Below, one piece after another: positions 1 to 64,000 of a DNA stretch of 64,000 nt. The number at the start of each line of letters is the position of its first letter. The first letter of the stretch is position 1. The notes under the pieces are model-generated. The model was not told the origin of the DNA. It did no database searches and worked only from the letters and a program-made list of their open reading frames with translations. The DNA comes from Dolichospermum sp. DET69. Lineage in GTDB: Bacteria; Cyanobacteriota; Cyanobacteriia; Cyanobacteriales; Nostocaceae. The stretch spans positions 2,335,501-2,399,500 of the forward strand of contig CP070233.1 in assembly GCA_017355425.1 (NCBI GenBank). Direction: 5' to 3'. The translations under genes and the position numbers were made by a program.

Positions 1-115
1 AAACCTCATCTATTTTGAAACCTGAAGTAATGCGAGCATACTATGGTTTTCATCTTAGATGGGGTTTAACACAGAGTTTAAATTTTGTTTGAGAGTGTCA
101 ACTCATACCCAAATT

Positions 116-134
116 AAAAACCTACACCTGTTAG
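116..134 (-). repeat. Single copy of a miniature-element terminal repeat
   Basis: On the minus strand this reads ctaacaggtgtaggttttt. It is nearly the same as the two terminal inverted repeats of the miniature element at 54467-54685 (ctgacaggtgtaggttttt). Only one end is seen here, followed by the dispersed tatcctgcccgccc motif, so it is probably a relic. No gene is visible in bases 1-198. Confidence 0.5.
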
Positions 135-198
135 GGTATCCTGCCCGCCCTAATTATGCAAATTAAAAGCTTATCAGGTTACTCAATTCTAGCATAAT

Positions 199-2412
199 CT
201 ATTTTTCACTATCAATATACTTTTGCCACATTTGTTGATAAGCATTTTCCATCTTCCGTGCAAATTTCTTACCATTCCACAGGGGTGATGTTTGTCTTGA
301 CTTTTTCAGTTTCCAAACAATTTCTTGTCTTAATTTCTCATCTTTACCCAACTTCACACCCCAATCTACATACTCTTGGTCACTCCAAGCTAAACCTTCA
401 GTTACACCTACATTCATCATCATTGTATAACTATTACGCGCTGCAAATTGTTCTCCCACCCTGGTAACTAGGGGAATACCCATCCATAATGTTTCTAGAG
501 TTGTGGTTGCACCGTTATAGGGATAGGTATCTAAAACAATATCAGCGATCGCTAAATTAGCACGATGTTCCATATCTGTATCCGCAGAAGGTAGAAACCT
601 TAACTGTTTGAAATCAACACCTTCCGCTTCTGCAATTGGTGCAATAAAATCTTGTAAATCTTGATGATTACTGCGATGACTTTTGAGGAGAAAATAACTA
701 TGAGGAACTTGTTTAATAATTTGCATTTGCAAACGAATATTATGGGGATTACGTTTTACTCCTGTTTGGGAACTAAAATAAATAATCCCATCATCAGGAA
801 TATCTAAAGATTCTCTGTTGATAGTTGGTGTTCCGACAATAAAGCCATCAATACCAATATAATTTTCAGGGAGGCGCCAAATTTTTTCCGTATAATAATC
901 CTGTGCTGATTCTGGTAATACATAGTTATCAGCAATAAAATAATCAACTCCGGGGAAACCAGTTGCATCATACCCCAACCAAGTAACTTGAATTGGTGCA
1001 GGTTTCAAGGCCAAAATAGCACAATTCCCATAGGATGTTAAACTATCTAAATCAACTAATATATCTATTTCATCTTCGTTAATTTTATCTGCAACTGTGG
1101 CTATAGGCAAACCTCCTTGATAAAAAGAATCACCAAATTCCTTTTTATAAGCTTGTTGTTGTGGATCTTCTGAAAGATCACCTAAAGAATATAAACGAAC
1201 ATCAAATTGTTGGCGATCATGATATTTTAATAACCACCAAGCCAAAAAACCCACAGAATGAGTCCGAAAACATCCTGATAAATAGCCTATTCTTAAAGGA
1301 CGTTCACTCAAAGAAGGACGAGGTGAAAGAAAACGTTTTTGATAAGTGCTAATATATTCAGGAAACTTTTGCGATATAAATTCTTGACATAACCCTGCTA
1401 TTCTATTGCGAATTAATCTATTTTCACCAGGATTATCTTCCATGTATAGTAAAAAAGCACCCACAGCCAACATTTGTACTAAACCTTCACCTTGTATCTG
1501 ACTGCTGACAAGATTCGCTAACAAGAATTTATATTGTTGGTAAGATTGAACTGTTTTTTGCCAATTATTACAGGAAGTTAAAAATGCTTCCATTAAAAAT
1601 TGATTACCCATAATTTGATCAATGGGTTGTTGAGCAAGTTCTAAATATTTATGAGACCAATCTATAGAATCTTTACTATAATTTCTTCCTAGTCTTTGCA
1701 GAGGAGAAATAATTTTGTTCATACAATTGATAGCAGTTAAATTATCAGTTGCTAAACAGAGGGCAATTTTAGCAAAATAAACTGACATCTGCTGGTAGAA
1801 AAAATAATGATAGGCATCAGCTTTTTCGAGTAATAATTTAACAATATTCTCAGAACTTAATAAATTAGGAATCAATACTTCCAAAAGTTTATTTATAAAC
1901 TCAGGGATATTAACTGGATCAGCAAGAGTAAGAGCTACTTTTTCAATAGCTTGAACTAATAATTTTTCATCAAAAACGAGAGGTTTTGTTAATTGAGATA
2001 AGGTTGCAGTTAATTCATTAACATTTATTTCTAAATCCTGAATTTTTAACTCATAATTTAGATCGATTATTTTTAAAAGATTATTAATATCATCAGCAAT
2101 AAATTCTTTAATGTGTTGACGAATTACCCAAGCCAATTTAAAATTGGAATTTTCTTCTTGTTGTTGAGCAGTATTTAACAAAATTGCTGTTAATTCTTGC
2201 AGCCATTGTTCTGACTCTTCTTCACCAAATTCAAGAAAAGGAGTCATCCAAGTAATTTGCGCTTCTTCTTCTTTTCCTGTTAATAATAAAACTAATCCTA
2301 AATACCAATAATTAGCAACTTCCCTAGGATTTTCAATGATATTTTGTTCATATTGTTCAATGGTTAATAAGATTGGCATTGCAGAAATTTTATTATCTAA
2401 CTGGTTAGTCAT
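199..2412 (-). CDS. OGT/SPINDLY-type O-linked GlcNAc transferase-like glycosyltransferase (GT41)
   Basis: A 737-residue protein. Residues 1-360 are helical and TPR-like, starting with a YWYLGLVLLLTGKEEEA repeat. Residues about 370-730 form the GT41 catalytic half: RIGYLSGCFRTHSVGFL near 375 with the conserved His, ALKPAPIQVTWLGYDATG near 485, and the nucleotide-sugar-binding LDTYPYNGATTTLETLWMG near 640. GT41 enzymes move a sugar from a UDP- or GDP-sugar to Ser/Thr of proteins in the cytoplasm. The gene lies about 170 bp downstream of a pilin-like gene on the same strand and shares its TPR-plus-transferase design with the GT61 protein at 7955-10525. Glycosylation of pilins or other surface proteins is an inference. 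The ATG start follows AAGG. Confidence 0.88.
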   Translation of the reverse strand: MTNQLDNKISAMPILLTIEQYEQNIIENPREVANYWYLGLVLLLTGKEEEAQITWMTPFLEFGEEESEQWLQELTAILLNTAQQQEENSNFKLAWVIRQHIKEFIADDINNLLKIIDLNYELKIQDLEINVNELTATLSQLTKPLVFDEKLLVQAIEKVALTLADPVNIPEFINKLLEVLIPNLLSSENIVKLLLEKADAYHYFFYQQMSVYFAKIALCLATDNLTAINCMNKIISPLQRLGRNYSKDSIDWSHKYLELAQQPIDQIMGNQFLMEAFLTSCNNWQKTVQSYQQYKFLLANLVSSQIQGEGLVQMLAVGAFLLYMEDNPGENRLIRNRIAGLCQEFISQKFPEYISTYQKRFLSPRPSLSERPLRIGYLSGCFRTHSVGFLAWWLLKYHDRQQFDVRLYSLGDLSEDPQQQAYKKEFGDSFYQGGLPIATVADKINEDEIDILVDLDSLTSYGNCAILALKPAPIQVTWLGYDATGFPGVDYFIADNYVLPESAQDYYTEKIWRLPENYIGIDGFIVGTPTINRESLDIPDDGIIYFSSQTGVKRNPHNIRLQMQIIKQVPHSYFLLKSHRSNHQDLQDFIAPIAEAEGVDFKQLRFLPSADTDMEHRANLAIADIVLDTYPYNGATTTLETLWMGIPLVTRVGEQFAARNSYTMMMNVGVTEGLAWSDQEYVDWGVKLGKDEKLRQEIVWKLKKSRQTSPLWNGKKFARKMENAYQQMWQKYIDSEK

Positions 2413-2580
2413 GATTGAAAACCTTGAACTTGGTTTTAAATAAGCTTTAAAATCAAAATAAATTTAGGTATTAAGAATTTACAAAATCCGTTAACACCTA
2501 AACTATGGCAATAAATTATATCAAAAAAAACGCTAGATGAATTTGCATCTAGCATTTTCAAACATAAACAATAAAGAGAT

Positions 2581-3093
2581 TTACTTCATGTTTTCCCCAC
2601 TAGCACAGGCTGCATTCGCACCTGTTCCGAGTGTAAGTGTAGGAGGAGTAGTAGTAACAACAGTTGTCTGGCAAGCAATAGCAGAAGTTTGTCCACTAGT
2701 AAGAACGACTACACCACCAGAAAAACTTTTGAGAGAGCCAGCATCTTGAGATGTTGCTGTCACACTTGTACTGACAGCATCAGCAGTAGGGATTGCATAA
2801 ACATAGTTAGTAGTTTGGGTAGGAATACCAATTTGCAGATTAGGAAAGGTAGCAGCAAAGGATGTATTTTCAATCCGGTAGGACTGTTGCGCCCTGTTAA
2901 TTGAACCAATATAGGTTTTAGCTTCTGACTGTTTAGCTTTTGCCGCTTGGTTGAGGAAAGAAGGTAGAGCGATCGCAGAAAGAATACCGATAATAATGAT
3001 TACAACTAACAATTCAATCAGGGTGAAACCTTCGTTATCTTTCTTTTTACCGAGGAGGTGTTGGATGAATTTAGCTTTTAGTTCAGTTTTCAT
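2581..3093 (-). CDS. Type IV pilin-like protein (cyanobacterial GspG/H-type), copy 1
   Basis: A 170-residue prepilin-type protein. A basic leader of about 21 residues ends in Gly and is followed by FTLIELLVV, the prepilin peptidase (PilD) cleavage and N-methylation site with Glu+5. One hydrophobic helix follows, then SEAKTYIGSINRAQQSYR, the usual start of the cyanobacterial minor-pilin globular domain. The tail is rich in Thr/Ser/Ala with two Cys that could form a disulfide. The protein should insert in the inner membrane and enter a pilus or pseudopilus. The gene is a paralog of 6872-7387, with shared leader DNA. The Ser/Thr-rich tail could be a glycosylation target for the neighbouring transferases (inference). 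Confidence 0.9.
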   Translation of the reverse strand: MKTELKAKFIQHLLGKKKDNEGFTLIELLVVIIIIGILSAIALPSFLNQAAKAKQSEAKTYIGSINRAQQSYRIENTSFAATFPNLQIGIPTQTTNYVYAIPTADAVSTSVTATSQDAGSLKSFSGGVVVLTSGQTSAIACQTTVVTTTPPTLTLGTGANAACASGENMK

Positions 3094-3175
3094 AAGAGTT
3101 TTCCTTGGGGTTCTGTGTTGCTTGTTTCCTTATGTAAATAACTTACCCACTTCTGATCAATTTCATATCACCTCC
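3094..3175 (-). promoter_or_regulatory. Conserved 5' leader of pilin copy 1
   Basis: The first ~80 bases upstream of this pilin closely match those upstream of the second pilin (7388-7467). Shared blocks, read towards the gene, are an attgat/attaaat stretch, gtgggtaa(g/c)ttatt, ggaaacaa, and a final ccccaaggaaaac with AAGGA as ribosome binding site. Coding and leader sequence were therefore duplicated together. The leader may carry the promoter or a translational control site, but no clear -35/-10 pair was identified. Bases 3176-3437 hold no gene that I can support. Confidence 0.5.
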
Positions 3176-3437
3176 GAAAAAAATTTTTTTACTAGTTCTA
3201 AATGTGGGTGGAAAATAGGCTAGAATGCCCATATAGAGCTACTTTCACTATGTAGAGAATAAAGACTGATCAAAGTCAATGAATTTTATTATGCTTCTGT
3301 TCAGGCTGAAAATAGACATTGCTACTATATTTGTCACTCTTAAGCTCTTACTCTCTGTGCCTGGAGCGTCTCTGCGTGTTAGCGAAGCGGGGCGAAGCCT
3401 GATAAATTCATCCTTGATTTGAGCGATCAATCGCTGA

Positions 3438-4766
3438 CTACGAACTAGAATCAAGCATGATGTAATCAAAATCCTGTAGAATCAAGAGTAGCTTTTGCAA
3501 TAGACGGAAAACTGTCACTTTCTCTATAGGTGCTGCTGTGACAGGATTAATCGGTCTAACCTGTTGCCAATATTCCACCAATGACATCATTGATAGAGGT
3601 TTTTCAAACAAGGGTAATAAGCAAAGAGTCATTGAGCTATCTACATGAATCACTTCTTCATCTAAAGCTAGATATTTACGGATAGGAAAAGTTTTACCTT
3701 CGCTGAGATAACCAATAATTTCTGTTTTCAACTCAGAAGTATTTAACTGTGGATGCAGATATACAGTTGCATTTTCCCAGTGAGAATCAGACCATTCGGA
3801 AACTGGTACAAAAGAATGTGCTGCTTGGGGATGTCCACACCAAAAATCTAATAATCTATGAACTGGGTGAAGTAGTTCAAATAAATGTAAACTATCTTCG
3901 GTAGATATTTCTAGTAACCCCATTGCTAGAAAAGCAGGTAAATTATCTGGTTCTTTAAATAATTTTATTAAGTCCCATTGTCGCCAGTTTCTCATTTTGA
4001 TAAACTCTAAATCAGCCGCTCTTAAAGACGAAAACATATCATTAATTGTGTAACCTGTATCTCCTTGAAATAAGAAATTCATGAGAATATTCTCTTGTCT
4101 GTCTTCTCCTTCATAGATAGAATTCCAAGTTGCAGCTTTAAGATTGACATCATCCTTCAACGCTTGCATTGTTTCCACAACCATTTCCATCTCTAGTTCT
4201 CCTGGATTATCATCCATCAAACCCATCAAACTGAATAGTTTTTGAGCGCGAAAATGGGAGACTCTTTGCAGTGAACTATGTAGATTAGCTCTAATAATGC
4301 CCTCTGGCTTTAATACAGATTTCATAGCTTGTAATGCCACATCTATATCTGGGAAAAGATAGAGAACTTCATCACAATTAATATAATCAAATTTATAATT
4401 TAACTTAGCTATATCATAGATTGATAAAACATGAAATTCGGTATTGTCAAAACCATGATATTCTAATCGCTGACGGGCTAGTTTAACAGATGCTTCTGAT
4501 ATATCAACACCCACAATTTTTGCACCAGGATTAGCTTCTGCTAAAATTAAAGATTTATAACCAGTACCACAGCCAGCATCTAAAATTACTTTCTCTTTGC
4601 TGTCTATAACTTTTTGATTTCTGAGATAATAAGACGTGACTATGTTATGAATATACAGAGCATTTGCATCATCTTTAGGAGATTCATCAAGAGGACGATT
4701 TGGATATGGTGCGCTATCAAATTGCTTACGGATTTTATCCCATAAATCAGAGTTGGAATTATTCAT
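3438..4766 (-). CDS. Class I SAM-dependent methyltransferase
   Basis: A 442-residue protein. Residues about 55-175 carry the Rossmann methyltransferase core: motif I VILDAGCGTGYKSL (SAM-binding Gly loop), motif II VGVDISEASVKLARQRL with the acidic residue for the ribose, and a post-II FDYINCDEVLYLFPD. The 250-residue C-terminal part is not recognised. The substrate cannot be told from sequence. Its position between two pilin genes and two glycosyltransferases suggests a role in modifying surface proteins or glycans, but it is well spaced from its neighbours and may be independent. The ATG start fits the family's typical N-terminus. Confidence 0.8.
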   Translation of the reverse strand: MNNSNSDLWDKIRKQFDSAPYPNRPLDESPKDDANALYIHNIVTSYYLRNQKVIDSKEKVILDAGCGTGYKSLILAEANPGAKIVGVDISEASVKLARQRLEYHGFDNTEFHVLSIYDIAKLNYKFDYINCDEVLYLFPDIDVALQAMKSVLKPEGIIRANLHSSLQRVSHFRAQKLFSLMGLMDDNPGELEMEMVVETMQALKDDVNLKAATWNSIYEGEDRQENILMNFLFQGDTGYTINDMFSSLRAADLEFIKMRNWRQWDLIKLFKEPDNLPAFLAMGLLEISTEDSLHLFELLHPVHRLLDFWCGHPQAAHSFVPVSEWSDSHWENATVYLHPQLNTSELKTEIIGYLSEGKTFPIRKYLALDEEVIHVDSSMTLCLLPLFEKPLSMMSLVEYWQQVRPINPVTAAPIEKVTVFRLLQKLLLILQDFDYIMLDSSS

Positions 4767-4888
4767 AAAAATTATTATTACACCTAAAATTTTCGATAGT
4801 AACTATGAATTAGTTGAAACCATACATGATTTTACTTAGCCAACACAATGAAGTAACAAAACTTAATTAAAATAATTGAGGATCTGTT

Positions 4889-4907
4889 ATAATGCAATTT
4901 GCATTAT
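4889..4907. promoter_or_regulatory. Perfect palindrome upstream of a Uma2 gene (operator candidate)
   Basis: ATAATGCAA-T-TTGCATTAT is a perfect 9-bp inverted repeat with a one-base centre, 25 bases before the Uma2 start at 4933. It also embeds a TATAAT-like hexamer (4887-4892). The position fits an operator over a -10 region. No regulator is assigned. Confidence 0.4.
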
Positions 4908-4932
4908 ATGTCAAAAATAGGGTGAGTCAATT

Positions 4933-5553
4933 ATGGTTCAAGCCTTACCTCAAATCAAATTAGTCACCTTTGAAGAGTTTATAGAGTGGTATCCAAATAC
5001 AGGTATCCGCTATGAACTACATGATGGAGTAATTGTAGAAATGACACCACCCGGAGGAGATCATGAAGAAATTGTCGGGTTTTTGGTTGGAGAAATAGTT
5101 ACACAATACAAACAGCTAAAATTTCCCTATTTTATTCCCAAAACTGCTTTAATTAAACCACCAAACAGCAAATCAGCGTACTCACCAGATATACTGCTGT
5201 TAAATCGGTCTAATCTGGTGAATGAACCTTTATGGAAAAAACAGTCTACCATTAGTGAATCTGCTTCTGTCCCTATTGTGGTGGAGATTGTCAGCACAAA
5301 TTGGCGTGATGATTACTACAAGAAATTAGCTGACTACGAACAAATGGGTATTGTTGAATATTGGATTGTTGATTATGCTGCTTTAGGTGGTAGAACATTT
5401 ATTGGTAATCCTAAACAGCCTACTATTTCTATTTATCATCTGATAGATGAGGAATATCAGGTTAGTCAGTTTAGAGATGATGATTTGATAATATCACCAA
5501 CTTTCCCACATTTACATTTAACTGCTAATCAAATTTTTAAAGCCGGTGTTTAA
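4933..5553 (+). CDS. Uma2-family (DUF820) PD-(D/E)xK nuclease-fold protein, copy 1
   Basis: A 206-residue member of the very abundant cyanobacterial Uma2/DUF820 family. Visible family marks are the N-terminal TFEEFIEWYPNTGIRYELHDG block, the acidic SPDILLLNRS strand, and VVEIVSTNWRDDYYKKLADY, which supply the D...E-x-x and downstream K of a restriction-like nuclease core. Biochemical roles of this family are poorly known. Two further family members lie in this window (50459-51034 and 62542-63201), but the three are too different to be recent copies. A perfect palindrome lies just upstream. Confidence 0.85.
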   Translation: MVQALPQIKLVTFEEFIEWYPNTGIRYELHDGVIVEMTPPGGDHEEIVGFLVGEIVTQYKQLKFPYFIPKTALIKPPNSKSAYSPDILLLNRSNLVNEPLWKKQSTISESASVPIVVEIVSTNWRDDYYKKLADYEQMGIVEYWIVDYAALGGRTFIGNPKQPTISIYHLIDEEYQVSQFRDDDLIISPTFPHLHLTANQIFKAGV

Positions 5554-5559
5554 ATTATA

Positions 5560-5632
5560 CTAAACGCCTGCGTGGGTTAAAATTTGAGTCCGCGAAGGCG
5601 GACTTTGCTTGTGTAGTAGTGATTTCTAATCG
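5560..5632 (+). repeat. Partial copy of the miniature element seen at 7637-7813
   Basis: This stretch contains gcctgcgtgggtt, the hairpin AGTCCGCGAAGGCGGACT (5587-5604), then tttgcttgtgtagtag and tcgcc. It matches the right half of the element at 7637-7813, where the hairpin is AGTCCACGCAGGTGGACT. Two stem positions (G-C here, A-T there) changed together. The GTG-initiated extension of the following permease gene falls inside this repeat, which argues against that start. Confidence 0.6.
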
Positions 5633-5651
5633 CCATATACTTTTTACCTCA

Positions 5652-6542
5652 ATGACAATTACAAAAAAGCAATTACCAAGTTTCCTTAAATTTACGAAAA
5701 ATCCCACACTATCCCAGCGATTGATGGCAATTGGGATCGGTATGACCCTATTTTTCATCTTCTTAGCCTTTTTTGCACCTGTATTCCAAAGTTGGGGGTG
5801 GTTGCAAAACCCGAAAGAATTTCTTTCTAACCCTATTCATGAACCACCTTCGGCTAAACATTGGTTTGGAACAAGTCGTTTAGGTTATGATGTCTTTTCT
5901 CGGAGTGTGTTTGGGGTACAAGCCGCGCTGCAAGTGGTGACTTTAGCAACATCCTTGAGTATGATCATTGGTGTGCCTTTGGGAATGGTCAGCGGTTATT
6001 TGGGGGGGAAATTAGATAAAGCCCTGTTATTTCTCATGGATAGTATTTATACTTTACCAGGATTGCTACTGTCAGTGACCTTGGCTTTCGTGGTGGGCAG
6101 AGGAATCTTAAATGCAGCGATCGCCATTAGTATAGCCTATATTCCCCAATATTATCGCGTAGTCCGTAACCACACCGTCAGCGTCAAAACCGAAGTATAC
6201 ATCGAAGCTGCCCAAGCAATGGGGGCTTCTACCTGGGTTGTTTTATCCAGATATCTATTTTTCAACGTCATTCAAAGCGTCCCCGTTCTCTTTACCCTCA
6301 ACGCCGCAGATGCCATATTAGTTTTAGGCGGTTTAGGATTTTTAGGGTTAGGATTACCCGAAGAAGTACCAGAATGGGGATATGATTTAAAACAAGCTCT
6401 AGAAGCACTACCTACAGGCATTTGGTGGACTACCTTATTTCCTGGTTTAGCAATGACAACCTTGGTAGTAGGGTTATCACTACTTGGTGAGGGGTTAAAT
6501 GAATTTGTCAATCCTCGGCTGAGAAGAGAAAATAGGCAATAG
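5652..6542 (+). CDS. ABC transporter permease, Dpp/Opp (DppC/OppC) type
   Basis: A 296-residue integral membrane protein. It has the N-terminal OppC-type segment (MTLFFIFLAFFAPVFQSWGW) and the periplasmic HWFGTSRLGYDVFSRSVFG block that marks this permease subgroup. Five further membrane helices follow, with the cytoplasmic EAA loop (YIEAAQAMGASTWVVLSRYL) that docks on the ATPase. It should be half of the channel for peptide or nickel-type import. No binding protein, DppB-type partner or ATPase lies nearby, so the rest of the transporter must be elsewhere. The ATG at 5652 is preferred to a GTG at 5619, because the extra 11 residues come from a repeat. Confidence 0.88.
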   Translation: MTITKKQLPSFLKFTKNPTLSQRLMAIGIGMTLFFIFLAFFAPVFQSWGWLQNPKEFLSNPIHEPPSAKHWFGTSRLGYDVFSRSVFGVQAALQVVTLATSLSMIIGVPLGMVSGYLGGKLDKALLFLMDSIYTLPGLLLSVTLAFVVGRGILNAAIAISIAYIPQYYRVVRNHTVSVKTEVYIEAAQAMGASTWVVLSRYLFFNVIQSVPVLFTLNAADAILVLGGLGFLGLGLPEEVPEWGYDLKQALEALPTGIWWTTLFPGLAMTTLVVGLSLLGEGLNEFVNPRLRRENRQ

Positions 6543-6575
6543 TTTGATGATAACTGTAAAACAAAAGAGATAATT

Positions 6576-6773
6576 GTGAACGATAATATTACATTAATAG
6601 CGGCTGCTACAGGTGGATTTATGATTTCTGTAGCTTTATCGGGTATTCTCAAAGGCGCACCTGTAACAAATTGGCAGCAGGCACATCATAATTCACACTC
6701 GATTGTTAATGTGCAGATAATCAGTAAAATAATTGACTATCTATTTGAGCATGAACGATTAATCAATAGTTGA
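6576..6773 (+). CDS. Small hypothetical protein with one hydrophobic segment
   Basis: A 65-residue reading frame with a GTG start and an AGAGAT ribosome-binding-like stretch 6-7 bases upstream. It lies 33 bases after the permease. Residues 6-25 (TLIAAATGGFMISVALSGIL) are hydrophobic and could form one membrane helix. The rest is polar and unrecognised. Its place directly after the permease suggests co-transcription. It may equally be a non-coding chance frame. Confidence 0.35.
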   Translation: MNDNITLIAAATGGFMISVALSGILKGAPVTNWQQAHHNSHSIVNVQIISKIIDYLFEHERLINS

Positions 6774-6871
6774 TTCCTAGTATAGTACGGCGTAAGTTAA
6801 TGAATAATTCCGAATCTGTGAAAAGCTTATGCTGTATTTATTCTAAATTCTAAATTCATAAAAAAGCGGTA

Positions 6872-7387
6872 CTAGTCCATATTTCTCATCGTTCCTGTAC
6901 AAGCTGCACTAGTGGAAGTTAGACTAGGGGGAGTAACAGGATTATTAGCTTCTGTCCCGGCTGTTTGACAAGCAACTGCCAAGGTTTGTCCTGCTAAAAG
7001 AACAGTAACACCTCCATTAAAGCCTTTAAGAGCATTAGTATCATTAGGTGTTGCTGTAATAATGGCTGTATTAGCATCTATTGTCAGAATATAAATATAG
7101 TTATTAGTTGATGCTGGAATACCTATTTGTAGAGTATCAAGACTATTAGTAAATAATGTATTTTCCATTCTGTAGGCTTGCTGCGCTCTATTAACTGCAC
7201 CAATGTACATCTTTGCTTCTGATTGTCTCGCTTTTGCGGATTGGTTAAGAAAAGATGGTAAAGCAATAGCAGATAGAATACCGATGAGAATAAATACAAT
7301 TAACAGTTCAATAAGGGTAAACCCTTTATTATCTTTATTTTTACTCAGAATGTGTTGAACTAATGTGGTGTACAGTTCACTTTTCAT
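6872..7387 (-). CDS. Type IV pilin-like protein, copy 2
   Basis: A 171-residue paralog of the pilin at 2581-3093. A basic leader ends in Gly before FTLIELLIVF (cleavage and methylation site, Glu+5), followed by the conserved SEAKMYIGAVNRAQQAYRMEN block and a similar Ser/Thr-rich tail with two Cys. N-terminal halves are nearly identical and C-terminal halves have drifted. This fits duplication followed by divergence of the exposed surface. Expected location is the inner membrane, then a pilus or pseudopilus. It is followed downstream (minus strand) by convergent genes, so it is probably monocistronic. Confidence 0.9.
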   Translation of the reverse strand: MKSELYTTLVQHILSKNKDNKGFTLIELLIVFILIGILSAIALPSFLNQSAKARQSEAKMYIGAVNRAQQAYRMENTLFTNSLDTLQIGIPASTNNYIYILTIDANTAIITATPNDTNALKGFNGGVTVLLAGQTLAVACQTAGTEANNPVTPPSLTSTSAACTGTMRNMD

Positions 7388-7467
7388 CGTAGTTTTCCTT
7401 GGGGTGGAGTCTTATTTGTTTCCCTATCCAAATAAGTTACCCACATTTAATCAATTTCATAAATATG
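7388..7467 (-). promoter_or_regulatory. Conserved 5' leader of pilin copy 2
   Basis: This is the counterpart of 3094-3175. Shared blocks towards the gene are aaattgattaaatgtgggt, aacttattt, ggaaacaaat and ccccaaggaaaact just before the ATG. Conservation outside the coding region points to a retained promoter or mRNA leader. Confidence 0.5.
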
Positions 7468-7485
7468 TAGACACAATTAAATATA

Positions 7486-7857
7486 AAATGGGCAGGCAGG
7501 ATGCCCACCCCACAATAATAAATATATAACTCTTGTGGAGTGGGCTTCTAGCTTGCTAAGAGTCCAGAATATTATTTGATATTTATTTCAGCCTAAGCTG
7601 TTCCGCATTTAAATTGTCTAACCTGTTAGGAGTCTAAGAGGATGTTTGAAAAGTCTAATTTATTACTTGCCTTGGCGACTAGAAGTCGCGGCTACACAGA
7701 CAAAACCCACCTCCGTGGGTTTGAAACCCTTGATTTTTTTGTTAGTCCACGCAGGTGGACTTTGCTTGTGTAGTAGCGACTGACCGTCGCCGAAAACTTT
7801 TCAAACATCCTCTAAATATTGTGGGGTGGGCATCCTGCCCGCCCGAATATTTAAATT
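7486..7857. repeat. Composite repeat: inverted ggcaggatgcccaccccaca modules around a miniature element
   Basis: Near 7490-7515 the plus strand reads ggcaggatgcccaccccacaata. Near 7820-7845 the reverse complement of nearly the same string occurs. Between them are a weaker copy (7535-7556) and the complete miniature element at 7637-7813. A further copy of the module is at 55583-55606 and a fragment at 137-150. No coding sequence is seen in 7388-7954. Confidence 0.6.
7637..7813. mobile_element. 177-bp miniature inverted-repeat element
   Basis: Perfect 18-bp terminal inverted repeats, AGAGGATGTTTGAAAAGT at 7637-7654 and its complement at 7796-7813. Inside are hairpin modules: gtcgcggctacaca, acccacctccgtgggttt, and AGTCCACGCAGGTGGACT at 7744-7761. 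There is no transposase frame. Related ends (agaggxtxtttgatag) bound 37866-38145, and a partial copy is at 5560-5632. A target duplication is not clear. Confidence 0.7.
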
Positions 7858-7954
7858 AGGTGCGTTTTAGCCTATCTACTTATAACAATTTGATCTGATT
7901 TGTGAAAATAGCAAGATTCACATTTCCGAATTATTAAAGAAATTAGGTATCTTA

Positions 7955-10525
7955 TTATTCACATATTTGTAATAATTTTAATAAATCCCTCACATTTATC
8001 ACTATATCTTCTGAAAAATCTTGAGGATAAATGAGATGATGAAAATGCCAACCCGGAAGAGTTTCCCCCAGTAAGTAATAATAATCTAAACTGACTAAAT
8101 TACTAATCCACCAATAACAATGATAAACATAATTGGGCGCAAATAACTCAATCACTTTAGTTCCAGGTTGGCAAAATACTAAATTTGTTAAACCACTACC
8201 ATGCGGAGATATAATAATTTCCGCTTGCGAGAATAAAGCAGCTTGTTCTAATACAGACAATGATTCTAATATTATTTCTTCAAAACCATAAGTAGCAAGT
8301 AATTTTAAAATTTCATCTTCATTCAAAACTCTGCGACTTTTAGCTAATTTACGAGTAATATAAATCCTTTTTTTAGAAGATGGAAGTTTGGTATTTTCTA
8401 AATTTAGAAACCGCTGCTTTAAAAAATCACAAGTCCATTTTGGCATCCATGCAACCGTACCAGGAAAAGAGGGAACAATTAATTGTGTTGCTTGAAGATG
8501 ATGAATTTTGTTAATATTTATTTGTTTGTGTTCAGGAATTGCTAGTAATTTTAAAGTTTCCCGTTGAAATGATAAACTATTATCAACAACAAAATAATCA
8601 ATTTCATCAAAATTACAATTATTTATTCTTAATAATTCCCATCTGGGTAAAATATCTAACATCCAATGAAAATAAATATTATTTGTTAACCCAGCTAAAA
8701 CAACTACCTTACCTGTAATACAATGAATAGGAGGTAACTTATCAACTTTAAATATAGAATGTTGACTGGGATGTTTATCAGGATGATGAGGTTGTAAAAT
8801 GGGAAAATCTGGAGAAATATCCGCTAAAAAATGTGATTCATCTGTGATAATTACAGATTGAGTTTGATCATCACTTAACCAAAATCTACCTTGGGGAATT
8901 GTGACTATAAATGAAGCAGGTAATTTAACTACTTTACCAAATCTAAAACTAAAATGTACTTGATTCTCTAGGGATTTAGGATAATTTAGTTTTACATCTA
9001 TTTCTGGATATATTTCTATATAATTATCAATAACAGTTGATTCATAAAAACCAGTAGGAGGTAAAATAGATTGAATTTGGGAAAGTTCAAAAATATCAAC
9101 ATCCTGAGTTAATATCTTAATTAGATTATCAACTAACCCAGCTATTGATGAATTAATTTCTAAGGCTTTTTGGAAACAATTAATTGCATCTGCTATTTGA
9201 TGTTTTTGTCCAAAAAGAAAACCTAAATAAACTAATGCTAAAGAAGAATTAGGTTGTATTTGCAAATGTTTCTGTAAATTTACTACTGCTTGTTCTATAT
9301 TGCGAATATTAAATAATATCATTCCTAATAAATAATAGGCTTCAGCAAAATTGTGATTAATAGCAATTGCTTTATTTACATAAAAAATTGTTTCTTCATA
9401 ATTGCCAAATCTTAACCAACATTGACTAATTATATAATTCAGATTTTCATCTTCATGAATATTGATTATTTTCGTTAAAATAGTGATTAATTCTCTAATT
9501 TGTTCAGAGTTATTTTGTTCTAAAATAATTTTACTGTATGCTAAACAAACATCTAAATTATGATAAAAATAATCAATATCTATTTCTCTTACTTGTTGTA
9601 ATAACTTAACAGCAAGTGCTGGATAATCTTTGAAAAGAGTTTGACTTAAATGAAAATACAAGTCTAGTTTATTATGAATATCTGAAAAATTCAGCAAGTT
9701 AATTAATTTAATTCCCGCATTATTAGCATTACCTAATAGTAATTTTCCACTGTTACTAATATCTAGGAGAGGTTGTAAGAATTCTGGTTGGGATTGAACT
9801 ACTTTTTGTAAATACTCAATTCCTTGATCAAAATGCTCTAAATGAATCAATGATATTGCTAAATCACTATAAGCTGCTAAATATTCTGGTTGAATTTCTA
9901 GGGATTGCTGAAAATATTGAATAGCTATATTCCACTGTTGTAAATGTGTATAACATAGTCCAATTTGATAGAAAACTAAATAATCTTGTTTTTTGATTAA
10001 TAGTGCTTTTTGATAACATTCAATTGCTAATTCAAAATTTTCTAATTTCTGCCAGATATTAGCCTGATTTAAATAAGCATCAATATAATTAGGTTCAATT
10101 TCAATTAATGTTTGCCAATAATCAATTGCTGCTTCCAGATTTCCTTGCATAGCCACTGCATGAGCTAAATTATCATATACTTGAATATTACTATCATCCC
10201 AATTTAAAATAGCTTCATAAATAGTTTGCGCTAGTTGATAATGATCATGATCTAAATATTCATCTGCTTTATTTTTGAGTAAATCAATAAACTCTATTAA
10301 ATCATTGTCTTGTAAGTCTAAGTCGCTATTAGTAAAAGTTGATAACCAAATTGATTGAGATTCAATTTCATTTCCTTGCAATAACCAAGCTAATCCTAAA
10401 TACCAGTAATTAGAAATTAAGTTAGGAGCTAATTCGATACATTTTTCATAAATATTGATAGCTGCTATAAAATCTCTTTGTTGTAAATAAATATCAGCTT
10501 GCTGTTTAAGTTGTGTAATATCCAT
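7955..10525 (-). CDS. TPR-repeat protein with C-terminal GT61 (DUF563) glycosyltransferase domain
   Basis: An 856-residue protein. Residues 1-470 are a run of TPR units (ANIWQKLENFELAIECYQKA, YLLGMILFNIRNIEQAV). Residues about 560-850 match the GT61/DUF563 fold: GLTNNIYFHWMLDILPRWELL near 620, KRIYITRKLAKSRRVLNEDE near 720, and FSQAEIIISPHGSGLTNLVF near 765 with the invariant HGSGLTN. GT61 enzymes add xylose or GlcNAc to glycans or proteins. TPRs probably select a protein partner. The start of the TPR region (NYWYLGLAWLLQGNE) resembles that of the OGT-like protein at 199-2412, so the two may have shared ancestry in that part. The gene lies upstream of the pilin pair on the same strand. Confidence 0.87.
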   Translation of the reverse strand: MDITQLKQQADIYLQQRDFIAAINIYEKCIELAPNLISNYWYLGLAWLLQGNEIESQSIWLSTFTNSDLDLQDNDLIEFIDLLKNKADEYLDHDHYQLAQTIYEAILNWDDSNIQVYDNLAHAVAMQGNLEAAIDYWQTLIEIEPNYIDAYLNQANIWQKLENFELAIECYQKALLIKKQDYLVFYQIGLCYTHLQQWNIAIQYFQQSLEIQPEYLAAYSDLAISLIHLEHFDQGIEYLQKVVQSQPEFLQPLLDISNSGKLLLGNANNAGIKLINLLNFSDIHNKLDLYFHLSQTLFKDYPALAVKLLQQVREIDIDYFYHNLDVCLAYSKIILEQNNSEQIRELITILTKIINIHEDENLNYIISQCWLRFGNYEETIFYVNKAIAINHNFAEAYYLLGMILFNIRNIEQAVVNLQKHLQIQPNSSLALVYLGFLFGQKHQIADAINCFQKALEINSSIAGLVDNLIKILTQDVDIFELSQIQSILPPTGFYESTVIDNYIEIYPEIDVKLNYPKSLENQVHFSFRFGKVVKLPASFIVTIPQGRFWLSDDQTQSVIITDESHFLADISPDFPILQPHHPDKHPSQHSIFKVDKLPPIHCITGKVVVLAGLTNNIYFHWMLDILPRWELLRINNCNFDEIDYFVVDNSLSFQRETLKLLAIPEHKQININKIHHLQATQLIVPSFPGTVAWMPKWTCDFLKQRFLNLENTKLPSSKKRIYITRKLAKSRRVLNEDEILKLLATYGFEEIILESLSVLEQAALFSQAEIIISPHGSGLTNLVFCQPGTKVIELFAPNYVYHCYWWISNLVSLDYYYLLGETLPGWHFHHLIYPQDFSEDIVINVRDLLKLLQICE

Positions 10526-10571
10526 TTAATTAATTATTATAGCGGTTCTTGGTCGGATGAAATACAATCGA

Positions 10572-10590
10572 GGGCGGGGAAACCCCGCCC
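10572..10590. repeat. GC-rich dispersed hairpin GGGCGGGG-AAA-CCCCGCCC
   Basis: A perfect 8-bp stem with an AAA loop, followed by CTACAG. The copy at 63224-63242 (complement strand GGGTGGGG-AAA-CCCCACCC, then CTACAG) has a paired C-G to T-A change, which shows that stem pairing is retained. The rest of 10526-10888 holds the 68-bp element listed next and a heptamer run before the ROK gene. Confidence 0.6.
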
Positions 10591-10674
10591 CTACAGGGTT
10601 TGTAATTTAATAACTGTATCTTATCTAAGTGCATACAGCTATATCTAAAAATAACTAAACATTTAGAAAATTCC

Positions 10675-10742
10675 TTAGTCCACTTCAGTGGACTTGAGCT
10701 ATTAGACAGGGAATTAATTCCCTGTCGGGTGTGGGAGCCAAC
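10675..10742 (-). repeat. 68-bp two-hairpin repeat, copy in minus orientation
   Basis: On the minus strand it reads gttggctcccacacccg, then hairpin GACAGGGAATTAATTCCCTGTC split around its centre, then taatagctcaagtc, then hairpin AGTCCACTGAAGTGGACT. An equally long copy at 29448-29515 keeps both hairpins with different stem bases. Confidence 0.65.
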
Positions 10743-10860
10743 AGATAAGCTATAACTACAATATTATTTTGATATTATTTCAGTCCGTCTACCTACAAAA
10801 ATACCAAAACCTTAATAACGCTGCGTTACCAACTTCGTTCTAACATACTCTACAATACCA

Positions 10861-10893
10861 ATGACTAATGACCAATGACTAACAACTAATGAC
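10861..10893 (+). repeat. ATGACTA/ATGACCA heptamer run overlapping the ROK start codon
   Basis: Four to five imperfect heptamers (atgacta, atgacca, atgacta, acaacta, atgacta). The last one supplies the start codon of the ROK kinase (ATGACTAAA). No Shine-Dalgarno sequence is visible. Each unit offers an ATG, but not always in frame. Confidence 0.6.
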
Positions 10894-11779
10894 TAAACAA
10901 GTAATTGGAATTGATTTAGGGGGAACTGCGATTAAGTTAGGACGATTCACAGCAGATGGTAATTGTTTACAATCTATATCTGTGGATACTCCCCAACCAG
11001 CAACACCAGAGGCTGTATTATCTACAATGGTAGATGCGATCGCCCAAATTGACCCTCACAATGAAAGTATCGCTATTGGTTTAGGTACTCCTGGTCCTGC
11101 TGATGCTACAGGAAGAATTGCCAAAGTTGCTATTAATCTAGTAGGATGGCATGATATCCCCTTAGCAGATTGGTTAGAGGCTAAAACTGGTAAACCGACA
11201 ATTTTAGCTAATGATGCTAATTGTGCTGGTTTAGGAGAAGCTTGGCTAGGTGCAGGCCGAAATTTCCCCAATTTGATTTTACTGACTTTGGGAACTGGTG
11301 TTGGTGGGGCAATTATTATTAATGGTAAATTATTTGTAGGACACCAAGGTGCAGCAGCAGAATTAGGTTTAATTACCTTATATCCTGATGGACCAATGTG
11401 TAATAGTGGTAATCAAGGTTCATTAGAACAGCATACTTCAATTTCTGCTATCCGTCGGCGTACAGGCAAAGAACCCGCAGAATTAGGCGCACTTGCCCAA
11501 GCTGGAGATGTAGAAGCCTTAACCTTTTGGCAAGAATATGGTAAAGACTTAGGAATTGGTTTAACCAGTTTACTCTATGTCCTCACACCCCAAGCAATTA
11601 TTATTGGTGGTGGTGTGAGCGCGAGTTTTGAGTTTTTCTTACCGTCACTGAAAGCAGAAATCGAAAACCGAGTTTTACCAACTTCCCGCGCAGGGTTACA
11701 AATTCTCCCAGCAGAATTAGGAAATGCAGCGGGAATGGTAGGCGCTGCTAAATTAGCATTAACAACAGTTAACAGTTAA
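10889..11779 (+). CDS. ROK-family sugar kinase (putative glucokinase)
   Basis: A 296-residue ROK kinase. The N-terminal phosphate loop is IGIDLGGTAIKLGRF. Substrate and catalytic residues are in LANDANCAGLGEAWLGAG (Asn-Asp, general base) near 108, followed by LTLGTGVGGAIIINGKLFVG and GAAAELGL near 150. It should phosphorylate glucose or a related hexose in the cytosol. The usual ROK zinc motif CxCGxxGCxE is reduced to CNSGNQGSLE, leaving only the first Cys. Zn binding is therefore doubtful, though this may be normal for cyanobacterial members. Both the start codon and the stop codon lie inside heptamer tandem repeats. Confidence 0.87.
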   Translation: MTKQVIGIDLGGTAIKLGRFTADGNCLQSISVDTPQPATPEAVLSTMVDAIAQIDPHNESIAIGLGTPGPADATGRIAKVAINLVGWHDIPLADWLEAKTGKPTILANDANCAGLGEAWLGAGRNFPNLILLTLGTGVGGAIIINGKLFVGHQGAAAELGLITLYPDGPMCNSGNQGSLEQHTSISAIRRRTGKEPAELGALAQAGDVEALTFWQEYGKDLGIGLTSLLYVLTPQAIIIGGGVSASFEFFLPSLKAEIENRVLPTSRAGLQILPAELGNAAGMVGAAKLALTTVNS

Positions 11780-11859
11780 CTGTTAACTGTTAACTGTTAA
11801 CTGTTAACTGTTAACTGTTAACCGTCAACCGTCAACCGTCAACCGTCAACCGTCAACTG
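11764..11859 (+). repeat. Heptamer short tandem repeat (GTTAACT, then GTCAACC)
   Basis: About eight units of gttaact change into about six units of gtcaacc, filling the whole space between the convergent ROK and pyrG genes. It begins before the ROK stop codon, so the C-terminal residues (TTVNS) are encoded by the repeat. The self-complementary gttaac core can fold and might end transcription. Confidence 0.8.
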
Positions 11860-11860
11860 A

Positions 11861-13522
<1,662 letters not shown>

Positions 13523-13715
13523 CTAAATATAGATTGCGTCTCCAAAGAGGAGAATTTGTGTAGACAATTTTGTAGGCTTGTATGAAGGATGAATTTTCCC
13601 CCATGACTAAATTCCCTTATTTGCGGCCAATGTATTGCGACTTTTACGTTCATGTATAATTCCATCTTGACCATTGTGCCACAGTCCCTATACTGAAATA
13701 TAACTGTGTTTGTCC

Positions 13716-15470
13716 ATGAAAAAACTCTTAGGATTAGTATTATTTAATTTTGTATTTACCTCCTCAGTTGCGTTAGCACAAGAACCTCTTTTAGTAGTTT
13801 TTCCCCCGACAAACTACCAAACCAGCACAGAAAAAATATTTTTTATCGGTACAGCACCACCGGACGGGCAAGTTTTAATTAATGGTAAACTCGTTAACCG
13901 TAGCAAGGCCGGGCATTTTTCCCCTAGTTTTCCCTTGCAGATAGGAGAAAATATATTTAAAGTCCGTTATCAAAATCAAGAACGAGAGATTAAGATCATT
14001 AGGCTGTCTACTCAACCTCAGTTACCCCAGGGCTTGGGCTTTGCGAAAGATTCCTTGACTCCTAATGCCGATATTGCCAGATTACCAGGAGAACTAATTT
14101 GTTTTAGTGCAGTTGCACCACCTCAAGCAACTGTCTCGGTTAACCTAGTGAATCAAAATATTGCCCTTTTACCCCAACCTCCACAAGCACAATTACCTCC
14201 CAATTCGAGTATTTTGACGGGGTTAAATCAACCTAATCTATCTAGTCTTACCAAATACCAAGGTTGCACAACAGTCACAAATGCTGCTGATTTAGGAAAA
14301 CCTCAATTTAATTTACAACTGAATAATCAAAGAATAACTCAAACTGGTTTGGGCAAAATCGAAATTCTGTCTCCCACACAGTTAGCAGTTGCAGAAATTA
14401 CATCGGAATCAGGCGTTGCTCGCACGGGACCCAGCACCGATTATTCACGACTAACACCATTGCCAAAAGGGACTAGGGCAAGTGTGACGGGGAAAGAAGG
14501 TGAATGGTTGCGCTTAGACTATGGAGCTTGGATTAATAGCAAAGAAACCAAAATTATATCAGGTGCGATCGCTTCACAGATAGCCATTCATAGTGTAGGT
14601 TATCGGCAATTGTCTGAAGCGACAGAGATTCGTTTTCCTTTAGAAGCTGCTGTGCCGGTGAGTGTAGAACAGGGAAATAACTCTTTTATTCTCACTCTCT
14701 ACAATACCACTGCTAAAACAGACACAATTCGTCTAGATGATGACCCTCTGATTTCTCGCCTAGATTGGCAACAGGTAAGTCCTACACAGGTAAAATATAC
14801 TTTTAACCTCAAAAAGCTCCAACAGTGGGGCTATAAGCTGAGGTATGATCATACAACTTTGGTTTTAACTTTACGTCATCCACCCAATCTTGAAAATAAC
14901 AAACGCCTACCTTTATCTGGCATCAAGATTTTACTTGATCCAGGGCATGGTGGGAAAGAATCTGGTGCTAGTGGTCCAACTGGGTATTTGGAAAAAGATG
15001 TGAATTTGATAATTTCTAAATTACTGCGAGATGAGTTGGCCAAGCGCGGCGCTAAGGTAGTAATGACCAGAGAAGATGATCGAGATGTGTCTTTGGTCGA
15101 ACGTCAGGTAATCATTGGTAAAGAAGAACCTGCAATTTCTCTTTCCATCCATCATAACTCTTTACCAGATAATGGTGATGCCGAAAGAACCAAAGGATTT
15201 TCCAGTTTTTGGTATCATCCTCAAGCACATGGTATCGCCATATTCTTACATAATTACGTAGTCAAAAACCTCCGTAAACCTTCTGCTGGCGTATTTTGGA
15301 ATAATTTAGCCCTGACTCGTCCTAGTGCTGCACCTTCGGTATTATTGGAGTTGGGGTTTATGAGTAATCCTGATGAATTTGAGGAGATAGTTAATCCTCA
15401 AGCACAGAAGAAAATGGCTAATACGTTGGCTGACGGGATAACTGAATGGTTTAAAATGGTGAAAGAATAA
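13716..15470 (+). CDS. Secreted N-acetylmuramoyl-L-alanine amidase (Amidase_3) with SH3-like domain
   Basis: A 584-residue exported cell-wall hydrolase. A signal peptide (KKLLGLVLFNFVFTSSVALA) leads to a beta-rich region, then a bacterial SH3-type domain near 230-285 (SGVARTGPSTDYSRLTPLPKG). The Amidase_3 catalytic domain spans about 405-580. Its zinc ligands and catalytic residues are visible in LLDPGHGGKESGA, GYLEKDVNL, SLSIHHNSLPD and VLLELGFMSNPDEF. It should cut the amide bond between MurNAc and the stem peptide in the periplasm. Family members act in cell separation, septal nanopores or wall turnover, and the exact role here is not known. The ATG at 13716 is chosen over a TTG two codons earlier. 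Confidence 0.9.
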   Translation: MKKLLGLVLFNFVFTSSVALAQEPLLVVFPPTNYQTSTEKIFFIGTAPPDGQVLINGKLVNRSKAGHFSPSFPLQIGENIFKVRYQNQEREIKIIRLSTQPQLPQGLGFAKDSLTPNADIARLPGELICFSAVAPPQATVSVNLVNQNIALLPQPPQAQLPPNSSILTGLNQPNLSSLTKYQGCTTVTNAADLGKPQFNLQLNNQRITQTGLGKIEILSPTQLAVAEITSESGVARTGPSTDYSRLTPLPKGTRASVTGKEGEWLRLDYGAWINSKETKIISGAIASQIAIHSVGYRQLSEATEIRFPLEAAVPVSVEQGNNSFILTLYNTTAKTDTIRLDDDPLISRLDWQQVSPTQVKYTFNLKKLQQWGYKLRYDHTTLVLTLRHPPNLENNKRLPLSGIKILLDPGHGGKESGASGPTGYLEKDVNLIISKLLRDELAKRGAKVVMTREDDRDVSLVERQVIIGKEEPAISLSIHHNSLPDNGDAERTKGFSSFWYHPQAHGIAIFLHNYVVKNLRKPSAGVFWNNLALTRPSAAPSVLLELGFMSNPDEFEEIVNPQAQKKMANTLADGITEWFKMVKE

Positions 15471-15476
15471 CACCCC

Positions 15477-15512
15477 ACCCCTAACCCCTCCCCGCAAGCG
15501 AGGAGGGGGACT
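15477..15512. repeat. CCCCTCCCCGCAAGCGAGGAGGGG hairpin core between convergent genes
   Basis: The stem cccctcc/ggagggg encloses a gcaagc-type loop. It is the same core found in the TA-flanked miniature elements at 46215-46300 and 62374-62479, but the ends are missing. It lies between the amidase and HNH stop codons and could act as a bidirectional terminator. Confidence 0.5.
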
Positions 15513-15525
15513 GGATTATTTTTGG

Positions 15526-15771
15526 TTAGGTGTCAAAATGTCTGTGAAAACGATTGTCAATTTTATTGGTTTTCTGTTGGTTGCAAGTTAAACAGAGTGT
15601 TTGTAAGTTACTAATATCGTTTTTTCCCCCACGAGATAAGGGGATAATATGATCAATGGTGAGTTGAGTTTCTTGGGAGATTTTACCACAGCTTTGACAT
15701 TGATATTTATCTCTTTGGAAAACATAGTTTCTGACTTCTGGGGGTATGGGGATTCGTGGGGTTTTGTTCAT
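15526..15771 (-). CDS. Small HNH endonuclease-domain protein
   Basis: An 81-residue protein that is essentially one HNH module. It has CQSCG, LTIDHIIPLSRGGKNDISNL with the metal-binding Asp-His, and LCLTCNQQK completing a four-Cys zinc site. The family cuts or nicks DNA, and single-domain forms are common in cyanobacteria and often have unknown roles. The ATG at 15771 gives a normal N-terminus. A longer frame (to 15798) would add residues encoded by the GTCTGAATCAGG repeat, whose edge abuts this gene. Confidence 0.82.
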   Translation of the reverse strand: MNKTPRIPIPPEVRNYVFQRDKYQCQSCGKISQETQLTIDHIIPLSRGGKNDISNLQTLCLTCNQQKTNKIDNRFHRHFDT

Positions 15772-15774
15772 GTT

Positions 15775-15832
15775 TTTTGTCTGAATCAGGATAACCACCG
15801 ATTACAGGATTTACAGGATTGTAATTTGATGA
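15775..15832 (+). repeat. GTCTGAATCAGGAT-family repeat, plus orientation
   Basis: ttgtctgaatcaggat is followed by degenerate aggat units (ttacaggatttacagg). This is an isolated member of the family that forms the arrays at 48.8-50.4, 59.0-59.9 and 60.4-60.8 kb. Confidence 0.75.
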
Positions 15833-15931
15833 TTGATAGATGAGATTCATATATTTATTCTTCCATCTCACTTTATAAATATTCACTTTTCTCTATACCA
15901 ATTATCAACAACTAACGAATAATCAAACAAT

Positions 15932-15976
15932 CACATCCTGTACATCCTTAAATCCTGGACATCCTGATTCAGACAA
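15932..15976 (-). repeat. GTCTGAATCAGGAT-family repeat, minus orientation
   Basis: catcctgtacatccttaaat, cctggacatcctgattcaga: the same family inverted relative to 15775-15832. The two face each other across about 100 bp of AT-rich DNA. Further members are at 16021-16036 (plus) and 18303-18340 (minus), so the IS region sits among them. Confidence 0.75.
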
Positions 15977-16037
15977 TAATATGCTATTTTCAATACAGCA
16001 TACATGAAACGAGAAAATTTTTTGTCTGAATCATCCC

Positions 16038-16124
16038 TTGATTTTACCTGCCATAGTTGTTGCTCCTCAGATTTTTTCTGGCCAGTTGGAAATTGGTAAA
16101 TTTGCCGAAGCACAAGGAGCATTT
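16038..16124 (+). pseudogene. Fragment of an ABC transporter membrane domain (SbmA/BacA/YddA-like), truncated at the IS end
   Basis: Translation from 16038 gives about 29 residues, including LPAIVVAPQIFSGQLEIG and KFAEAQGAF. They resemble the late membrane-domain segment of SbmA/BacA-like ABC transporters (the PxxVVAPxxFxGxxxxG...F pattern). The fragment starts right after a GTCTGAATCA repeat and ends exactly at the IS inverted repeat at 16125. The rest of the gene is not found beyond the other IS end (18297 on), which is repeat DNA. It is a relic of a deleted gene. Confidence 0.5.
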
Positions 16125-18296
16125 AACCCACATTCCGCACTTCAAAAGTAGTATAAACAAACTACATTAAGAGCCAATTAAAACTTATGATTTTAACAAT
16201 CAAGTATCAATGAAAAATAAAATTATCAACGCAAAGAATTAAGCTTTTATTGGGTTTTAAAAGCTATTTCAACAACAATATTTAATTGGATGTGTGAATC
16301 AAATCTCAAAAAATTAACCGATAAGACCGTAAAACCAGAGAGAAAAACTAAGACAATAAATAATATTTTTGACAAGCCCTAGGTAGGAATTGCAAGATAT
16401 GAAAATGCGAATCCGTTAAATTAAGAATTCGTTGAAATCCTTGTGTCATCAAAAGATGAATACCTTGGAAACATTGAAATATCCATCTTAATGTAGGAGA
16501 TTCTGTGGGTCTATTCAGTTGATTTTTAACTGTGGCTTTTTGTGCCTTCAATGACATTCTTAATTGTCTTTGTCCTAAATTATAAACCAAAAGGCATAAT
16601 GCCATTAACATCATCATTGTCTCTACTCTTTCAGGATTTTTCACAAACAGACTATCCGCGAAAAATAACGGGTCTTTGATAAATCTAAATCCTCTTTCTG
16701 TAGATTGTTGTTCTTTATATATTTTGAGGATTTCTTCTGACTCTAACTCAATCGTATCCAAAATATTGGTGGCTAAAATAAATCTGCCACAAGAGTTTTG
16801 CTGTTGTGTAATTAACTCCTGATTTTCTCTTAATTTACATTTCACTCTATAAACTGTTGTTTTCCCTTGATTGGTTTGAGTAATTTCCCAGTCTGATATT
16901 TGATGATATTTTAATTTGGCTGTTATTTCTTCGATTTTTAATTCTGTCAAAGATTTATCTGGAAATTCTTCCTGTTCTAATTTCGCTACTTGTTTGTTAA
17001 CTTTCAAAAACTCTTCTTGGATTTTTTTGTCTAGTTTATTTAAGTCTGCTTTTTTCCTCTCTGCACTTTCTACTAATAACCATCTTTGCTCTATTCCTCC
17101 ATAAGATACTTTCTCTTCGAGATAGCTATAACCCTTTATTTTAGAGGCTTTCAGGTCATTATTTATGAAGGCTTTCACTAAATTTTTCGCTTTTTTAATG
17201 GATAATGGTACTCGAGTTATCCATTTCATGTTCGACATTAATTTTAAGTTACTTTCGCTATACAATGCACTGTCAGCCACCATGATACTTTCAAAATCTA
17301 CTTGTTTAGAATATTCTACTAAGATGTGAGCGAATACTGCTTTATCTGATTCGTTTCCTGATGCTCCTCTGAAAAATAATGGTATATCTCCATCACTACT
17401 TACTATTAAATCTAATATACATTGTTTTAAGTCGGGGCGATGGTCACGGGAATACCCCTGTGTGATATTAATCGGATTTTCTTTGTTTATTCCTAATTCT
17501 TTCTCTGGATTATTGAGGCAATTATCATATTTTCCATGTAAATGTAATGAGCTTGAGTCTAAATGGGAATATTTTGTGTCTATTCCATATTTCTTTACTA
17601 CTTCTAAGGCAATGATTAAGAATAATTTAGTTAAGCCATATTTGTAAAGTTTATCCATGACTCTACCTATTTTATCGTCATTTAAATCTTCCGCTTTTAT
17701 CCCTCCTCCTATTAAATTTTCTACGGCTTTGTCTTGAAAGAATTCTGGAAATAAATATAGTGGTCTTGATACAAAACCTAGTCCATTGAGAATAATTGCT
17801 TTGACTACTTCTCAATAGTTTACTTTCTCTCTACTATCCACCGAAAATATTTCATTGATTTTTTCTACTATTCCTATCTCATCTATTATTCCTGTTATTA
17901 TTCCTAAGTGATCTATATTTTTACTCTCAATATCTTCTTGTTGGTAATTCATAATATGAAGGCATTTTTATGTAATTCAGTCTCATTCTCTCATTTTTTC
18001 CTGAATTTATGATCAATGCCTTATGAATTTCTATTTAGTAGTCAAATGGAAATTAATGTCTATATTTTTACTGGCTTAATTGCGTATTTGTGTTTAGCCC
18101 TCTATGCTGCTTATGATACTTGTATATGTACTACAAATTGAAGTGCGGAATGTGGGTTATTAATTTGAATTCGTTGGCAATCTTTATATTACTGTCTATA
18201 TTTATTACTAACTAAACTATGTGTTTATGTTTAACCTATTTCTGCTACTTATTACACTCATGACTGTACTACACAATGAAGTGCGGAATGTGGGTT
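16125..18296 (-). mobile_element. IS1634-like insertion sequence with duplicated right end
   Basis: The terminal inverted repeat aacccacattccgcacttca at 16125-16144 is matched perfectly by its complement at 18277-18296, and again at 18139-18158. The two right ends are preceded by related but diverged ~100-bp segments (gtctatatttttactggctt versus gtctatatttattactaact). One transposase gene (16348-17952, broken) lies inside. No clear target duplication is seen (left flank gcattt, right flank taaact). Confidence 0.85.
16348..17952 (-). pseudogene. IS1634/IS4-superfamily DDE transposase interrupted by a TGA codon
   Basis: The frame opens at ATG 17952 (MNYQQEDIESKNIDHLG). It meets TGA at 17812-17814, in the phrase VDSREKVNY-stop-EVVKAIILNGLGF, then stays open to 16348. 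Read through, it would be 534 residues, the usual size. DDE-type residues are visible in HLDSSSLHLHGKYD, IMVADSALYSESNLKL and TERGFRFIKDPLFFADSLF. Many relatives have Trp at the stop position, so a single TGG-to-TGA change is the simplest explanation. The downstream ATG at 17658 could start a 436-residue protein lacking the N-terminal domain, which is unlikely to be active. Confidence 0.85.
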
Positions 18297-18356
18297 TAAA
18301 CTCATCATCCTGAAAATCCTGAAAATCCTGATTCAGACATATTATTTAAACTCTAA

Positions 18357-18433
18357 GTAGGGTGCGTTACGGCTATGCCAACGCACCTTAGGCTAGATAA
18401 GTGGTGCGTTACGCTGTCGCTAACGCACCCTAC
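18357..18433. repeat. Palindromic GTAGGGTGCGTTA repeat
   Basis: Perfect 13-bp outer arms (gtagggtgcgtta at 18357-18369 and its complement at 18421-18433). Inner copies of the same palindrome (cgttac...aacgcacc, ggtgcgttac) make it a nested inverted repeat. This gtgcgttac-type repeat is common in cyanobacterial intergenic DNA. The rest of 18434-18673 shows no gene. Confidence 0.7.
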
Positions 18434-18673
18434 GTGCTATATCAAAAATCAAATATTAGTCTTATAGTTTGGATTGATATTATTATAAGTAAATACCCTT
18501 GGTTTAACATGAACCGTTTTGATGTACAGCTTTTAATTAAGATGCAATACAGTTAGTAATTTTATGACCCGTCTCAACAGTGGCTGTATTCCACTCAGAA
18601 AACTTTCAGATAGAAGCATTACAGGCTATATGCAGGTTATAATTCTTTTTGCGGAGCAACTTTACAAAAATTT

Positions 18674-18994
18674 ATGAGTAATCCCCTTGTGCAAGCCTTT
18701 TTCGTAGGCAGAGCAGTAGCTGAAGTGATTAATGAGCGTGTAGAAGTCGCCTTGACTGATGCTTTGAGTGAACTGGGTAAATTTGATGCTGAAACTAAAG
18801 AGCAACTACGCCAGTTTACAGAAGAAGTGATGGCACGAGCTAATCGAGCAGCGGAATCGTCTGCAACTGGAACAACCACAGATAACACATCTGGTGGAGA
18901 TTCAGGAGACTTACAGACCGAAATTGACGAATTAAGGGCAGAAATCGCTTTATTAAGAAGTGAATTACAGAAGCATCGTAATGCTGCAAAATAG
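18674..18994 (+). CDS. Small conserved coiled-coil protein of unknown function
   Basis: A 106-residue acidic protein. The N-terminal half is helical (PLVQAFFVGRAVAEVINERV, then LGKFDAETKEQLRQFTEEVM), with a phasin-like look but no firm family assignment. A Thr/Ser/Gly linker (about 62-76) is followed by the coiled coil LQTEIDELRAEIALLRSEL. It resembles proteins found widely in cyanobacteria (my recollection, not a search). It ends 10 bases before the ABC1 kinase gene, so the two are probably co-transcribed. Confidence 0.75.
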   Translation: MSNPLVQAFFVGRAVAEVINERVEVALTDALSELGKFDAETKEQLRQFTEEVMARANRAAESSATGTTTDNTSGGDSGDLQTEIDELRAEIALLRSELQKHRNAAK

Positions 18995-19004
18995 GTAATA
19001 GGTA

Positions 19005-20768
19005 ATGGGTAAGATCAAGATTTTACCCTTCCCTGACTTCAACTCAGATGACTCCGTGACAACCCGACGGTATAAAAAAAATATGGAACAAGGTTACTCA
19101 GACAAAGCATACCGTTGGAATCGGGAAGAATACTCTAGCAAGCGCCGCTTTGTGGATATTTGGTCTTTTGTCTTGACCTTGATGTTCAAAATTTGGCGCT
19201 ACAACAAGGCTTGGAGTTACTCCGGTGGTGTAACAGAATCCAAGCAAGCCGCTAGACGCAAAGCCCAAGCAATCTGGATTAGAACTACGTTTTTAGATTT
19301 GGGTCCGACTTTTATTAAGATTGGACAATTGTTTTCCACTCGTGCTGATATTTTCTCTGCTGAATATGTAGAGGAATTATCTAAGTTACAAGATAGAGTC
19401 CCAGCATTCAGTTATGAACAGGTAGAAGCAATTATTGAGCAGGAATTAGGGAAGAAAGTTTCCGTACTGTTTCAAGATTTTGAACCTGTCCCCCTGGCTG
19501 CTGCTAGTTTGGGTCAAGTCCACAAGGCTATTTTATATACTGGTGAGTCAGTAGTGGTCAAGGTGCAACGGCCTGGACTGAAAAAGCTGTTTGAAATTGA
19601 TTTAGGCATTCTCAAAGGTATTGCCCGCTACTTTCAAAACCATCCTAAATGGGGCAAAGGTAGAGATTGGATGGGTATATATGAGGAATGTTGTCGCATT
19701 CTCTGGGAAGAAATTGATTATTTGAATGAAGGTCGCAATGCCGATACTTTTCGCCGGAATTTTCGCCCTTACGATTGGGTAAAAGTACCGAGAGTTTATT
19801 GGCGTTATGCTACTTCCAGAATAATTACTTTAGAGTATATGCCGGGGATTAAAGTTAGTCAGTATGATGCTTTAGATGCTGCTGGTGTAGACAGAAAAGC
19901 GATCGCTCGTTATGGCGCACAAGCCTACCTACATCAACTTCTGAATAATGGCTTCTTCCACGCTGACCCTCACCCTGGTAATCTGGCAGTTAGTCCCGAC
20001 GGTGCTTTGATTTTCTACGACTTCGGGATGATGGGAACAATTAAATCCAATGTCCGCGAAGGGTTAATGGAAACTTTATTTGGCATCGCCCAAAAAGATG
20101 GCGATCGCGTGGTAAAATCTTTAGTTGATTTAGGAGCGATCGCCCCAACTGAGGACATGGGACCTGTCCGTCGTTCAGTCCAGTATATGCTGGATAACTT
20201 CATGGATAAGCCCTTTGAAAACCAATCTGTGGCAGCTATTAGTGAGGATTTATATGAACTCGCTTATGATCAACCATTTAGATTTCCCGCAACATTTACC
20301 TTTGTCATGCGTGCCTTTTCCACTCTCGAAGGAGTTGGTAAAGGTCTAGATCCGGAATTTAACTTTATGGAAGTTGCCCAGCCTTATGCAATGCAGCTTA
20401 TGACAGATAACAGTAGTTCAGAGGGGAATAGCTTCTTGAATGAATTAAGTCGTCAAGCAGTTCAAGTCAGTAGCACTGCTTTAGGATTGCCTCGGAGATT
20501 AGAAGATACCCTGGATAAAATAGAACGTGGGGATATTCGTCTGCGAGTTCGCTCTGTAGAAACAGAACGCCTGATACGGCGACAGAGTAATATTCAACTG
20601 GCAATAAGCTATGCTCTTATTATCAGTGGTTTTACGATTGCTGCCACAATTCTCCTAGTTAGCCATTATGTATGGTTAGCGAGTTTTATGGGTTTAATTA
20701 TCGCATCAGTTTCATTCCTGCTGATTCGGTTGCTTTTACGCCTCGACCGTTATGATCGGATGTATTAA
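19005..20768 (+). CDS. ABC1/UbiB-family atypical protein kinase-like protein (AarF)
   Basis: A 587-residue ABC1K protein. Family marks are the KxGQ motif in FIKIGQLFSTRADIFSAEYV near 108, the Ala-rich loop replacing the Gly-rich loop (PLAAASLGQVHKA) near 165, the Lys of VVVKVQRPG, the catalytic FFHADPHPGNLAV and metal-binding YDFGMMG near 340. Two C-terminal membrane helices (about 520-575) anchor it. Cyanobacterial and plastid members control prenyl-lipid (plastoquinone, tocopherol) metabolism in thylakoids. The ATG at 19005 lies in a ggtaatgggtaa repeat, so the internal ATG at 19083 (MEQGYSDKAYRW) may be the ancestral start. Confidence 0.9.
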   Translation: MGKIKILPFPDFNSDDSVTTRRYKKNMEQGYSDKAYRWNREEYSSKRRFVDIWSFVLTLMFKIWRYNKAWSYSGGVTESKQAARRKAQAIWIRTTFLDLGPTFIKIGQLFSTRADIFSAEYVEELSKLQDRVPAFSYEQVEAIIEQELGKKVSVLFQDFEPVPLAAASLGQVHKAILYTGESVVVKVQRPGLKKLFEIDLGILKGIARYFQNHPKWGKGRDWMGIYEECCRILWEEIDYLNEGRNADTFRRNFRPYDWVKVPRVYWRYATSRIITLEYMPGIKVSQYDALDAAGVDRKAIARYGAQAYLHQLLNNGFFHADPHPGNLAVSPDGALIFYDFGMMGTIKSNVREGLMETLFGIAQKDGDRVVKSLVDLGAIAPTEDMGPVRRSVQYMLDNFMDKPFENQSVAAISEDLYELAYDQPFRFPATFTFVMRAFSTLEGVGKGLDPEFNFMEVAQPYAMQLMTDNSSSEGNSFLNELSRQAVQVSSTALGLPRRLEDTLDKIERGDIRLRVRSVETERLIRRQSNIQLAISYALIISGFTIAATILLVSHYVWLASFMGLIIASVSFLLIRLLLRLDRYDRMY

Positions 20769-20789
20769 TTAATTGTTCACGAAAAATCT

Positions 20790-21518
20790 ATGAAACTTGA
20801 CTCTACCGGTTGTACAGATCCGGGGCTTATTCGTGCTTATAATCAAGATTCCTACTATATTGATCCCACCGGGCGATTCTTTATAGTTGCTGACGGTATG
20901 GGGGGTCATGCAGGAGGAGAAGAAGCTAGTCGGATTGCTACCGCAGAAATTCGGTTATATCTAGAGAAAAATTGGCAATCCTCCGAATCTTCTTCAAAAC
21001 TCCTAGAACAAGCTTTATCCACAGCCAATCGAGCCATCGTTCAAGATCAGCAAAATCATCCTGAACGCTCTGATATGGGAACCACAGCCGTAGTAGTAGT
21101 TATTCGTCCATCCGAATCCCCTGTCTGTGGTCATGTTGGCGATTCACGTCTTTATCGGCTGCGAGAATCACAATTACAACAAATTACGGAAGATCATACC
21201 TGGATTGCCAAGGCTATGAAAATGGGTGATATTAATGCTGATGAAGCCAGGGTTCATCCCTATCGCCATGTTTTATCCAGTTGTTTGGGTAGGGAAGACC
21301 TGAATCAGATTGATATTCAATTACTGAATTTAGAAAATGGCGATCGCCTACTTCTCTGTAGTGATGGACTGACAGAAGAACTCATAGACAAACAAATTCT
21401 TGGACACATCAACGGCGTACCTTCTCTAGAACAAGCTGCTCAATCCCTAATCGAAGCCGCTAACCAACAAGGTGGACACGATAATATTACAGTCGTCTTA
21501 GTCTCGGTAGAAACCTGA
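20790..21518 (+). CDS. PP2C-type protein serine/threonine phosphatase
   Basis: A 242-residue single-domain PPM phosphatase. Metal-binding and catalytic motifs appear in order: TDPGLIRAYNQDSYYI, FIVADGMGGHAGGEEAS, GHVGDSRLYRL, LLLCSDGLTEEL and HDNITVVLV. It should dephosphorylate phospho-Ser/Thr proteins and counter Hanks-type kinases such as the one at 23027-24652. It starts 21 bases after the ABC1 kinase, probably in one operon with it and the small coiled-coil gene. Length and motifs are complete. Confidence 0.93.
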   Translation: MKLDSTGCTDPGLIRAYNQDSYYIDPTGRFFIVADGMGGHAGGEEASRIATAEIRLYLEKNWQSSESSSKLLEQALSTANRAIVQDQQNHPERSDMGTTAVVVVIRPSESPVCGHVGDSRLYRLRESQLQQITEDHTWIAKAMKMGDINADEARVHPYRHVLSSCLGREDLNQIDIQLLNLENGDRLLLCSDGLTEELIDKQILGHINGVPSLEQAAQSLIEAANQQGGHDNITVVLVSVET

Positions 21519-21535
21519 TTTTCCAGTTGTTCCCT

Positions 21536-21645
21536 AGGTAATGGGTAATGGGTAATGGGTAATGGGTAATGGGTAATGGGTAATGGGTAATGGGTAATGG
21601 GTAATGGGTAATGGGTAATGGGTAATGGGTAATGGGTAATGGGTC
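21536..21645 (+). repeat. Heptamer short tandem repeat GGGTAAT, about 15 copies
   Basis: Near-perfect tandem ggtaatg units with only the first slightly different, just after the PP2C stop codon. Short runs of the same unit overlap the ABC1 kinase start at 18993-19012. Such arrays are typical of heterocyst-forming cyanobacteria and are expected to vary in copy number. Confidence 0.9.
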
Positions 21646-22352
21646 TGCGCCCATTCAGGAGTCAGAAGTAGCTTGTTTTGGTCGTACCTCATTCAAGTGC
21701 ATACCTATTACTTCTTCCCTGTTCCCTAACTAAAAAAGTAAATATACTTAACAATTTGTTCAAATTGAGCATTTTTTATCTCAACAATTTGATAAAAATA
21801 TTTTTAATCTCCAAAAATTATCACAGCAGGAGCTTAAATTTCTATAATTTCCACAATTGACATATTGCACTTTGTAGTGTGTCTTAAATAAACAGCAAAT
21901 AAAGGGTTGATAAATCAGAAAACTAGATAAAAATCAAGCATCAAACTTGTCTTCCTCTTAATTTTTTGATTTTTCATTCCATGACTTCTGAATATCAGCG
22001 AGTCTATAACTACTGCTACTAAAAGGATCTTCACCAAAATTAAACTATCCCAATTTGCATAAACTCGCTTTTAGCGGGGTTAATTATTGTATCAATAGAT
22101 TCATTGCAAATACATACCTCAGAAAAATAAATCAAAAAAGATGGGTAAATTGTCAAACATTTGTTATCTTTCTTAATATAGAGACACAAATGTCAGGGAA
22201 AATCTAGCCCAATAATTACCTTTTAGGACTTTTACGTAATTAAGCAGATTGCAAGCAAAGGAAGTAAAGAATTTAATCCTGAATCCTGACTTCTAACTCT
22301 TCAATTCTGTGATCAATTTCGATTTTATACCTTGTTTGTTTTGGAGTTCATT
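21646..22352 (+). promoter_or_regulatory. Long AT-rich upstream region of nblA
   Basis: About 700 bases without a credible gene. Its length and lack of coding suggest that it holds the nblA promoters, since nblA is usually induced by nitrogen or other nutrient limitation. I looked for an NtcA box (GTA-N8-TAC) and found no convincing match by eye. tttggag lies 9 bases before the ATG as a possible ribosome binding site. Confidence 0.4.
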
Positions 22353-22550
22353 ATGAATCAACGAACTGAACTGTCTTTGGAACAGCAATTTAGCATTCGC
22401 TCCTTTGCCACACAAGTCCAACACATGAGCCACGAACAAGCTCAAGATTTTTTAGTCAAGCTTTATGAGCAAATGGTTGTCCGTGAAGCGACTTATCAAG
22501 AAATGCTTAAACAACAGTGGGGTCTAGACTCAGATTCCACTATGGCATAG
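22353..22550 (+). CDS. nblA: Phycobilisome degradation protein NblA
   Basis: A 65-residue NblA. The family signature is plain: LSLEQQFSIRSFATQVQHMS followed by QAQDFLVKLYEQMVVREATY and a short QQWGLDS tail. NblA is a small helical adaptor that binds phycobiliproteins and the Clp chaperone. It drives breakdown of phycobilisomes during nutrient starvation, recycling amino acids. The ATG at 22353 gives the standard N-terminus (MNQRTELSLE), and an upstream in-frame start would add seven unrelated residues. Monocistronic by spacing. Confidence 0.96.
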   Translation: MNQRTELSLEQQFSIRSFATQVQHMSHEQAQDFLVKLYEQMVVREATYQEMLKQQWGLDSDSTMA

Positions 22551-22634
22551 AGTCTTCTTCTATCGCATTGACACTCTGCGCTCTAAAGAGACGCAGATCC
22601 TATAGAGAGTTTCAGTCTATATCCCTCAGTTATC

Positions 22635-22965
22635 CCAGTTTCAGGCATTGCCTTAATATTGGGTTCTTGCCCTGATTTCGTTTGCCCAAAAGGGCGAAAT
22701 CATATCTGACAAGCGTATACTTTCCGAGAGTCCCCCGGTAGGTTTTTATGTCTTGTACTGACAACTCAATCATACCACAATATTGAAGGCGAATAAATTC
22801 GGCATTTGTCGGTTTTCCCCTTCGGTCTGAAGACACGAAGCTCCCAACCTTCCCGTGTTCCTCTTGTGGGCGACCTCCTTCTCTTGCTAGTTTCCCGCTA
22901 GGAAAAAAGCTGGGGATGTTGGGGCGTTAACTTCGATTCTCATGGCAAGCTTCGCTATCAAAATC
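22635..22965 (-). ncRNA. Candidate structured RNA (possibly HEARO/omega-RNA-like), orphan
   Basis: Read on the minus strand from 22965, the sequence has features of a folded RNA, not a gene. There is a ctag-cgggaaa-ctag hairpin (22890-22906), ggaggtcgccc, CACG...CGTG arms around ggaaggttgggagctt, the hairpin CTTCGTGTCTTCAGACCGAAG (22829-22849), then ggggaaaaccgacaaatgcc. The order of elements reminds me of HEARO, the RNA partner of IscB/HNH proteins, but this is from memory. No IscB gene follows, only a short frame (22630-22836) without a known domain. It lies between nblA and a convergent kinase gene. Confidence 0.35.
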
Positions 22966-23026
22966 TTAAACAATGATTCCATTTTATATTTTAAGCTGAG
23001 ACTCACAGTTGTAAAATGTAAACTTA

Positions 23027-24652
23027 TCAACCAGAAATATTGAATGGAGAATCAGTATCCATTGTTTCTAACTTAGCTAATATTTTGGGTTTAATTTTTT
23101 CATATTCTTGTTTCAATAAATTTTTACTAATCTGAGCATCCGTTAATAAAGTAGGAAAATTACTAGACTTTAGCCATTCTTTTAGTCGTTCTTGTTGAGC
23201 AGTAGCAATACTTGACTGTAATATATGTGTGCAAGGATTAGGAGTTTCTTTAGTAAAGAATAATAAAAGATACTCCCCAGTATTTTGTAGTAACTGAGTG
23301 ATTTCTTGACCAAAATTAGTTTTGAGATCCAAATAGTAAGGCAACCATTTAGCCCCATGTTGACGGGTATAAATAACTGTAATCCATAATATGACTGGAT
23401 GGGGAGAAGAAATAAACAGAAATTGATTGTAGCGAGTACAAACTAAGCGTTTTTGAATTTCTTCTTGGGGTAGCATCACCCATAGTGCCGGTAACAGGTT
23501 TTTATCTTGGTAAATGGGTTGAATAAAAACGATATTCGCAATTGGTTTATTCTCTGGCCAGGAAAAAAGTTGGGTTACATCATCATTGACTGAATATCTT
23601 GGTGGTTCGACTTGTGTATCCTGGTTAGGAATGGGAGATGCCGGTAGATTGGTTTTAATTTTCTCTACTGGTACGGGAAGTAGAGAAAAATTAGTTTTAA
23701 TAGTTTCTTGGGAATCTTTATATACAAGGTTATTATTAATAACAGGAGTATCTTTGATGATGTTTTGAGTATCGTTCTGCTGCTCTACGGTAGTGAGAAT
23801 ATTAATAATTTCATTAATGCTTTGGGGACGTTCACTAGGTTTTTTGCCTAGACAACTCATAATTACATCTTCCAATTGCTTTGGTATGAGCAAATTAGGA
23901 GAAATTTCTGCAAAGGAACAGGGTTTTTCAAAGGTATGGGCTTTATACCATGCGCCAAAGGTGTTGGTTGATGCCACTAAAGGAATTTGTCCAGCCAGCA
24001 TTTCAAACATCAAGATCCCAAAACTGTAGATATCAGAACGACTATCTAGTTCTTTACCTTCAATTTGTTCAGGAGAAGAATAAGCCAAAGTCCCTAAATA
24101 AAACTTTGTATGGTCACCATCAGATATCAGTAACTTAGCAATACCAAAGTCTAAAATTTTGACTAATTCCCCAAAACTGGGATCTTCAACTACCATGATA
24201 TTGCCCGGTTTAATATCACGATGGATGATTGGGCAAATTTCGCCATCTACAATAATACCATCATGGGCGTACTGTAATCCTAAACCAATTTGCTTAGACA
24301 TACTGAGAAATCTTGGTAAACTCAGATGTTTTCTGCGAATGATCTGACCTAAGGTTTGTCCTGGTAGATATTCCATCACATAGTATGTTTCATCTACTCC
24401 ATAGTCCATTACTCGGACAATATGGATGCTTTTTTGACCTAGCAAGGCGCAAGTTTTTGCTTCTCGCTCAAATCGTTCTTGCAAACGCATCCTTTCGTTT
24501 TGGATTGATAAAGTGAGAAATTTGACTGCAACAGGAACACCTCCCAGCAAGGTATCCTTAGCACGATAAACTCGTCCCATTGCTCCAGAGCCAATAAGCT
24601 CTTGAAGTTGGTAACGGTTTCCGAGTAAGCGACCAATGTTGGGGTCTGACAT
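23027..24652 (-). CDS. Hanks-type serine/threonine protein kinase
   Basis: A 541-residue kinase. The catalytic domain (about 12-285) has the Gly loop LIGSGAMGRVYRAKD, the Lys in VPVAVKFLTL, the catalytic loop IIHRDIKPGNIM, DFGIAK, and an activation segment ending in YSSPEQIEGKELDSRSDIYS. Residues 300-365 form a polar linker, and about 370-530 a domain I cannot name (NIVFIQPIYQDKNLLPALWV, ILWITVIYTRQHGAKWL). No transmembrane helix is seen, so it is cytosolic. It faces the PP2C phosphatase region, though not in one operon. The target is unknown. Confidence 0.92.
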   Translation of the reverse strand: MSDPNIGRLLGNRYQLQELIGSGAMGRVYRAKDTLLGGVPVAVKFLTLSIQNERMRLQERFEREAKTCALLGQKSIHIVRVMDYGVDETYYVMEYLPGQTLGQIIRRKHLSLPRFLSMSKQIGLGLQYAHDGIIVDGEICPIIHRDIKPGNIMVVEDPSFGELVKILDFGIAKLLISDGDHTKFYLGTLAYSSPEQIEGKELDSRSDIYSFGILMFEMLAGQIPLVASTNTFGAWYKAHTFEKPCSFAEISPNLLIPKQLEDVIMSCLGKKPSERPQSINEIINILTTVEQQNDTQNIIKDTPVINNNLVYKDSQETIKTNFSLLPVPVEKIKTNLPASPIPNQDTQVEPPRYSVNDDVTQLFSWPENKPIANIVFIQPIYQDKNLLPALWVMLPQEEIQKRLVCTRYNQFLFISSPHPVILWITVIYTRQHGAKWLPYYLDLKTNFGQEITQLLQNTGEYLLLFFTKETPNPCTHILQSSIATAQQERLKEWLKSSNFPTLLTDAQISKNLLKQEYEKIKPKILAKLETMDTDSPFNISG

Positions 24653-24769
24653 AGAAAATTCGACTCCAATGTTTAAAAATTCAGGGGATAGTTTTGTAAG
24701 TTTTGCTTATTTTAGTGGGGATGTATTTAGTTATCAATTTTAGATTAGATAAATTGTGATTTAGTGCAA

Positions 24770-25237
24770 CTAATATGGTTGGCGTTCTAAATTAGCTTCC
24801 ATCGTGCTGTCTAAAAAATGACCAATAAGAATGCCACTAGTTAAAAAATACTGATGATCATTAATTCGATGTAGAGTTTCAAAGCCACTACGTCTTTGCA
24901 GATTCTTAAGGTCAGTGGAATTATCTCCAATTACCCAATAACGCTGCACAATTGTATCTGGACAAATCCAACCTTCACCTTCTATCTTGCCTAGATAACT
25001 ATGCTGAAGCAAAAAATTGTACTGACGTTCTTCCTGATGGAGTCGTCCTTTATACTGAAAAGAAATCTCTGGGCGATCGCCGTTAGGAAAAATTAATTTT
25101 GTGGCCATAGAGAACCAATTATCTCGATTCCAAACTACTAATGTTAAACCTTTTAAGGGAATTGGTAGACTATTGCGCTCCAACCAATTCCCTTGCATTA
25201 CCCAACGTCCTGGTTCTAATAAAAAAGTATGGTTCAC
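24770..25237 (-). CDS. Conserved hypothetical beta-rich protein
   Basis: A 155-residue protein with a GTG start. Alternating hydrophobic strands, many aromatic residues and Gly turns (WVMQGNWLERN, LTLVVWNRDNWFSMATKLIF, EGEGWICPDTIVQRYWVIGD, HYFLTSGILIGHFL-like end) suggest a small beta-barrel such as a lipocalin-like fold. I do not recognise a family with certainty. There are no signal peptide or membrane helices. It lies about 85 bases downstream of anmK on the same strand, possibly in the same transcript. A function cannot be assigned. Confidence 0.7.
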   Translation of the reverse strand: MNHTFLLEPGRWVMQGNWLERNSLPIPLKGLTLVVWNRDNWFSMATKLIFPNGDRPEISFQYKGRLHQEERQYNFLLQHSYLGKIEGEGWICPDTIVQRYWVIGDNSTDLKNLQRRSGFETLHRINDHQYFLTSGILIGHFLDSTMEANLERQPY

Positions 25238-25321
25238 TTGCTAAATCCTAGGTTTTAATCCAGCAGAATCGAATTTTTCAATAGTCTTTCCAGAAAAAGA
25301 ACCGGGAGAATATAGTTTTAA

Positions 25322-26473
25322 TCAGCTATAGTTACCGTGAATTTCTCCTAAAAGCATTTCTTTAGATGCGCCTGTAACTGCGGGTAAGTTACCAGGAATA
25401 CCTATATTGCGCCAGTATGCTAAAACTGCAAAGGCGATCGCTTCTTTAAATGCGGCACTTACGCCAAACTCATCGGTAGTAAGAACTGGAACGGTTGCCA
25501 ACAATAACTCAAGCCGATTTTTTAAGTAAAGATTGCGACTACCACCACCACATAATATTACTTCATCTGGTCTTTTGACTAGAAAACTGTCATAACTATG
25601 GACAATAGAAGCCGCTGTTAATTCTGTAAGAGTTGCTAAAAAATCTGCGGAGTTGAGTTGGTAGGGCTGGGCATCCTGCAAACAATCATGCAAGTAAGCA
25701 AGACCAAATAACTCACGTCCAGTAGATTTAGGCGGTGGTAAGTGGAAATATTCGTGATTTAGCCATTGTTCTACCAATGGGTAACATGGTGTACCACTGG
25801 CGGCCCAATCACCGTTTTCATCATAGCTTTTAGTCCCATTGGTAAAATACTGTACGGCTAAATCTAATAGGCTATTCCCCGGACCTGTATCCCAACCGCG
25901 AATTTGCGACAACCAATGATCACTCTGGACGGGGAGATAAGTGACATTCCCAATACCTCCAATATTTTGAATACAACGTTCTTGGTGGGGATGACTCAGT
26001 AAATAGGCATCTACTTTCGGAACAAGGGGCGCACCATGACCGTGAGCAGCTATATCTGCTGTTCGGAAATTACTCACAGTAGTAATACCAGTTAGATGGG
26101 CAATCAACGCCCCCCGTCCTAGCTGGAAACTATAACCTAGTTCTTCTCCGTGCTGGGGTGGGCGATGGTAAACAGTTTGACCATGAGAACCAATGAGAGT
26201 AGCTCCCTGATGACTAACTTGAATATGTTGAGCAGCTTGGGCAAAATTCCGAGCGATCGCATCATCTATTGCGGCTAAATCTGCCATTGATACAGCAGTA
26301 CCAGCCCCAATCTCCAAAATTTGTTCTCGGAGTTGAGAGGGGTAGGGATATGTTTCCCCTGCTAGTAATTCCACCTTCAGATCCCACTCTCGACCAGAAA
26401 TTTCGACTAAAGCGGTATCTATCCCATCTACAGACGTACCGCTCATTAAACCAATAACGCGAGTCGGTTGCAT
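25322..26473 (-). CDS. anmK: Anhydro-N-acetylmuramic acid kinase
   Basis: A 383-residue AnmK. It opens with [20 protein letters not shown], the ATP-loop and substrate signature, and carries [33 protein letters not shown] with the catalytic Asp, [26 protein letters not shown] and [13 protein letters not shown]. The enzyme opens and phosphorylates 1,6-anhydroMurNAc to MurNAc-6-phosphate, recycling peptidoglycan fragments in the cytosol. Length is standard. It pairs thematically with the amidase at 13716-15470, but no recycling operon is present. Confidence 0.95.
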
Positions 26474-26910
26474 GGACTCAAATACTTTTATGAATTTGCG
26501 ATCGTAGTGTAATTCATCCCATTCCCTATGTCAAAACTACTATGCCAATTAACTATGCTTCTACAGCCGTTTAATCCTCATAAATTAGCTAAGATATTGA
26601 TTGTATAAAGATAATATAAGGATTATATAAAAATTGTCTACTGAATAATGCAATACTTAAATGTATGAGTTGAATTTATACTAAGAACTATATTGAATAT
26701 ACTAACTAATTTATTAGCATAAATATTACATATTTATGATATTTTTATGAAGTAACAAATTTATGTATTGATATATAAATTTATACGTAAATACATTAAG
26801 CTGATTTTGTGGCTATCGAGGAAAAGTATAGTGAATTCAAGTTTTCTGATTGTAAATGTATTTTTATTCAAATCTTGACAGCATTCTTCTGTGAGATTTT
26901 TTACTAATTA

Positions 26911-26927
26911 CTGTCATGTACTGACAG
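26911..26927. promoter_or_regulatory. Palindrome CTGTCA-tgtac-TGACAG in a long gene-free region
   Basis: Perfect 6-bp arms in an AT-rich stretch with no gene between 26474 and 27917. It may be an operator, but no target gene is near on either side (anmK starts at 26473 and the sugar transferase at 27918). A TTGACA (27042-27047) and TATAAT (27060-27065) pair with a short spacer is the only other promoter-like signal noted. Confidence 0.25.
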
Positions 26928-27166
26928 CAATTTAACTCATAACAATTATTTTTGCTAACTAAAGATTACCACATTATTTTTACAAATTATTAACTAACTT
27001 AGTAAATGAAATACTTAACAGAGGGCATAAAGAAAATACTTGACAGAACGCGTAAGTCCTATAATAGTAATAAGAAGTATAAAGTTAAGTGTAATAGCAA
27101 AGAAAAAGTATGAAGTAAATTCTTTTGTCGGAGAAAGTACATTGTCCTCAATCTAGTCATCATATT

Positions 27167-27370
27167 TAGGGTTTGCAAAAAAGAAAGTGAAAGAGTTAAT
27201 AGATAAAGGTTTGCATGGTTTTATAACCAAACAAGTGCAAGATTATTGACAATAGATGTTTAAAACCTTGGCATTTTCATCAAAAATAATCGCGTAAATT
27301 TGAGGACTAATTGTCCAACCTTCTCTTCCTTCTTCCTCCTCCTCTTTATTCCTCCTGACTCGGTGACTCC
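27167..27370 (+). repeat. Long dispersed repeat, copy A (upstream flank of the polysaccharide locus)
   Basis: This begins agggtttgcaaaaaagaaag and contains gataaaggtttgca, ttataaccaaacaagtgcaa, gattattgacaatagatgtt and aaatttgaggactaattgtc, ending in the cctgactcggtgactcc tract. Copy B at 38193-38445 has the same blocks in the same order and orientation. No open frame is kept, so it is probably a decayed insertion element or its non-autonomous derivative. Confidence 0.8.
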
Positions 27371-27724
27371 TATTATCGGTCAATTTTTTCTGGAATGGTT
27401 GAACATAAGGATCATTTTTATCGAACAGAATTCAGGAGTCAGAATTCAGAATGAATTCTGTGCGAGTGGCGGATGAATAAACGGGTTTAAGACCCCCACA
27501 AAATCTACAATTTGGTGGTGCAACAATTCAGTTGTGAGTCTGAATCCCCGACTGATTGATTCTGACTCCTGACTCGGTGACTCCTGACTCCTTCTTTATC
27601 TGTTTTTCAACCCATTAGTGACTGAATTTATCACGCTCTAAGCTGGTCATAATGTCTTTATAATCACAGTATCCAACTTGATCTTCACCTGTTCCGGAAA
27701 ATTACATTCTTTTTTAAACGAGGA

Positions 27725-27909
27725 AAATAATGAAAAAAGATTCAAAGCCTTTACAGCATTTCCTGCTGTTATGAGGTACATCATAGCCCCCTCTCGAAGA
27801 GCGGGTTGGGGGTGGGGTTGATGTACCTCACTCAATCAAGAACCGCTGTATTACCGCCCGTGTCGTTTCCCTCTCACCGGCTTTAGCCGCTGAGTTTCCC
27901 ACTTACCAG
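27725..27909 (+). mobile_element. Partial IS200/IS605-like right end, split by a miniature element, abutting a start codon
   Basis: aatgaaaaaagattcaaagc, then after the 95-bp insert ttaccgcccgtgtcgtttcc, then the hairpin CTCACCGGC-TTTA-GCCGCTGAG and tttccca. It matches 41712-41801, where the hairpin is CTCAGCCC-TAAA-GGGACTGAG. The stems differ but still pair. Both copies end 0-8 bases before an ATG. Single-strand hairpins near the end of IS200/IS605 elements are recognised by TnpA, but no tnpA or tnpB is present. Confidence 0.5.
27754..27848. mobile_element. 95-bp TA-flanked miniature inverted-repeat element
   Basis: The ends are TACAGCATTTCC...GAGGTACATC and, on the complement, TACAGCGGTTCT...GAGGTACATC, with TA at both borders (27752-27753 and 27849-27850). 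The uninterrupted site is visible at 41735-41755 (gcctttattaccgccc), with a single TA. A TA duplication is typical of the IS630/Tc1-mariner superfamily. Other members are at 54401-54733, 62374-62479 and, decayed, 46215-46300. Confidence 0.8.
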
Positions 27910-27917
27910 GTATTCTT

Positions 27918-29354
27918 ATGAAAGACTTTGCCATAAATAATCGGAACTTACTCAGCAATAGCTTCAATGAAGCTAAGTTAGATCTACGCGCACCTAGCTA
28001 CGCTATAATCAGTAAAGGAAAATGGTGGCTGCGATTACTAATACTTTTTTCAGTAGATATTGCTCTTTTATTAATCAGTTGGATATTAGTTGAATATCGT
28101 TTACCTTGGCTGGGACAGTACGAATATTCATCTATGTTGATAGCTATTTTTATTCAAATAGCATCACTCTATGTTCAAGGTAATTATGAATTACGTGAAC
28201 GGCAGCATAACTATGGAAACATTATAAAAACACTATTTTTTGCTCATTGTGTGATATTAATGTACTGCTTTTTATATGAACCAATTGAAGATATTACACA
28301 ATCAACATTAATATTTTTCTGGCTGTTAAGTACAGTTTTAATTTGTGCCGGTAGATTGGTAATAAACATCAGTAAGTATCTGGTACAGAAACAAAATATT
28401 GCTTGTAATCCAGTTTTTATAATTTGTAACTCCCAAGATAAAGAACAAGTTTTTAGCTTTATCAAACAAGAAAATCGTTACACTATAGCGGGAAGTGATA
28501 ATGCTAAATCCCTTGATAGAAATAATCGCCAAAAAACTTTAGAGAAACTCAATCAACTTGGAGTCACAGAAGTTTTTGTTTCTTGGGATGCTATCCGAAA
28601 TAGAATGTTTCTATGTTGGTTATTTCAATCATCAGGGATTACAGTACATCTTTTGCCTGTAGAACTTAAAGCAATTTATCGAGATGTGGAAATAAACAAC
28701 GTCGGAGGCATGAATTGTTTAAGTTTTACCTGTCCATTAATTATTGGTAAAGATTTCTGGACTAAGCGTATTTTTGATATTTGCTTTGCAACTTTATTTC
28801 TAATCTTCACTTTTCCTATATATCTAGCCATTGCTATTGCTATCAGATTAGACTCTCCAGGTTCAGTATTTTATCAACAGACTCGCATAGGATTACATGG
28901 TGCGAAATTTCAAGTTTGGAAATTCCGTACTATGAGAACTGATGCTGACAAAATGCAAAAAGAATTAGAAGCATTAAATGAAACAAAAGATGGCGTTTTA
29001 TTTAAAATCAAAGATGATCCTCGCGTGACTCGTATAGGCAAATTTCTCCGTCGTTATAGCCTAGACGAGTTACCTCAACTATTTAATGTTGTTTTGGGAG
29101 AAATGAGTCTAGTTGGTCCTCGTCCTTTACCGATTAGAGATGTAGAGAAATTTTCCCAAAGTCATTTTATCCGTCAAGAAGTATTACCAGGAGTCACTGG
29201 GATGTGGCAAGTTTCAGGACGTTCTGATATTTTAGACTTTGATGAAGTCATAAATCTTGACCTCAGATATATTGAGAATTGGTCACTGTGGTTGGATTTT
29301 CAGATTTTGTTGAAGACTGTACAGGTAGTTTTGAATAAGGAAGGAGCGTATTAA
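27918..29354 (+). CDS. Undecaprenyl-phosphate sugar-phosphate transferase (polyprenol-phosphate PGT, WbaP/CpsE/HepC-like)
   Basis: A 478-residue membrane enzyme that starts a polysaccharide repeat unit by moving a sugar-1-phosphate to undecaprenyl phosphate. Residues 40-150 hold four membrane helices, followed by a cytoplasmic CoA-binding-like middle. The catalytic C-terminal third has KRIFDICFATLFLIF, FYQQTRIGLHGAKFQVWKFR, the Asp-Glu motif RYSLDELPQLFNVVLGEMSL, VGPRPLP and PGVTGMWQVSGRSD. It is the first gene of the locus. Its ATG follows an IS605-like end. The sugar specificity is not known. Confidence 0.93.
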   Translation: MKDFAINNRNLLSNSFNEAKLDLRAPSYAIISKGKWWLRLLILFSVDIALLLISWILVEYRLPWLGQYEYSSMLIAIFIQIASLYVQGNYELRERQHNYGNIIKTLFFAHCVILMYCFLYEPIEDITQSTLIFFWLLSTVLICAGRLVINISKYLVQKQNIACNPVFIICNSQDKEQVFSFIKQENRYTIAGSDNAKSLDRNNRQKTLEKLNQLGVTEVFVSWDAIRNRMFLCWLFQSSGITVHLLPVELKAIYRDVEINNVGGMNCLSFTCPLIIGKDFWTKRIFDICFATLFLIFTFPIYLAIAIAIRLDSPGSVFYQQTRIGLHGAKFQVWKFRTMRTDADKMQKELEALNETKDGVLFKIKDDPRVTRIGKFLRRYSLDELPQLFNVVLGEMSLVGPRPLPIRDVEKFSQSHFIRQEVLPGVTGMWQVSGRSDILDFDEVINLDLRYIENWSLWLDFQILLKTVQVVLNKEGAY

Positions 29355-29447
29355 AAAACAACAATTATTAGCTGATTACGAAAAACTATATGTGTAGAGG
29401 TTTGGAATCACTCATTGGTGTCAACTTAAGCTAAAAATGGCTGATTT

Positions 29448-29515
29448 GTTGGCTTCCACACCCGCCCTGAACTTCAGTTCAGGGCTAATAACCAAAGTCT
29501 ACTAAAGTAGACTAA
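29448..29515 (+). repeat. 68-bp two-hairpin repeat, plus orientation
   Basis: gttggcttccacacccg, hairpin GCCCTGAAC-TTCA-GTTCAGGGC (29464-29485), taataaccaaagtc, hairpin AGTCTACTAAAGTAGACT. It is the same length and order as 10675-10742, with compensatory changes in both stems. Confidence 0.65.
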
Positions 29516-29542
29516 AAATTTTCAGGATATTCAGTCATCTTC

Positions 29543-29674
29543 ATAGGTTGGAGCGAATTAGTAACTGGAGATGTAGAAATTCATTCTATTTCTGGCGATC
29601 ACTCTAGTATCTTGAGAGAACCTCATGTTCGAGTATTGGCTAAAAAATTGAAATCTTGCCTAGAACGGTTATAA
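29543..29674 (+). pseudogene. C-terminal remnant of an NRPS/PKS-type thioesterase domain
   Basis: Translation gives 43 residues to a TAA stop: IGWSELVTGDVEIHSISGDH, then SSILREPHVRVLAKKL and KSCLERL. The pattern GW...G.(V)E(I/V)H.(I/V).GDH..(M/I)L.EPHV..LA..L is the end of type I thioesterases that close nonribosomal peptide or polyketide synthases, with the catalytic His in GDH. No upstream domain remains: the preceding DNA is the 68-bp repeat. It suggests that a biosynthetic cluster once stood here, or that its tail was brought in by rearrangement. Confidence 0.65.
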
Positions 29675-29783
29675 TCGGACTCAAAACAATAAATGTTACA
29701 CTATGATATAAAAAAAAACTAATTTTTTGGTTTTAGCGATTGCAAATTATTCACCCATTAAAAAAGGATAAAAGGAGTCAGAT

Positions 29784-30725
29784 ATGGAACCCAGAGGACA
29801 GGAACTGATAACTCTTTACAAGCATAACTATCGTATCCCTGCTGCTGCGGAAATAACCGAAGAAATGATACGTAATCACTGGGAGTTAGAAAAAAATTTG
29901 GTAAAAAACCTTTGGGAATCAACTCCAGAAAATCGCTGGGAAGTATTTGAAAAATCCTATACGACTCTTTATAGTGACTTAGAATGGCTAAACAACTTTT
30001 CTGTAGAAAATACACAACATCTCAATCAATATGAAACCTGGTTAGGAATCCTAGTCTCTCCACCCAAGAAAATTTATGAGGTCGGTTCTGGCAAGGGAGA
30101 GATGATAGAATATTTCGCTAAATGTGGGTTTGAATGTAAGGCTACAGAAATCACCAAGGAACGTGGTTCAAAACATATAACTGATTCATCAAATAACTTG
30201 TCTTGGGGTAACTCCGACGGCGTACATTTAGATCAATTTGAACCAACGGATTTTTATGATTTCGTCGTTTCTAATCAAGTAATTGAACACTTTCACCCCA
30301 ATGATCTAAATACCCATTTTCAGAGCGTCTATCAAATTCTTAATCAACAGGGTAGTTATATTTTTACTACACCTCATTGTCATACAGGTCCCCATGATTT
30401 ATCCGTGGTTTTTGGATACGATTATCCTCAGTGTATGCATCTTAAGGAATATACATATCATGAATTGCACCAATCTTTAAAACTTGCTGGATTTAAAAGT
30501 ATTTATAGTGCCGTGCCTGGTAAACTTAGGAAATTTTTATCAAAACTAGGGTTGGGAAATGAAAAAAAAATCCGAAAGGTTGGTATTTTTTACTTCCATT
30601 TGATGTTAATTATGGAAAATTTGCTTTTGGTAATTAAGAGCAAAAAACAGCGCCGTTCTTTGAGTAAATTTCTGAGGAAAATTTATTTGTTCGCAGACAA
30701 TATCTTCTTAGTTGCTCAGAAATAA
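29784..30725 (+). CDS. Class I SAM-dependent methyltransferase in the polysaccharide locus
   Basis: A 313-residue protein. The core (about 90-230) has the SAM loop IYEVGSGKGEMIEYFAKCGF, an acidic ATEITKERG after strand 2, and DFVVSNQVIEHFHPNDL, the motif-IV-like segment of UbiE/COQ5-type enzymes. The C-terminal 70 residues are basic and hydrophobic (FYFHLMLIMENLLLVIKS) and may touch the membrane. From context it may methylate a sugar or lipid-linked glycan. The substrate is not shown by sequence. AAAGGAG lies 9-15 bases upstream of the ATG. Confidence 0.82.
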   Translation: MEPRGQELITLYKHNYRIPAAAEITEEMIRNHWELEKNLVKNLWESTPENRWEVFEKSYTTLYSDLEWLNNFSVENTQHLNQYETWLGILVSPPKKIYEVGSGKGEMIEYFAKCGFECKATEITKERGSKHITDSSNNLSWGNSDGVHLDQFEPTDFYDFVVSNQVIEHFHPNDLNTHFQSVYQILNQQGSYIFTTPHCHTGPHDLSVVFGYDYPQCMHLKEYTYHELHQSLKLAGFKSIYSAVPGKLRKFLSKLGLGNEKKIRKVGIFYFHLMLIMENLLLVIKSKKQRRSLSKFLRKIYLFADNIFLVAQK

Positions 30726-30832
30726 AGTAAATAATTCTGTACAATTACTTAGTAAGTAAGTGTACAGAATCAAAGCGAAATTTATCTTTTTTCATGATTT
30801 CTAGCTATTTATTCAAATCATCTTAATTACCA

Positions 30833-32269
30833 ATGTCAGAACAACGCAAACTAGCAATCAACTCTATATCAATGTTAGTCAATAGGGTAGCCCAAGGGAT
30901 TGTTAGCTTTGCTATCACTGCTGCTATAGCTCGTTCTCTAGGAGCTTATGCATTGGGTCAATACCTACTGGCATTCAGCTATTACTACATTTTTGTTAAT
31001 ATTTTTTCTCAGGGTTTTAAGACTTTATTTACCAGAGAAATAGCTTGCAATCCGGAGACAACACCGGTTTATTTGGTAAATGGTACTTTATTGCAGTTGG
31101 TTTTTAGCATTATTGGTTATATAGCACTAGTTATTTTAGTTTTTATACTGCCATATAATACTGATACTTCATCTATTTGTTATATCATGGGTTTAACTGT
31201 GATACCATTTTCTCTTTCTAATATTACGGAGGCAATTTTTCAAGCTCAAGAAAAAATGCACTTAATTGCCATTTCTACAGTGCCAATTTATATCTTACGT
31301 TTATTGGCAATGATTTGGATAATACAGTTACACTATGGAATTCAACATATTTCTATCATTTTTGTAATTTCAGAAACATTAATTTTCATTATTCAATGGT
31401 TTTTACTTACAAAAATAATTCAGCTAAAATGGAAAATTAATCAAGCTTTTATCTGGGAAACTATCAAATCAGCTCGGACATTTTTTGCTATTGAGACAAT
31501 TGGAATTATCGCTATTAAAATGGATATACTAATTCTCTCTCTTTTAGGTAATGAAGTGCTAATTGGTCTTCTGGGTGCTGTTGTACAATTACTACAACCT
31601 TTTTATCTTGTTTCTACTAGTGTAAATTTGGCAGCATTTCCTGGTATTTCTAGAGCAGTATCTTTAGGAAAAGAAAAGCAGCGTGAAGCAGCACAGAATG
31701 TGATTGAAATACTACTTTGTATGAGTTTACCTTTCTTGCTAGGAATTTTGTTTTTTGGAGATGAATTAGTATTATTTGTCTATGGTGATAAAAGCTTTGC
31801 ACAAGCATTAATAGTTCTACATATCAGTTCTCTATCATTGATTACATCTAGTTTTTCTCGGACTTTTAGCTATTTACTACTAGCAAATGGTTTTGAGAGA
31901 TTTAATCTCATAGAAGTGTTCATTACTACTACTGTCGGGGGTTTAGCTGGTGTAGTTTTGATTTCTAAATATAATTTATTAGGTGCGGCTTCTATGAATT
32001 TAGTTCTTAGTATTACTAATTTTAGTATATTTACTTATGTAGTGTATAGATACATTTTTAGTTTACAATTATGGCGAATTATTCGTCGTCCCCTACTAAT
32101 TAGCGGTTTAATGTTAATTGTATTTTTAATTCTGAAAAAGATTTACCTAAACTTTTTATTAACCATGATTTTAGCAACTTGCTTTTATATATTTTTTGCA
32201 GGATTACTTACTATTCGCCAATCTGGTGGATTTAATTCTGTATGGAAAAGATTGCAGAAAAAAGGGTGA
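30833..32269 (+). CDS. Wzx-type oligosaccharide flippase
   Basis: A 478-residue protein with about 12-14 hydrophobic helices and the MATE/MOP-family polysaccharide transporter pattern. The N-terminus NSISMLVNRVAQGIVSFAIT is followed by IARSLGAYALGQYLLAFSYY, and internal blocks include LLGAVVQLLQPFYLVSTSVN and LVLFVYGDKSFAQAL. It should flip undecaprenyl-linked repeat units to the periplasmic face for polymerisation by the Wzy protein at 33473-34741. It lies between the methyltransferase and a GT4 enzyme on the same strand. Confidence 0.92.
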   Translation: MSEQRKLAINSISMLVNRVAQGIVSFAITAAIARSLGAYALGQYLLAFSYYYIFVNIFSQGFKTLFTREIACNPETTPVYLVNGTLLQLVFSIIGYIALVILVFILPYNTDTSSICYIMGLTVIPFSLSNITEAIFQAQEKMHLIAISTVPIYILRLLAMIWIIQLHYGIQHISIIFVISETLIFIIQWFLLTKIIQLKWKINQAFIWETIKSARTFFAIETIGIIAIKMDILILSLLGNEVLIGLLGAVVQLLQPFYLVSTSVNLAAFPGISRAVSLGKEKQREAAQNVIEILLCMSLPFLLGILFFGDELVLFVYGDKSFAQALIVLHISSLSLITSSFSRTFSYLLLANGFERFNLIEVFITTTVGGLAGVVLISKYNLLGAASMNLVLSITNFSIFTYVVYRYIFSLQLWRIIRRPLLISGLMLIVFLILKKIYLNFLLTMILATCFYIFFAGLLTIRQSGGFNSVWKRLQKKG

Positions 32270-32359
32270 AGCTATTGAAATATAATTCAGATGAAATAAA
32301 CATTAACATCAATATCAGGTTTATAAGTTGGCATCAAATAAAATACGGAAAAAATCTTT

Positions 32360-33448
32360 ATGAAAATCGCCTTGCTACATTTTTGTTTTGAAGACTACAC
32401 CATTGAATTAGCGAATGCTCTCATTAAATATGTTGATTTAACCCTGATTCACCCGGAAAAAGTCTCTGATGTATGCCGCGATGCTCTTAATCCCAATATC
32501 CGGGTGATTAGCTTTCCTAAACCAAGAATTCGTGAGCTAGGTAATATCTCATCTATGGCGACCATGATGCGGATCATCAAACAAGTGCAGCCAGATGTAC
32601 TGCACGTTCAAGAAACCAATGATCCTTGGTATGATTTGACCTTATTGTTCAACAAAATGCCACCATTGGTGACAACCATTCATGATGTATTTCGGCATCC
32701 AGGCGATCGCCAGAGTGTATTTGGTTCAGAATATACTAAGCGCATTGCTTTTTATCGTTCCCAACAATTAATTGTGCATACTCAGCAATTAAAAGATATT
32801 CTGCATCAACAATTTCAGATTTCTCAAGATCAAGTCAGTGTTTTACCTCATGGGGAACTTGGTAGTTTATATCAGCGGCGCAGTCATCAAAAAACTCAAG
32901 AACGCGAGCCATATACATTACTATTTTTTGGCCGAATTTGGCCTTACAAAGGGTTGAAATATCTAATAGAAGCAATGCCATTAATTGCTGCCAAAATTCC
33001 TGAAGTTAAGTTAATTATTGCTGGACGAGGGGAAAACATTCAAGAATATTTCCCTAATGGTTATGACAGTAACCAAATTGAATTATTAAATGACTTTATT
33101 CCTCCAGAAGAGGTAGTAGAACTATTTCAACGCAGCACAATTTCGGTTTTACCCTATATTGAAGCATCCCAAAGTGGTGTTGTTACCCTATCTTACGGAA
33201 TGGGAACACCAGTTATTGCCGCTGATGTGGGGGGATTAAGTGAGATAGTGAAACATCAAAAAGATGGATTGTTAGTACCACCACGGAATGCCCAGGCTTT
33301 AGCTGATGCCATTATTTTTTTGTTAAGCGATCGCAATTTACAACAGCAGATGCAAATAGCAGTTCTAGATCGATGCCAACAGGATTTAAACTGGTCGAAT
33401 ATTGCCAAGCAGACTCTACAGGTATATTATAAAGCTATAAACAAGTAA
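32360..33448 (+). CDS. Glycosyltransferase family 4 (GT-B fold), first of two
   Basis: A 362-residue GT4. The N-terminal acceptor domain has VDLTLIHPEKVSDVCRDALN and PDVLHVQETNDPWYDL. The donor domain begins LLFFGRIWPYKGLKYLIEAM, followed by KLIIAGRGENI and the E-x7-E region EASQSGVVTLSYGMGTPVIA with DVGGLSEIV, which holds the nucleotide-sugar ribose. It should add one sugar to the growing repeat unit at the cytoplasmic side of the membrane. Donor and linkage are unknown. It is 24 bases upstream of the Wzy gene, so likely co-transcribed. Confidence 0.92.
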   Translation: MKIALLHFCFEDYTIELANALIKYVDLTLIHPEKVSDVCRDALNPNIRVISFPKPRIRELGNISSMATMMRIIKQVQPDVLHVQETNDPWYDLTLLFNKMPPLVTTIHDVFRHPGDRQSVFGSEYTKRIAFYRSQQLIVHTQQLKDILHQQFQISQDQVSVLPHGELGSLYQRRSHQKTQEREPYTLLFFGRIWPYKGLKYLIEAMPLIAAKIPEVKLIIAGRGENIQEYFPNGYDSNQIELLNDFIPPEEVVELFQRSTISVLPYIEASQSGVVTLSYGMGTPVIAADVGGLSEIVKHQKDGLLVPPRNAQALADAIIFLLSDRNLQQQMQIAVLDRCQQDLNWSNIAKQTLQVYYKAINK

Positions 33449-33472
33449 TATTTAATTGGATAAAATTTAGTT

Positions 33473-34741
33473 ATGAACAAGGTACTAATTTTTAGTGAAC
33501 AAGTATTTACCGTAGCAGCAGTAATGATTTATTCAGGGGCAATTTTAACGCTGATTCTATCGGGAGGAATGCAGGAAAATGAGTTTGTCGACTTTGATAG
33601 CTCTTTAATCCAAATTATTAATTTATTACTTTATATAGTTACTATTTTCCTCTTGGTATTACGTTGGCGAAAGACTTTTTATTTTCTGACTCTAGATCGT
33701 TGGATTACTCCTTTAGTTCTGTTGTCTGCTGTTTCTATTCTTTGGTCATTTGAGCCAGGAACAACATTAAAAGATAGTATTACTATGATCGGTTCTAGCT
33801 TATTTGGGCTTTATTTAGCATCCCGTTACACCTTAAAGAGGCAATTAGAATTATTGACTTGGGCATTTGTGATTATGGTAGTATTGAGTTTTATTTTTGC
33901 CGTAGCATTACCAAAATATGGTATCATGGGCAGTATTCATCAAGGAAAGTGGCGAGGAGTATTTCTACACAAAAATGGTCTAGGAGCGAGGATGGTTTAC
34001 AGTAGCTTACTTTTTTTAATCCTGGGTTATGAAAGTAAAAAGCACAGTTTATTGATGTGGGCAGGGTTGGCTTTATCAGTCCTGCTGATGTTGCTGTCCG
34101 CGTCAAGTTCATCTCTGCTTAATCTAGCCATCATCATCTTCATGTTTTTTGTTTCTCAAACTGTGCGTCTGCCATATTTAGTGATGCTACCAGTGCTAAC
34201 TATGATCATAACTATAGGTGAATTATTCTATTTTTGGTTGATCAACAATGCCAATCTTCTTTTCGCATCAATTGGTAAAGATGCCACCCTGACTGGTCGC
34301 ACAGACTTGTGGCCATTGGTGATAGAGATGATTTGGAAACACCCTTGGCTTGGTTATGGTTATGGTGGATTTTGGAGAGGATGGAATAGTGAAGCTGCCT
34401 ACATTTGGCGTGCTTCTGGATGGACACCAACTCACCCTCATAATGGCTTTCTGGCTCTTTGGTTGGATTTAGGTCTCTTAGGATTAGGGCTATTTGTCTT
34501 AGGACTTTGGCGCGCTATTGTCCAAGGATTACATTGGTTGCGTGTCAGTAAAACATCTATTAACACATATCCGATTTTATATATAACTTTTTTAGTGATC
34601 AGTAACTTGACTGAAAGTAATTTATATGCTTCCAACAGTCTGACCTGGATACTTTATGTTAGTACATCCTTCGCCGTATCACAAAAATTGAATGAGCTAG
34701 TTAAAAATCCGAGCTTAAATTATCAATCAATTGATGAATAA
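33473..34741 (+). CDS. O-antigen polymerase/ligase family membrane protein (Wzy-like)
   Basis: A 422-residue polytopic protein with about 11 hydrophobic helices and the WaaL/Wzy pattern: WITPLVLLSAVSILWSFEPG near 80, WRGVFLHKNGLGARMVYSSL near 160, and the periplasmic loop ASIGKDATLTGRTDLWPLVI...HPWLGYGYGGFW...PTHPHNGFLALWLDLG. The RTxLW and HxH/N-G residues are typical of catalytic loops in this superfamily. In this cluster the role is most likely polymerisation of flipped repeat units. The downstream GT4 gene follows directly. Confidence 0.9.
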   Translation: MNKVLIFSEQVFTVAAVMIYSGAILTLILSGGMQENEFVDFDSSLIQIINLLLYIVTIFLLVLRWRKTFYFLTLDRWITPLVLLSAVSILWSFEPGTTLKDSITMIGSSLFGLYLASRYTLKRQLELLTWAFVIMVVLSFIFAVALPKYGIMGSIHQGKWRGVFLHKNGLGARMVYSSLLFLILGYESKKHSLLMWAGLALSVLLMLLSASSSSLLNLAIIIFMFFVSQTVRLPYLVMLPVLTMIITIGELFYFWLINNANLLFASIGKDATLTGRTDLWPLVIEMIWKHPWLGYGYGGFWRGWNSEAAYIWRASGWTPTHPHNGFLALWLDLGLLGLGLFVLGLWRAIVQGLHWLRVSKTSINTYPILYITFLVISNLTESNLYASNSLTWILYVSTSFAVSQKLNELVKNPSLNYQSIDE

Positions 34742-34768
34742 TTGTCTATAAAATCAATATCAATAACC

Positions 34769-35836
34769 ATGGATAAAATGCGAATTATCATGTTAGGGGA
34801 AAGTTTAGATAGGCAAGGTGGCATAGTTTCAGTGGAAAAACTGATCATCAAACAAGCTCTTGCAGAAATGACAATTAGCCATATACCTACGTTGCCAAAA
34901 GGATCGGCAATACGTAAAGTATTAGTCTTTATCAAAGCTTTAATATTATTATCTTGGCAACTCTTAAATCAAAAAATTGATCTTGTTCATATCCATGTTT
35001 CTGAGCGAGGTAGTGCTTTTCGTCAAGCATTGACTACTATGATTGCTTGGCTACTACGTAAACCTGTAATTCTTCATACTCATAGCGCTGATTTTCATGT
35101 TTTTTACGCCAACTTACCACAAATTATTCAATTTGGATTAAGTTGGATATTTTGCAAATCCACTCGGTTTATAGTTTTATCAGATAGTTGGAAAAAATTC
35201 TATATAGAAAATCTCAGTTTGCAACCAGAGCAAGTTATTGTTTTACCTAATCCAGTTAAATTCCCTGTAGAAGTTCCCCAACGGATAAACTCTCAAAAAG
35301 TTAATTTTTTATTTCTGGGTAGGATTGGAGAACGCAAAGGAGCATTTGATTTAATTACAGCTTTTGCTAATCTTCCTTTAGAACAAAAACAAAATGCAGC
35401 ATTGATTATAGCAGGAGATGGAGAAGGAGAAAAAGCTAAGGATATAATTGCAAATCTAAATTTAAGTGAATACATTACTATTTTGGATTGGGTAAATGAA
35501 AAACAACGGGATGAACTTTTGGACAAAGCAGATGTTTTTGTATTACCTTCCTATAATGAAGGTTTACCTATGGCACTTCTGGAAGCTATGAGTTGGCAAT
35601 TGCCGGTGATTACTACACCAGTTGGAGGTATACCAGAATTAGTAATTAATAATCAAAATGGCTTGCTCGTACCACCAGGGGATGTTCAAAAATTATCAAC
35701 AGCAATGCAGTCTTTGATTTCTGATCAAGAGTTAAAACAGAGATTAGGAAAAAATGCTAGGGATAGCGTTAAGTCTTTTGATGTCAAAAATTATCTTGTT
35801 TCTTTATCAGAAATTTATCAATTAATATTGAGTTAA
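34769..35836 (+). CDS. Glycosyltransferase family 4, second of two
   Basis: A 355-residue GT-B enzyme. An N-terminal domain with MLGESLDRQGGIVSVEKLII and LVHIHVSERGSAFRQAL is followed by the donor domain FLFLGRIGERKGAFDLITAF, AALIIAGDGEGE, ADVFVLPSYNEGLPMALLEA (E-x7-E) and TTPVGGIPELVINNQNGLLV. It should add another sugar to the lipid-linked unit. The ATG at 34769 is preferred. A TTG directly after the previous stop codon would add nine residues, and an ATG at 34778 is also possible. The spacing shows tight coupling to the Wzy gene. Confidence 0.92.
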   Translation: MDKMRIIMLGESLDRQGGIVSVEKLIIKQALAEMTISHIPTLPKGSAIRKVLVFIKALILLSWQLLNQKIDLVHIHVSERGSAFRQALTTMIAWLLRKPVILHTHSADFHVFYANLPQIIQFGLSWIFCKSTRFIVLSDSWKKFYIENLSLQPEQVIVLPNPVKFPVEVPQRINSQKVNFLFLGRIGERKGAFDLITAFANLPLEQKQNAALIIAGDGEGEKAKDIIANLNLSEYITILDWVNEKQRDELLDKADVFVLPSYNEGLPMALLEAMSWQLPVITTPVGGIPELVINNQNGLLVPPGDVQKLSTAMQSLISDQELKQRLGKNARDSVKSFDVKNYLVSLSEIYQLILS

Positions 35837-35884
35837 TAAACTCAATTAAGCGTAAAGTATTTCTATTTTATTTCTGCAAATTCT

Positions 35885-36676
35885 ATGACAATCCAAAATT
35901 TTCCCGAAATCAATGTCTTAAATACAAGGTTTCATAAATTAACAGTACAAGATTTAATTAACTACATCGTACAAGTTGGCAAGATTGATAAAAAAAAAAC
36001 AATTATAGGACACGTAAATGTCCGAGGGATGAACTTTGCTTGTCAATTACCTTGGTATCGAAATTTCATGAATAATGCTGATTTAGTCTTTTGCGATGGC
36101 ATTGGTGTGATTCTGGGGGCAAGAATTTTGGGTTACGAGATAGAATCTATCCATCGCATGACTTGTCCCGATTATATAGAAAGTTTAGCCCTTGCTTGTG
36201 AGCAAAAAAATGTTTCTCTATTTCTACTGGCTGGTGAACCTGGAGTAACGGATAAAGCAATTAAAAAGATGCAAGTGATCGCACCTAATTTATCTATAGA
36301 AGGACATCACGGTTATTTTGATAAAACTGGCAGCGAAAATGAGGCAGTAATTCAGAAAATTAATCAATTTAAACCTGATGTTTTATATATTGGTTTCGGG
36401 ATGCCATTACAAGAACAATGGATTTTGGACAACTTCAATAAAATTGAAACTCGCGTGTTTTTACCATTAGGTGCTTGTTTAGATTTTTATACTGATTCCG
36501 TGTATCGTGGTCCACGCTGGTTGACGGATAATGGTTTGGAATGGTTAACCCGCTTAATTACTGAACCTACTCGTCTTTGGGAACGTTATGTTGTCGGTAA
36601 TCCTTTATTTCTTTATCGAGTATTCAAACAACGAATTAATGAGGGGATAATTGTCAATCAATCAAAAAAACTATAA
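35885..36676 (+). CDS. WecG/TagA/CpsF-family glycosyltransferase (GT26)
   Basis: A 263-residue GT26. Signature blocks are INVLNTRFHKLTVQDLINYI, HVNVRGMNFACQLPWYRNFM, NNADLVFCDGIGVILGARIL with the catalytic Asp region, RMTCPDYIESLA, LFLLAGEPGV, and DVLYIGFGMPLQEQWILDN. The basic tail (RGPRWLTDNGLEWLTRLITE, PTRLWERYV) is the membrane-binding appendage of the family. It typically adds the second sugar (for example ManNAc or a uronic acid) onto a lipid-linked GlcNAc. It lies within the locus, 48 bases after the GT4 gene. Confidence 0.93.
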   Translation: MTIQNFPEINVLNTRFHKLTVQDLINYIVQVGKIDKKKTIIGHVNVRGMNFACQLPWYRNFMNNADLVFCDGIGVILGARILGYEIESIHRMTCPDYIESLALACEQKNVSLFLLAGEPGVTDKAIKKMQVIAPNLSIEGHHGYFDKTGSENEAVIQKINQFKPDVLYIGFGMPLQEQWILDNFNKIETRVFLPLGACLDFYTDSVYRGPRWLTDNGLEWLTRLITEPTRLWERYVVGNPLFLYRVFKQRINEGIIVNQSKKL

Positions 36677-36684
36677 ATCATCAA

Positions 36685-37866
36685 ATGAGGAAAATTTTAA
36701 AATTAACTAATAGACGGAATTTTCTATTCGGCTTAAGTAGTTTAGCTGCTATCAGTGCAGGAGTAATAAGTCGAGATTTTGATCGTCATCAGAAGATAAA
36801 AGCACTAGATCATCCTCAAAGAGATTTTACAGTTTCTCAGGGATTATCTTTAAAAGAACGTGCTGCTAAAAAAGGACTGATTTATGGGACAACTAGTACC
36901 AAGAACTATCTAACATCCAATCCGGCTTATATAGCTGCTATAGTCGAAAATTGTCGAATGTTCGTCCCAGAATGGGAATTTAAGTGGACTGCGGGAAATG
37001 CACTGCTGCGTCCAGGATTTGATCGGTTTGATTTTAGTGCTGCTGACTGGATAGCTAATTTTGCTGCCACGCACCAACTTCTCTTGCGTGGTCACACTTT
37101 AGTTTGGCATGATTCTTTACCTAAATGGTTTAAGGAGACAGTTAATAGTGAAAATGCAGAACAGTTATTACAAAACCACATTCAAACCTTTGTCAAACGT
37201 TATGCTGGCAAAATTCATTCCTGGGATGTCGTCAATGAAGCTATAGAAATCAAAGATGGTAGGGATGATGGTTTGCGAATCAGTCCTTGGTTGAAGTCTT
37301 TAGGTACGAATTATATTGACTTAGCTTTTCGTCTCACATTGGTAGCTGACCCTCAAGCATTGTTAGTTTATAATGATTTTGGTTTAGACTACGACACGCC
37401 CAAGGATGAAGCTAAGAGGAATGCTGTATTGAAGTTGTTAACAGGTTTGAAATCTCAAGGGACTCCTATTCATGCTCTCGGTATTCAAGCTCACTTATCA
37501 CCAGGGGGTAAAAATAAATTTAACCCAGAAAAACTCAGGCAATTTCTGCGGGATGTGGCCAGTTTGGGCTTAAAAATTATGATTACGGAAATGGATGTAA
37601 CAGATAAAAATCTGCCTGTAGATATAGAGATCCGTGATCACATTGTCGCTGGAGTATACGAAGATTATCTTGCAACCGTTTTGGATGAAAAAGCTGTGAT
37701 TGCTGTGATTACTTGGGGATTGAGCGATCGCTATTCTTGGCTAAGTGAATTTGAACCCAGAGGTGATGGCACTCCCGTTCGTCCTCTCCCATTAGATGCT
37801 CAAATGCGGCGTAAACTGGCTTGGAATGCGATCGCTCGTGCTTTTGATCATGCCCCTCAACGATAA
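36685..37866 (+). CDS. Tat-exported GH10 glycoside hydrolase (endo-1,4-beta-xylanase-like)
   Basis: A 393-residue protein. A twin-arginine signal (TNRRNFLFGLSSLAAISAG) predicts export of the folded enzyme. The GH10 barrel spans about 55-385, with LRGHTLVWHDSLPKWF, SWDVVNEAIEIKDG (acid/base Glu), LLVYNDFGLDY, HALGIQAHLSPGG, and IMITEMDVTDK (nucleophile Glu). All catalytic residues are present. Xylan digestion is unlikely in this setting. Trimming or release of the locus's own polymer is inferred from its place 8 bases after the WecG-like gene. Its stop codon overlaps the first bases of a repeat. Confidence 0.92.
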   Translation: MRKILKLTNRRNFLFGLSSLAAISAGVISRDFDRHQKIKALDHPQRDFTVSQGLSLKERAAKKGLIYGTTSTKNYLTSNPAYIAAIVENCRMFVPEWEFKWTAGNALLRPGFDRFDFSAADWIANFAATHQLLLRGHTLVWHDSLPKWFKETVNSENAEQLLQNHIQTFVKRYAGKIHSWDVVNEAIEIKDGRDDGLRISPWLKSLGTNYIDLAFRLTLVADPQALLVYNDFGLDYDTPKDEAKRNAVLKLLTGLKSQGTPIHALGIQAHLSPGGKNKFNPEKLRQFLRDVASLGLKIMITEMDVTDKNLPVDIEIRDHIVAGVYEDYLATVLDEKAVIAVITWGLSDRYSWLSEFEPRGDGTPVRPLPLDAQMRRKLAWNAIARAFDHAPQR

Positions 37867-38145
37867 GAGGTTATTTGATAGTTTAAGTGGTATTGTCATA
37901 AAGTGTTTCGCTGTGACTTTAGGCACTTTTAGATCCCCCCTAACCCCCTTTAAAAAAGGGGGAACGGTCATCAAAGTCTCCTCTTTTTAGGGGGATTTAG
38001 TTTTAGATCCCCCCTAACCCCCTTAAAAAAGGGGGAACGGTCATCAAAGTCTCCCTTTTTAAGGGAGATTTAGAGGGATCTAAAACTTTTAATACCTATA
38101 AGAGGACTTTATGGCTAACGCCACGCGAGCTATCAAACATCCTCT
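37866..38145. repeat. Repeat with agagg..tttgatag ends enclosing two tandem CCCCCTAACCCCC palindromes
   Basis: The ends agaggttatttgatag (37866-37881) and, complement, agaggatgtttgatag (38130-38145) are inverted and resemble those of the 7637-7813 element. Inside, about 70 bp are duplicated (37930-38000 and 38008-38075): gatcccccctaaccccctt, aaaaaagggggaacggtcat, caaagtctcc. The gggg/cccc arms pair strongly and could stop transcription after the glycosidase gene. Confidence 0.6.
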
Positions 38146-38192
38146 AATACTGATTTATTTCTCGCTGCTCAAATAGCCAAAATTTAGTTAGT

Positions 38193-38445
38193 TAGGGCTT
38201 GCATAAAAGAAAGCAAAAGGGTTGATAGATAAAGGTTTGCAGGGTTTTATAACCAAACAAGTGCAAGATTATTGACAATAGATGTTTAAAACCCTTGCAT
38301 TTTCACTCTTCTATAACCGCGTAAATTTGAGGACTAATTGTCCAACCTTCTCTTCCTTCTTGCTTATTCTTCCTTATTCCTCCTGACTCCTGACTCGGTG
38401 ACTCCTAGTCCTTACGAAAAGACTTATTCCGCAAACCCTAGTTAA
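38193..38445 (+). repeat. Long dispersed repeat, copy B, with terminal inverted repeats
   Basis: Same order of blocks as copy A at 27167-27370. In this copy both ends are visible: tagggcttgcataaaag at the left and, complement, tagggtttgcggaataag at the right (to about 38445). This supports a decayed or non-autonomous insertion element. It lies in the only large gap inside the polysaccharide locus, before the autokinase gene. Confidence 0.75.
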
Positions 38446-38465
38446 TTAACACATTAAAAAAAATT

Positions 38466-40694
38466 ATGTCCAAAATATCTATGGAATCTAGAGCAGATAT
38501 TGATTTAGATTTGGATCGTTACCTGTTGATGATCAAACGGCAATGGATACCGGCTGCTAGTATTTTTGTAGCTACAGTTGTTCTTGGTGCATTAGCTACA
38601 ACCCGTCTTAAGCCATCCTATGAAGCAGAAGGTAAATTATTATTTAAACTTCCCACTTTTCAAGTCTTAGGTAATAATCTTTTATCTAGTAGCTCTGAGG
38701 GAGGATCAGGAGATTTAAAATCTCTGGTATCCACTCAAAATCCTATTAGTACAGAGATAGAAGTAATTTCTTCCCATCCTGTGTTACAGCAAACAATAAA
38801 CAAACTGGAACTCAAAAACAACAAAGGTGAAGTTCTACAAGTCGAAGATCTAAAAAAGTTGCTGACCTTGAAAATTATTGGTGGTACAGACGTATTAAAA
38901 GTAAGTTATCAAAGCGTTGATGCCAAAGAAGCAGCCGCAGTAGTGAATACGGTAATGAATCTTTATCTAGAAAATGATATTCAGACAAATCGTACTGAAG
39001 TAGAAACAACTTATAAATTTATGGCTAGGCAGTTACCTCAAGTGCAAGCAGCCGTTAATCTGACTGAAGTAAGATTACGCAAATTTAAACAGAAAAATAA
39101 GATTATAGATTTAGCAGAAGAAACTAAATCAGTCGTTACGATTATTGGCAATTTAGAAACTGAGATTAATACTGTTAAATCACAGTTAGAGGATGTTAAT
39201 GCTCAAACTAATACACTACGCCAAAAAATAGCGTTAAATTCTCAGCAAGCGATCGCTATCAGTTCCCTAAATAATTCACCCGCAGTCCAAGGAATTCTGA
39301 CACAACTTCAACAAATAGACCAACAATTAGCAATTGAACGTAGTCGCTATTCCGATGATAACCCAGTAATTATCAGTCTTGAATCCAAGAAAGCTAACTT
39401 AAATAATCTCTTGCAAACTCAAATTCAAAAAACTCTTGGTACTGCAACACAAGTTCCCGAAGACCAATTACAAATTGGACAACTTAAACAACAATTAATT
39501 CAAAGTTTCCTGCAAGCAGAAATACAACGCACTGGTTTGACTCAAAAAATTGCTTCTTTATATAATTCCCTTTCTGTACATCAACGCAGAGGTAAAATCA
39601 TACCCCTGTTAGTAGAAAATCAACGTGATTTAGAACGAAAATTTGACGTTGCTCAATCTACTTATGAAACTATTTTAAAAAAGGCTCAAGAATTACAGGT
39701 AGCACAAAATAAAAACACAGCCAACGCTAGGATTATTAGTCAGGCTGAAGTTCCCCAAAAACAAACGTCAGGCAAAAAGCTAATTATTTTAGTAGCAGCT
39801 ATAACATTAGGGGCATTTTTTGCCACGACTACTATTTTACTAATTGAACTTAGTGATAAATCTTTAAAAACACTTCAGGAAGTTAAAGATATATTTGAAT
39901 ATCCTTTTTTAGGGATAGTTCCATTATCAAATAAAAAAGGGAAAAAGCGGCATCAAGGAAAAGAAGGACAACGAGAAGAGATTATCGTCAGAGATGCACC
40001 TTACTCTTTATCAAGTGAGATGTACAGAATGATTCAAGCTAATCTTAGAATGTTAAGTTCAGATAAGCTATTCAATACTATTGTTATTACTAGCGCAGTC
40101 GCAAAAGAAGGAAAATCTACCGTTGCAGCTAATTTATCAGCAGTTCTAGCTCAACTCGGATATCGAGTATTATTAGTTGATGCAGATATGCGGATTCCTT
40201 CACAACATCGTCTCTGGCAAGTGAATAGTTTAGTTGGCTTGAGTGAAGTCCTGGTTTCTCAAGCTGAATTTAATCTTGCCGTATGTAAGCCTATGGATAA
40301 TCTTGACCTGTTAACTGCTGGTGTTAGACCTCCTAATCCTTTAGCTTTGCTTGGTTCTAAACGGATGGCATCACTAATTAAAGAATTTTCTACTCAATAT
40401 GATTTTATAATTATTGATGCTCCACCATTACTTGTTGGGGCTGATGCTTTAACTTTGGGCAAAATGACAGATGGTATTTTGCTAGTTGCTAATCCTGGTA
40501 TCCTTGATTTTAAAAGTGCTATGAGTACCAAAGAAATATTAAATAATTCTAAATGTAATGTCTTAGGTTTATTGGTTAATGGCGTAAGTGATCAAGATGA
40601 TACTAACTATAATCATTTATATAATTTTGAAGAATCTTTTAAAACCCAGGCTCTTAATAATCCTTTTTTGTCAATATGGGAAAAGATTAAATAG
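38466..40694 (+). CDS. Wzc-type polysaccharide co-polymerase and tyrosine autokinase (BY-kinase)
   Basis: A 742-residue fusion of a Wzz chain-length domain and a BY-kinase. There are membrane helices near 28-50 and 430-452. Between them is a long periplasmic coiled coil (VRLRKFKQKNKIIDLAEETK to about 400) with a PxxP-like segment. The cytoplasmic kinase has Walker A SAVAKEGKSTVAANLSAVLA near 545, Walker A' VLLVDADMRIPS and Walker B FIIIDAPPLL. The tail has only two nearby tyrosines (NYNHLY), not the usual rich Tyr cluster. It controls chain length and export of the polymer. No outer-membrane Wza or phosphatase Wzb is in the window. Confidence 0.93.
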   Translation: MSKISMESRADIDLDLDRYLLMIKRQWIPAASIFVATVVLGALATTRLKPSYEAEGKLLFKLPTFQVLGNNLLSSSSEGGSGDLKSLVSTQNPISTEIEVISSHPVLQQTINKLELKNNKGEVLQVEDLKKLLTLKIIGGTDVLKVSYQSVDAKEAAAVVNTVMNLYLENDIQTNRTEVETTYKFMARQLPQVQAAVNLTEVRLRKFKQKNKIIDLAEETKSVVTIIGNLETEINTVKSQLEDVNAQTNTLRQKIALNSQQAIAISSLNNSPAVQGILTQLQQIDQQLAIERSRYSDDNPVIISLESKKANLNNLLQTQIQKTLGTATQVPEDQLQIGQLKQQLIQSFLQAEIQRTGLTQKIASLYNSLSVHQRRGKIIPLLVENQRDLERKFDVAQSTYETILKKAQELQVAQNKNTANARIISQAEVPQKQTSGKKLIILVAAITLGAFFATTTILLIELSDKSLKTLQEVKDIFEYPFLGIVPLSNKKGKKRHQGKEGQREEIIVRDAPYSLSSEMYRMIQANLRMLSSDKLFNTIVITSAVAKEGKSTVAANLSAVLAQLGYRVLLVDADMRIPSQHRLWQVNSLVGLSEVLVSQAEFNLAVCKPMDNLDLLTAGVRPPNPLALLGSKRMASLIKEFSTQYDFIIIDAPPLLVGADALTLGKMTDGILLVANPGILDFKSAMSTKEILNNSKCNVLGLLVNGVSDQDDTNYNHLYNFEESFKTQALNNPFLSIWEKIK

Positions 40695-40721
40695 GGCTTA
40701 CTTTCTTTCAGCAAGCCCTAT
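40691..40721. terminator. Hairpin terminator candidate after the autokinase gene
   Basis: ATAGGGCTT (40691-40699) and AAGCCCTAT (40713-40721) form a perfect 9-bp stem with a 13-base loop, overlapping the stop codon and lying between convergent genes. No long T-run follows, so strength is uncertain. Confidence 0.55.
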
Positions 40722-40724
40722 CTA

Positions 40725-41189
40725 TCACTGATAAGGTTGTAAAAGATGTTCACCATTGAAGTGAATTAAATGAGTTGCATCTTCCGCTACCCATACATCA
40801 GTCTCCCAAGAAATGTCTGGTAAATACTCCTTCATTGCTTTACGGTTAAGAAAAGCTGTCACCATTACAAGCGGTATTTGAGAGTTTTTAAATAAAGTTT
40901 TCAGTTCAGTCTTACGTTTAGCATCAATTGGACCATGTGATGTTACAGCTTCAATGAGGACTAACCAGTTTTGAAGTTGGAAATGAATAATTATATCTGG
41001 CATTTTTCCATGAGTATCAATTTTAATTCCTAATTTCCATAAAGCTGATTTATCAAAATATGCAAATTTTTCATCTGTATCACCAACATAAATAATATGA
41101 CTATTAAATGTAAATCGCGGACAAAAATCATTAATTATTTTCTCGATTAAAATATTTTTACACCTGGTGAAAGTGAGATTAATTTCAGG
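40725..41189 (-). pseudogene. 5'-truncated BsuBI/PstI-family type II restriction endonuclease
   Basis: The frame is open from 41189 (just after an in-frame TAA at 41190-41192) to the TGA at 40725, about 154 codons. A start codon appears only late (41003). The product matches the C-terminal catalytic domain of BsuBI/PstI enzymes: HIIYVGDTDEKFAYFDKSAL, KMPDIIIHFQLQNWLVLIEA, SHGPIDAKRKTELKTLF, and ISWETDVWVAEDATHLIHFN near the end. The N-terminal DNA-recognition half is missing, and no cognate methyltransferase is nearby. It is a restriction system relic. Confidence 0.85.
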
Positions 41190-41342
41190 TTATTCATAAT
41201 CATTTTATATGGAGATATTTATATGTAATCGCTAAAATATGTTAAAAATATAATCTACTTGAGATTTAATTAAAAAATAATTAACAAATTTCTTGAGCGC
41301 AATTTCATAAAAAAATAGTATAATTAATACAGGCTATTAACA

Positions 41343-41801
41343 AAGACCTCTATTATTATGTCAGTAACCCAGCCCTAAAGGGACTGAGCTTGCAAGAGAA
41401 ATCAAACAAGCTGTACTGACCAGACCACCCTGAGCATAGTCTCAGGGTAGCCGTTATTTGAGTCACGACACCCCGGAATGCGTAGCTAGTTCCCTGCTCT
41501 GTCGCTTGTGATTAAACAGTTGTAAGGTCACTGGAACAGTGTTGCAAGCCTAACAAGCTCTTATAACGCAGTCGAAGCTAACATCACCCCGAAAGGGAGG
41601 CACATCGCGTGCAACACATTATGCGTACAGAGTTGAGAAATTTGAATCGGTAATTGTCCCGTTGAAAGTACATCACAACAGTACCCCGAATTTCCCAACT
41701 CCAAGGCGGTAATGAAAAAAGATTCAATGCCTTTATTACCGCCCGTGTCGCTTCCCTCTCAGCCCTAAAGGGACTGAGTTTCCCGCATACCGCGAGGTCT
41801 T
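41343..41801 (+). ncRNA. Highly structured RNA / IS200-IS605-like non-autonomous element upstream of the ParA-HEPN pair
   Basis: About 460 bases without an open frame but dense in pairing. A GTCAGTA/TACTGAC clamp (41361-41367, 41414-41420) encloses AGCTTG/CAAGCT. Then come ACCCTGAG-catagt-CTCAGGGT, CACTG-gaa-CAGTG inside GCTTG/CAAGC, a long GAGTTGAGAAATT/AATTTCCCAACTC arm (about 41631-41701), GGCGGTAAT/ATTACCGCC (41704-41754), and CTCAGCCC-TAAA-GGGACTGAG (41758-41778). The CAGCCC-TAAA-GGGACTG hairpin also occurs near the left end (41371-41389), and the outer ends are inverted (AAGACCTC, GAGGTCTT). It may be a minimal IS605-type element with an RNA resembling omega-RNA, or a large cis-acting leader. 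GAGG near the end may serve as the ribosome binding site for the next gene. Confidence 0.5.
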
Positions 41802-42869
41802 ATGACAATGGTTCAAAAAATTGCCTTATTTAATCACAAAGGTGGTGTTAGCAAAACGACCACTACTTTTAATTTAGGTTGGATGCTTGCTGCAAAGGGG
41901 AAGAGAGTTATCCTTGTAGATACAGACCCCCAATGTAATCTTACAGGAATAGCACTGAAAGAAGAAACTGAAGATGATGAAGCAAGAATAGAAAATATTT
42001 ACAACACACATTCTAATATCAAGACTGGTTTAGCTCCTGCTTTTGAGTCACAACCACGGGCTATAGAAGCTGTAGATTGTATTCAGATAGAAGGTCAAGA
42101 AGGTCTATTTTTGTTACCTGGTCATGTGGGCTTTGCTGAATACGAAGTAACATTAGGTATAGCTCAAGAACTTACTGGATCAATTCATGCACTTAAAAAC
42201 TTACCAGGTGCGATTTCTGATCTTTTAGAAAAAACTGCTAATAAATTTAATGCTGACTACATTTTAATTGATATGAGTCCCAGTTTAGGAGCAATAAATC
42301 AAAATTTATTAATGATTAGTGATTTTTTCTTAGTACCCACAACTGCTGATTTCTTTTCAGTAATGGCAATAGATTCTCTGGCTAGAATTTTACCAAAATG
42401 GTGTGCTTGGGCAAGAAAAGCAAGCGCAAACCCTATATTAAAAGAAGCAAACTATCCATTTCCTGAATTTAGTTTGAAATTTTTAGGAACTATAGTTCAA
42501 AACTATAGAATTATCAGAGGTAAAGAAACAACAGCATTTCAAACATGGATAGAAAAAATAGAAAATACAGTTAGTAAAACACTAAAACCAATGCTAGAAA
42601 AAAATAACTTGTTGTTACCTAATCAAGTTTATAATCAACAGGGTATAAATGGTAGTTTTACTATGACAAAAATTTCTAACTTTAACAGTTTAATTGCTTT
42701 ATCACAAGAACACTGTACACCAATTTATGCCCTAACACCTGAACAGTTAGACCAGCACGGTATAGTTTTAGAAGCCAATCAAAAAAAGCAAGAAGAATTT
42801 AGAGAAACTTTTTCAGATTTAGCAGACAAAATTATTGCCCTATCATCTACCTATGCAGTCAGCGTGTGA
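41802..42869 (+). CDS. ParA-like deviant Walker A ATPase
   Basis: A 355-residue ATPase. It opens with KIALFNHKGGVSKTTTTFNL (deviant Walker A KGGxxKTT), followed by KRVILVDTDPQCNLTG (Walker A'/acidic switch) and DYILIDMSPSLGAINQNLLM (Walker B). The C-terminal 110 residues exceed a standard ParA (about 260) and include FRGxE-like and coiled stretches. ParA ATPases position DNA or protein cargo, but no parB or partition site is seen. The downstream HEPN gene overlaps it by 17 bases, so the two are translationally coupled. The role may be control or delivery of the HEPN RNase. A start at 41808 is also possible. Confidence 0.88.
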   Translation: MTMVQKIALFNHKGGVSKTTTTFNLGWMLAAKGKRVILVDTDPQCNLTGIALKEETEDDEARIENIYNTHSNIKTGLAPAFESQPRAIEAVDCIQIEGQEGLFLLPGHVGFAEYEVTLGIAQELTGSIHALKNLPGAISDLLEKTANKFNADYILIDMSPSLGAINQNLLMISDFFLVPTTADFFSVMAIDSLARILPKWCAWARKASANPILKEANYPFPEFSLKFLGTIVQNYRIIRGKETTAFQTWIEKIENTVSKTLKPMLEKNNLLLPNQVYNQQGINGSFTMTKISNFNSLIALSQEHCTPIYALTPEQLDQHGIVLEANQKKQEEFRETFSDLADKIIALSSTYAVSV

Positions 42870-43602
42870 GCAATTTCGTATTAGTATTCAGCGTGTTCGT
42901 GATTTAATTTCTATTCATAATTCAGTTAAAGCTCAAGCTACTGCTGCTTTGGATATTTCAGATATTTTACGATCTGCTCTAGTGCTAAGTGTGAGCGCCT
43001 TGGATTATTATGTCCATGAAGTTGTTACATTGGGAATGTTGGAAATACATCGAGGAACACGCTCAGAACCAGCAGCTACGGCTAATACAAATCAATCAGC
43101 GTTTTCAAAATTTAAAGTTTCGCTGGGTAGTGCTAATCAAGATAGAAAAGTTACTATAGATATTGGTTCATGGATAGAGAGTGAAATACAGCAGAATTAT
43201 GGAGATGATTTTTTACAGCAGTCTCATAATATTTCCAGTTTAATTCCTATTATTTCCAACACTATTTTAAATAGATTAAATAATAATTCATGGTTAGAAG
43301 CTGAAATTAGAGAAAGTCTGAGTTATAAAAGTTTTCAAGAACCAGAGAAAATTGCTGAAGCCATTAGGTTGATATCAAATAAGAAATTGTGGGATGAAGT
43401 CGCTAATAAGATGGGTAGAACAGCTAAAGATGTTAAGCAGCAAATAAGTTTAATTGTAGATCGTAGAAATAAAATTGCTCATGAAGCAGATATAGATCCT
43501 TCTTTGGGTTTAGGTAGTCGCTGGAATATAGATGAATCAATGGTTAATGATGCAGTAGATTTTATTGAGCAAGTGGTTGAGAGTATTCATCAAATTTTAT
43601 AG
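42853..43602 (+). CDS. HEPN-domain (RiboL-PSP-HEPN type) putative RNase
   Basis: A 249-residue, all-helical protein. The HEPN catalytic R-x4-H motif is present as RRNKIAHEADIDP near 205. The N-terminal ALVLSVSALDYYVHEVVTLG helix is typical of the RiboL-PSP/MAE_28990 HEPN group. These domains usually act as ribosome- or RNA-cutting toxins in toxin-antitoxin, abortive-infection and other immune systems. ATG 42853 overlaps the end of the ParA gene, and a TTG at 42835 is also in frame. The ParA-HEPN coupling and the neighbouring restriction relic suggest a defence or addiction module (inference). The RNase residues look intact. Confidence 0.82.
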   Translation: MQSACEQFRISIQRVRDLISIHNSVKAQATAALDISDILRSALVLSVSALDYYVHEVVTLGMLEIHRGTRSEPAATANTNQSAFSKFKVSLGSANQDRKVTIDIGSWIESEIQQNYGDDFLQQSHNISSLIPIISNTILNRLNNNSWLEAEIRESLSYKSFQEPEKIAEAIRLISNKKLWDEVANKMGRTAKDVKQQISLIVDRRNKIAHEADIDPSLGLGSRWNIDESMVNDAVDFIEQVVESIHQIL

Positions 43603-43678
43603 CTGCGTTATTTCCCCACCAACAGTAAACCAATTTAGATACAATTTATAGACTGAACATAACCATGACTTAACCAAA

Positions 43679-46189
43679 ATGACAAGCATCTCCACTCCTA
43701 CCCTCAAACTCCCCGAACTCCTAGCACCTGCGGGTAACTGGGAATGCGCTCAAGCCGCAGTAGAAAACGGTGCAGATGCGATTTATTTTGGTTTAGAAAA
43801 GTTTAACGCGAGAATGCGGGCTGAGAATTTCACAGCAGCAGATTTACCGGAATTAATGGAATTCTTGCACCTGCGCGGAGTCAAAGGTTATATCACGCTA
43901 AATACCCTGATTTTCCCCCAGGAACTCACAGAAGCACAGCAATACCTCAAAACCATCATTTCTGCGGGTGTTGATGCTGTCATCGTTCAAGATGTGGGTA
44001 TTTGTCGGCTGATTCGGCATCTTTCCCCTGACTTTCCTATTCACGCTTCTACTCAAATGACTATTACCAGTGCTGCGGGGGTAGAATTTGCCAAATCGTT
44101 GGGATGTCAATTGGTCGTTTTAGCGCGGGAATGTTCAATTTCTGAAATTAATAAAATTCAGCAACAAATATCTCAAAAAAATACTTCCTTACCTTTGGAA
44201 GTTTTTGTTCACGGTGCTTTGTGCGTCGCATATTCTGGACAATGTTTAACCAGCGAAGCATTAGGAGGACGTTCTGCAAATCGGGGAGAATGCGCTCAAG
44301 CTTGCAGAATGCCTTATGATTTAATTGCAGATGGAGAAATTGTCAATTTAGGCGATCGCAAATATTTATTAAGTCCTCAAGATTTAGCTGGTTTGGAAGT
44401 TTTACCAGAGTTAGTTAAATCTGGAGTTACTTCTTTAAAAATAGAAGGACGTTTGAAAGCACCGGAATATGTTGCTAACGTAACTCAAGTTTATCGTCAA
44501 GCATTAAATAGAATTATGGAAACAAATGTAGAGACGTTCCATGGAACGTCTCTACAAACATTTTCTATTCATAAAAAAGACCAATACAATTTAGAAATGG
44601 CATTTTCTCGCGGACTATATACTGGTTGGTTTGAGGGAATTAATAATCAAGAGTTAGTTCATGCACGATTTGGCAAAAAACGTGGTGTTTATTTAGGAGA
44701 AGTTACCAGGATTAACAATGGAGAAATAAGCGTAAAATTAGAAGCACCTGTTAAACCGGGAGACGGGATTGTTTTTGATTGTGGACATCCTGAAAGCAAA
44801 GAAGAAGGAGGAAGAATATATGGTGTTATTCCCAATGGTAAAGAGACAATATTAACTTTTGGCAGAAATGATTTAAATTTCCATAGTATCCATATAGGTG
44901 ATAAAGTTTGGAAAACTAATGATCCAGAACTCGATAAACAAATTCGTCAAAGTTATACGGGAGAACATCCCCAATTTACTAGACCTATTAATATAGAAGT
45001 GCATGGAGAAATTGGCGGAAAATTAATAGCTATATCGCGTGATGAATCTTGGAATATAGTTCAAGTAGAATCAGAACTATTCATAGCTGAAGCACATACA
45101 AAACCCCTCTCTACAGAAAGATTAAAAGAACAATTTGGACGGTTAGGAAATACACCTTTCTATTTAGACACTTTTATAAATAATCTCAACGGTAATATTA
45201 TGTTACCCGTGAGTGAATTAAACCGAATGCGTCGGGAAATAGTCACTCAATTAGAAGAATTAAGAAGCAGACCCAAACTTTGGGAATTAAATCATCAGGG
45301 AAAATGGCAAGATTTAATTACTTCTACATTAGCATCTATTCCAACTTCTCCTTCCCTAATTGTTTTAGTTAGAAACATTGCACAATTAGAAGCATTATTG
45401 ACAGCAGATATCAAAACAATCTACTGCGAATTTGAAGATCCTCGCAACTATAAAGAAGCAGTAAAAATGGTACGAAAATCTGAACAGGAAATCAGTATTT
45501 TTGTCGCACCACCACGAATAACAAAACCCGGAGAAACCTGGATTTTAAAACAAGTTAAAGATTCTCAAGCTGATGGTTATTTAATTAGAAATTATGACCA
45601 ATTAGAATATTTTGCCACAGAAAGATGTATTGGTGATTTTTCTTTAAATGTAGCTAATCCTTTAACAGCAGATTACTTTAAAACCCGCTTTAATTTAGAA
45701 CGATTAACAGCATCTTACGACTTAAATATTAACCAACTTGAAGCTTTAATTACAAATTATCCACCGCAAAACTTTGAAGTGACAATACATCAACATATAC
45801 CAATGTTCCACATGGAACACTGCGTATTTTGCGCTTTTCTATCTGAAGGAACAGATTACACTAATTGCGGTAGACCTTGCGACACGCAAGCAGTCACAAT
45901 CAGAGACAGGGTAGGTAGTGAACACATTCTCAAAGCTGACGCAGGATGTAGAAATACAGTATATAACAGTACGGCACAAACTGGGGCTGAATATGTGCAA
46001 AGATTAATTAGTTTAGGTTTACAGCACTTGCGAATTGAATTTGTGAATGAAACACCGGAACAAGTGCAAAAAACAATACATAGTTACCAGAAACTACTTC
46101 AAGGAGAAATTATCGGTTCTCAACTTTGGAGAGAATTGAAGCTACAAAATCAATTAGGTGTAACTCGTGGTGCGTTGGGGATGATGTAG
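43679..46189 (+). CDS. U32-family peptidase-like protein (with DUF3656-type C-terminus)
   Basis: An 836-residue protein. Residues 12-290 carry the U32 TIM-barrel pattern LPELLAPAGNWECAQAAVEN and GADAIYFGLEKFNARMRAEN. The Cys cluster is SANRGECAQACRMPYDLIAD, with further Cys in MEHCVFCAFLSEGTDYTNCG near 715. In bacteria, U32 proteins such as RlhA and UbiU/V use such Cys to hold an iron-sulfur cluster and act in RNA or quinone hydroxylation, so the peptidase label may mislead. The best-known role for this long form is 23S rRNA C2501 hydroxylation. A perfect 28-bp palindrome is embedded near residue 285. Confidence 0.88.
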   Translation: MTSISTPTLKLPELLAPAGNWECAQAAVENGADAIYFGLEKFNARMRAENFTAADLPELMEFLHLRGVKGYITLNTLIFPQELTEAQQYLKTIISAGVDAVIVQDVGICRLIRHLSPDFPIHASTQMTITSAAGVEFAKSLGCQLVVLARECSISEINKIQQQISQKNTSLPLEVFVHGALCVAYSGQCLTSEALGGRSANRGECAQACRMPYDLIADGEIVNLGDRKYLLSPQDLAGLEVLPELVKSGVTSLKIEGRLKAPEYVANVTQVYRQALNRIMETNVETFHGTSLQTFSIHKKDQYNLEMAFSRGLYTGWFEGINNQELVHARFGKKRGVYLGEVTRINNGEISVKLEAPVKPGDGIVFDCGHPESKEEGGRIYGVIPNGKETILTFGRNDLNFHSIHIGDKVWKTNDPELDKQIRQSYTGEHPQFTRPINIEVHGEIGGKLIAISRDESWNIVQVESELFIAEAHTKPLSTERLKEQFGRLGNTPFYLDTFINNLNGNIMLPVSELNRMRREIVTQLEELRSRPKLWELNHQGKWQDLITSTLASIPTSPSLIVLVRNIAQLEALLTADIKTIYCEFEDPRNYKEAVKMVRKSEQEISIFVAPPRITKPGETWILKQVKDSQADGYLIRNYDQLEYFATERCIGDFSLNVANPLTADYFKTRFNLERLTASYDLNINQLEALITNYPPQNFEVTIHQHIPMFHMEHCVFCAFLSEGTDYTNCGRPCDTQAVTIRDRVGSEHILKADAGCRNTVYNSTAQTGAEYVQRLISLGLQHLRIEFVNETPEQVQKTIHSYQKLLQGEIIGSQLWRELKLQNQLGVTRGALGMM
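44528..44555. repeat. 28-bp perfect palindrome inside the U32 coding sequence
   Basis: Arms GTAGAGACGTTCCA and TGGAACGTCTCTAC, 14 bp each with no spacer. Palindromes with gagacgttcc arms are common intergenic repeats in cyanobacteria. Here one encodes the segment NVETFHGTSLQTF without breaking the frame, in a spot expected to be a loop. Confidence 0.8.
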
Positions 46190-46214
46190 CTAAATATAGG
46201 GGGTTTCAATTGAA

Positions 46215-46300
46215 ATACAAGAACCCCACCCCCAACCCCCTCCCCGCACGCGAGGAGGGGGCTATGATGTATCCTATGCAAGTGAATATTGCTATGGCAA
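46215..46300 (-). repeat. Decayed copy of the TA-flanked miniature element
   Basis: aagaaccccacccccaaccc, the hairpin core tccccgcacgcgagga and gggggctatgatgtatc match the centre of 27754-27848 in reverse orientation. The terminal repeats have decayed. It fills the gap between the U32 and dynamin genes. Confidence 0.55.
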
Positions 46301-46343
46301 CAAGTAGTATTACAATACTTATGCACCTTGTTTACTACTTTAT

Positions 46344-48728
46344 ATGTCAAGTTCAATGCCCCAGTGTCAGCAATTGCAAGTACAAGTTGAGACAATTCTC
46401 CAACTTTTACACCAAGAAGCAGCTTTGCGTTCTCAAGATATCACATCTGTGCAAATTTCTTTGGATAAAGCCATTTCTCCCAAGTTTGAAATTGTCTTTG
46501 CTGGTGCTTTTAGTGCGGGTAAATCAATGTTGATTAATGCACTTTTAGAGAGAGAATTGTTATATAGTGCTGAAGGACACGCGACTGGGACAGAATGTAA
46601 AATTGAATATGCACCGGTAGATTCTGAAAGAGTTGTTTTAACCTTTTTGAGTGAAGTAGAAATTCGAGAACAAGCGGTTTTTTTGTGTCAACAATTGGGA
46701 TTTAATACTGTAGACAAGATCAATGAACCTGATGTAATTGATTTATTGTATAAATGTTGTCAAGAAATTATTAAAAAAGAAGGAGGAGAAAGTAAATCAG
46801 AACGTGCAAAACAAGCAAAAGCGTTGATTTTATTGTTAGATGGATATGTAGGAAATAGAGATCGCATTAATACTATTAATAATGCGACATATTCAATGGA
46901 ACAATTTAATTTTACAAACCTCAAAGAAGCCGCAGGATATGCGCGAAGAGGTAGTAATAGCGCAGTTTTGAAACGAATTGAATATTATTGTTATCATCCA
47001 CTTTTAGAAGATGGTAACGTGATTATAGACACACCAGGAATTGATGCACCAATAGAAAAAGATGCACAATTAACTTATGCAAAAATTCAACATTCAGATA
47101 CGTCAGCAGTAGTGTGTGTTCTCAAACCTGCGTCAGCAGGAGATATGACAAAAGAAGAAACAGAACTATTAGAAACTATGCGGGAAAATGCAGGGATTAG
47201 AGATAGGGTTTTTTATATCTTTAATCGCATAGATGAAACTTGGTACAATAACCAACTCAGACAACGTTTAGAAAACTTAATTAATAGTCAATTTCGAGAT
47301 ACTAGCAGAGTTTATAAAACTAGTGGTTTGCTAGGTTTTTACGGAAGTCAATTAAAACAAACAACGAGATTAGATAGATTTGGTTTGGATTCGATTTTCA
47401 CCGAAAGTGTTAAAAGTTTAGATGGTACAGAAGAAACACCGCAATTTATTAATGAGTTTAACCGTTATTGTGCTAACTCTGGGAAATTATCACCTAGTCA
47501 ATTCCGCATTTCTGTTAATAGCTTTGAAACTCCTAATGAAAACTATGTGAGAATTTTAAGCGAACAAGGAACAGCATTAATTAACCAACTGATTCAAGAT
47601 AGTGGAATTGAAGACTTTCGTACTTCAATTACTCGCTATCTCACTGAAGAAAAACGTCCCCAGTTATTTAAAAATCTCGCTGATGATTTAGAAGATATTT
47701 GCATCAAAATCAAAAAACACTATCAAAGTGTGCAAATTGACTTAGATAGTCAACCGCGAGAAATTGAGAGTATGAAAGAATATGAGTTGCAAAAATTAAA
47801 TCAGCAACTTCAACAAGTTGGGAGAGATTTTAGTCAACATATTCATGAGGAAGTCAATAGGTTAATCAATAATAACTGTGAAGAATTTGAAAATGATTTT
47901 CGACTATTACAATCAAAAATGATTCGTCGTCTTGATGAATTACTCGATACATTTTCTGTGGCTGATGCTTATAAACGTGCAACTTCAAGTCATCCTCGTA
48001 ACTCAACAGCACCTTTATTAGCTATTTTAGTAGAGGCTTTTTATTACCTATCAAATCAGTTGGAAGACATTTTAATAGAGTCTTGTAAACAAGTGACTGA
48101 TAATCTATTCCAACAGATAATGGAAAAGATCAGAAAGTCAGAATATTACCGTCAATTATATCGTTTGTTAGGGAATGATGGTGGAATTGAAGCAGAGATA
48201 AAAATGATAGAAAAACAAGTTTCTCAAGCTTTGGTAAGTGCTGCTAGTGTAGAATGCGATCGCTTTGTTAGAGAAAGTCCCAGATTTTACAATGAAGGGA
48301 CATTTTCTATCTATCAATTTCGACAAGTATTAGAACAAACATCGGAAGCTTATGGTGCAGATAGTATAGTCGAAGCTGAACCTGCAATTAGACAATTATT
48401 GAAGTTAGACTTTGAACCCAAAGTTTCCAATACAATTCGTAAATCCTTCCGTCAAACTATCAACCAAACGATCAAAATTCAGTTGTTACCAATGGGGGAA
48501 AAACAAGCTGATGAGATTTTACAACAATATCCTCATGCGCGGGCTTATTTAGAGAAGACTTTGCAACAAGAAGCTGAGGAAAAGATTGCTAATAATCAAC
48601 GTTTGTTGAGTCAGGTTCAGGAGAAAATTCAGGAATATAATTCAGCAGTTGCGGGAATTAATAGTTGTTTACAAGCGATGCAGTTATATGAACATTTACT
48701 GCCGATAATTGGGGAGGAAGAGGTATAA
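46344..48728 (+). CDS. Bacterial dynamin-like GTPase
   Basis: A 794-residue dynamin-family protein. G1 is FEIVFAGAFSAGKSMLINAL near 55, the G2 Thr is in HATGTECKIEY, G3 is VIIDTPGIDAPI near 230, and G4 is FYIFNRIDETWY near 290. The rest is mainly helical and coiled (stalk), with a hydrophobic patch LLAILVEAFYYLSNQL near 560 that may act as membrane paddle. Such proteins remodel or fuse membranes, and in cyanobacteria they may act on thylakoid or plasma membrane. The ATG at 46344 gives a short N-terminal helix before the GTPase. Length is as expected. Confidence 0.9.
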   Translation: MSSSMPQCQQLQVQVETILQLLHQEAALRSQDITSVQISLDKAISPKFEIVFAGAFSAGKSMLINALLERELLYSAEGHATGTECKIEYAPVDSERVVLTFLSEVEIREQAVFLCQQLGFNTVDKINEPDVIDLLYKCCQEIIKKEGGESKSERAKQAKALILLLDGYVGNRDRINTINNATYSMEQFNFTNLKEAAGYARRGSNSAVLKRIEYYCYHPLLEDGNVIIDTPGIDAPIEKDAQLTYAKIQHSDTSAVVCVLKPASAGDMTKEETELLETMRENAGIRDRVFYIFNRIDETWYNNQLRQRLENLINSQFRDTSRVYKTSGLLGFYGSQLKQTTRLDRFGLDSIFTESVKSLDGTEETPQFINEFNRYCANSGKLSPSQFRISVNSFETPNENYVRILSEQGTALINQLIQDSGIEDFRTSITRYLTEEKRPQLFKNLADDLEDICIKIKKHYQSVQIDLDSQPREIESMKEYELQKLNQQLQQVGRDFSQHIHEEVNRLINNNCEEFENDFRLLQSKMIRRLDELLDTFSVADAYKRATSSHPRNSTAPLLAILVEAFYYLSNQLEDILIESCKQVTDNLFQQIMEKIRKSEYYRQLYRLLGNDGGIEAEIKMIEKQVSQALVSAASVECDRFVRESPRFYNEGTFSIYQFRQVLEQTSEAYGADSIVEAEPAIRQLLKLDFEPKVSNTIRKSFRQTINQTIKIQLLPMGEKQADEILQQYPHARAYLEKTLQQEAEEKIANNQRLLSQVQEKIQEYNSAVAGINSCLQAMQLYEHLLPIIGEEEV

Positions 48729-48829
48729 TATAATCTTTGGGGTGAATACAGAGTTTTTCTGTGTTCACCTAATTTTATGGTTTTTTAAACTGGATTTTAT
48801 TAAAAGTTAATTTATGTTAAAACTAATAT

Positions 48830-49335
48830 TTTGTCTGAATCAGGATTTCCAGGATAATTAATTGTGAGAGTCTGGATTTTATCAAAAGTTAATTTATGTT
48901 AAAACTAATATTTTGTCTGAATCAGGATTTCCAGGATTTAAGGATTTTCAGGATGATTAATTGTGAGAGTCAGGATTTTGTTAAGAGTTAATTTATGTTA
49001 AAACTAATATTTTGTCTGAATCAGGATTTCCAGGATTTAAGGATTTTCAGGATGATTAATTGTGAGAGTCAGGATTTTGTTAAGAGTTAATTTATGTTAA
49101 AACTAATATTTTGTCTGAATCAGGATTTCCAGGATTTAAGGATTTTCAGGATGATGAGTTTAAATAATATGTCTGAATCAGGATTCCCAGGATTTCAGGA
49201 TTTTCAGGATGATGAGTTTAAATAATATGTCTGAATCAGGATTTTCAGGATTTTAGGATTTTCAGGATGATAAGTTTAAATAATATGTCTGAATCAGGAT
49301 TTCCAGGATTTCAGGATTTTTAGGATGATGAGTTT
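48830..49335 (+). repeat. GTCTGAATCAGGAT tandem array, plus-oriented half (periods 99 and 58 bp)
   Basis: Core units begin at 48833, 48915, 49014, 49113 (spacing 82, 99, 99). Each has ttgtctgaatcaggatttcc and aggatttaaggattttcagg, followed by an AT-rich gttaatttatgttaaaacta segment. They then switch to a shorter 58-bp unit at 49171, 49229, 49287 with gatgagtttaaataatat. No coding. Confidence 0.9.
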
Positions 49336-49439
49336 AAACATTTTTGATGACCACCAAATTCTGGTAATCTGAAAATTTTGTCAATAATGATAACAATGTT
49401 TGACTCAAGATGTCGAGGATTAAATTATTTTTAGTCAGA

Positions 49440-50432
49440 AATTTTTTTGATTCAGACAAAATTATGTAAATCTTCAAATCTGCTAAATCTAGATACTAAA
49501 AAAATCCTGAAAATCCTTAAATCCTGGACATCTTGATTCAGACAAAATTATGTAAATCTTCCAATCTGCTAAATCCAGATACTAAAAAAATCCTGAAAAT
49601 CTTCCAATCTGCTAAATCCAGATCCAAAAAAATCCTGAAAATCCTTAAATCCTGGACATCCTGATTCAGACAAAATCCTGAAAATCTTCCAATCTGCTAA
49701 ATCCAGATCCAAAAAAATCCTGAAAATCCTTAAATCCTGGACATCCTGATTCAGACAAAATCCTGAAAATCTTCCAATCTGCTAAATCCAGATCCAAAAA
49801 AATCCTGAAAATCCTTAAATCCTGGACATCCTGATTCAGACAAAATTATGTAAATCTTCCAATCTGCTAAATCCAGATCCAAAAAAATCCTGAAAATCCT
49901 TAAATCCTGGACATCCTGATTCAGACAAAATTATGTAAATCTTCCAATCTGCTAAATCCAGATCCAAAAAAATCCTGAAAATCCTTAAATCCTGGACATC
50001 CTGATTCAGACAAAATTATGTAAATCTTCCAATCTGCTAAATCCAGATCCAAAAAAATCCTGAAAATCCTTAAATCCTGGACATCCTGATTCAGACAAAA
50101 TTATGTAAATCTTCCAATCTGCTAAATCCAGATCCAAAAAAATCCTGAAAATCCTTAAATCCTGGATATCCTGATTCAGACAAAATTATGTAAATCTTCC
50201 AATCTGCTAAATCCAGATCCAAAAAAATCCTGAAAATCCTTAAATCCTGGACATCCTGATTCAGACAAAATTATGTAAATCTTCCAATCTGCTAAATCTA
50301 GATACTAAAAAAATCCTGGACATCCTGATTCAGACAAAATTATGTAAATCTTCCAATCTGCTAAATCTAGATACTAAAAAAATCCTGAAAATCCTGAAAT
50401 CCTGGACATCCTGATTCAGACAGATTATAATG
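49440..50432 (-). repeat. GTCTGAATCAGGAT tandem array, minus-oriented half (85-bp period)
   Basis: About ten to eleven units read on the minus strand as gtctgaatcaggatgtccag, gatttaaggattttcaggat and a 40-bp spacer with ggatctggatttagcagatt. The regular 85-bp period is best seen from 49776 to 50285, with near-identical copies. The array faces the plus half across 49340-49440, so the whole 1.6 kb forms a giant inverted repeat of short units. No gene lies between 48729 and 50458. Confidence 0.9.
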
Positions 50433-50458
50433 TTGGGTAACATGAGCATCAACCCAAC

Positions 50459-51034
50459 CTACTGAAAATTCACACCTTCATAAATATCGCTAAAAGGAAT
50501 TTGAAAATCTATTGATTTTAATGACAATATATCATTCACTGATTCATATTCAGTCAATACCCATTGTCCTTGGGCATTTTTAGCAAATTGTTCAATAAAA
50601 TATTCATATTGATTAATCATAATATATTCCTTTAATTCAGGAAGAGAACGATAAAATCTAAATTTGTCAGTTTTATCATAATTTATCGTTGATTTAGATA
50701 ACACTTCTACAATCATTAACGGATTTGTAACTTGAGTAATTCCAGTTCCTTGATATGTTGGTTCTCCTTGAATTACCATAATATCTGGATAAGTATAGAT
50801 TTGATAACGTGACATCCATAACTTAACATCACCCATGTAAATCTTGTAATTTTGATTCCGCATTTTTAATTTAAAATGTAGATAAAAATTACCTGCTATT
50901 TCATTATGATTTGTAGTTCCACCACTCATTGGTATAATTTCTCCGTCTATATATTCATTTTTAACTTCTGATTTTTCCTCTAGTTCTAAATATTCTTCTG
51001 GAGTGTAGTATTTGCTGGATGTTTGAATTTGCAT
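50459..51034 (-). CDS. Uma2-family (DUF820) PD-(D/E)xK nuclease-fold protein, copy 2
   Basis: A 191-residue Uma2 protein. It opens with YTPEEYLELEEKSEVKNEYI, then DGEIIPMSGGTTNHNEIAGN. The core has YTYPDIMVIQGEPT and PLMIVEVLSKSTINYDKTDK, giving the D...E-x-V and downstream K of the fold, and LPELKEYIMINQYEYFIEQF. Function is unknown for the family. Its stop codon lies about 30 bases from the repeat array. It precedes the DHH-CBS-nucleotidyltransferase stop codon, with only 25 bases between them, on the same strand (upstream gene first), so the two may share a transcript. Confidence 0.88.
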   Translation of the reverse strand: MQIQTSSKYYTPEEYLELEEKSEVKNEYIDGEIIPMSGGTTNHNEIAGNFYLHFKLKMRNQNYKIYMGDVKLWMSRYQIYTYPDIMVIQGEPTYQGTGITQVTNPLMIVEVLSKSTINYDKTDKFRFYRSLPELKEYIMINQYEYFIEQFAKNAQGQWVLTEYESVNDILSLKSIDFQIPFSDIYEGVNFQ

Positions 51035-51059
51035 ATCAACCTCATATTTTCAATTTTAA

Positions 51060-53759
51060 TTACCGAGGATAATACTGAGCTAAAAATTCTTGTGCTTCAG
51101 CTTTATCTTTAATTATACCATCTACAGTAGCAGTTAATAAATCATCAAGCATTTGCTTATATTGGGGACTAGGTTTATAACCCAACTGTTTTAAATCATT
51201 CCCATTTAATAGCGGTTGCATATTTCGCCAGTTTGTTAAATATTGCCAAATGCGTCTTCTAATTTTCCTGTGACTTTGTAAAGCAATTAAAATTAAAGTT
51301 TGCAAATCATATTTTCTGAGTAAATAAACAGTTTGACTAGGTTTTTCAAAAGTAGGTAATAATCTCATTACCTCAGATTTAATTTGAGATAAATTCTGTA
51401 ATCGGATAATACTATCATCAACTAATTGCAGATTTTTAGCTACTTTTCCCCGATATTCTGGTTGTAAATAAGCAATTAATACTTCTAGACGCATTTGCCA
51501 ATTTATTAAAGTTTGTTTTTTATCGAATTTCCTTAAACAGTGTTTTAATAAATTTAATTGCCGAGAAAGTTCTGTATCTAATTTTAAGGAAGGATGAATA
51601 CATTGTAAAGCCCCTAAATCATCAAGTAATTCCAAGGCAGATTGCCAATAAGGTGCTGCTAATATATATTTTAATTCAGTTTTGAGCCGAGTTTGTAAAG
51701 CCGGAGTTTTACTATTTTCCTGACTGGTACGGTCATAAACTCCGCTATTTATCGCATAACGAATATAAGTTTCTGTTTGTGGTTCTAGAGAAAATCCAAA
51801 CCGCACCGCAAAACGCACACCACGATAAATCCGCGTCGGATCTTCAATAAAACTATTAGCGTGTAAAATCTTAACTTGCTGATTTTGTAAGTCTATCAAA
51901 CCACCAAAGAAATCTAATAATTCACCAACACGAGGAGAAGTTAATCTCAAAGCCATTGCATTAATCGTAAAATCTCTTCTATATAAATCCTGACGAATAG
52001 AACTAGCTTCAACCTCTGGATTTGCTGCGGGGTAAGGATAAAATTCAGTTCTTGCTGTGGCAATATCTACCCATAATGAATCTAATACTGGATCTTTATG
52101 CCATAATAAAGCCGCAGTTTGAAAAGCACCATGAATTTCTAACCTAGCATTTTGATAAATTTTCTGTAAGGCTTTAGCTAATTCTACACCTGCACCCACA
52201 TTTGCTGTTTGATGAAAACCATCAACTACTAAATCAATGTCATTAATCATCAAAGCATGAGTTTCTGTTTCTGCTAATAGCAAATCTCGAACTGCACCAC
52301 CCACCAAATAAAGATGCCAACCTCGTTTTTCAGCTTCTTGAGATGCTATAGTTAGTAATTGCCAAAGTTGAGGAGTGAGACAATTTTCTAATTTACTGTT
52401 CAGTCCTAAATTTTGAGTATAACTTTCAGTTGTTAATTCTAAATTTTTAATTGTTAATTGATGGAATTCTCTTAAAACATCGGTGCGAGTAACAATACCA
52501 ACTAATTGCCCATCATCTAATACTGGTAATCTGCCGATATCATAAGTTACCATTAAAGATTCAATTTCTGGTAAAGAAGTACCAGGGGTAATTGTCTTTA
52601 AATTACTTGTCATATAACCTTTAACTGGTGCATGACTAAAACCATGGTGTAAAGCAATATCTAAATCACGACGGGAAATGATTCCGATTAATAAATCCTG
52701 ACTATTAACTACAGATAAACCTGAATGTCCATAACGTAATAAAATCCGCTGTGCCTCAGCTATAGTAGTATCAGGACGAATTGTTCGCACTGGAGAAGAC
52801 ATCAAATCTCTGGCTGTGGGAGGATGAGGAATTTGTGCTTTTAAACTATCTAATAGTTGTTGTAAAATTGGTTGTGAATCTGTGGTGCGGAGGTTGAAAG
52901 ATGCCGCTTGAGAATGTCCTCCACCACCATAAGGTTGAAATAAGTAATTAAGATTTGTTTGAGGAATTTGTGTTCTCCCAATTACTGTTAACCGTAAATC
53001 ATTTTCATCTAAAGAATATTCATTTGCTAACAGGACAGCATCAGATTCTGTTAAATCAATAATTTCTGAAGCTAAACCTGATAAACCTGGGACAAAACCA
53101 TCGGTTTTTAGTATTATCCAAGCAATGGTATATCCTCGTAAACATAGATATTGTAAATTTTCTAAAGCTGTAGTTAATAATTGTTGTAATTGTGGTGATA
53201 AACCAGGATCACGATAAGTAGAAATTACTGATAAATTTGCTCCTTGCTGCATTAGCCAAGCTAAAGCTAAAGCATCTCTGGCTGTAGATTGTTTATATGT
53301 TAATGAACCTGTATCAACATGAATACCCAAAGCCATAACGGTTGCTTGGGCAGAATTTAAAGAAATATTATTTTTTTGTAATTCTTCTACCATCAAAGTA
53401 GTTGTAGCACCCACTTCATCAATGTATAATTGAGTAGCGGGAATATCCCGATCTTGTCCAAGATGATGATCATAAACTATGATTTGCTGGACATTGGCTA
53501 AATCGAACCATTCAGCGGCTTTACCCAGGCGATCGCGCTTTTGAGTGTCTACAACTATCAAAGAGCGAATTTTTTCAGGACTTACCGAACGTCTTTCAAT
53601 CAGCGGATACTCGTCTCGATGTAGCGCTAAAAAGTCCCGTACAGGAGGATGCGCTCCCCCAGTCAAAACGATTTTACTTCCTGGTTTGAGACAAGTTAAC
53701 CCCACTGCTGCCCCCAAAGCGTCAAAGTCAGCAGTTGTGTGACAAAGAATTAAATCCAT
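51060..53759 (-). CDS. DHH-CBS-poly(A) polymerase/tRNA nucleotidyltransferase fusion protein
   Basis: An 899-residue multidomain protein. Residues 1-310 are a DHH/DHHA1 phosphoesterase (LILCHTTADFDALGAAVGL, VYDHHLGQDRD, GGGGHSQAASF). Residues about 325-440 are a CBS pair (LMSSPVRTIRPDTTIAEAQR, YGHSGLSVVNSQDLLIGII). From about 475 on is a class II nucleotidyltransferase (LYLVGGAVRDLLLAE, DIDLVVDGF with the two Asp, DFTINAMAL, DPTRIYRGVRFAVRFGF). In cyanobacteria and other deep-branching groups such proteins are the A-adding part of split tRNA CCA synthesis. The CBS part may sense adenylates. All catalytic motifs are intact. Confidence 0.93.
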   Translation of the reverse strand: MDLILCHTTADFDALGAAVGLTCLKPGSKIVLTGGAHPPVRDFLALHRDEYPLIERRSVSPEKIRSLIVVDTQKRDRLGKAAEWFDLANVQQIIVYDHHLGQDRDIPATQLYIDEVGATTTLMVEELQKNNISLNSAQATVMALGIHVDTGSLTYKQSTARDALALAWLMQQGANLSVISTYRDPGLSPQLQQLLTTALENLQYLCLRGYTIAWIILKTDGFVPGLSGLASEIIDLTESDAVLLANEYSLDENDLRLTVIGRTQIPQTNLNYLFQPYGGGGHSQAASFNLRTTDSQPILQQLLDSLKAQIPHPPTARDLMSSPVRTIRPDTTIAEAQRILLRYGHSGLSVVNSQDLLIGIISRRDLDIALHHGFSHAPVKGYMTSNLKTITPGTSLPEIESLMVTYDIGRLPVLDDGQLVGIVTRTDVLREFHQLTIKNLELTTESYTQNLGLNSKLENCLTPQLWQLLTIASQEAEKRGWHLYLVGGAVRDLLLAETETHALMINDIDLVVDGFHQTANVGAGVELAKALQKIYQNARLEIHGAFQTAALLWHKDPVLDSLWVDIATARTEFYPYPAANPEVEASSIRQDLYRRDFTINAMALRLTSPRVGELLDFFGGLIDLQNQQVKILHANSFIEDPTRIYRGVRFAVRFGFSLEPQTETYIRYAINSGVYDRTSQENSKTPALQTRLKTELKYILAAPYWQSALELLDDLGALQCIHPSLKLDTELSRQLNLLKHCLRKFDKKQTLINWQMRLEVLIAYLQPEYRGKVAKNLQLVDDSIIRLQNLSQIKSEVMRLLPTFEKPSQTVYLLRKYDLQTLILIALQSHRKIRRRIWQYLTNWRNMQPLLNGNDLKQLGYKPSPQYKQMLDDLLTATVDGIIKDKAEAQEFLAQYYPR

Positions 53760-54041
53760 ATATTATGTAGGAGTCACCGAGTCAGGAGGAAGAAGGAGAA
53801 GAAAAGAAGGAAAAGAAAGAAGGTAACAGAGAATATAATTTCTATCTTAATCATTTTCTCAATTCTCAAAAGAAAAAAACAGATTGCAAGATTAGAAGTG
53901 AGCAACTGTGACAAAGCAGACGTAAAATATTAATTGATCAGGCGATGCCTTGTGAGTTCATAAGGTTCACTGAAAAACCCAGACTCTTTATACAGTAGCA
54001 GTTCTGGGTAACTAAGATTTAATTATGTTGGGAAAAACAAA

Positions 54042-54230
54042 ATGAGCATAGTATTTCAAATCGCTTTAATATCATTAGTCTTGTTCTCCTTCGTGCTTGT
54101 GGTTGGTGTACCCGTTGTTTACGCCACACCTCAAAATTGGGTAGAATCTAAAAAACTACTCTGGGTTGGTTCGGGAATTTGGACGGTTTTAGTCGTGTTA
54201 GTTGGTATATTAAACTTTTTTGTGGTTTAG
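54042..54230 (+). CDS. psbZ: Photosystem II protein Z
   Basis: A 62-residue protein with two membrane helices (about 3-24 and 38-60). It has the PsbZ pattern: [44 protein letters not shown], ending [13 protein letters not shown]. PsbZ sits at the edge of the PSII core next to PsbC (CP43) and PsbK and stabilises the dimer and antenna contacts in the thylakoid membrane. Monocistronic here. The upstream 280 bases contain purine-rich repeats and probably the promoter, and ttgggaaaaacaaa precedes the ATG. Confidence 0.97.
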
Positions 54231-54400
54231 TCGAACGCTTTAACTATTCACTAACGCATACCATAAACATTCTTGTGAGCAGAAAAGCTCAGTAAAGAGT
54301 CAAAAAAGAAAAATCTTTCTTTTTCTAAACGACTTTTTCCTGATTGTGCTTTCCTGCTCTTCTATTTTGATTATGGAAAAGTATATTAGTAAAGCAGTTA

Positions 54401-54733
54401 CAGCGGTTTTCGCTCTTATGAGGTACATCTTAGCCCCCTATCGAAGAGCGGGGAGGGGGTTGGGGGCTGACAGGTGTAGGTTTTTAATATTCTCTGTAAA
54501 GGCCAGACCGGGAAGACAAGGAAGGAAAGTAGACAAGGAGGATTTTATCCACAAAATACTCAATTCATGGGTTATTTTGTTACTAACTATACATTCATTT
54601 GTCCGGTTTTCCTCCCTTGTCACCTTGTCTACCTTGTCCACCAAGTCTTGTCCTCAAGACAATGTAAAAAACCTACACTTGTCAGGGGGTTGGGGGTGGG
54701 GTTCTTGTACCTCATAACACAAAGGAAGTGCTG
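54401..54733. mobile_element. TA-flanked miniature element carrying a nested second element
   Basis: The ends (TACAGCGGTTTT...GAGGTACATC and, complement, TACAGCACTTCC...GAGGTACAAG) and TA borders (54399-54400, 54734-54735) are those of the 27754-27848 family. The unit is larger because 54467-54685 has been inserted into its gggggttgggggt core. Confidence 0.75.
54467..54685. mobile_element. 219-bp miniature element nested in another, with an 11-bp flanking duplication
   Basis: Terminal inverted repeats CTGACAGGTGTAGGTTTTT (54467-54485) and, complement, CTGACAAGTGTAGGTTTTT (54667-54685). It is flanked on both sides by ggggttggggg (54456-54466 and 54686-54696), while the host element elsewhere has one copy. 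The interior has ccttgtctaccttgtccacc and its rough complement, so it folds on itself. No transposase. A lone end is at 116-134. Confidence 0.7.
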
Positions 54734-54759
54734 TATTGTAAATTTATTTAGAGGCAGTT

Positions 54760-55251
54760 ATGGCAGTTTTTGAAGGAAATTTTCTGCAAACCGAGTCTTT
54801 TCGGTTTGCATTGGTAATCGCTCGCTTTAATGATCTTGTCACCCTGAAACTAGTAGAAGGATGTAAAGATTGCTTAAAACGCCACGGTATCAATCCTGAC
54901 CCTGAAGGCGAGCAAGTAGATTATGTATGGGTTCCCGGTAGTTTTGAAGTTGCTAATGTAGCCCGTCAGTTAGCCATGTCTGGGCGTTATGATGCCATAA
55001 TTTGCCTTGGTGCAGTGATCAAAGGACAAACACCACATTTTGATTATGTATCGGCAGAAGTTTCTAAAGGCGTTGCTGCGGCTAGTTTCCAAACAGGTGT
55101 ACCTGTAATTTTTGGTATTTTGACCACAGATACCATGCAACAGGCATTAGAACGAGCCGGCATTAAGAGTAATTATGGTTGGGAATATGCCATGAATGCC
55201 ATAGAAATGGCTAGTCTCATGCGTCAATTACGCCCGAATTTAGCGAGTTAG
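54760..55251 (+). CDS. ribH: 6,7-dimethyl-8-ribityllumazine synthase
   Basis: A 163-residue lumazine synthase, the penultimate enzyme of riboflavin synthesis. It condenses 5-amino-6-ribitylamino-uracil with dihydroxybutanone phosphate. Conserved blocks are [57 protein letters not shown] with the catalytic His in [27 protein letters not shown], and [17 protein letters not shown]. It assembles as an icosahedral or pentameric shell in the cytosol. The ATG at 54760 is the standard start, and the promoter region is interrupted by the miniature elements at 54401-54733. Confidence 0.97.
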
Positions 55252-55388
55252 TCAGTTGTCAGTTGTCAGTTGTCAGTGGCAAAATTATTTCCCCCTGCAC
55301 CCTGCTCTCTACCCCCCTGAAAAAAGAATTTAATTTAGGGGTTGACAACTGAGAGTAAATCTGGAATAATAAATTTATTGGTGAAAAC

Positions 55389-55460
55389 GCGGGTGTAGCT
55401 CAGTGGTAGAGCGCAACCTTGCCAAGGTTGATGTCGTGGGTTCGAATCCCATCACCCGCT
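55389..55460 (+). tRNA. tRNA-Gly (anticodon GCC)
   Basis: A 72-nt cloverleaf. The acceptor GCGGGTG pairs with CACCCGC plus discriminator T. The D arm is GCTC-agtggta-GAGC, the anticodon arm CAACC-TTGCCAA-GGTTG with GCC at 55421-55423, and the T arm GTGGG-TTCGAAT-CCCAT. CCA is not encoded, as is usual in cyanobacteria, and would be added by the enzyme encoded at 51060-53759 with its partner. Confidence 0.97.
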
Positions 55461-55748
55461 TTTTAGTTAAAGAAAGTATATGAAAATAAGACTAACTGCT
55501 TTTCCATATCTACTAACTTAGTAGATGGAAAATATTCCAGATTCTCTTGTAGTGCAGGCATAAACAGTCTGCTAATAATACAAGGACGGGCAGGATGCCC
55601 ATCCCACAAAATTGGATAATTTTTTTGTAAAGTTCTCTTAGTAGACTTTCCGAACTATATCATTAGAAGTAATTTTAGGTTTACCCGTGCTGATTTTCAG
55701 GAAAATTGAGGAATAATGTAAAAACCGCCCAAGTTATTTAGCTCGCTT
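55461..55748. other. Intergenic, with one dispersed cgggcaggatgccca repeat
   Basis: Only an isolated copy of the gggcaggatgcccatcccaca module (55583-55606) is recognisable. No gene or clear promoter was found. Confidence 0.5.
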
Positions 55749-56156
55749 GTGCAACCTCAAAAACCAGATAAAATTGATTTAAATACGGAATATGCTTGTC
55801 CTTGTCGTCGCAAAGGACAGTTAATTCCTATTGTACTAACAGAAGCCTTCGGATGCGATCGCTGTCAGCAGATTTTTGTAGTCGAAGGAAATGGATATGT
55901 ATTAGAACAACTTACTACCACCCATCCCTATAAGCGGGCTTGGCGCTGGAAAGGTAATACTTGGCAAGTTGTTCAACCTCGCTTAGGACAAAGTTATTTA
56001 CCAATAGCACTAAGCGTTATTTTTGTGTTAGTCATTATATGGCTACCATTAGCCCTGCGGTTGGCTACGAGTTCCAGTATTCTCGCTTGGGCAATGGTAG
56101 CGATACTATTGGCAATTCTACCCGCACTAATGGTCTGGCTTACTTACAGACGATAA
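55749..56156 (+). CDS. Small membrane protein with N-terminal four-Cys zinc-ribbon-like motif
   Basis: A 135-residue protein with a GTG start. Near the N-terminus are CPCRRKG and CDRCQQIF, spaced like a zinc ribbon. Two membrane helices follow (LPIALSVIFVLVIIWLPLAL and SSSILAWAMVAILLAILPAL-like, about 80-130). It looks like a conserved cyanobacterial protein without a known role. It lies 3 bases upstream of the ProA-like gene, so both are surely co-transcribed, and a shared task is possible. The GTG start is taken because no ATG precedes the Cys motif. Confidence 0.75.
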   Translation: MQPQKPDKIDLNTEYACPCRRKGQLIPIVLTEAFGCDRCQQIFVVEGNGYVLEQLTTTHPYKRAWRWKGNTWQVVQPRLGQSYLPIALSVIFVLVIIWLPLALRLATSSSILAWAMVAILLAILPALMVWLTYRR

Positions 56157-56159
56157 CCC

Positions 56160-57425
56160 ATGATAGGTGAAGTGATTGATGATTACCCCGAACCTATGAC
56201 AAGTGCCAAACGCGCTTTTCAGGCTTCCCTGAAATTGGGAACGACTAAGGGAATAGAGAGGAGTCGCGCTGTGTTAGCAATGGCACAAGCGATAGAAAAT
56301 GATTTTGATGAAATTCTCGAAGCTAATACCCTGGATTTGGAAGCCAGTCGAGAAATGGCAGTTCCCGAATTAATTTTGGACTGGTTGAAGTTAACTCCTT
56401 CTCGGTTGGAGAATACAATCAAGATTCTTCAACGATTGGGAGAATTATCTGATCCTTTGCGACGGGTAAGAACTGCTGATTATCAACAGGAGGATTCTCA
56501 AAGTTATACTCAGTTAATGCCTTTAGGGGTAATTGCTTTTATTTATGAGGCTTTCCCGGATCTAGGGGCGATCGCTGCTGGTTTTTGTATAAAAACTGGC
56601 AATAGTATTATTCTCAAAGGGAGTACAGAATCTAGTAATTCTAATACAGCGATCGCTAACGCACTGCAAACAGCTATTACTAAAGTCGGTTTACCAGAAG
56701 GTTCTGTAGAATTAATCACCGATGAACATGGTGCTTCAATCCGAGATTTAGTCACCCAGGATCAGTATTTAAATTTAGTTATTCCCTACGGACGTTCCAG
56801 TTTGATTCAACAGGTAGTTAGACAAGCAACTTGCCCAGTTTTAAAATCAGCAATGGGCAATTGTTACCTGTACTGGTCAGTGAATAGCAGCTTAGAAATG
56901 ATCCGCTGGATGATTATGGATAGCCATGAAAGTGAACCAGATCAAGTAAATGCCATTGAAAAAGTATTAATTCATCGTCAGGCATTACCTTCTTCTTTAT
57001 CAGTGCTGTGGGGTAGTTTAAAAGAAAAAGGTTTTGAACTTAAAGGTGATGCGGAATTAGTGGCGGCATTTCCTCAATTACAATTAGCAAAGGATGAAGA
57101 ATGGGGAATACCTTATTTAACCAAAACAGTAGCTTTTAAATTAGTAGATAGTTTAGAAAGTGCGATCGCTTGGATTAATCACTATAGTAGCAGTCATGCT
57201 GACAGTATCGTTACCGAATCCTACCAAGAAAGTCGCCAATTTGCATTAGGAGTAAATAGTGCCTCTACTTACATTAATGCTTCCCCTCGCTTTTCCCGTC
57301 ATTCCTCACGGGGAGAAGCTGTATTTTTAGGAATGTCCAATCAAAAAGGACATCGCAGGGGATTTATTAGTTTGGAGACTTTAACCACTGTGAAGCACAT
57401 CATTCAGGGGAATGGACGGTTTTAG
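56160..57425 (+). CDS. Gamma-glutamyl phosphate reductase-like (ProA-type) protein lacking the catalytic Cys
   Basis: A 421-residue aldehyde dehydrogenase-fold protein of the ProA type. It has LMPLGVIAFIYEAFPDLGAI near 120, IKTGNSIILKGSTESSNSNT (NADP-binding), LITDEHGASIRDLVTQDQYL, LVIPYGRSSLIQQVV, and a C-terminal SASTYINASPRFSRHSSRGE and EAVFLGMSNQKGHRRGFISL. In true ProA the nucleophile is in an ACN.xETLLV segment. Here the matching DQVNAIEKVLIH has Val instead of Cys. The protein may be a non-catalytic paralog or act on another substrate, so I give no gene symbol. A second start at 56196 is also possible. Confidence 0.82.
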   Translation: MIGEVIDDYPEPMTSAKRAFQASLKLGTTKGIERSRAVLAMAQAIENDFDEILEANTLDLEASREMAVPELILDWLKLTPSRLENTIKILQRLGELSDPLRRVRTADYQQEDSQSYTQLMPLGVIAFIYEAFPDLGAIAAGFCIKTGNSIILKGSTESSNSNTAIANALQTAITKVGLPEGSVELITDEHGASIRDLVTQDQYLNLVIPYGRSSLIQQVVRQATCPVLKSAMGNCYLYWSVNSSLEMIRWMIMDSHESEPDQVNAIEKVLIHRQALPSSLSVLWGSLKEKGFELKGDAELVAAFPQLQLAKDEEWGIPYLTKTVAFKLVDSLESAIAWINHYSSSHADSIVTESYQESRQFALGVNSASTYINASPRFSRHSSRGEAVFLGMSNQKGHRRGFISLETLTTVKHIIQGNGRF

Positions 57426-57532
57426 TAGTGAGGAGTGAGAAGTAAAACTGTTATATATTTAAAATAGTCATTAAATATATTCAGCTATTTCTCACAGTCC
57501 GCACAATTTTATAAATAGGGAGTTTCAGTTAT

Positions 57533-58723
57533 ATGTCAAACCGACTAAAGCTTTTTCGAGAAAGAATGGCAGCTTTTGAAGGTGCAGCAAATCCATCTGA
57601 AGCAATTGAAAGCGGTTATTATGTTCACGCACCAGGAAAATTACTGGTAGATACTATTTCCGGTCGCATAGCACTACGTCCATCTTCTTCACATCTTCTT
57701 TTAGGGGGAATTGGATCTGGTAAAACAACTCAATTATTAGTTGCTTGTCAACAAATTAATGAAATAGAAGATACCCATGCAATCTATGTAGACGTTAGTT
57801 TATATACAGATATTTCTAAAATAACAAGTGGTGTTCTCACTGCGATCGCTGGATTAGAACTTGCTAAACTAATCGAAGATAGTGAAGATGAACATATTAT
57901 ACAATCTATAGATTCAATTCGTAATCTGGCAAATGGTTATACATACTACTATGATCACAATGATGACTATGATAACTACGACTCAGACTTGATCAGCAGA
58001 AAAGGTATTATTCCGAAAAAATCAGAAGGATATGGTATCAGTTTAGAGTTACTAGAACTGGTTAGCAAATTAAGTAAAGCTGCTTCTGAAAAATATGGAA
58101 ATATCGTTTTTTTATTTGATGGACTTGATAGATTAGACGATACTAAAGTCTTTATGCAGCTTGTGTATTCTGATGCAAAAGCAATATCATCTGTGGGTAT
58201 TGGTTTAGTATTAGTAGGTTCATTAACTGCAATCTATGGTAATTATCGTGATACAGTTGATAACAGTTTAGATTACTTTTGCTATCAGCCATTCTTTGAT
58301 GTAGAAAATGATTTAGAAGCTTATAATTTCTTTGAAGAAATTATTCAAACTCGCTCATCTGAAGATTTTATAGAAAAATCTGCAATTAGAGTATTGATTC
58401 TCTCTTCTGGTGGAGTTTTACGAGACTTCATTACTTTGACACAAGCATCTATTGAGGAAACATATCTGTCAGGAGAAAATCAGGTAGGACAAAAACAAGT
58501 GTTAAAGGCTGTTGATGATTTTAGTAGAAGTCAACTACTCGGAGTTTCAGATAAAGAGTTAAATATTCTTGAGCAAGTTATCAAAACTAAAACATTTATT
58601 CCTAGAACTGATGAAGATTTGAGATTACTGGTAAGAAGACTGATTTTGGAGTATCGAGAGCCAAAAATAAGTTATGCAGTTCATCCAGCAATTAAACAAA
58701 TATTAGAACAAATACCAGTTTAA
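57533..58723 (+). CDS. P-loop (AAA/STAND-like) ATPase
   Basis: A 396-residue cytosolic ATPase. Walker A is LLLGGIGSGKTTQLL near 66, and Walker B is NIVFLFDGLDRLDD near 200. A sensor-like GLVLVGSLTAIYGNYRD and a C-terminal helical, winged-helix-like region follow. A Tyr/Asp-rich insert (TYYYDHNDDYDNYDSDL) lies near 145. The family is not identified beyond the ATPase class. The next gene starts 13 bases downstream, so the two form a pair. Two-gene ATPase-plus-partner modules are frequent in bacterial defence, but no known effector domain is visible, so this is only a suggestion. Confidence 0.75.
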   Translation: MSNRLKLFRERMAAFEGAANPSEAIESGYYVHAPGKLLVDTISGRIALRPSSSHLLLGGIGSGKTTQLLVACQQINEIEDTHAIYVDVSLYTDISKITSGVLTAIAGLELAKLIEDSEDEHIIQSIDSIRNLANGYTYYYDHNDDYDNYDSDLISRKGIIPKKSEGYGISLELLELVSKLSKAASEKYGNIVFLFDGLDRLDDTKVFMQLVYSDAKAISSVGIGLVLVGSLTAIYGNYRDTVDNSLDYFCYQPFFDVENDLEAYNFFEEIIQTRSSEDFIEKSAIRVLILSSGGVLRDFITLTQASIEETYLSGENQVGQKQVLKAVDDFSRSQLLGVSDKELNILEQVIKTKTFIPRTDEDLRLLVRRLILEYREPKISYAVHPAIKQILEQIPV

Positions 58724-58736
58724 AGCTATTGTTAAA

Positions 58737-59063
58737 ATGATTAATTTACTTACATCACTTTCTATTGATGAATTTTTACAGCGAATTGGCTCACAACCAA
58801 AGGGAAATACTTGGTCAGCACTCATTACTTCAAATTTAGATAGTCAGCAATTAGTAGATGATTTACAAGAAACACTTACCATTTTTGCAGAATGTAAAGT
58901 GGGATGTTTCTCTGCAAATAATGAAGCTAATACTCTAGTAAAACAAATTATTAATGCAACTGAAGATTATTTAATTCTTGGGAACTTTAGAAATATTTCT
59001 AGTTTATTATTCTTTCATCCTAAAAATCCTCAAATCCTGAAAATCCTGATTCAGACAAATTAA
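58737..59063 (+). pseudogene. Partner gene of the ATPase, 3' end replaced by repeat array
   Basis: About 92 native residues (MINLLTSLSIDEFLQRIGSQ through LILGNFRNISSLLFF), unrecognised, with helices and an alpha/beta look. From about 59011 the frame runs into the 57-bp repeat array and adds repeat-coded residues (HPKNPQILKILIQTN) before a stop. The native C-terminus is missing and is not found after the array. The gene is therefore probably truncated, though the short chimeric product could still be made from the ATPase operon. Confidence 0.65.
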
Positions 59064-59909
59064 TATTCTTCACATCCTAAAAATCCTCAAATCCTGAAAA
59101 TCCTGATTCAGACAAATTAATATTCTTCACATCCTAAAAATCCTCAAATCCTGAAAATCCTGATTCAGACAAATTAATATTCTTCACATCCTAAAAATCC
59201 TCAAATCGGTGGAAATCCTGATTCAGACAAATTAATATTCTTGACATCCTAAAAATCCTCAAATCCTGAAAATCCTGATTCAGACAAATTAATGTTCTTG
59301 ACATCCTAAAAATCCTCAAATCCTGAAAATCCTGATTCAGACAAATTAATATTCTTCACATCCTAAAAATCCTCAAATCCTGAAAATCCTGATTCAGACA
59401 AATTAATATTCTTCACATCCTAAAAATCCTCAAATCCTGAAAATCCTGATTCAGACAAATTAATATTCTTCACATCCTAAAAATCCTCAAATCCTGAAAA
59501 TCCTGATTCAGACAAATTAATATTCTTCACATCCTAAAAATCCTCAAATCCTGAAAATCCTGATTCAGACAAATTAATGTTCTTGACATCCTGAAAATCC
59601 TCAAATCCTGAGCATCCTGATTCAGACAAATTAATATTCTTCACATCCTGAAAATCCTCAAATCCTGAAAATCCTGATTCAGACAAATTAATACTCTTCA
59701 CATCCTGAAAATCCTCAAATCCTGGAAATCCTGATTCAGACAAATTAATATTCTTCACATCCTGAAAATCCTCAAATCCTGGAAATCCTGATTCAGACAA
59801 ATTAATATTCTTCACATCCTGAAAATCCTCAAATCCTGAGCATCCTGATTCAGACAAATTCACATCCTGAAAATCCTAAAATCCTGGAAATCCTGATTCA
59901 GACAAAATT
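59011..59909 (-). repeat. GTCTGAATCAGGAT tandem array, 57-bp period, about 16 copies
   Basis: The unit on the plus strand is cacatcctaaaaatcctcaa, atcctgaaaatcctgattca, gacaaattaatattctt. The spacing is exactly 57 bp (for example 59071 to 59128). Variants include atcggtggaaatcc and ctggaaatcc. Because 57 is a multiple of three, open frames appear by construction (a 19-residue repeat ending SESGFPGFEDFQDVK on the minus strand), which I do not regard as a gene. Confidence 0.92.
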
Positions 59910-60339
59910 AATTCTCTCCTCCCAAAATCAAATCCATAGCTTCCTGAATAACCTCATCTTGATTAACAAAATCCCCCAATTCATCTGCTGTATATCTCCC
60001 TTCAAAAGCCTCCAAAGCAGCCTTTCTTAAAGCCGATTGGTAAGCATCTTGTAAAGTTTCTAATAACTCATCCTCTTGCAAATAAAAACCCTTATCCTTG
60101 GGACGTTGATTAGTGCGTTGAATTTGCTTAACAGAATTAAAAATAGAAGTTTCCCAAGACCTAGTACAACGTTTTTCAGCCCCTTGTTTAATCAAATGCA
60201 ATAACAAAATAATCCCATAACTAAAAATCTTATTTAACTTATCAGACTTACTCATTTCCTCTAACTCTTCCACCAAATCCAAAGCTTCTAAAACTTTTCC
60301 CTCATGCAATAATTCTTTTAACATTAATAACTCTTCCAT
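59908..60339 (-). CDS. DUF29-family protein, copy 1
   Basis: A 143-residue protein starting MEELLMLKELLHEGKVLEAL (ATG at 60339). An upstream in-frame start would add an unrelated 22-residue segment. Family features are LDLVEELEEMSKSDKLNKIF, YGIILLLHLIKQGAEKRCTR, SWETSIFNSVKQIQRTN, and the C-terminal EELLETLQDAYQSALRKAAL-like region (here DELLETL...). DUF29 proteins are small helical proteins, very common in cyanobacteria, with unknown function. The stop codon touches the repeat array, and a second array lies upstream, so the gene is an island between arrays. Confidence 0.8.
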   Translation of the reverse strand: MEELLMLKELLHEGKVLEALDLVEELEEMSKSDKLNKIFSYGIILLLHLIKQGAEKRCTRSWETSIFNSVKQIQRTNQRPKDKGFYLQEDELLETLQDAYQSALRKAALEAFEGRYTADELGDFVNQDEVIQEAMDLILGGEN

Positions 60340-60429
60340 ACTCCCTTTCCTCCTCTGAGTCTCTGTTGTTAAATTGGAATAAGACATACATATATTTTCT
60401 AGCATAAGCGATCGCTATCAACACAGCTT

Positions 60430-60760
60430 GACAAATTCCTATCCTGAAAATCCTAAAATCGGTGGAAATCCTGATTCAGACAAATTCCTATCCTGAAAAT
60501 CCTAAAATCGGTGGAAATCCTGATTCAGACAAATTCCTATCCTGAAAATCCTAAAATCGGTGGAAATCCTGATTCAGACAAATTCCTATCCTGAAAATCC
60601 TAAAATCCTGGACATCCTGATTCAGACAAATTCCTATCCTGAAAATCCTAAAATCCTGGACATCCTGATTCAGACAAATTCCTATCCTGAAAATCCTAAA
60701 ATCCTGGACATCCTGATTCAGACAACTTCACATCCTGAAAATCCTGATTCAGACAATTAA
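60430..60760 (-). repeat. GTCTGAATCAGGAT tandem array, 48-bp period, about 7 copies
   Basis: The plus-strand unit is aaattcctatcctgaaaatc, ctaaaatcctggacatcctg, attcagac. The spacing is 48 bp (60623 to 60671). The first three copies carry the variant cggtggaaatcc instead of ctggacatcc. The period is again a multiple of three, and a 16-residue repeat frame (60560-60760) results. Confidence 0.92.
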
Positions 60761-60790
60761 ATCTTATATAGTAGTTTACAGGTAAAAACC

Positions 60791-61225
60791 ATGAATACAC
60801 TGTACAATTCTGATTTTTATGGATGGACAAAAACACAAGCACAACTACTAAGAGAAGAAAAATGGGAAACACTAGATAAACTCAACTTAATTGAAGAGAT
60901 AGAAACATTGGGAAGACAAGAAAGAAGAGAATTAACTAATCAGTTAGCCTTGTTATTAGGACATTTATTAAAATGGCAATATCAACCAGAAAAACGTAGT
61001 AATAGTTGGTTAGCAACAATTCGAGAACAACAGACTCAAATCAACCGAATATTAGCAGATAGTCCCAGCTTAAAATCCTATTTAGAAGAAGCCTTTTTAT
61101 TAAGTTATCAAGACGGAATTAACTTAGCAGTCAAAGAAACCAACCTACCGTATGAAACCTTTCCAGAAAATTGTAATTATGCAATCACAGAAATATTAGA
61201 AACGGAATTTTTACTAGAATCATAA
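60791..61225 (+). CDS. DUF29-family protein, copy 2
   Basis: A 144-residue canonical DUF29 protein: YNSDFYGWTKTQAQLLREEK, WETLDKLNLIEEIETLGRQE, LLLGHLLKWQYQPEKRSNSW, ATIREQQTQINRILADSPSL. The YxxDFYxW start and LKWQYQPE block are the family hallmarks. Function is unknown. It lies in divergent orientation to the other DUF29 gene, with a repeat array between them. The two are different subtypes and not recent duplicates. It ends 35 bases from a convergent ATPase gene. Confidence 0.88.
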   Translation: MNTLYNSDFYGWTKTQAQLLREEKWETLDKLNLIEEIETLGRQERRELTNQLALLLGHLLKWQYQPEKRSNSWLATIREQQTQINRILADSPSLKSYLEEAFLLSYQDGINLAVKETNLPYETFPENCNYAITEILETEFLLES

Positions 61226-61260
61226 CCTTCTTCCTTCGCGCCTTTGCGTGAGAAACAAAA

Positions 61261-62343
61261 TCAACCCAACCGTTCTCTTAACCACAAAGCTAACAAAGGC
61301 ATAGCTAACCGATAACCATGTTCAGCATCATAAATTAAACCCTTGTGCTGTAAACCAATTAACGCACCTTGCAGACTTCCACCCCGTGAAAGTCCATGCT
61401 TTTGAATATACTCCTTACTCTGCGGTTTATCAGTCGGATCAATAGCCAAAGATTCTAATAAATGTACCTGATTTGCTGGTAACAACATCAACAAAGATTC
61501 ATAAATCATTGATAAATCTTTCAACAGTCCTGATATAGCCTTTTGGACATCTTCTTCCCTAATTAAACCATCTGCACAACGCGACGCAGATAACCGCCGA
61601 ATAATCGCCATACCATCGCCAGTATGTCCCTCTACAGCCTCTAGAAATAGCTGTAAGGCTTGACTATGACAGTCAAACGTGAAGCCTTCCGTATGTAAAA
61701 TTTCTCTAGCCCACAAAGCCACAACATCTTTAGATAAAGGTGCTAACTGGATAGTTTCTAGCGGATCATTAGTATCATCTGGATGTTGGCTAGACTCAGC
61801 AATAGTGGCTATTAAAACATAGCTAACATGAGGATAAGCCTTAACTTCCCGTCTAAATGTAGTTTCCCACAAACCTTGACGATCCCAAGAACGAATATGG
61901 GGAAAACTTTCTAAAATTAGCAATATGCGTTGATTTAAATCAACCGCCATTATTTCTAACAATTTTAACAAATTGGCGAAGGCTTGCCAAAGTTGTTTTT
62001 GTTCTAAAGAACGAATCAATTTGAGTTGGTTTTCAGAATTAAATTCAAAAAATTCTAATGAATTTTGATGCACCCACTTTTGAATTTTTCCTATTTCCCA
62101 GTTTTCACTAATTGCTTCTACCAATAATTGCACAAATCTTTCCGCTTCTGTAGCCCGAATACAGTCTATTTCCAACATAACTGTATTAACTTCCTGTGCT
62201 GCACCCCTAACTAAAGTCCGTCTCCCACTCCCAGGAACTCCAGTAATCAATAAATCACCATCTTTAGCAAGTATTTCAATAATGCGCTGAAATTCTCCAG
62301 AACGCCCAATTAATTGTAATGGAGTAGACAAATTCAAATTCAC
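61261..62343 (-). CDS. AAA-type ATPase with altered Walker A (Lys to Arg)
   Basis: A 360-residue protein with a GTG start. LQLIGRSGEFQRIIEILAKD leads to LLITGVPGSGRRTLVRGAAQ, where the P-loop GxxGxGK(T) has Arg in place of Lys. The Walker B-like strand is ILLILESFPHIRSWDRQG. Later come sensor-like HVSYVLIATIAESSQ and a C-terminal winged-helix-like region (LQGALIGLQHKGLIYDAEHG), as in archaeal-type ATPases of the Orc/MNS/STAND kind. ATP hydrolysis may be weak or absent. Neighbours (DUF29, Uma2) do not reveal the task. Confidence 0.75.
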   Translation of the reverse strand: MNLNLSTPLQLIGRSGEFQRIIEILAKDGDLLITGVPGSGRRTLVRGAAQEVNTVMLEIDCIRATEAERFVQLLVEAISENWEIGKIQKWVHQNSLEFFEFNSENQLKLIRSLEQKQLWQAFANLLKLLEIMAVDLNQRILLILESFPHIRSWDRQGLWETTFRREVKAYPHVSYVLIATIAESSQHPDDTNDPLETIQLAPLSKDVVALWAREILHTEGFTFDCHSQALQLFLEAVEGHTGDGMAIIRRLSASRCADGLIREEDVQKAISGLLKDLSMIYESLLMLLPANQVHLLESLAIDPTDKPQSKEYIQKHGLSRGGSLQGALIGLQHKGLIYDAEHGYRLAMPLLALWLRERLG

Positions 62344-62373
62344 TCATTTCTCACTTTTGTATTCAACAGCTAC

Positions 62374-62479
62374 TTATCGCGGTATGCACTTGAACGATAT
62401 ACATCATAAGCCCCCTCCTCGCTTGCGGGGAGGGGGTTGGGGGTGGGGTTCTTGTATCTTATTCAACCGAGAACCGCTA
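62374..62479. mobile_element. TA-type miniature element, diverged copy
   Basis: tcgcggtatgcacttgaacg and atacatcataagcccc at the left, the hairpin core cctcgcttgcggggaggggg, and gttcttgtatcttattcaac, cgagaaccgcta at the right. It matches the 27754-27848 family, with altered outermost bases. Confidence 0.65.
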
Positions 62480-62541
62480 CAATAAAGTATAAAATAAAAT
62501 CAACAGTATAATACTAATATAAGCTAAATTTGAAGGCATAT

Positions 62542-63201
62542 ATGGTTAGTACAACAACTAAACCAAACAAAATTATCGAGGAAACTACCCCAGCAGAACA
62601 AAGAGTAGTTTTTCACAACATTACTTGGCAAAATTATCAGCAAATTTTAGCAGCACTAGGGCAAAGTCGTTCTTCTCGACTTATCTATGATCAAGGAACA
62701 CTAGAAATTACCATGCCTTTAGAAGAACATGAAAGTGCTACCAGATTAATTGAATTATTCATCCGCATTTTGGTAGAAGAAAGTGGATTAAAAATAAAAA
62801 CAATGGGTTCAACTACCTTAAATCGTGATGATTTACAAAGAAGTGCTGAACCTGATAACTGTTATTACATTCAAAATCAACCTCAAGTAGCAGGTAAAAA
62901 AGTTGATTTAAACGAAGATCCTCCACCCGACCTAATTGTAGAAGTAGATATTACTCATACTGACATCAATAAACTGAACTTTTATGCCAGCATGGGTGTA
63001 CCCGAATTTTGGCGTTATAACGGTGAAATATTGCAAATTTATCAACTTCAAAATCATCAATATGTTGAAGGAGAAAAAAGTCCCACATTTTCTATAATCA
63101 CCAAACCAAAACTTTATCAATTTTTGCAAGATTGCCAAATAGATGAAGTTCAAGCTAGTAAATCCTTTCGTGCTTGGGTACAACAGGAAATACAGAATTA
63201 A
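62542..63201 (+). CDS. Uma2-family (DUF820) PD-(D/E)xK nuclease-fold protein, copy 3
   Basis: A 219-residue Uma2 protein. It belongs to the subtype with VVFHNITWQNYQQILAALGQ and LIYDQGTLEITMPLEEHE at the start. The core has SAEPDNCYYIQNQPQVAGKK, PPDLIVEVDITHTDINKLNF with the acidic pair, and YASMGVPEFWRYNGEILQIY. The family role is unknown. The ATG at 62542 is preferred to a TTG four codons earlier. A strong GC-rich hairpin lies just after the stop codon. Confidence 0.88.
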   Translation: MVSTTTKPNKIIEETTPAEQRVVFHNITWQNYQQILAALGQSRSSRLIYDQGTLEITMPLEEHESATRLIELFIRILVEESGLKIKTMGSTTLNRDDLQRSAEPDNCYYIQNQPQVAGKKVDLNEDPPPDLIVEVDITHTDINKLNFYASMGVPEFWRYNGEILQIYQLQNHQYVEGEKSPTFSIITKPKLYQFLQDCQIDEVQASKSFRAWVQQEIQN

Positions 63202-63223
63202 GATATCCCCAAACAAACTGTAG

Positions 63224-63242
63224 GGGTGGGGTTTCCCCACCC
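63224..63242. terminator. GGGTGGGG-TTT-CCCCACCC hairpin between convergent genes
   Basis: A perfect 8-bp GC-rich stem with a 3-base loop, 23 bases after the Uma2 stop codon and 23 before the ndhN stop codon. It is also a member of the dispersed hairpin family at 10572-10590. A bidirectional terminator role is inferred from position. Confidence 0.5.
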
Positions 63243-63264
63243 TTGTAATCTCTTTGTAATTCGC

Positions 63265-63741
63265 TTAACTAGCTAACAGTGTCTTTTCCAAAGGAGTCCA
63301 GCGGAAAGTGCGATCGCCACCTCGCTCAATTACCACTTTAACCCGTGGTTCTAACTTAGGCAAATTCATTAAATACTCAACTTCCTGATCAGAAAGAATA
63401 TATCCCTCAATAATCCACAACACCAAACCCTTAGACTTAGGTGGTAGTTGTTCCAAATGAGAACTGATCATTGGTGGTAAGTAATATACATCACCCACAG
63501 CCGCACCACTACTGTTGCTTCTTTTACCTAAATGAGGTGGTCTGACACCATGAACTTGAGTCAGATAAGCAGCCACATCACCCAGTCCCCTAGCAGTAAT
63601 ATGCAGGCCAACATAGCCAGCAGCCCGTAATCGGCGGAGATACCGACCTTCATAGCCCCCCTCCAGAGGGACATAAACACCCAACGCCCCAAATTTCTCC
63701 AAATTGCGGATGAAACTGTTGCCAGTAGTAATTAGTGCCAT
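63265..63741 (-). CDS. ndhN: NAD(P)H-quinone oxidoreductase subunit N
   Basis: A 158-residue NdhN. Family blocks are MALITTGNSFIRNLEKFGAL, GVYVPLEGGYEGRYLRRLRA, AGYVGLHITARGLGDVAAYL, RPPHLGKRS, LPPKSKGLVLWIIEGYILSD, and KVVIERGGDRTFRWTPL. NdhN is an oxygenic-phototroph-specific peripheral subunit of the thylakoid NDH-1 complex, which takes part in cyclic electron flow, respiration and CO2 uptake. The ATG and length are standard. It is monocistronic here. Nothing recognisable was found in 63742-64000 beyond AT-rich DNA. Confidence 0.97.
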   Translation of the reverse strand: MALITTGNSFIRNLEKFGALGVYVPLEGGYEGRYLRRLRAAGYVGLHITARGLGDVAAYLTQVHGVRPPHLGKRSNSSGAAVGDVYYLPPMISSHLEQLPPKSKGLVLWIIEGYILSDQEVEYLMNLPKLEPRVKVVIERGGDRTFRWTPLEKTLLAS

Positions 63742-64000
63742 AGATTTTCTTCCTATCCCACCGAGATATCTCTATTATTCACTCTCTAGTCGTAGATTGA
63801 GTTAAATGAAGCTGCATATTTTCCATAATTTAGCAAATTCAAAGTCAGAATCTGGGCAAAATCGTCCACCCCCACCTCAGCACCCCATAAACATAGCAAA
63901 AAAAATACTAGACAAAAATTAATAAATGATTTATACTATTAGATTGTAGCCGGATAGTATAATTAGATAGCCATCTTTCTTATTTAGAGTTTCTAGTTAG

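Follow-up and report, generated by a model that had tools for sequence, protein, structure and literature searches.

HEARO is the RNA scaffold (omega RNA) of IscB and IsrB elements, and HEARO elements often, but not always, contain an open reading frame (ORF) for an HNH endonuclease. They are said to insert 5' of ATGA or GTGA. The guide of an IscB/IsrB RNA lies 5' of the element and outside it. Another case of start-codon placement is found in some clostridia, where group II introns are placed at start codons. According to the available excerpts of PMC9581776, a related IsrB prefers NTGA as the motif adjoining the target, whereas NTG is preferred by an IsrB from Dolichospermum. With respect to proteins, MNT-HEPN toxin-antitoxin systems are among the closest known to the gene pair described below; Anantharaman et al. 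2013 (PMC3710099), in the excerpts available of that paper, proposed a ParA/Soj-HEPN toxin-antitoxin dyad and list Ribo L-PSP-HEPN in an operon with ParB.

The window analysed here is a stretch of 64,000 nucleotides from Dolichospermum sp. DET69 (contig CP070233.1, positions 2,335,501 to 2,399,500). The features discussed below are as follows.

40725 to 41003, minus strand: relic of a BsuBI/PstI-type restriction enzyme (PF06616 positions 70-154 of 154)
41319 to 41324, plus strand: TATAAT, a putative -10 box for parA, proposed from the sequence
41343 to 41359, plus strand: host parA leader adjoining the element and putative part of the guide, matching the empty L119 leader (see below) except for one base
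41360 to 41801, plus strand: ORF-less HEARO element of 442 nt, placed by copy alignments and the empty site
41360 to 41587, plus strand: HEARO RNA (RF02033), 132.1 bits
41794 to 41797, plus strand: GAGG, a candidate Shine-Dalgarno (SD) sequence at the 3' end of the element, read from the sequence
41802 to 41805, plus strand: ATGA, the target-adjacent motif that follows 42 of 43 placed DET69 copies, with its ATG in frame with parA
41808 to 42869, plus strand: parA-like ATPase gene from its conserved start (Pfam AAA_31; conserved MVQKIALFNH)
42853 to 43602, plus strand: HEPN gene (PF18735, by Pfam and homologue alignment), with R-x4-H at 43465-43482

The folded RNA upstream of parA is almost certainly a non-autonomous HEARO element, an ORF-less relative of IscB-encoding IS200/IS605-like elements that is uncoupled from ParA-HEPN. 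A structured non-coding RNA had been predicted before parA, and both family and fold bear this out. The HEARO model matches 41360-41587 on the plus strand with E 3.6e-27 over model positions 1-211 of 211 (Rfam); membership was judged by a full-length covariance-model match scoring above the gathering threshold (83 bits), as this one does. At curated thresholds, two Rfam families are found in the whole window, one tRNA and HEARO. The predicted fold of 41360-41801 has an energy of -142.8 kcal/mol, compared with -110.1 +/- 5.8 kcal/mol in 100 shuffles (z -5.6). No embedded HNH endonuclease ORF is found in the 442-nt window copy, which makes it non-autonomous; this does not affect membership in RF02033, because the Rfam family is defined by the RNA.

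The DET69 genome has 70 matches to RF02033, 53 of them above the gathering score. In a DNA search with positions 41330-41810, 51 matches are listed, and the long ones mostly run from approximately 41360 to the ATGA at 41802-41805: identity between the window element and other copies begins at approximately 41360, continues through the ATGA and then stops. With a tail model built without the target motif, the 3' end could be placed in 43 of 70 DET69 copies; ATGA follows directly in 42 of these and ATAA in the remaining one. In same-genus relatives, the four bases after the element are ATGA in 33 of 34 copies and GTGA in the other. Together, the copy alignments and the tail model define the HEARO unit as 41360-41801. 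The RNA had been predicted to begin at 41343; its first 17 nt are host leader, and the remainder of the span is the element. The window copy is one of many with fixed ends 5' of ATGA or GTGA. Of the alternative offered in the original prediction, an unrelated mobile element that might supply the ribosome binding site, it was the mobile element that proved apt.

One DET69 copy of 1609 nt (L003) has the same ends as the window element and codes for a 427-amino acid (aa) protein with RRXRR and HNH domains, by which it is identified as IscB. Similar proteins of 424-431 aa are encoded by five same-genus copies of 1606-1729 nt (L211, L220, L225, L227, and L231); the RRXRR/HNH domain search covered the L003 protein. 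There are 16 RRXRR and 16 Y1-transposase matches in the DET69 genome, some of them fragments. Two other DET69 copies, L025 and L026, share 98.4% identity with the window element, whose insertion at parA thus looks recent. A second class of HEARO-like RNAs is also observed in DET69 (L048-L063 except L057), most of which lack the GTCAGTAA start and which end in GGTTGAAGCAAACTTTAC or similar.

When the window flanks are joined across the element, they align with the leader of L119 (Dolichospermum sp. ST_sed8) with no gap at the junction: ...CCTCTATTATTAT is common to both, followed by ATGACAATGG in the window and ATTACAATGG in L119. By this alignment, the L119 leader is the empty site of the window element in a close relative, and we infer that a HEARO element inserted into the leader of a parA-hepn operon that already existed, just 5' of ATGA. 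Relatives whose parA leader is similar have no element there. The junction reads ATTA, not ATGA, in four same-genus relatives (L090, L095, L098, and L099), so the ATGA of the window lineage before insertion is presumed rather than seen. The predicted direct junction of the RNA with the parA ATG exists at ATG 41802, which abuts the RNA and belongs to the target motif; relatives instead conserve the start at ATG 41808, in frame and two codons past the motif ATG. A start-like ATG is thus not always the native start, lying 6 nt upstream of it at parA. The parA promoter would be represented here by a -10-like box only: several relatives' leaders have a similar TATA-T and AATACAGG stretch, and TATAAT at 41319-41324 is absent from the list produced by the promoter scan.

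Placement at start codons extends well beyond parA. A motif was called start-like if, in the joined flanks, it was followed by at least 100 codons and preceded by at most 31 in-frame codons, the latter limit having been chosen after part of the data was seen. By this definition, 18 of 43 placed copies in DET69 end exactly at a start-like ATGA, as do 13 of 34 placed copies in same-genus relatives at a start-like motif. In seven genomes from other genera, the count is 12 of 22, at a start-like ATGA or GTGA. The control was 864 kb of the DET69 genome (forty 20-kb stretches plus the window), with genes called by a crude ORF rule; 305 of its 7668 ATGA sites are start-like (4.0%), or 305 of 2675 (11.4%) if only non-disruptive sites are counted. 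HEARO elements in DET69 are therefore found at start codons approximately four times as often as the non-disruptive expectation. Tested against that rate, 18 of 42 gives p 2.4e-7 in DET69, and the pooled count (31/77) gives p 9e-11 with the DET69 rate applied to the relatives. Using the first criterion alone (at least 100 codons after the motif), the DET69 count is 18/42 and that of the control is 838/7668. Outside the genus, the background is 63/1264, drawn from the same loci as the copies.

Copies with an unplaced 3' end were dropped (27/70 in DET69, 6/40 in the same genus, and 18/40 outside it). Same-genus copies were taken from the best-scoring listed: 16 of 29 (G286), 15 of 20 (G229), 6 of 15 (G381), and 3 of 4 (G378). 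Outside the genus, 16 ends were read by eye from pairwise alignments, two were found by string search, and four by the tail model; two of these copies (L266 and L267) have a right flank in common, and L249 opens a 400-codon frame, yet fails the 31-codon limit. No flank at the junction is common to any two of the 77 genus insertions. T precedes the insertion at 61% of starts and 43% of other sites. The insertion-context comparison showed no SD-like context at insertion sites. An SD-like tail was considered as the cause of start placement and rejected, as GAGG and non-GAGG tails both occur at starts in an informal comparison. We found no description of start-codon placement of HEARO/IscB elements in the literature searched, including the available excerpts of PMC9581776, PMC12286853, and PMC9755519, though Weinberg 2009 or Altae-Tran 2021 may note it.

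Six downstream frames illustrate the genes concerned: by NCBIfam, these are HemA, AroB, NDH subunit 4, MreD, and the CtpB protease, with ThiO below the cut-off; the same search gave no match for one further frame or for HEPN. In DET69, a 448-nt element lies between AAGAA and ATGA at hemA (G000:C1:4324261-4324712), and a 488-nt element lies at the same hemA start codon in the genome of another species (G168, L277). The site is empty in 14 of 16 genus genomes searched, with the ATGA start in place. The DET69 hemA element is 97-98% identical to two other DET69 copies and 86-91% identical to that of G168; by sequence the two belong to different subfamilies. A separate insertion in each genome is likelier than a single shared one, and exchange of one element for another is the less likely course. 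On plasmid C of Trichormus variabilis, an iscB-HEARO element (L233 2960-4660) separates parA from parB and runs right up to the annotated ATG of parB; a 94%-identical copy of this iscB element on a Dolichospermum plasmid ends 54 nt before the next annotated gene. In one further DET69 copy (L035, approximately 5141970), the HEARO ATGA opens a frame with P-II-like residues from codon 18 on, which we take to resemble P-II (GlnB); as the resemblance begins only there, the element may add an N-terminal extension.

We tentatively propose that HEARO/IscB elements are start-codon parasites, residing in leaders, where guide and scaffold would be transcribed together from a host promoter, and retained by RNA-guided cutting, even at hemA. 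The RTGA motif is an ATG or GTG start codon followed by A, and for this reason elements would settle in gene leaders. Since the guide is not within the element, its transcription must depend on a promoter beyond the element. At parA, the gene's own promoter (putatively the TATAAT above) would transcribe through the element, giving a transcript of approximately 28 nt of parA leader as guide followed by the HEARO scaffold; given the known layout of IscB/IsrB RNAs, 41343-41359 would be part of this guide. IscB encoded elsewhere in the genome would load the leader-guide RNA and cut element-free alleles (leader plus RTGA), so that the occupied copy would serve as repair template and the element be held in place. 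A Y1 transposase would move the element in trans, and parA would be translated from ATG 41802 or 41808. Leader insertion would thus put the element downstream of a working promoter, in the sense orientation, and leave the protein whole. We consider the odds of the guide and retention step to be about even. With up to three mismatches, the guide matches two sites in the DET69 genome, its source (1 mismatch) and one other site (3 mismatches); a reversed-pattern control gave 3.

The same excess could arise, as we also allow with some reserve, from a transposase that favours transcribed or melted DNA close to promoters. Single-stranded DNA is the substrate of IS200/IS605 transposases, and such a preference predicts the same placement and sense bias as the retention model. 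It is rather unlikely that the excess is a mere effect of target motif and gene density, with in-gene insertions purged. The identity of the motif with a start codon plus A is what this explanation would need, purging appears strong (just 5 of the 77 insertions interrupt an ORF), and the control relies on crude gene calling and on a threshold fixed in part once data had been seen; however, the non-disruptive control rate is 11.4%, as opposed to 18/43 and 13/34 for the elements. The remaining intergenic copies are also biased in orientation: of 35 such copies, 27 point the same way as the gene that follows, against an expected 53% (p 0.003), and 2 run antisense to the genes on both sides, against an expected 28% (p 0.0009), these counts leaving out 11 of 46 non-start copies (six without a called right neighbour and five inside an ORF).

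A role for the element at parA itself is improbable, whether as an element-derived RNA that now regulates parA-hepn as a leader or through a guide-loaded IscB that represses the locus. The element does separate the likely promoter from the start codon, which means that any leader effect would act on parA, and its HEARO match is full length. Against this, the 98.4% identity noted above makes the insertion look recent, no HEARO was found in the 39 relatives' ParA-HEPN loci scanned, and the element interrupts the very sequence that its guide would target. Among the HEARO-free loci are those of four same-genus genomes in which 43, 20, 15, and 2 HEARO matches lie at other sites. A dedicated RNA-ParA-HEPN toxin-antitoxin or immune module, as first predicted from the adjacency of the RNA and its exact junction with the ATG, can be dismissed as extremely improbable, given 70 scattered HEARO matches in the genome, none in the 39 relatives' loci, and the same exact junction at hemA and other genes. 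The co-occurrence proposed as a check was thus not found; elsewhere, the RNA lies beside unrelated genes.

The ParA-like ATPase (AAA_31, E 3.7e-31) and the overlapping HEPN (PF18735, E 1.5e-14) are both as predicted, the conserved HEPN start at 42853 giving a 17-nt overlap with parA. HEPN_RiboL-PSP (PF18735) is the only HEPN family matched at E up to 0.001, and the protein does not fall in the MAE_18760 family. The R-x4-H motif, within the R-x4-6-H pattern of HEPN RNases, is intact in 45 of 45 intact homologues, including that of the window (RNKIAH). ParA adjoins HEPN in all 65 loci fetched by HEPN similarity, the window among them, and the pair also occurs on a Burkholderia glumae plasmid. 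ParA and HEPN form an independent, conserved pair of overlapping genes, and the prediction that the two belong together holds. The pair could be toxin-antitoxin-like, as the 2013 paper proposed for a related HEPN family; HEPN is most likely an RNase effector restrained by ParA and unconnected with the RNA. Two of the 45 intact ParA partners of HEPN (L104 and L108) have SQT instead of SKT in Walker A, and nucleotide binding may be lost there.

The restriction-enzyme relic was also correctly anticipated; encoded on the minus strand, it comprises 92 aa from the C-terminal part of a BsuBI/PstI-type enzyme. In 4 of 35 relatives' loci, all without the HEARO element, ParA-HEPN has related restriction pieces next to it; the relic is therefore probably older than the element, and the restriction enzyme was rejected as part of a module.

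The HEARO element is known in kind, its coupling with ParA-HEPN is absent, and the placement rule is the part worth pursuing. A false RNA-ParA-HEPN module is removed from consideration. The rule suggests a reason for the NTGA motif that can be tested, and likewise a way in which a guide external to the element comes to be transcribed. By implication, an IscB guide-RNA scaffold forms the leader of a set of host genes. If true, start-codon parasitism would mean that elements have replaced the 5' leaders of a sizeable set of host genes.

With respect to known systems, the gene pair resembles the ParA/Soj-HEPN dyad in the excerpts of PMC3710099 in having a ParA/Soj ATPase gene directly 5' of an R-x4-H HEPN gene, and differs in that its HEPN is of the RiboL-PSP type (PF18735), not MAE_18760. 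The element is like the clostridial group II introns in that both are mobile RNA elements accepted immediately upstream of an ORF, although no splicing would be expected here. It has the same ends as the IscB-encoding (IS200/IS605-like, ISC) element L003, whereas the window copy is non-autonomous and would need proteins in trans. Compared with the HEARO/IscB/IsrB omega RNA, it has the same sequence and fold above the curated score and the GTCA start, and differs in lacking an ORF and lying at a gene start. Its type of 3' junction, ATGA or GTGA, fits the NTGA/NTG motif given for IsrB in the excerpts of PMC9581776.
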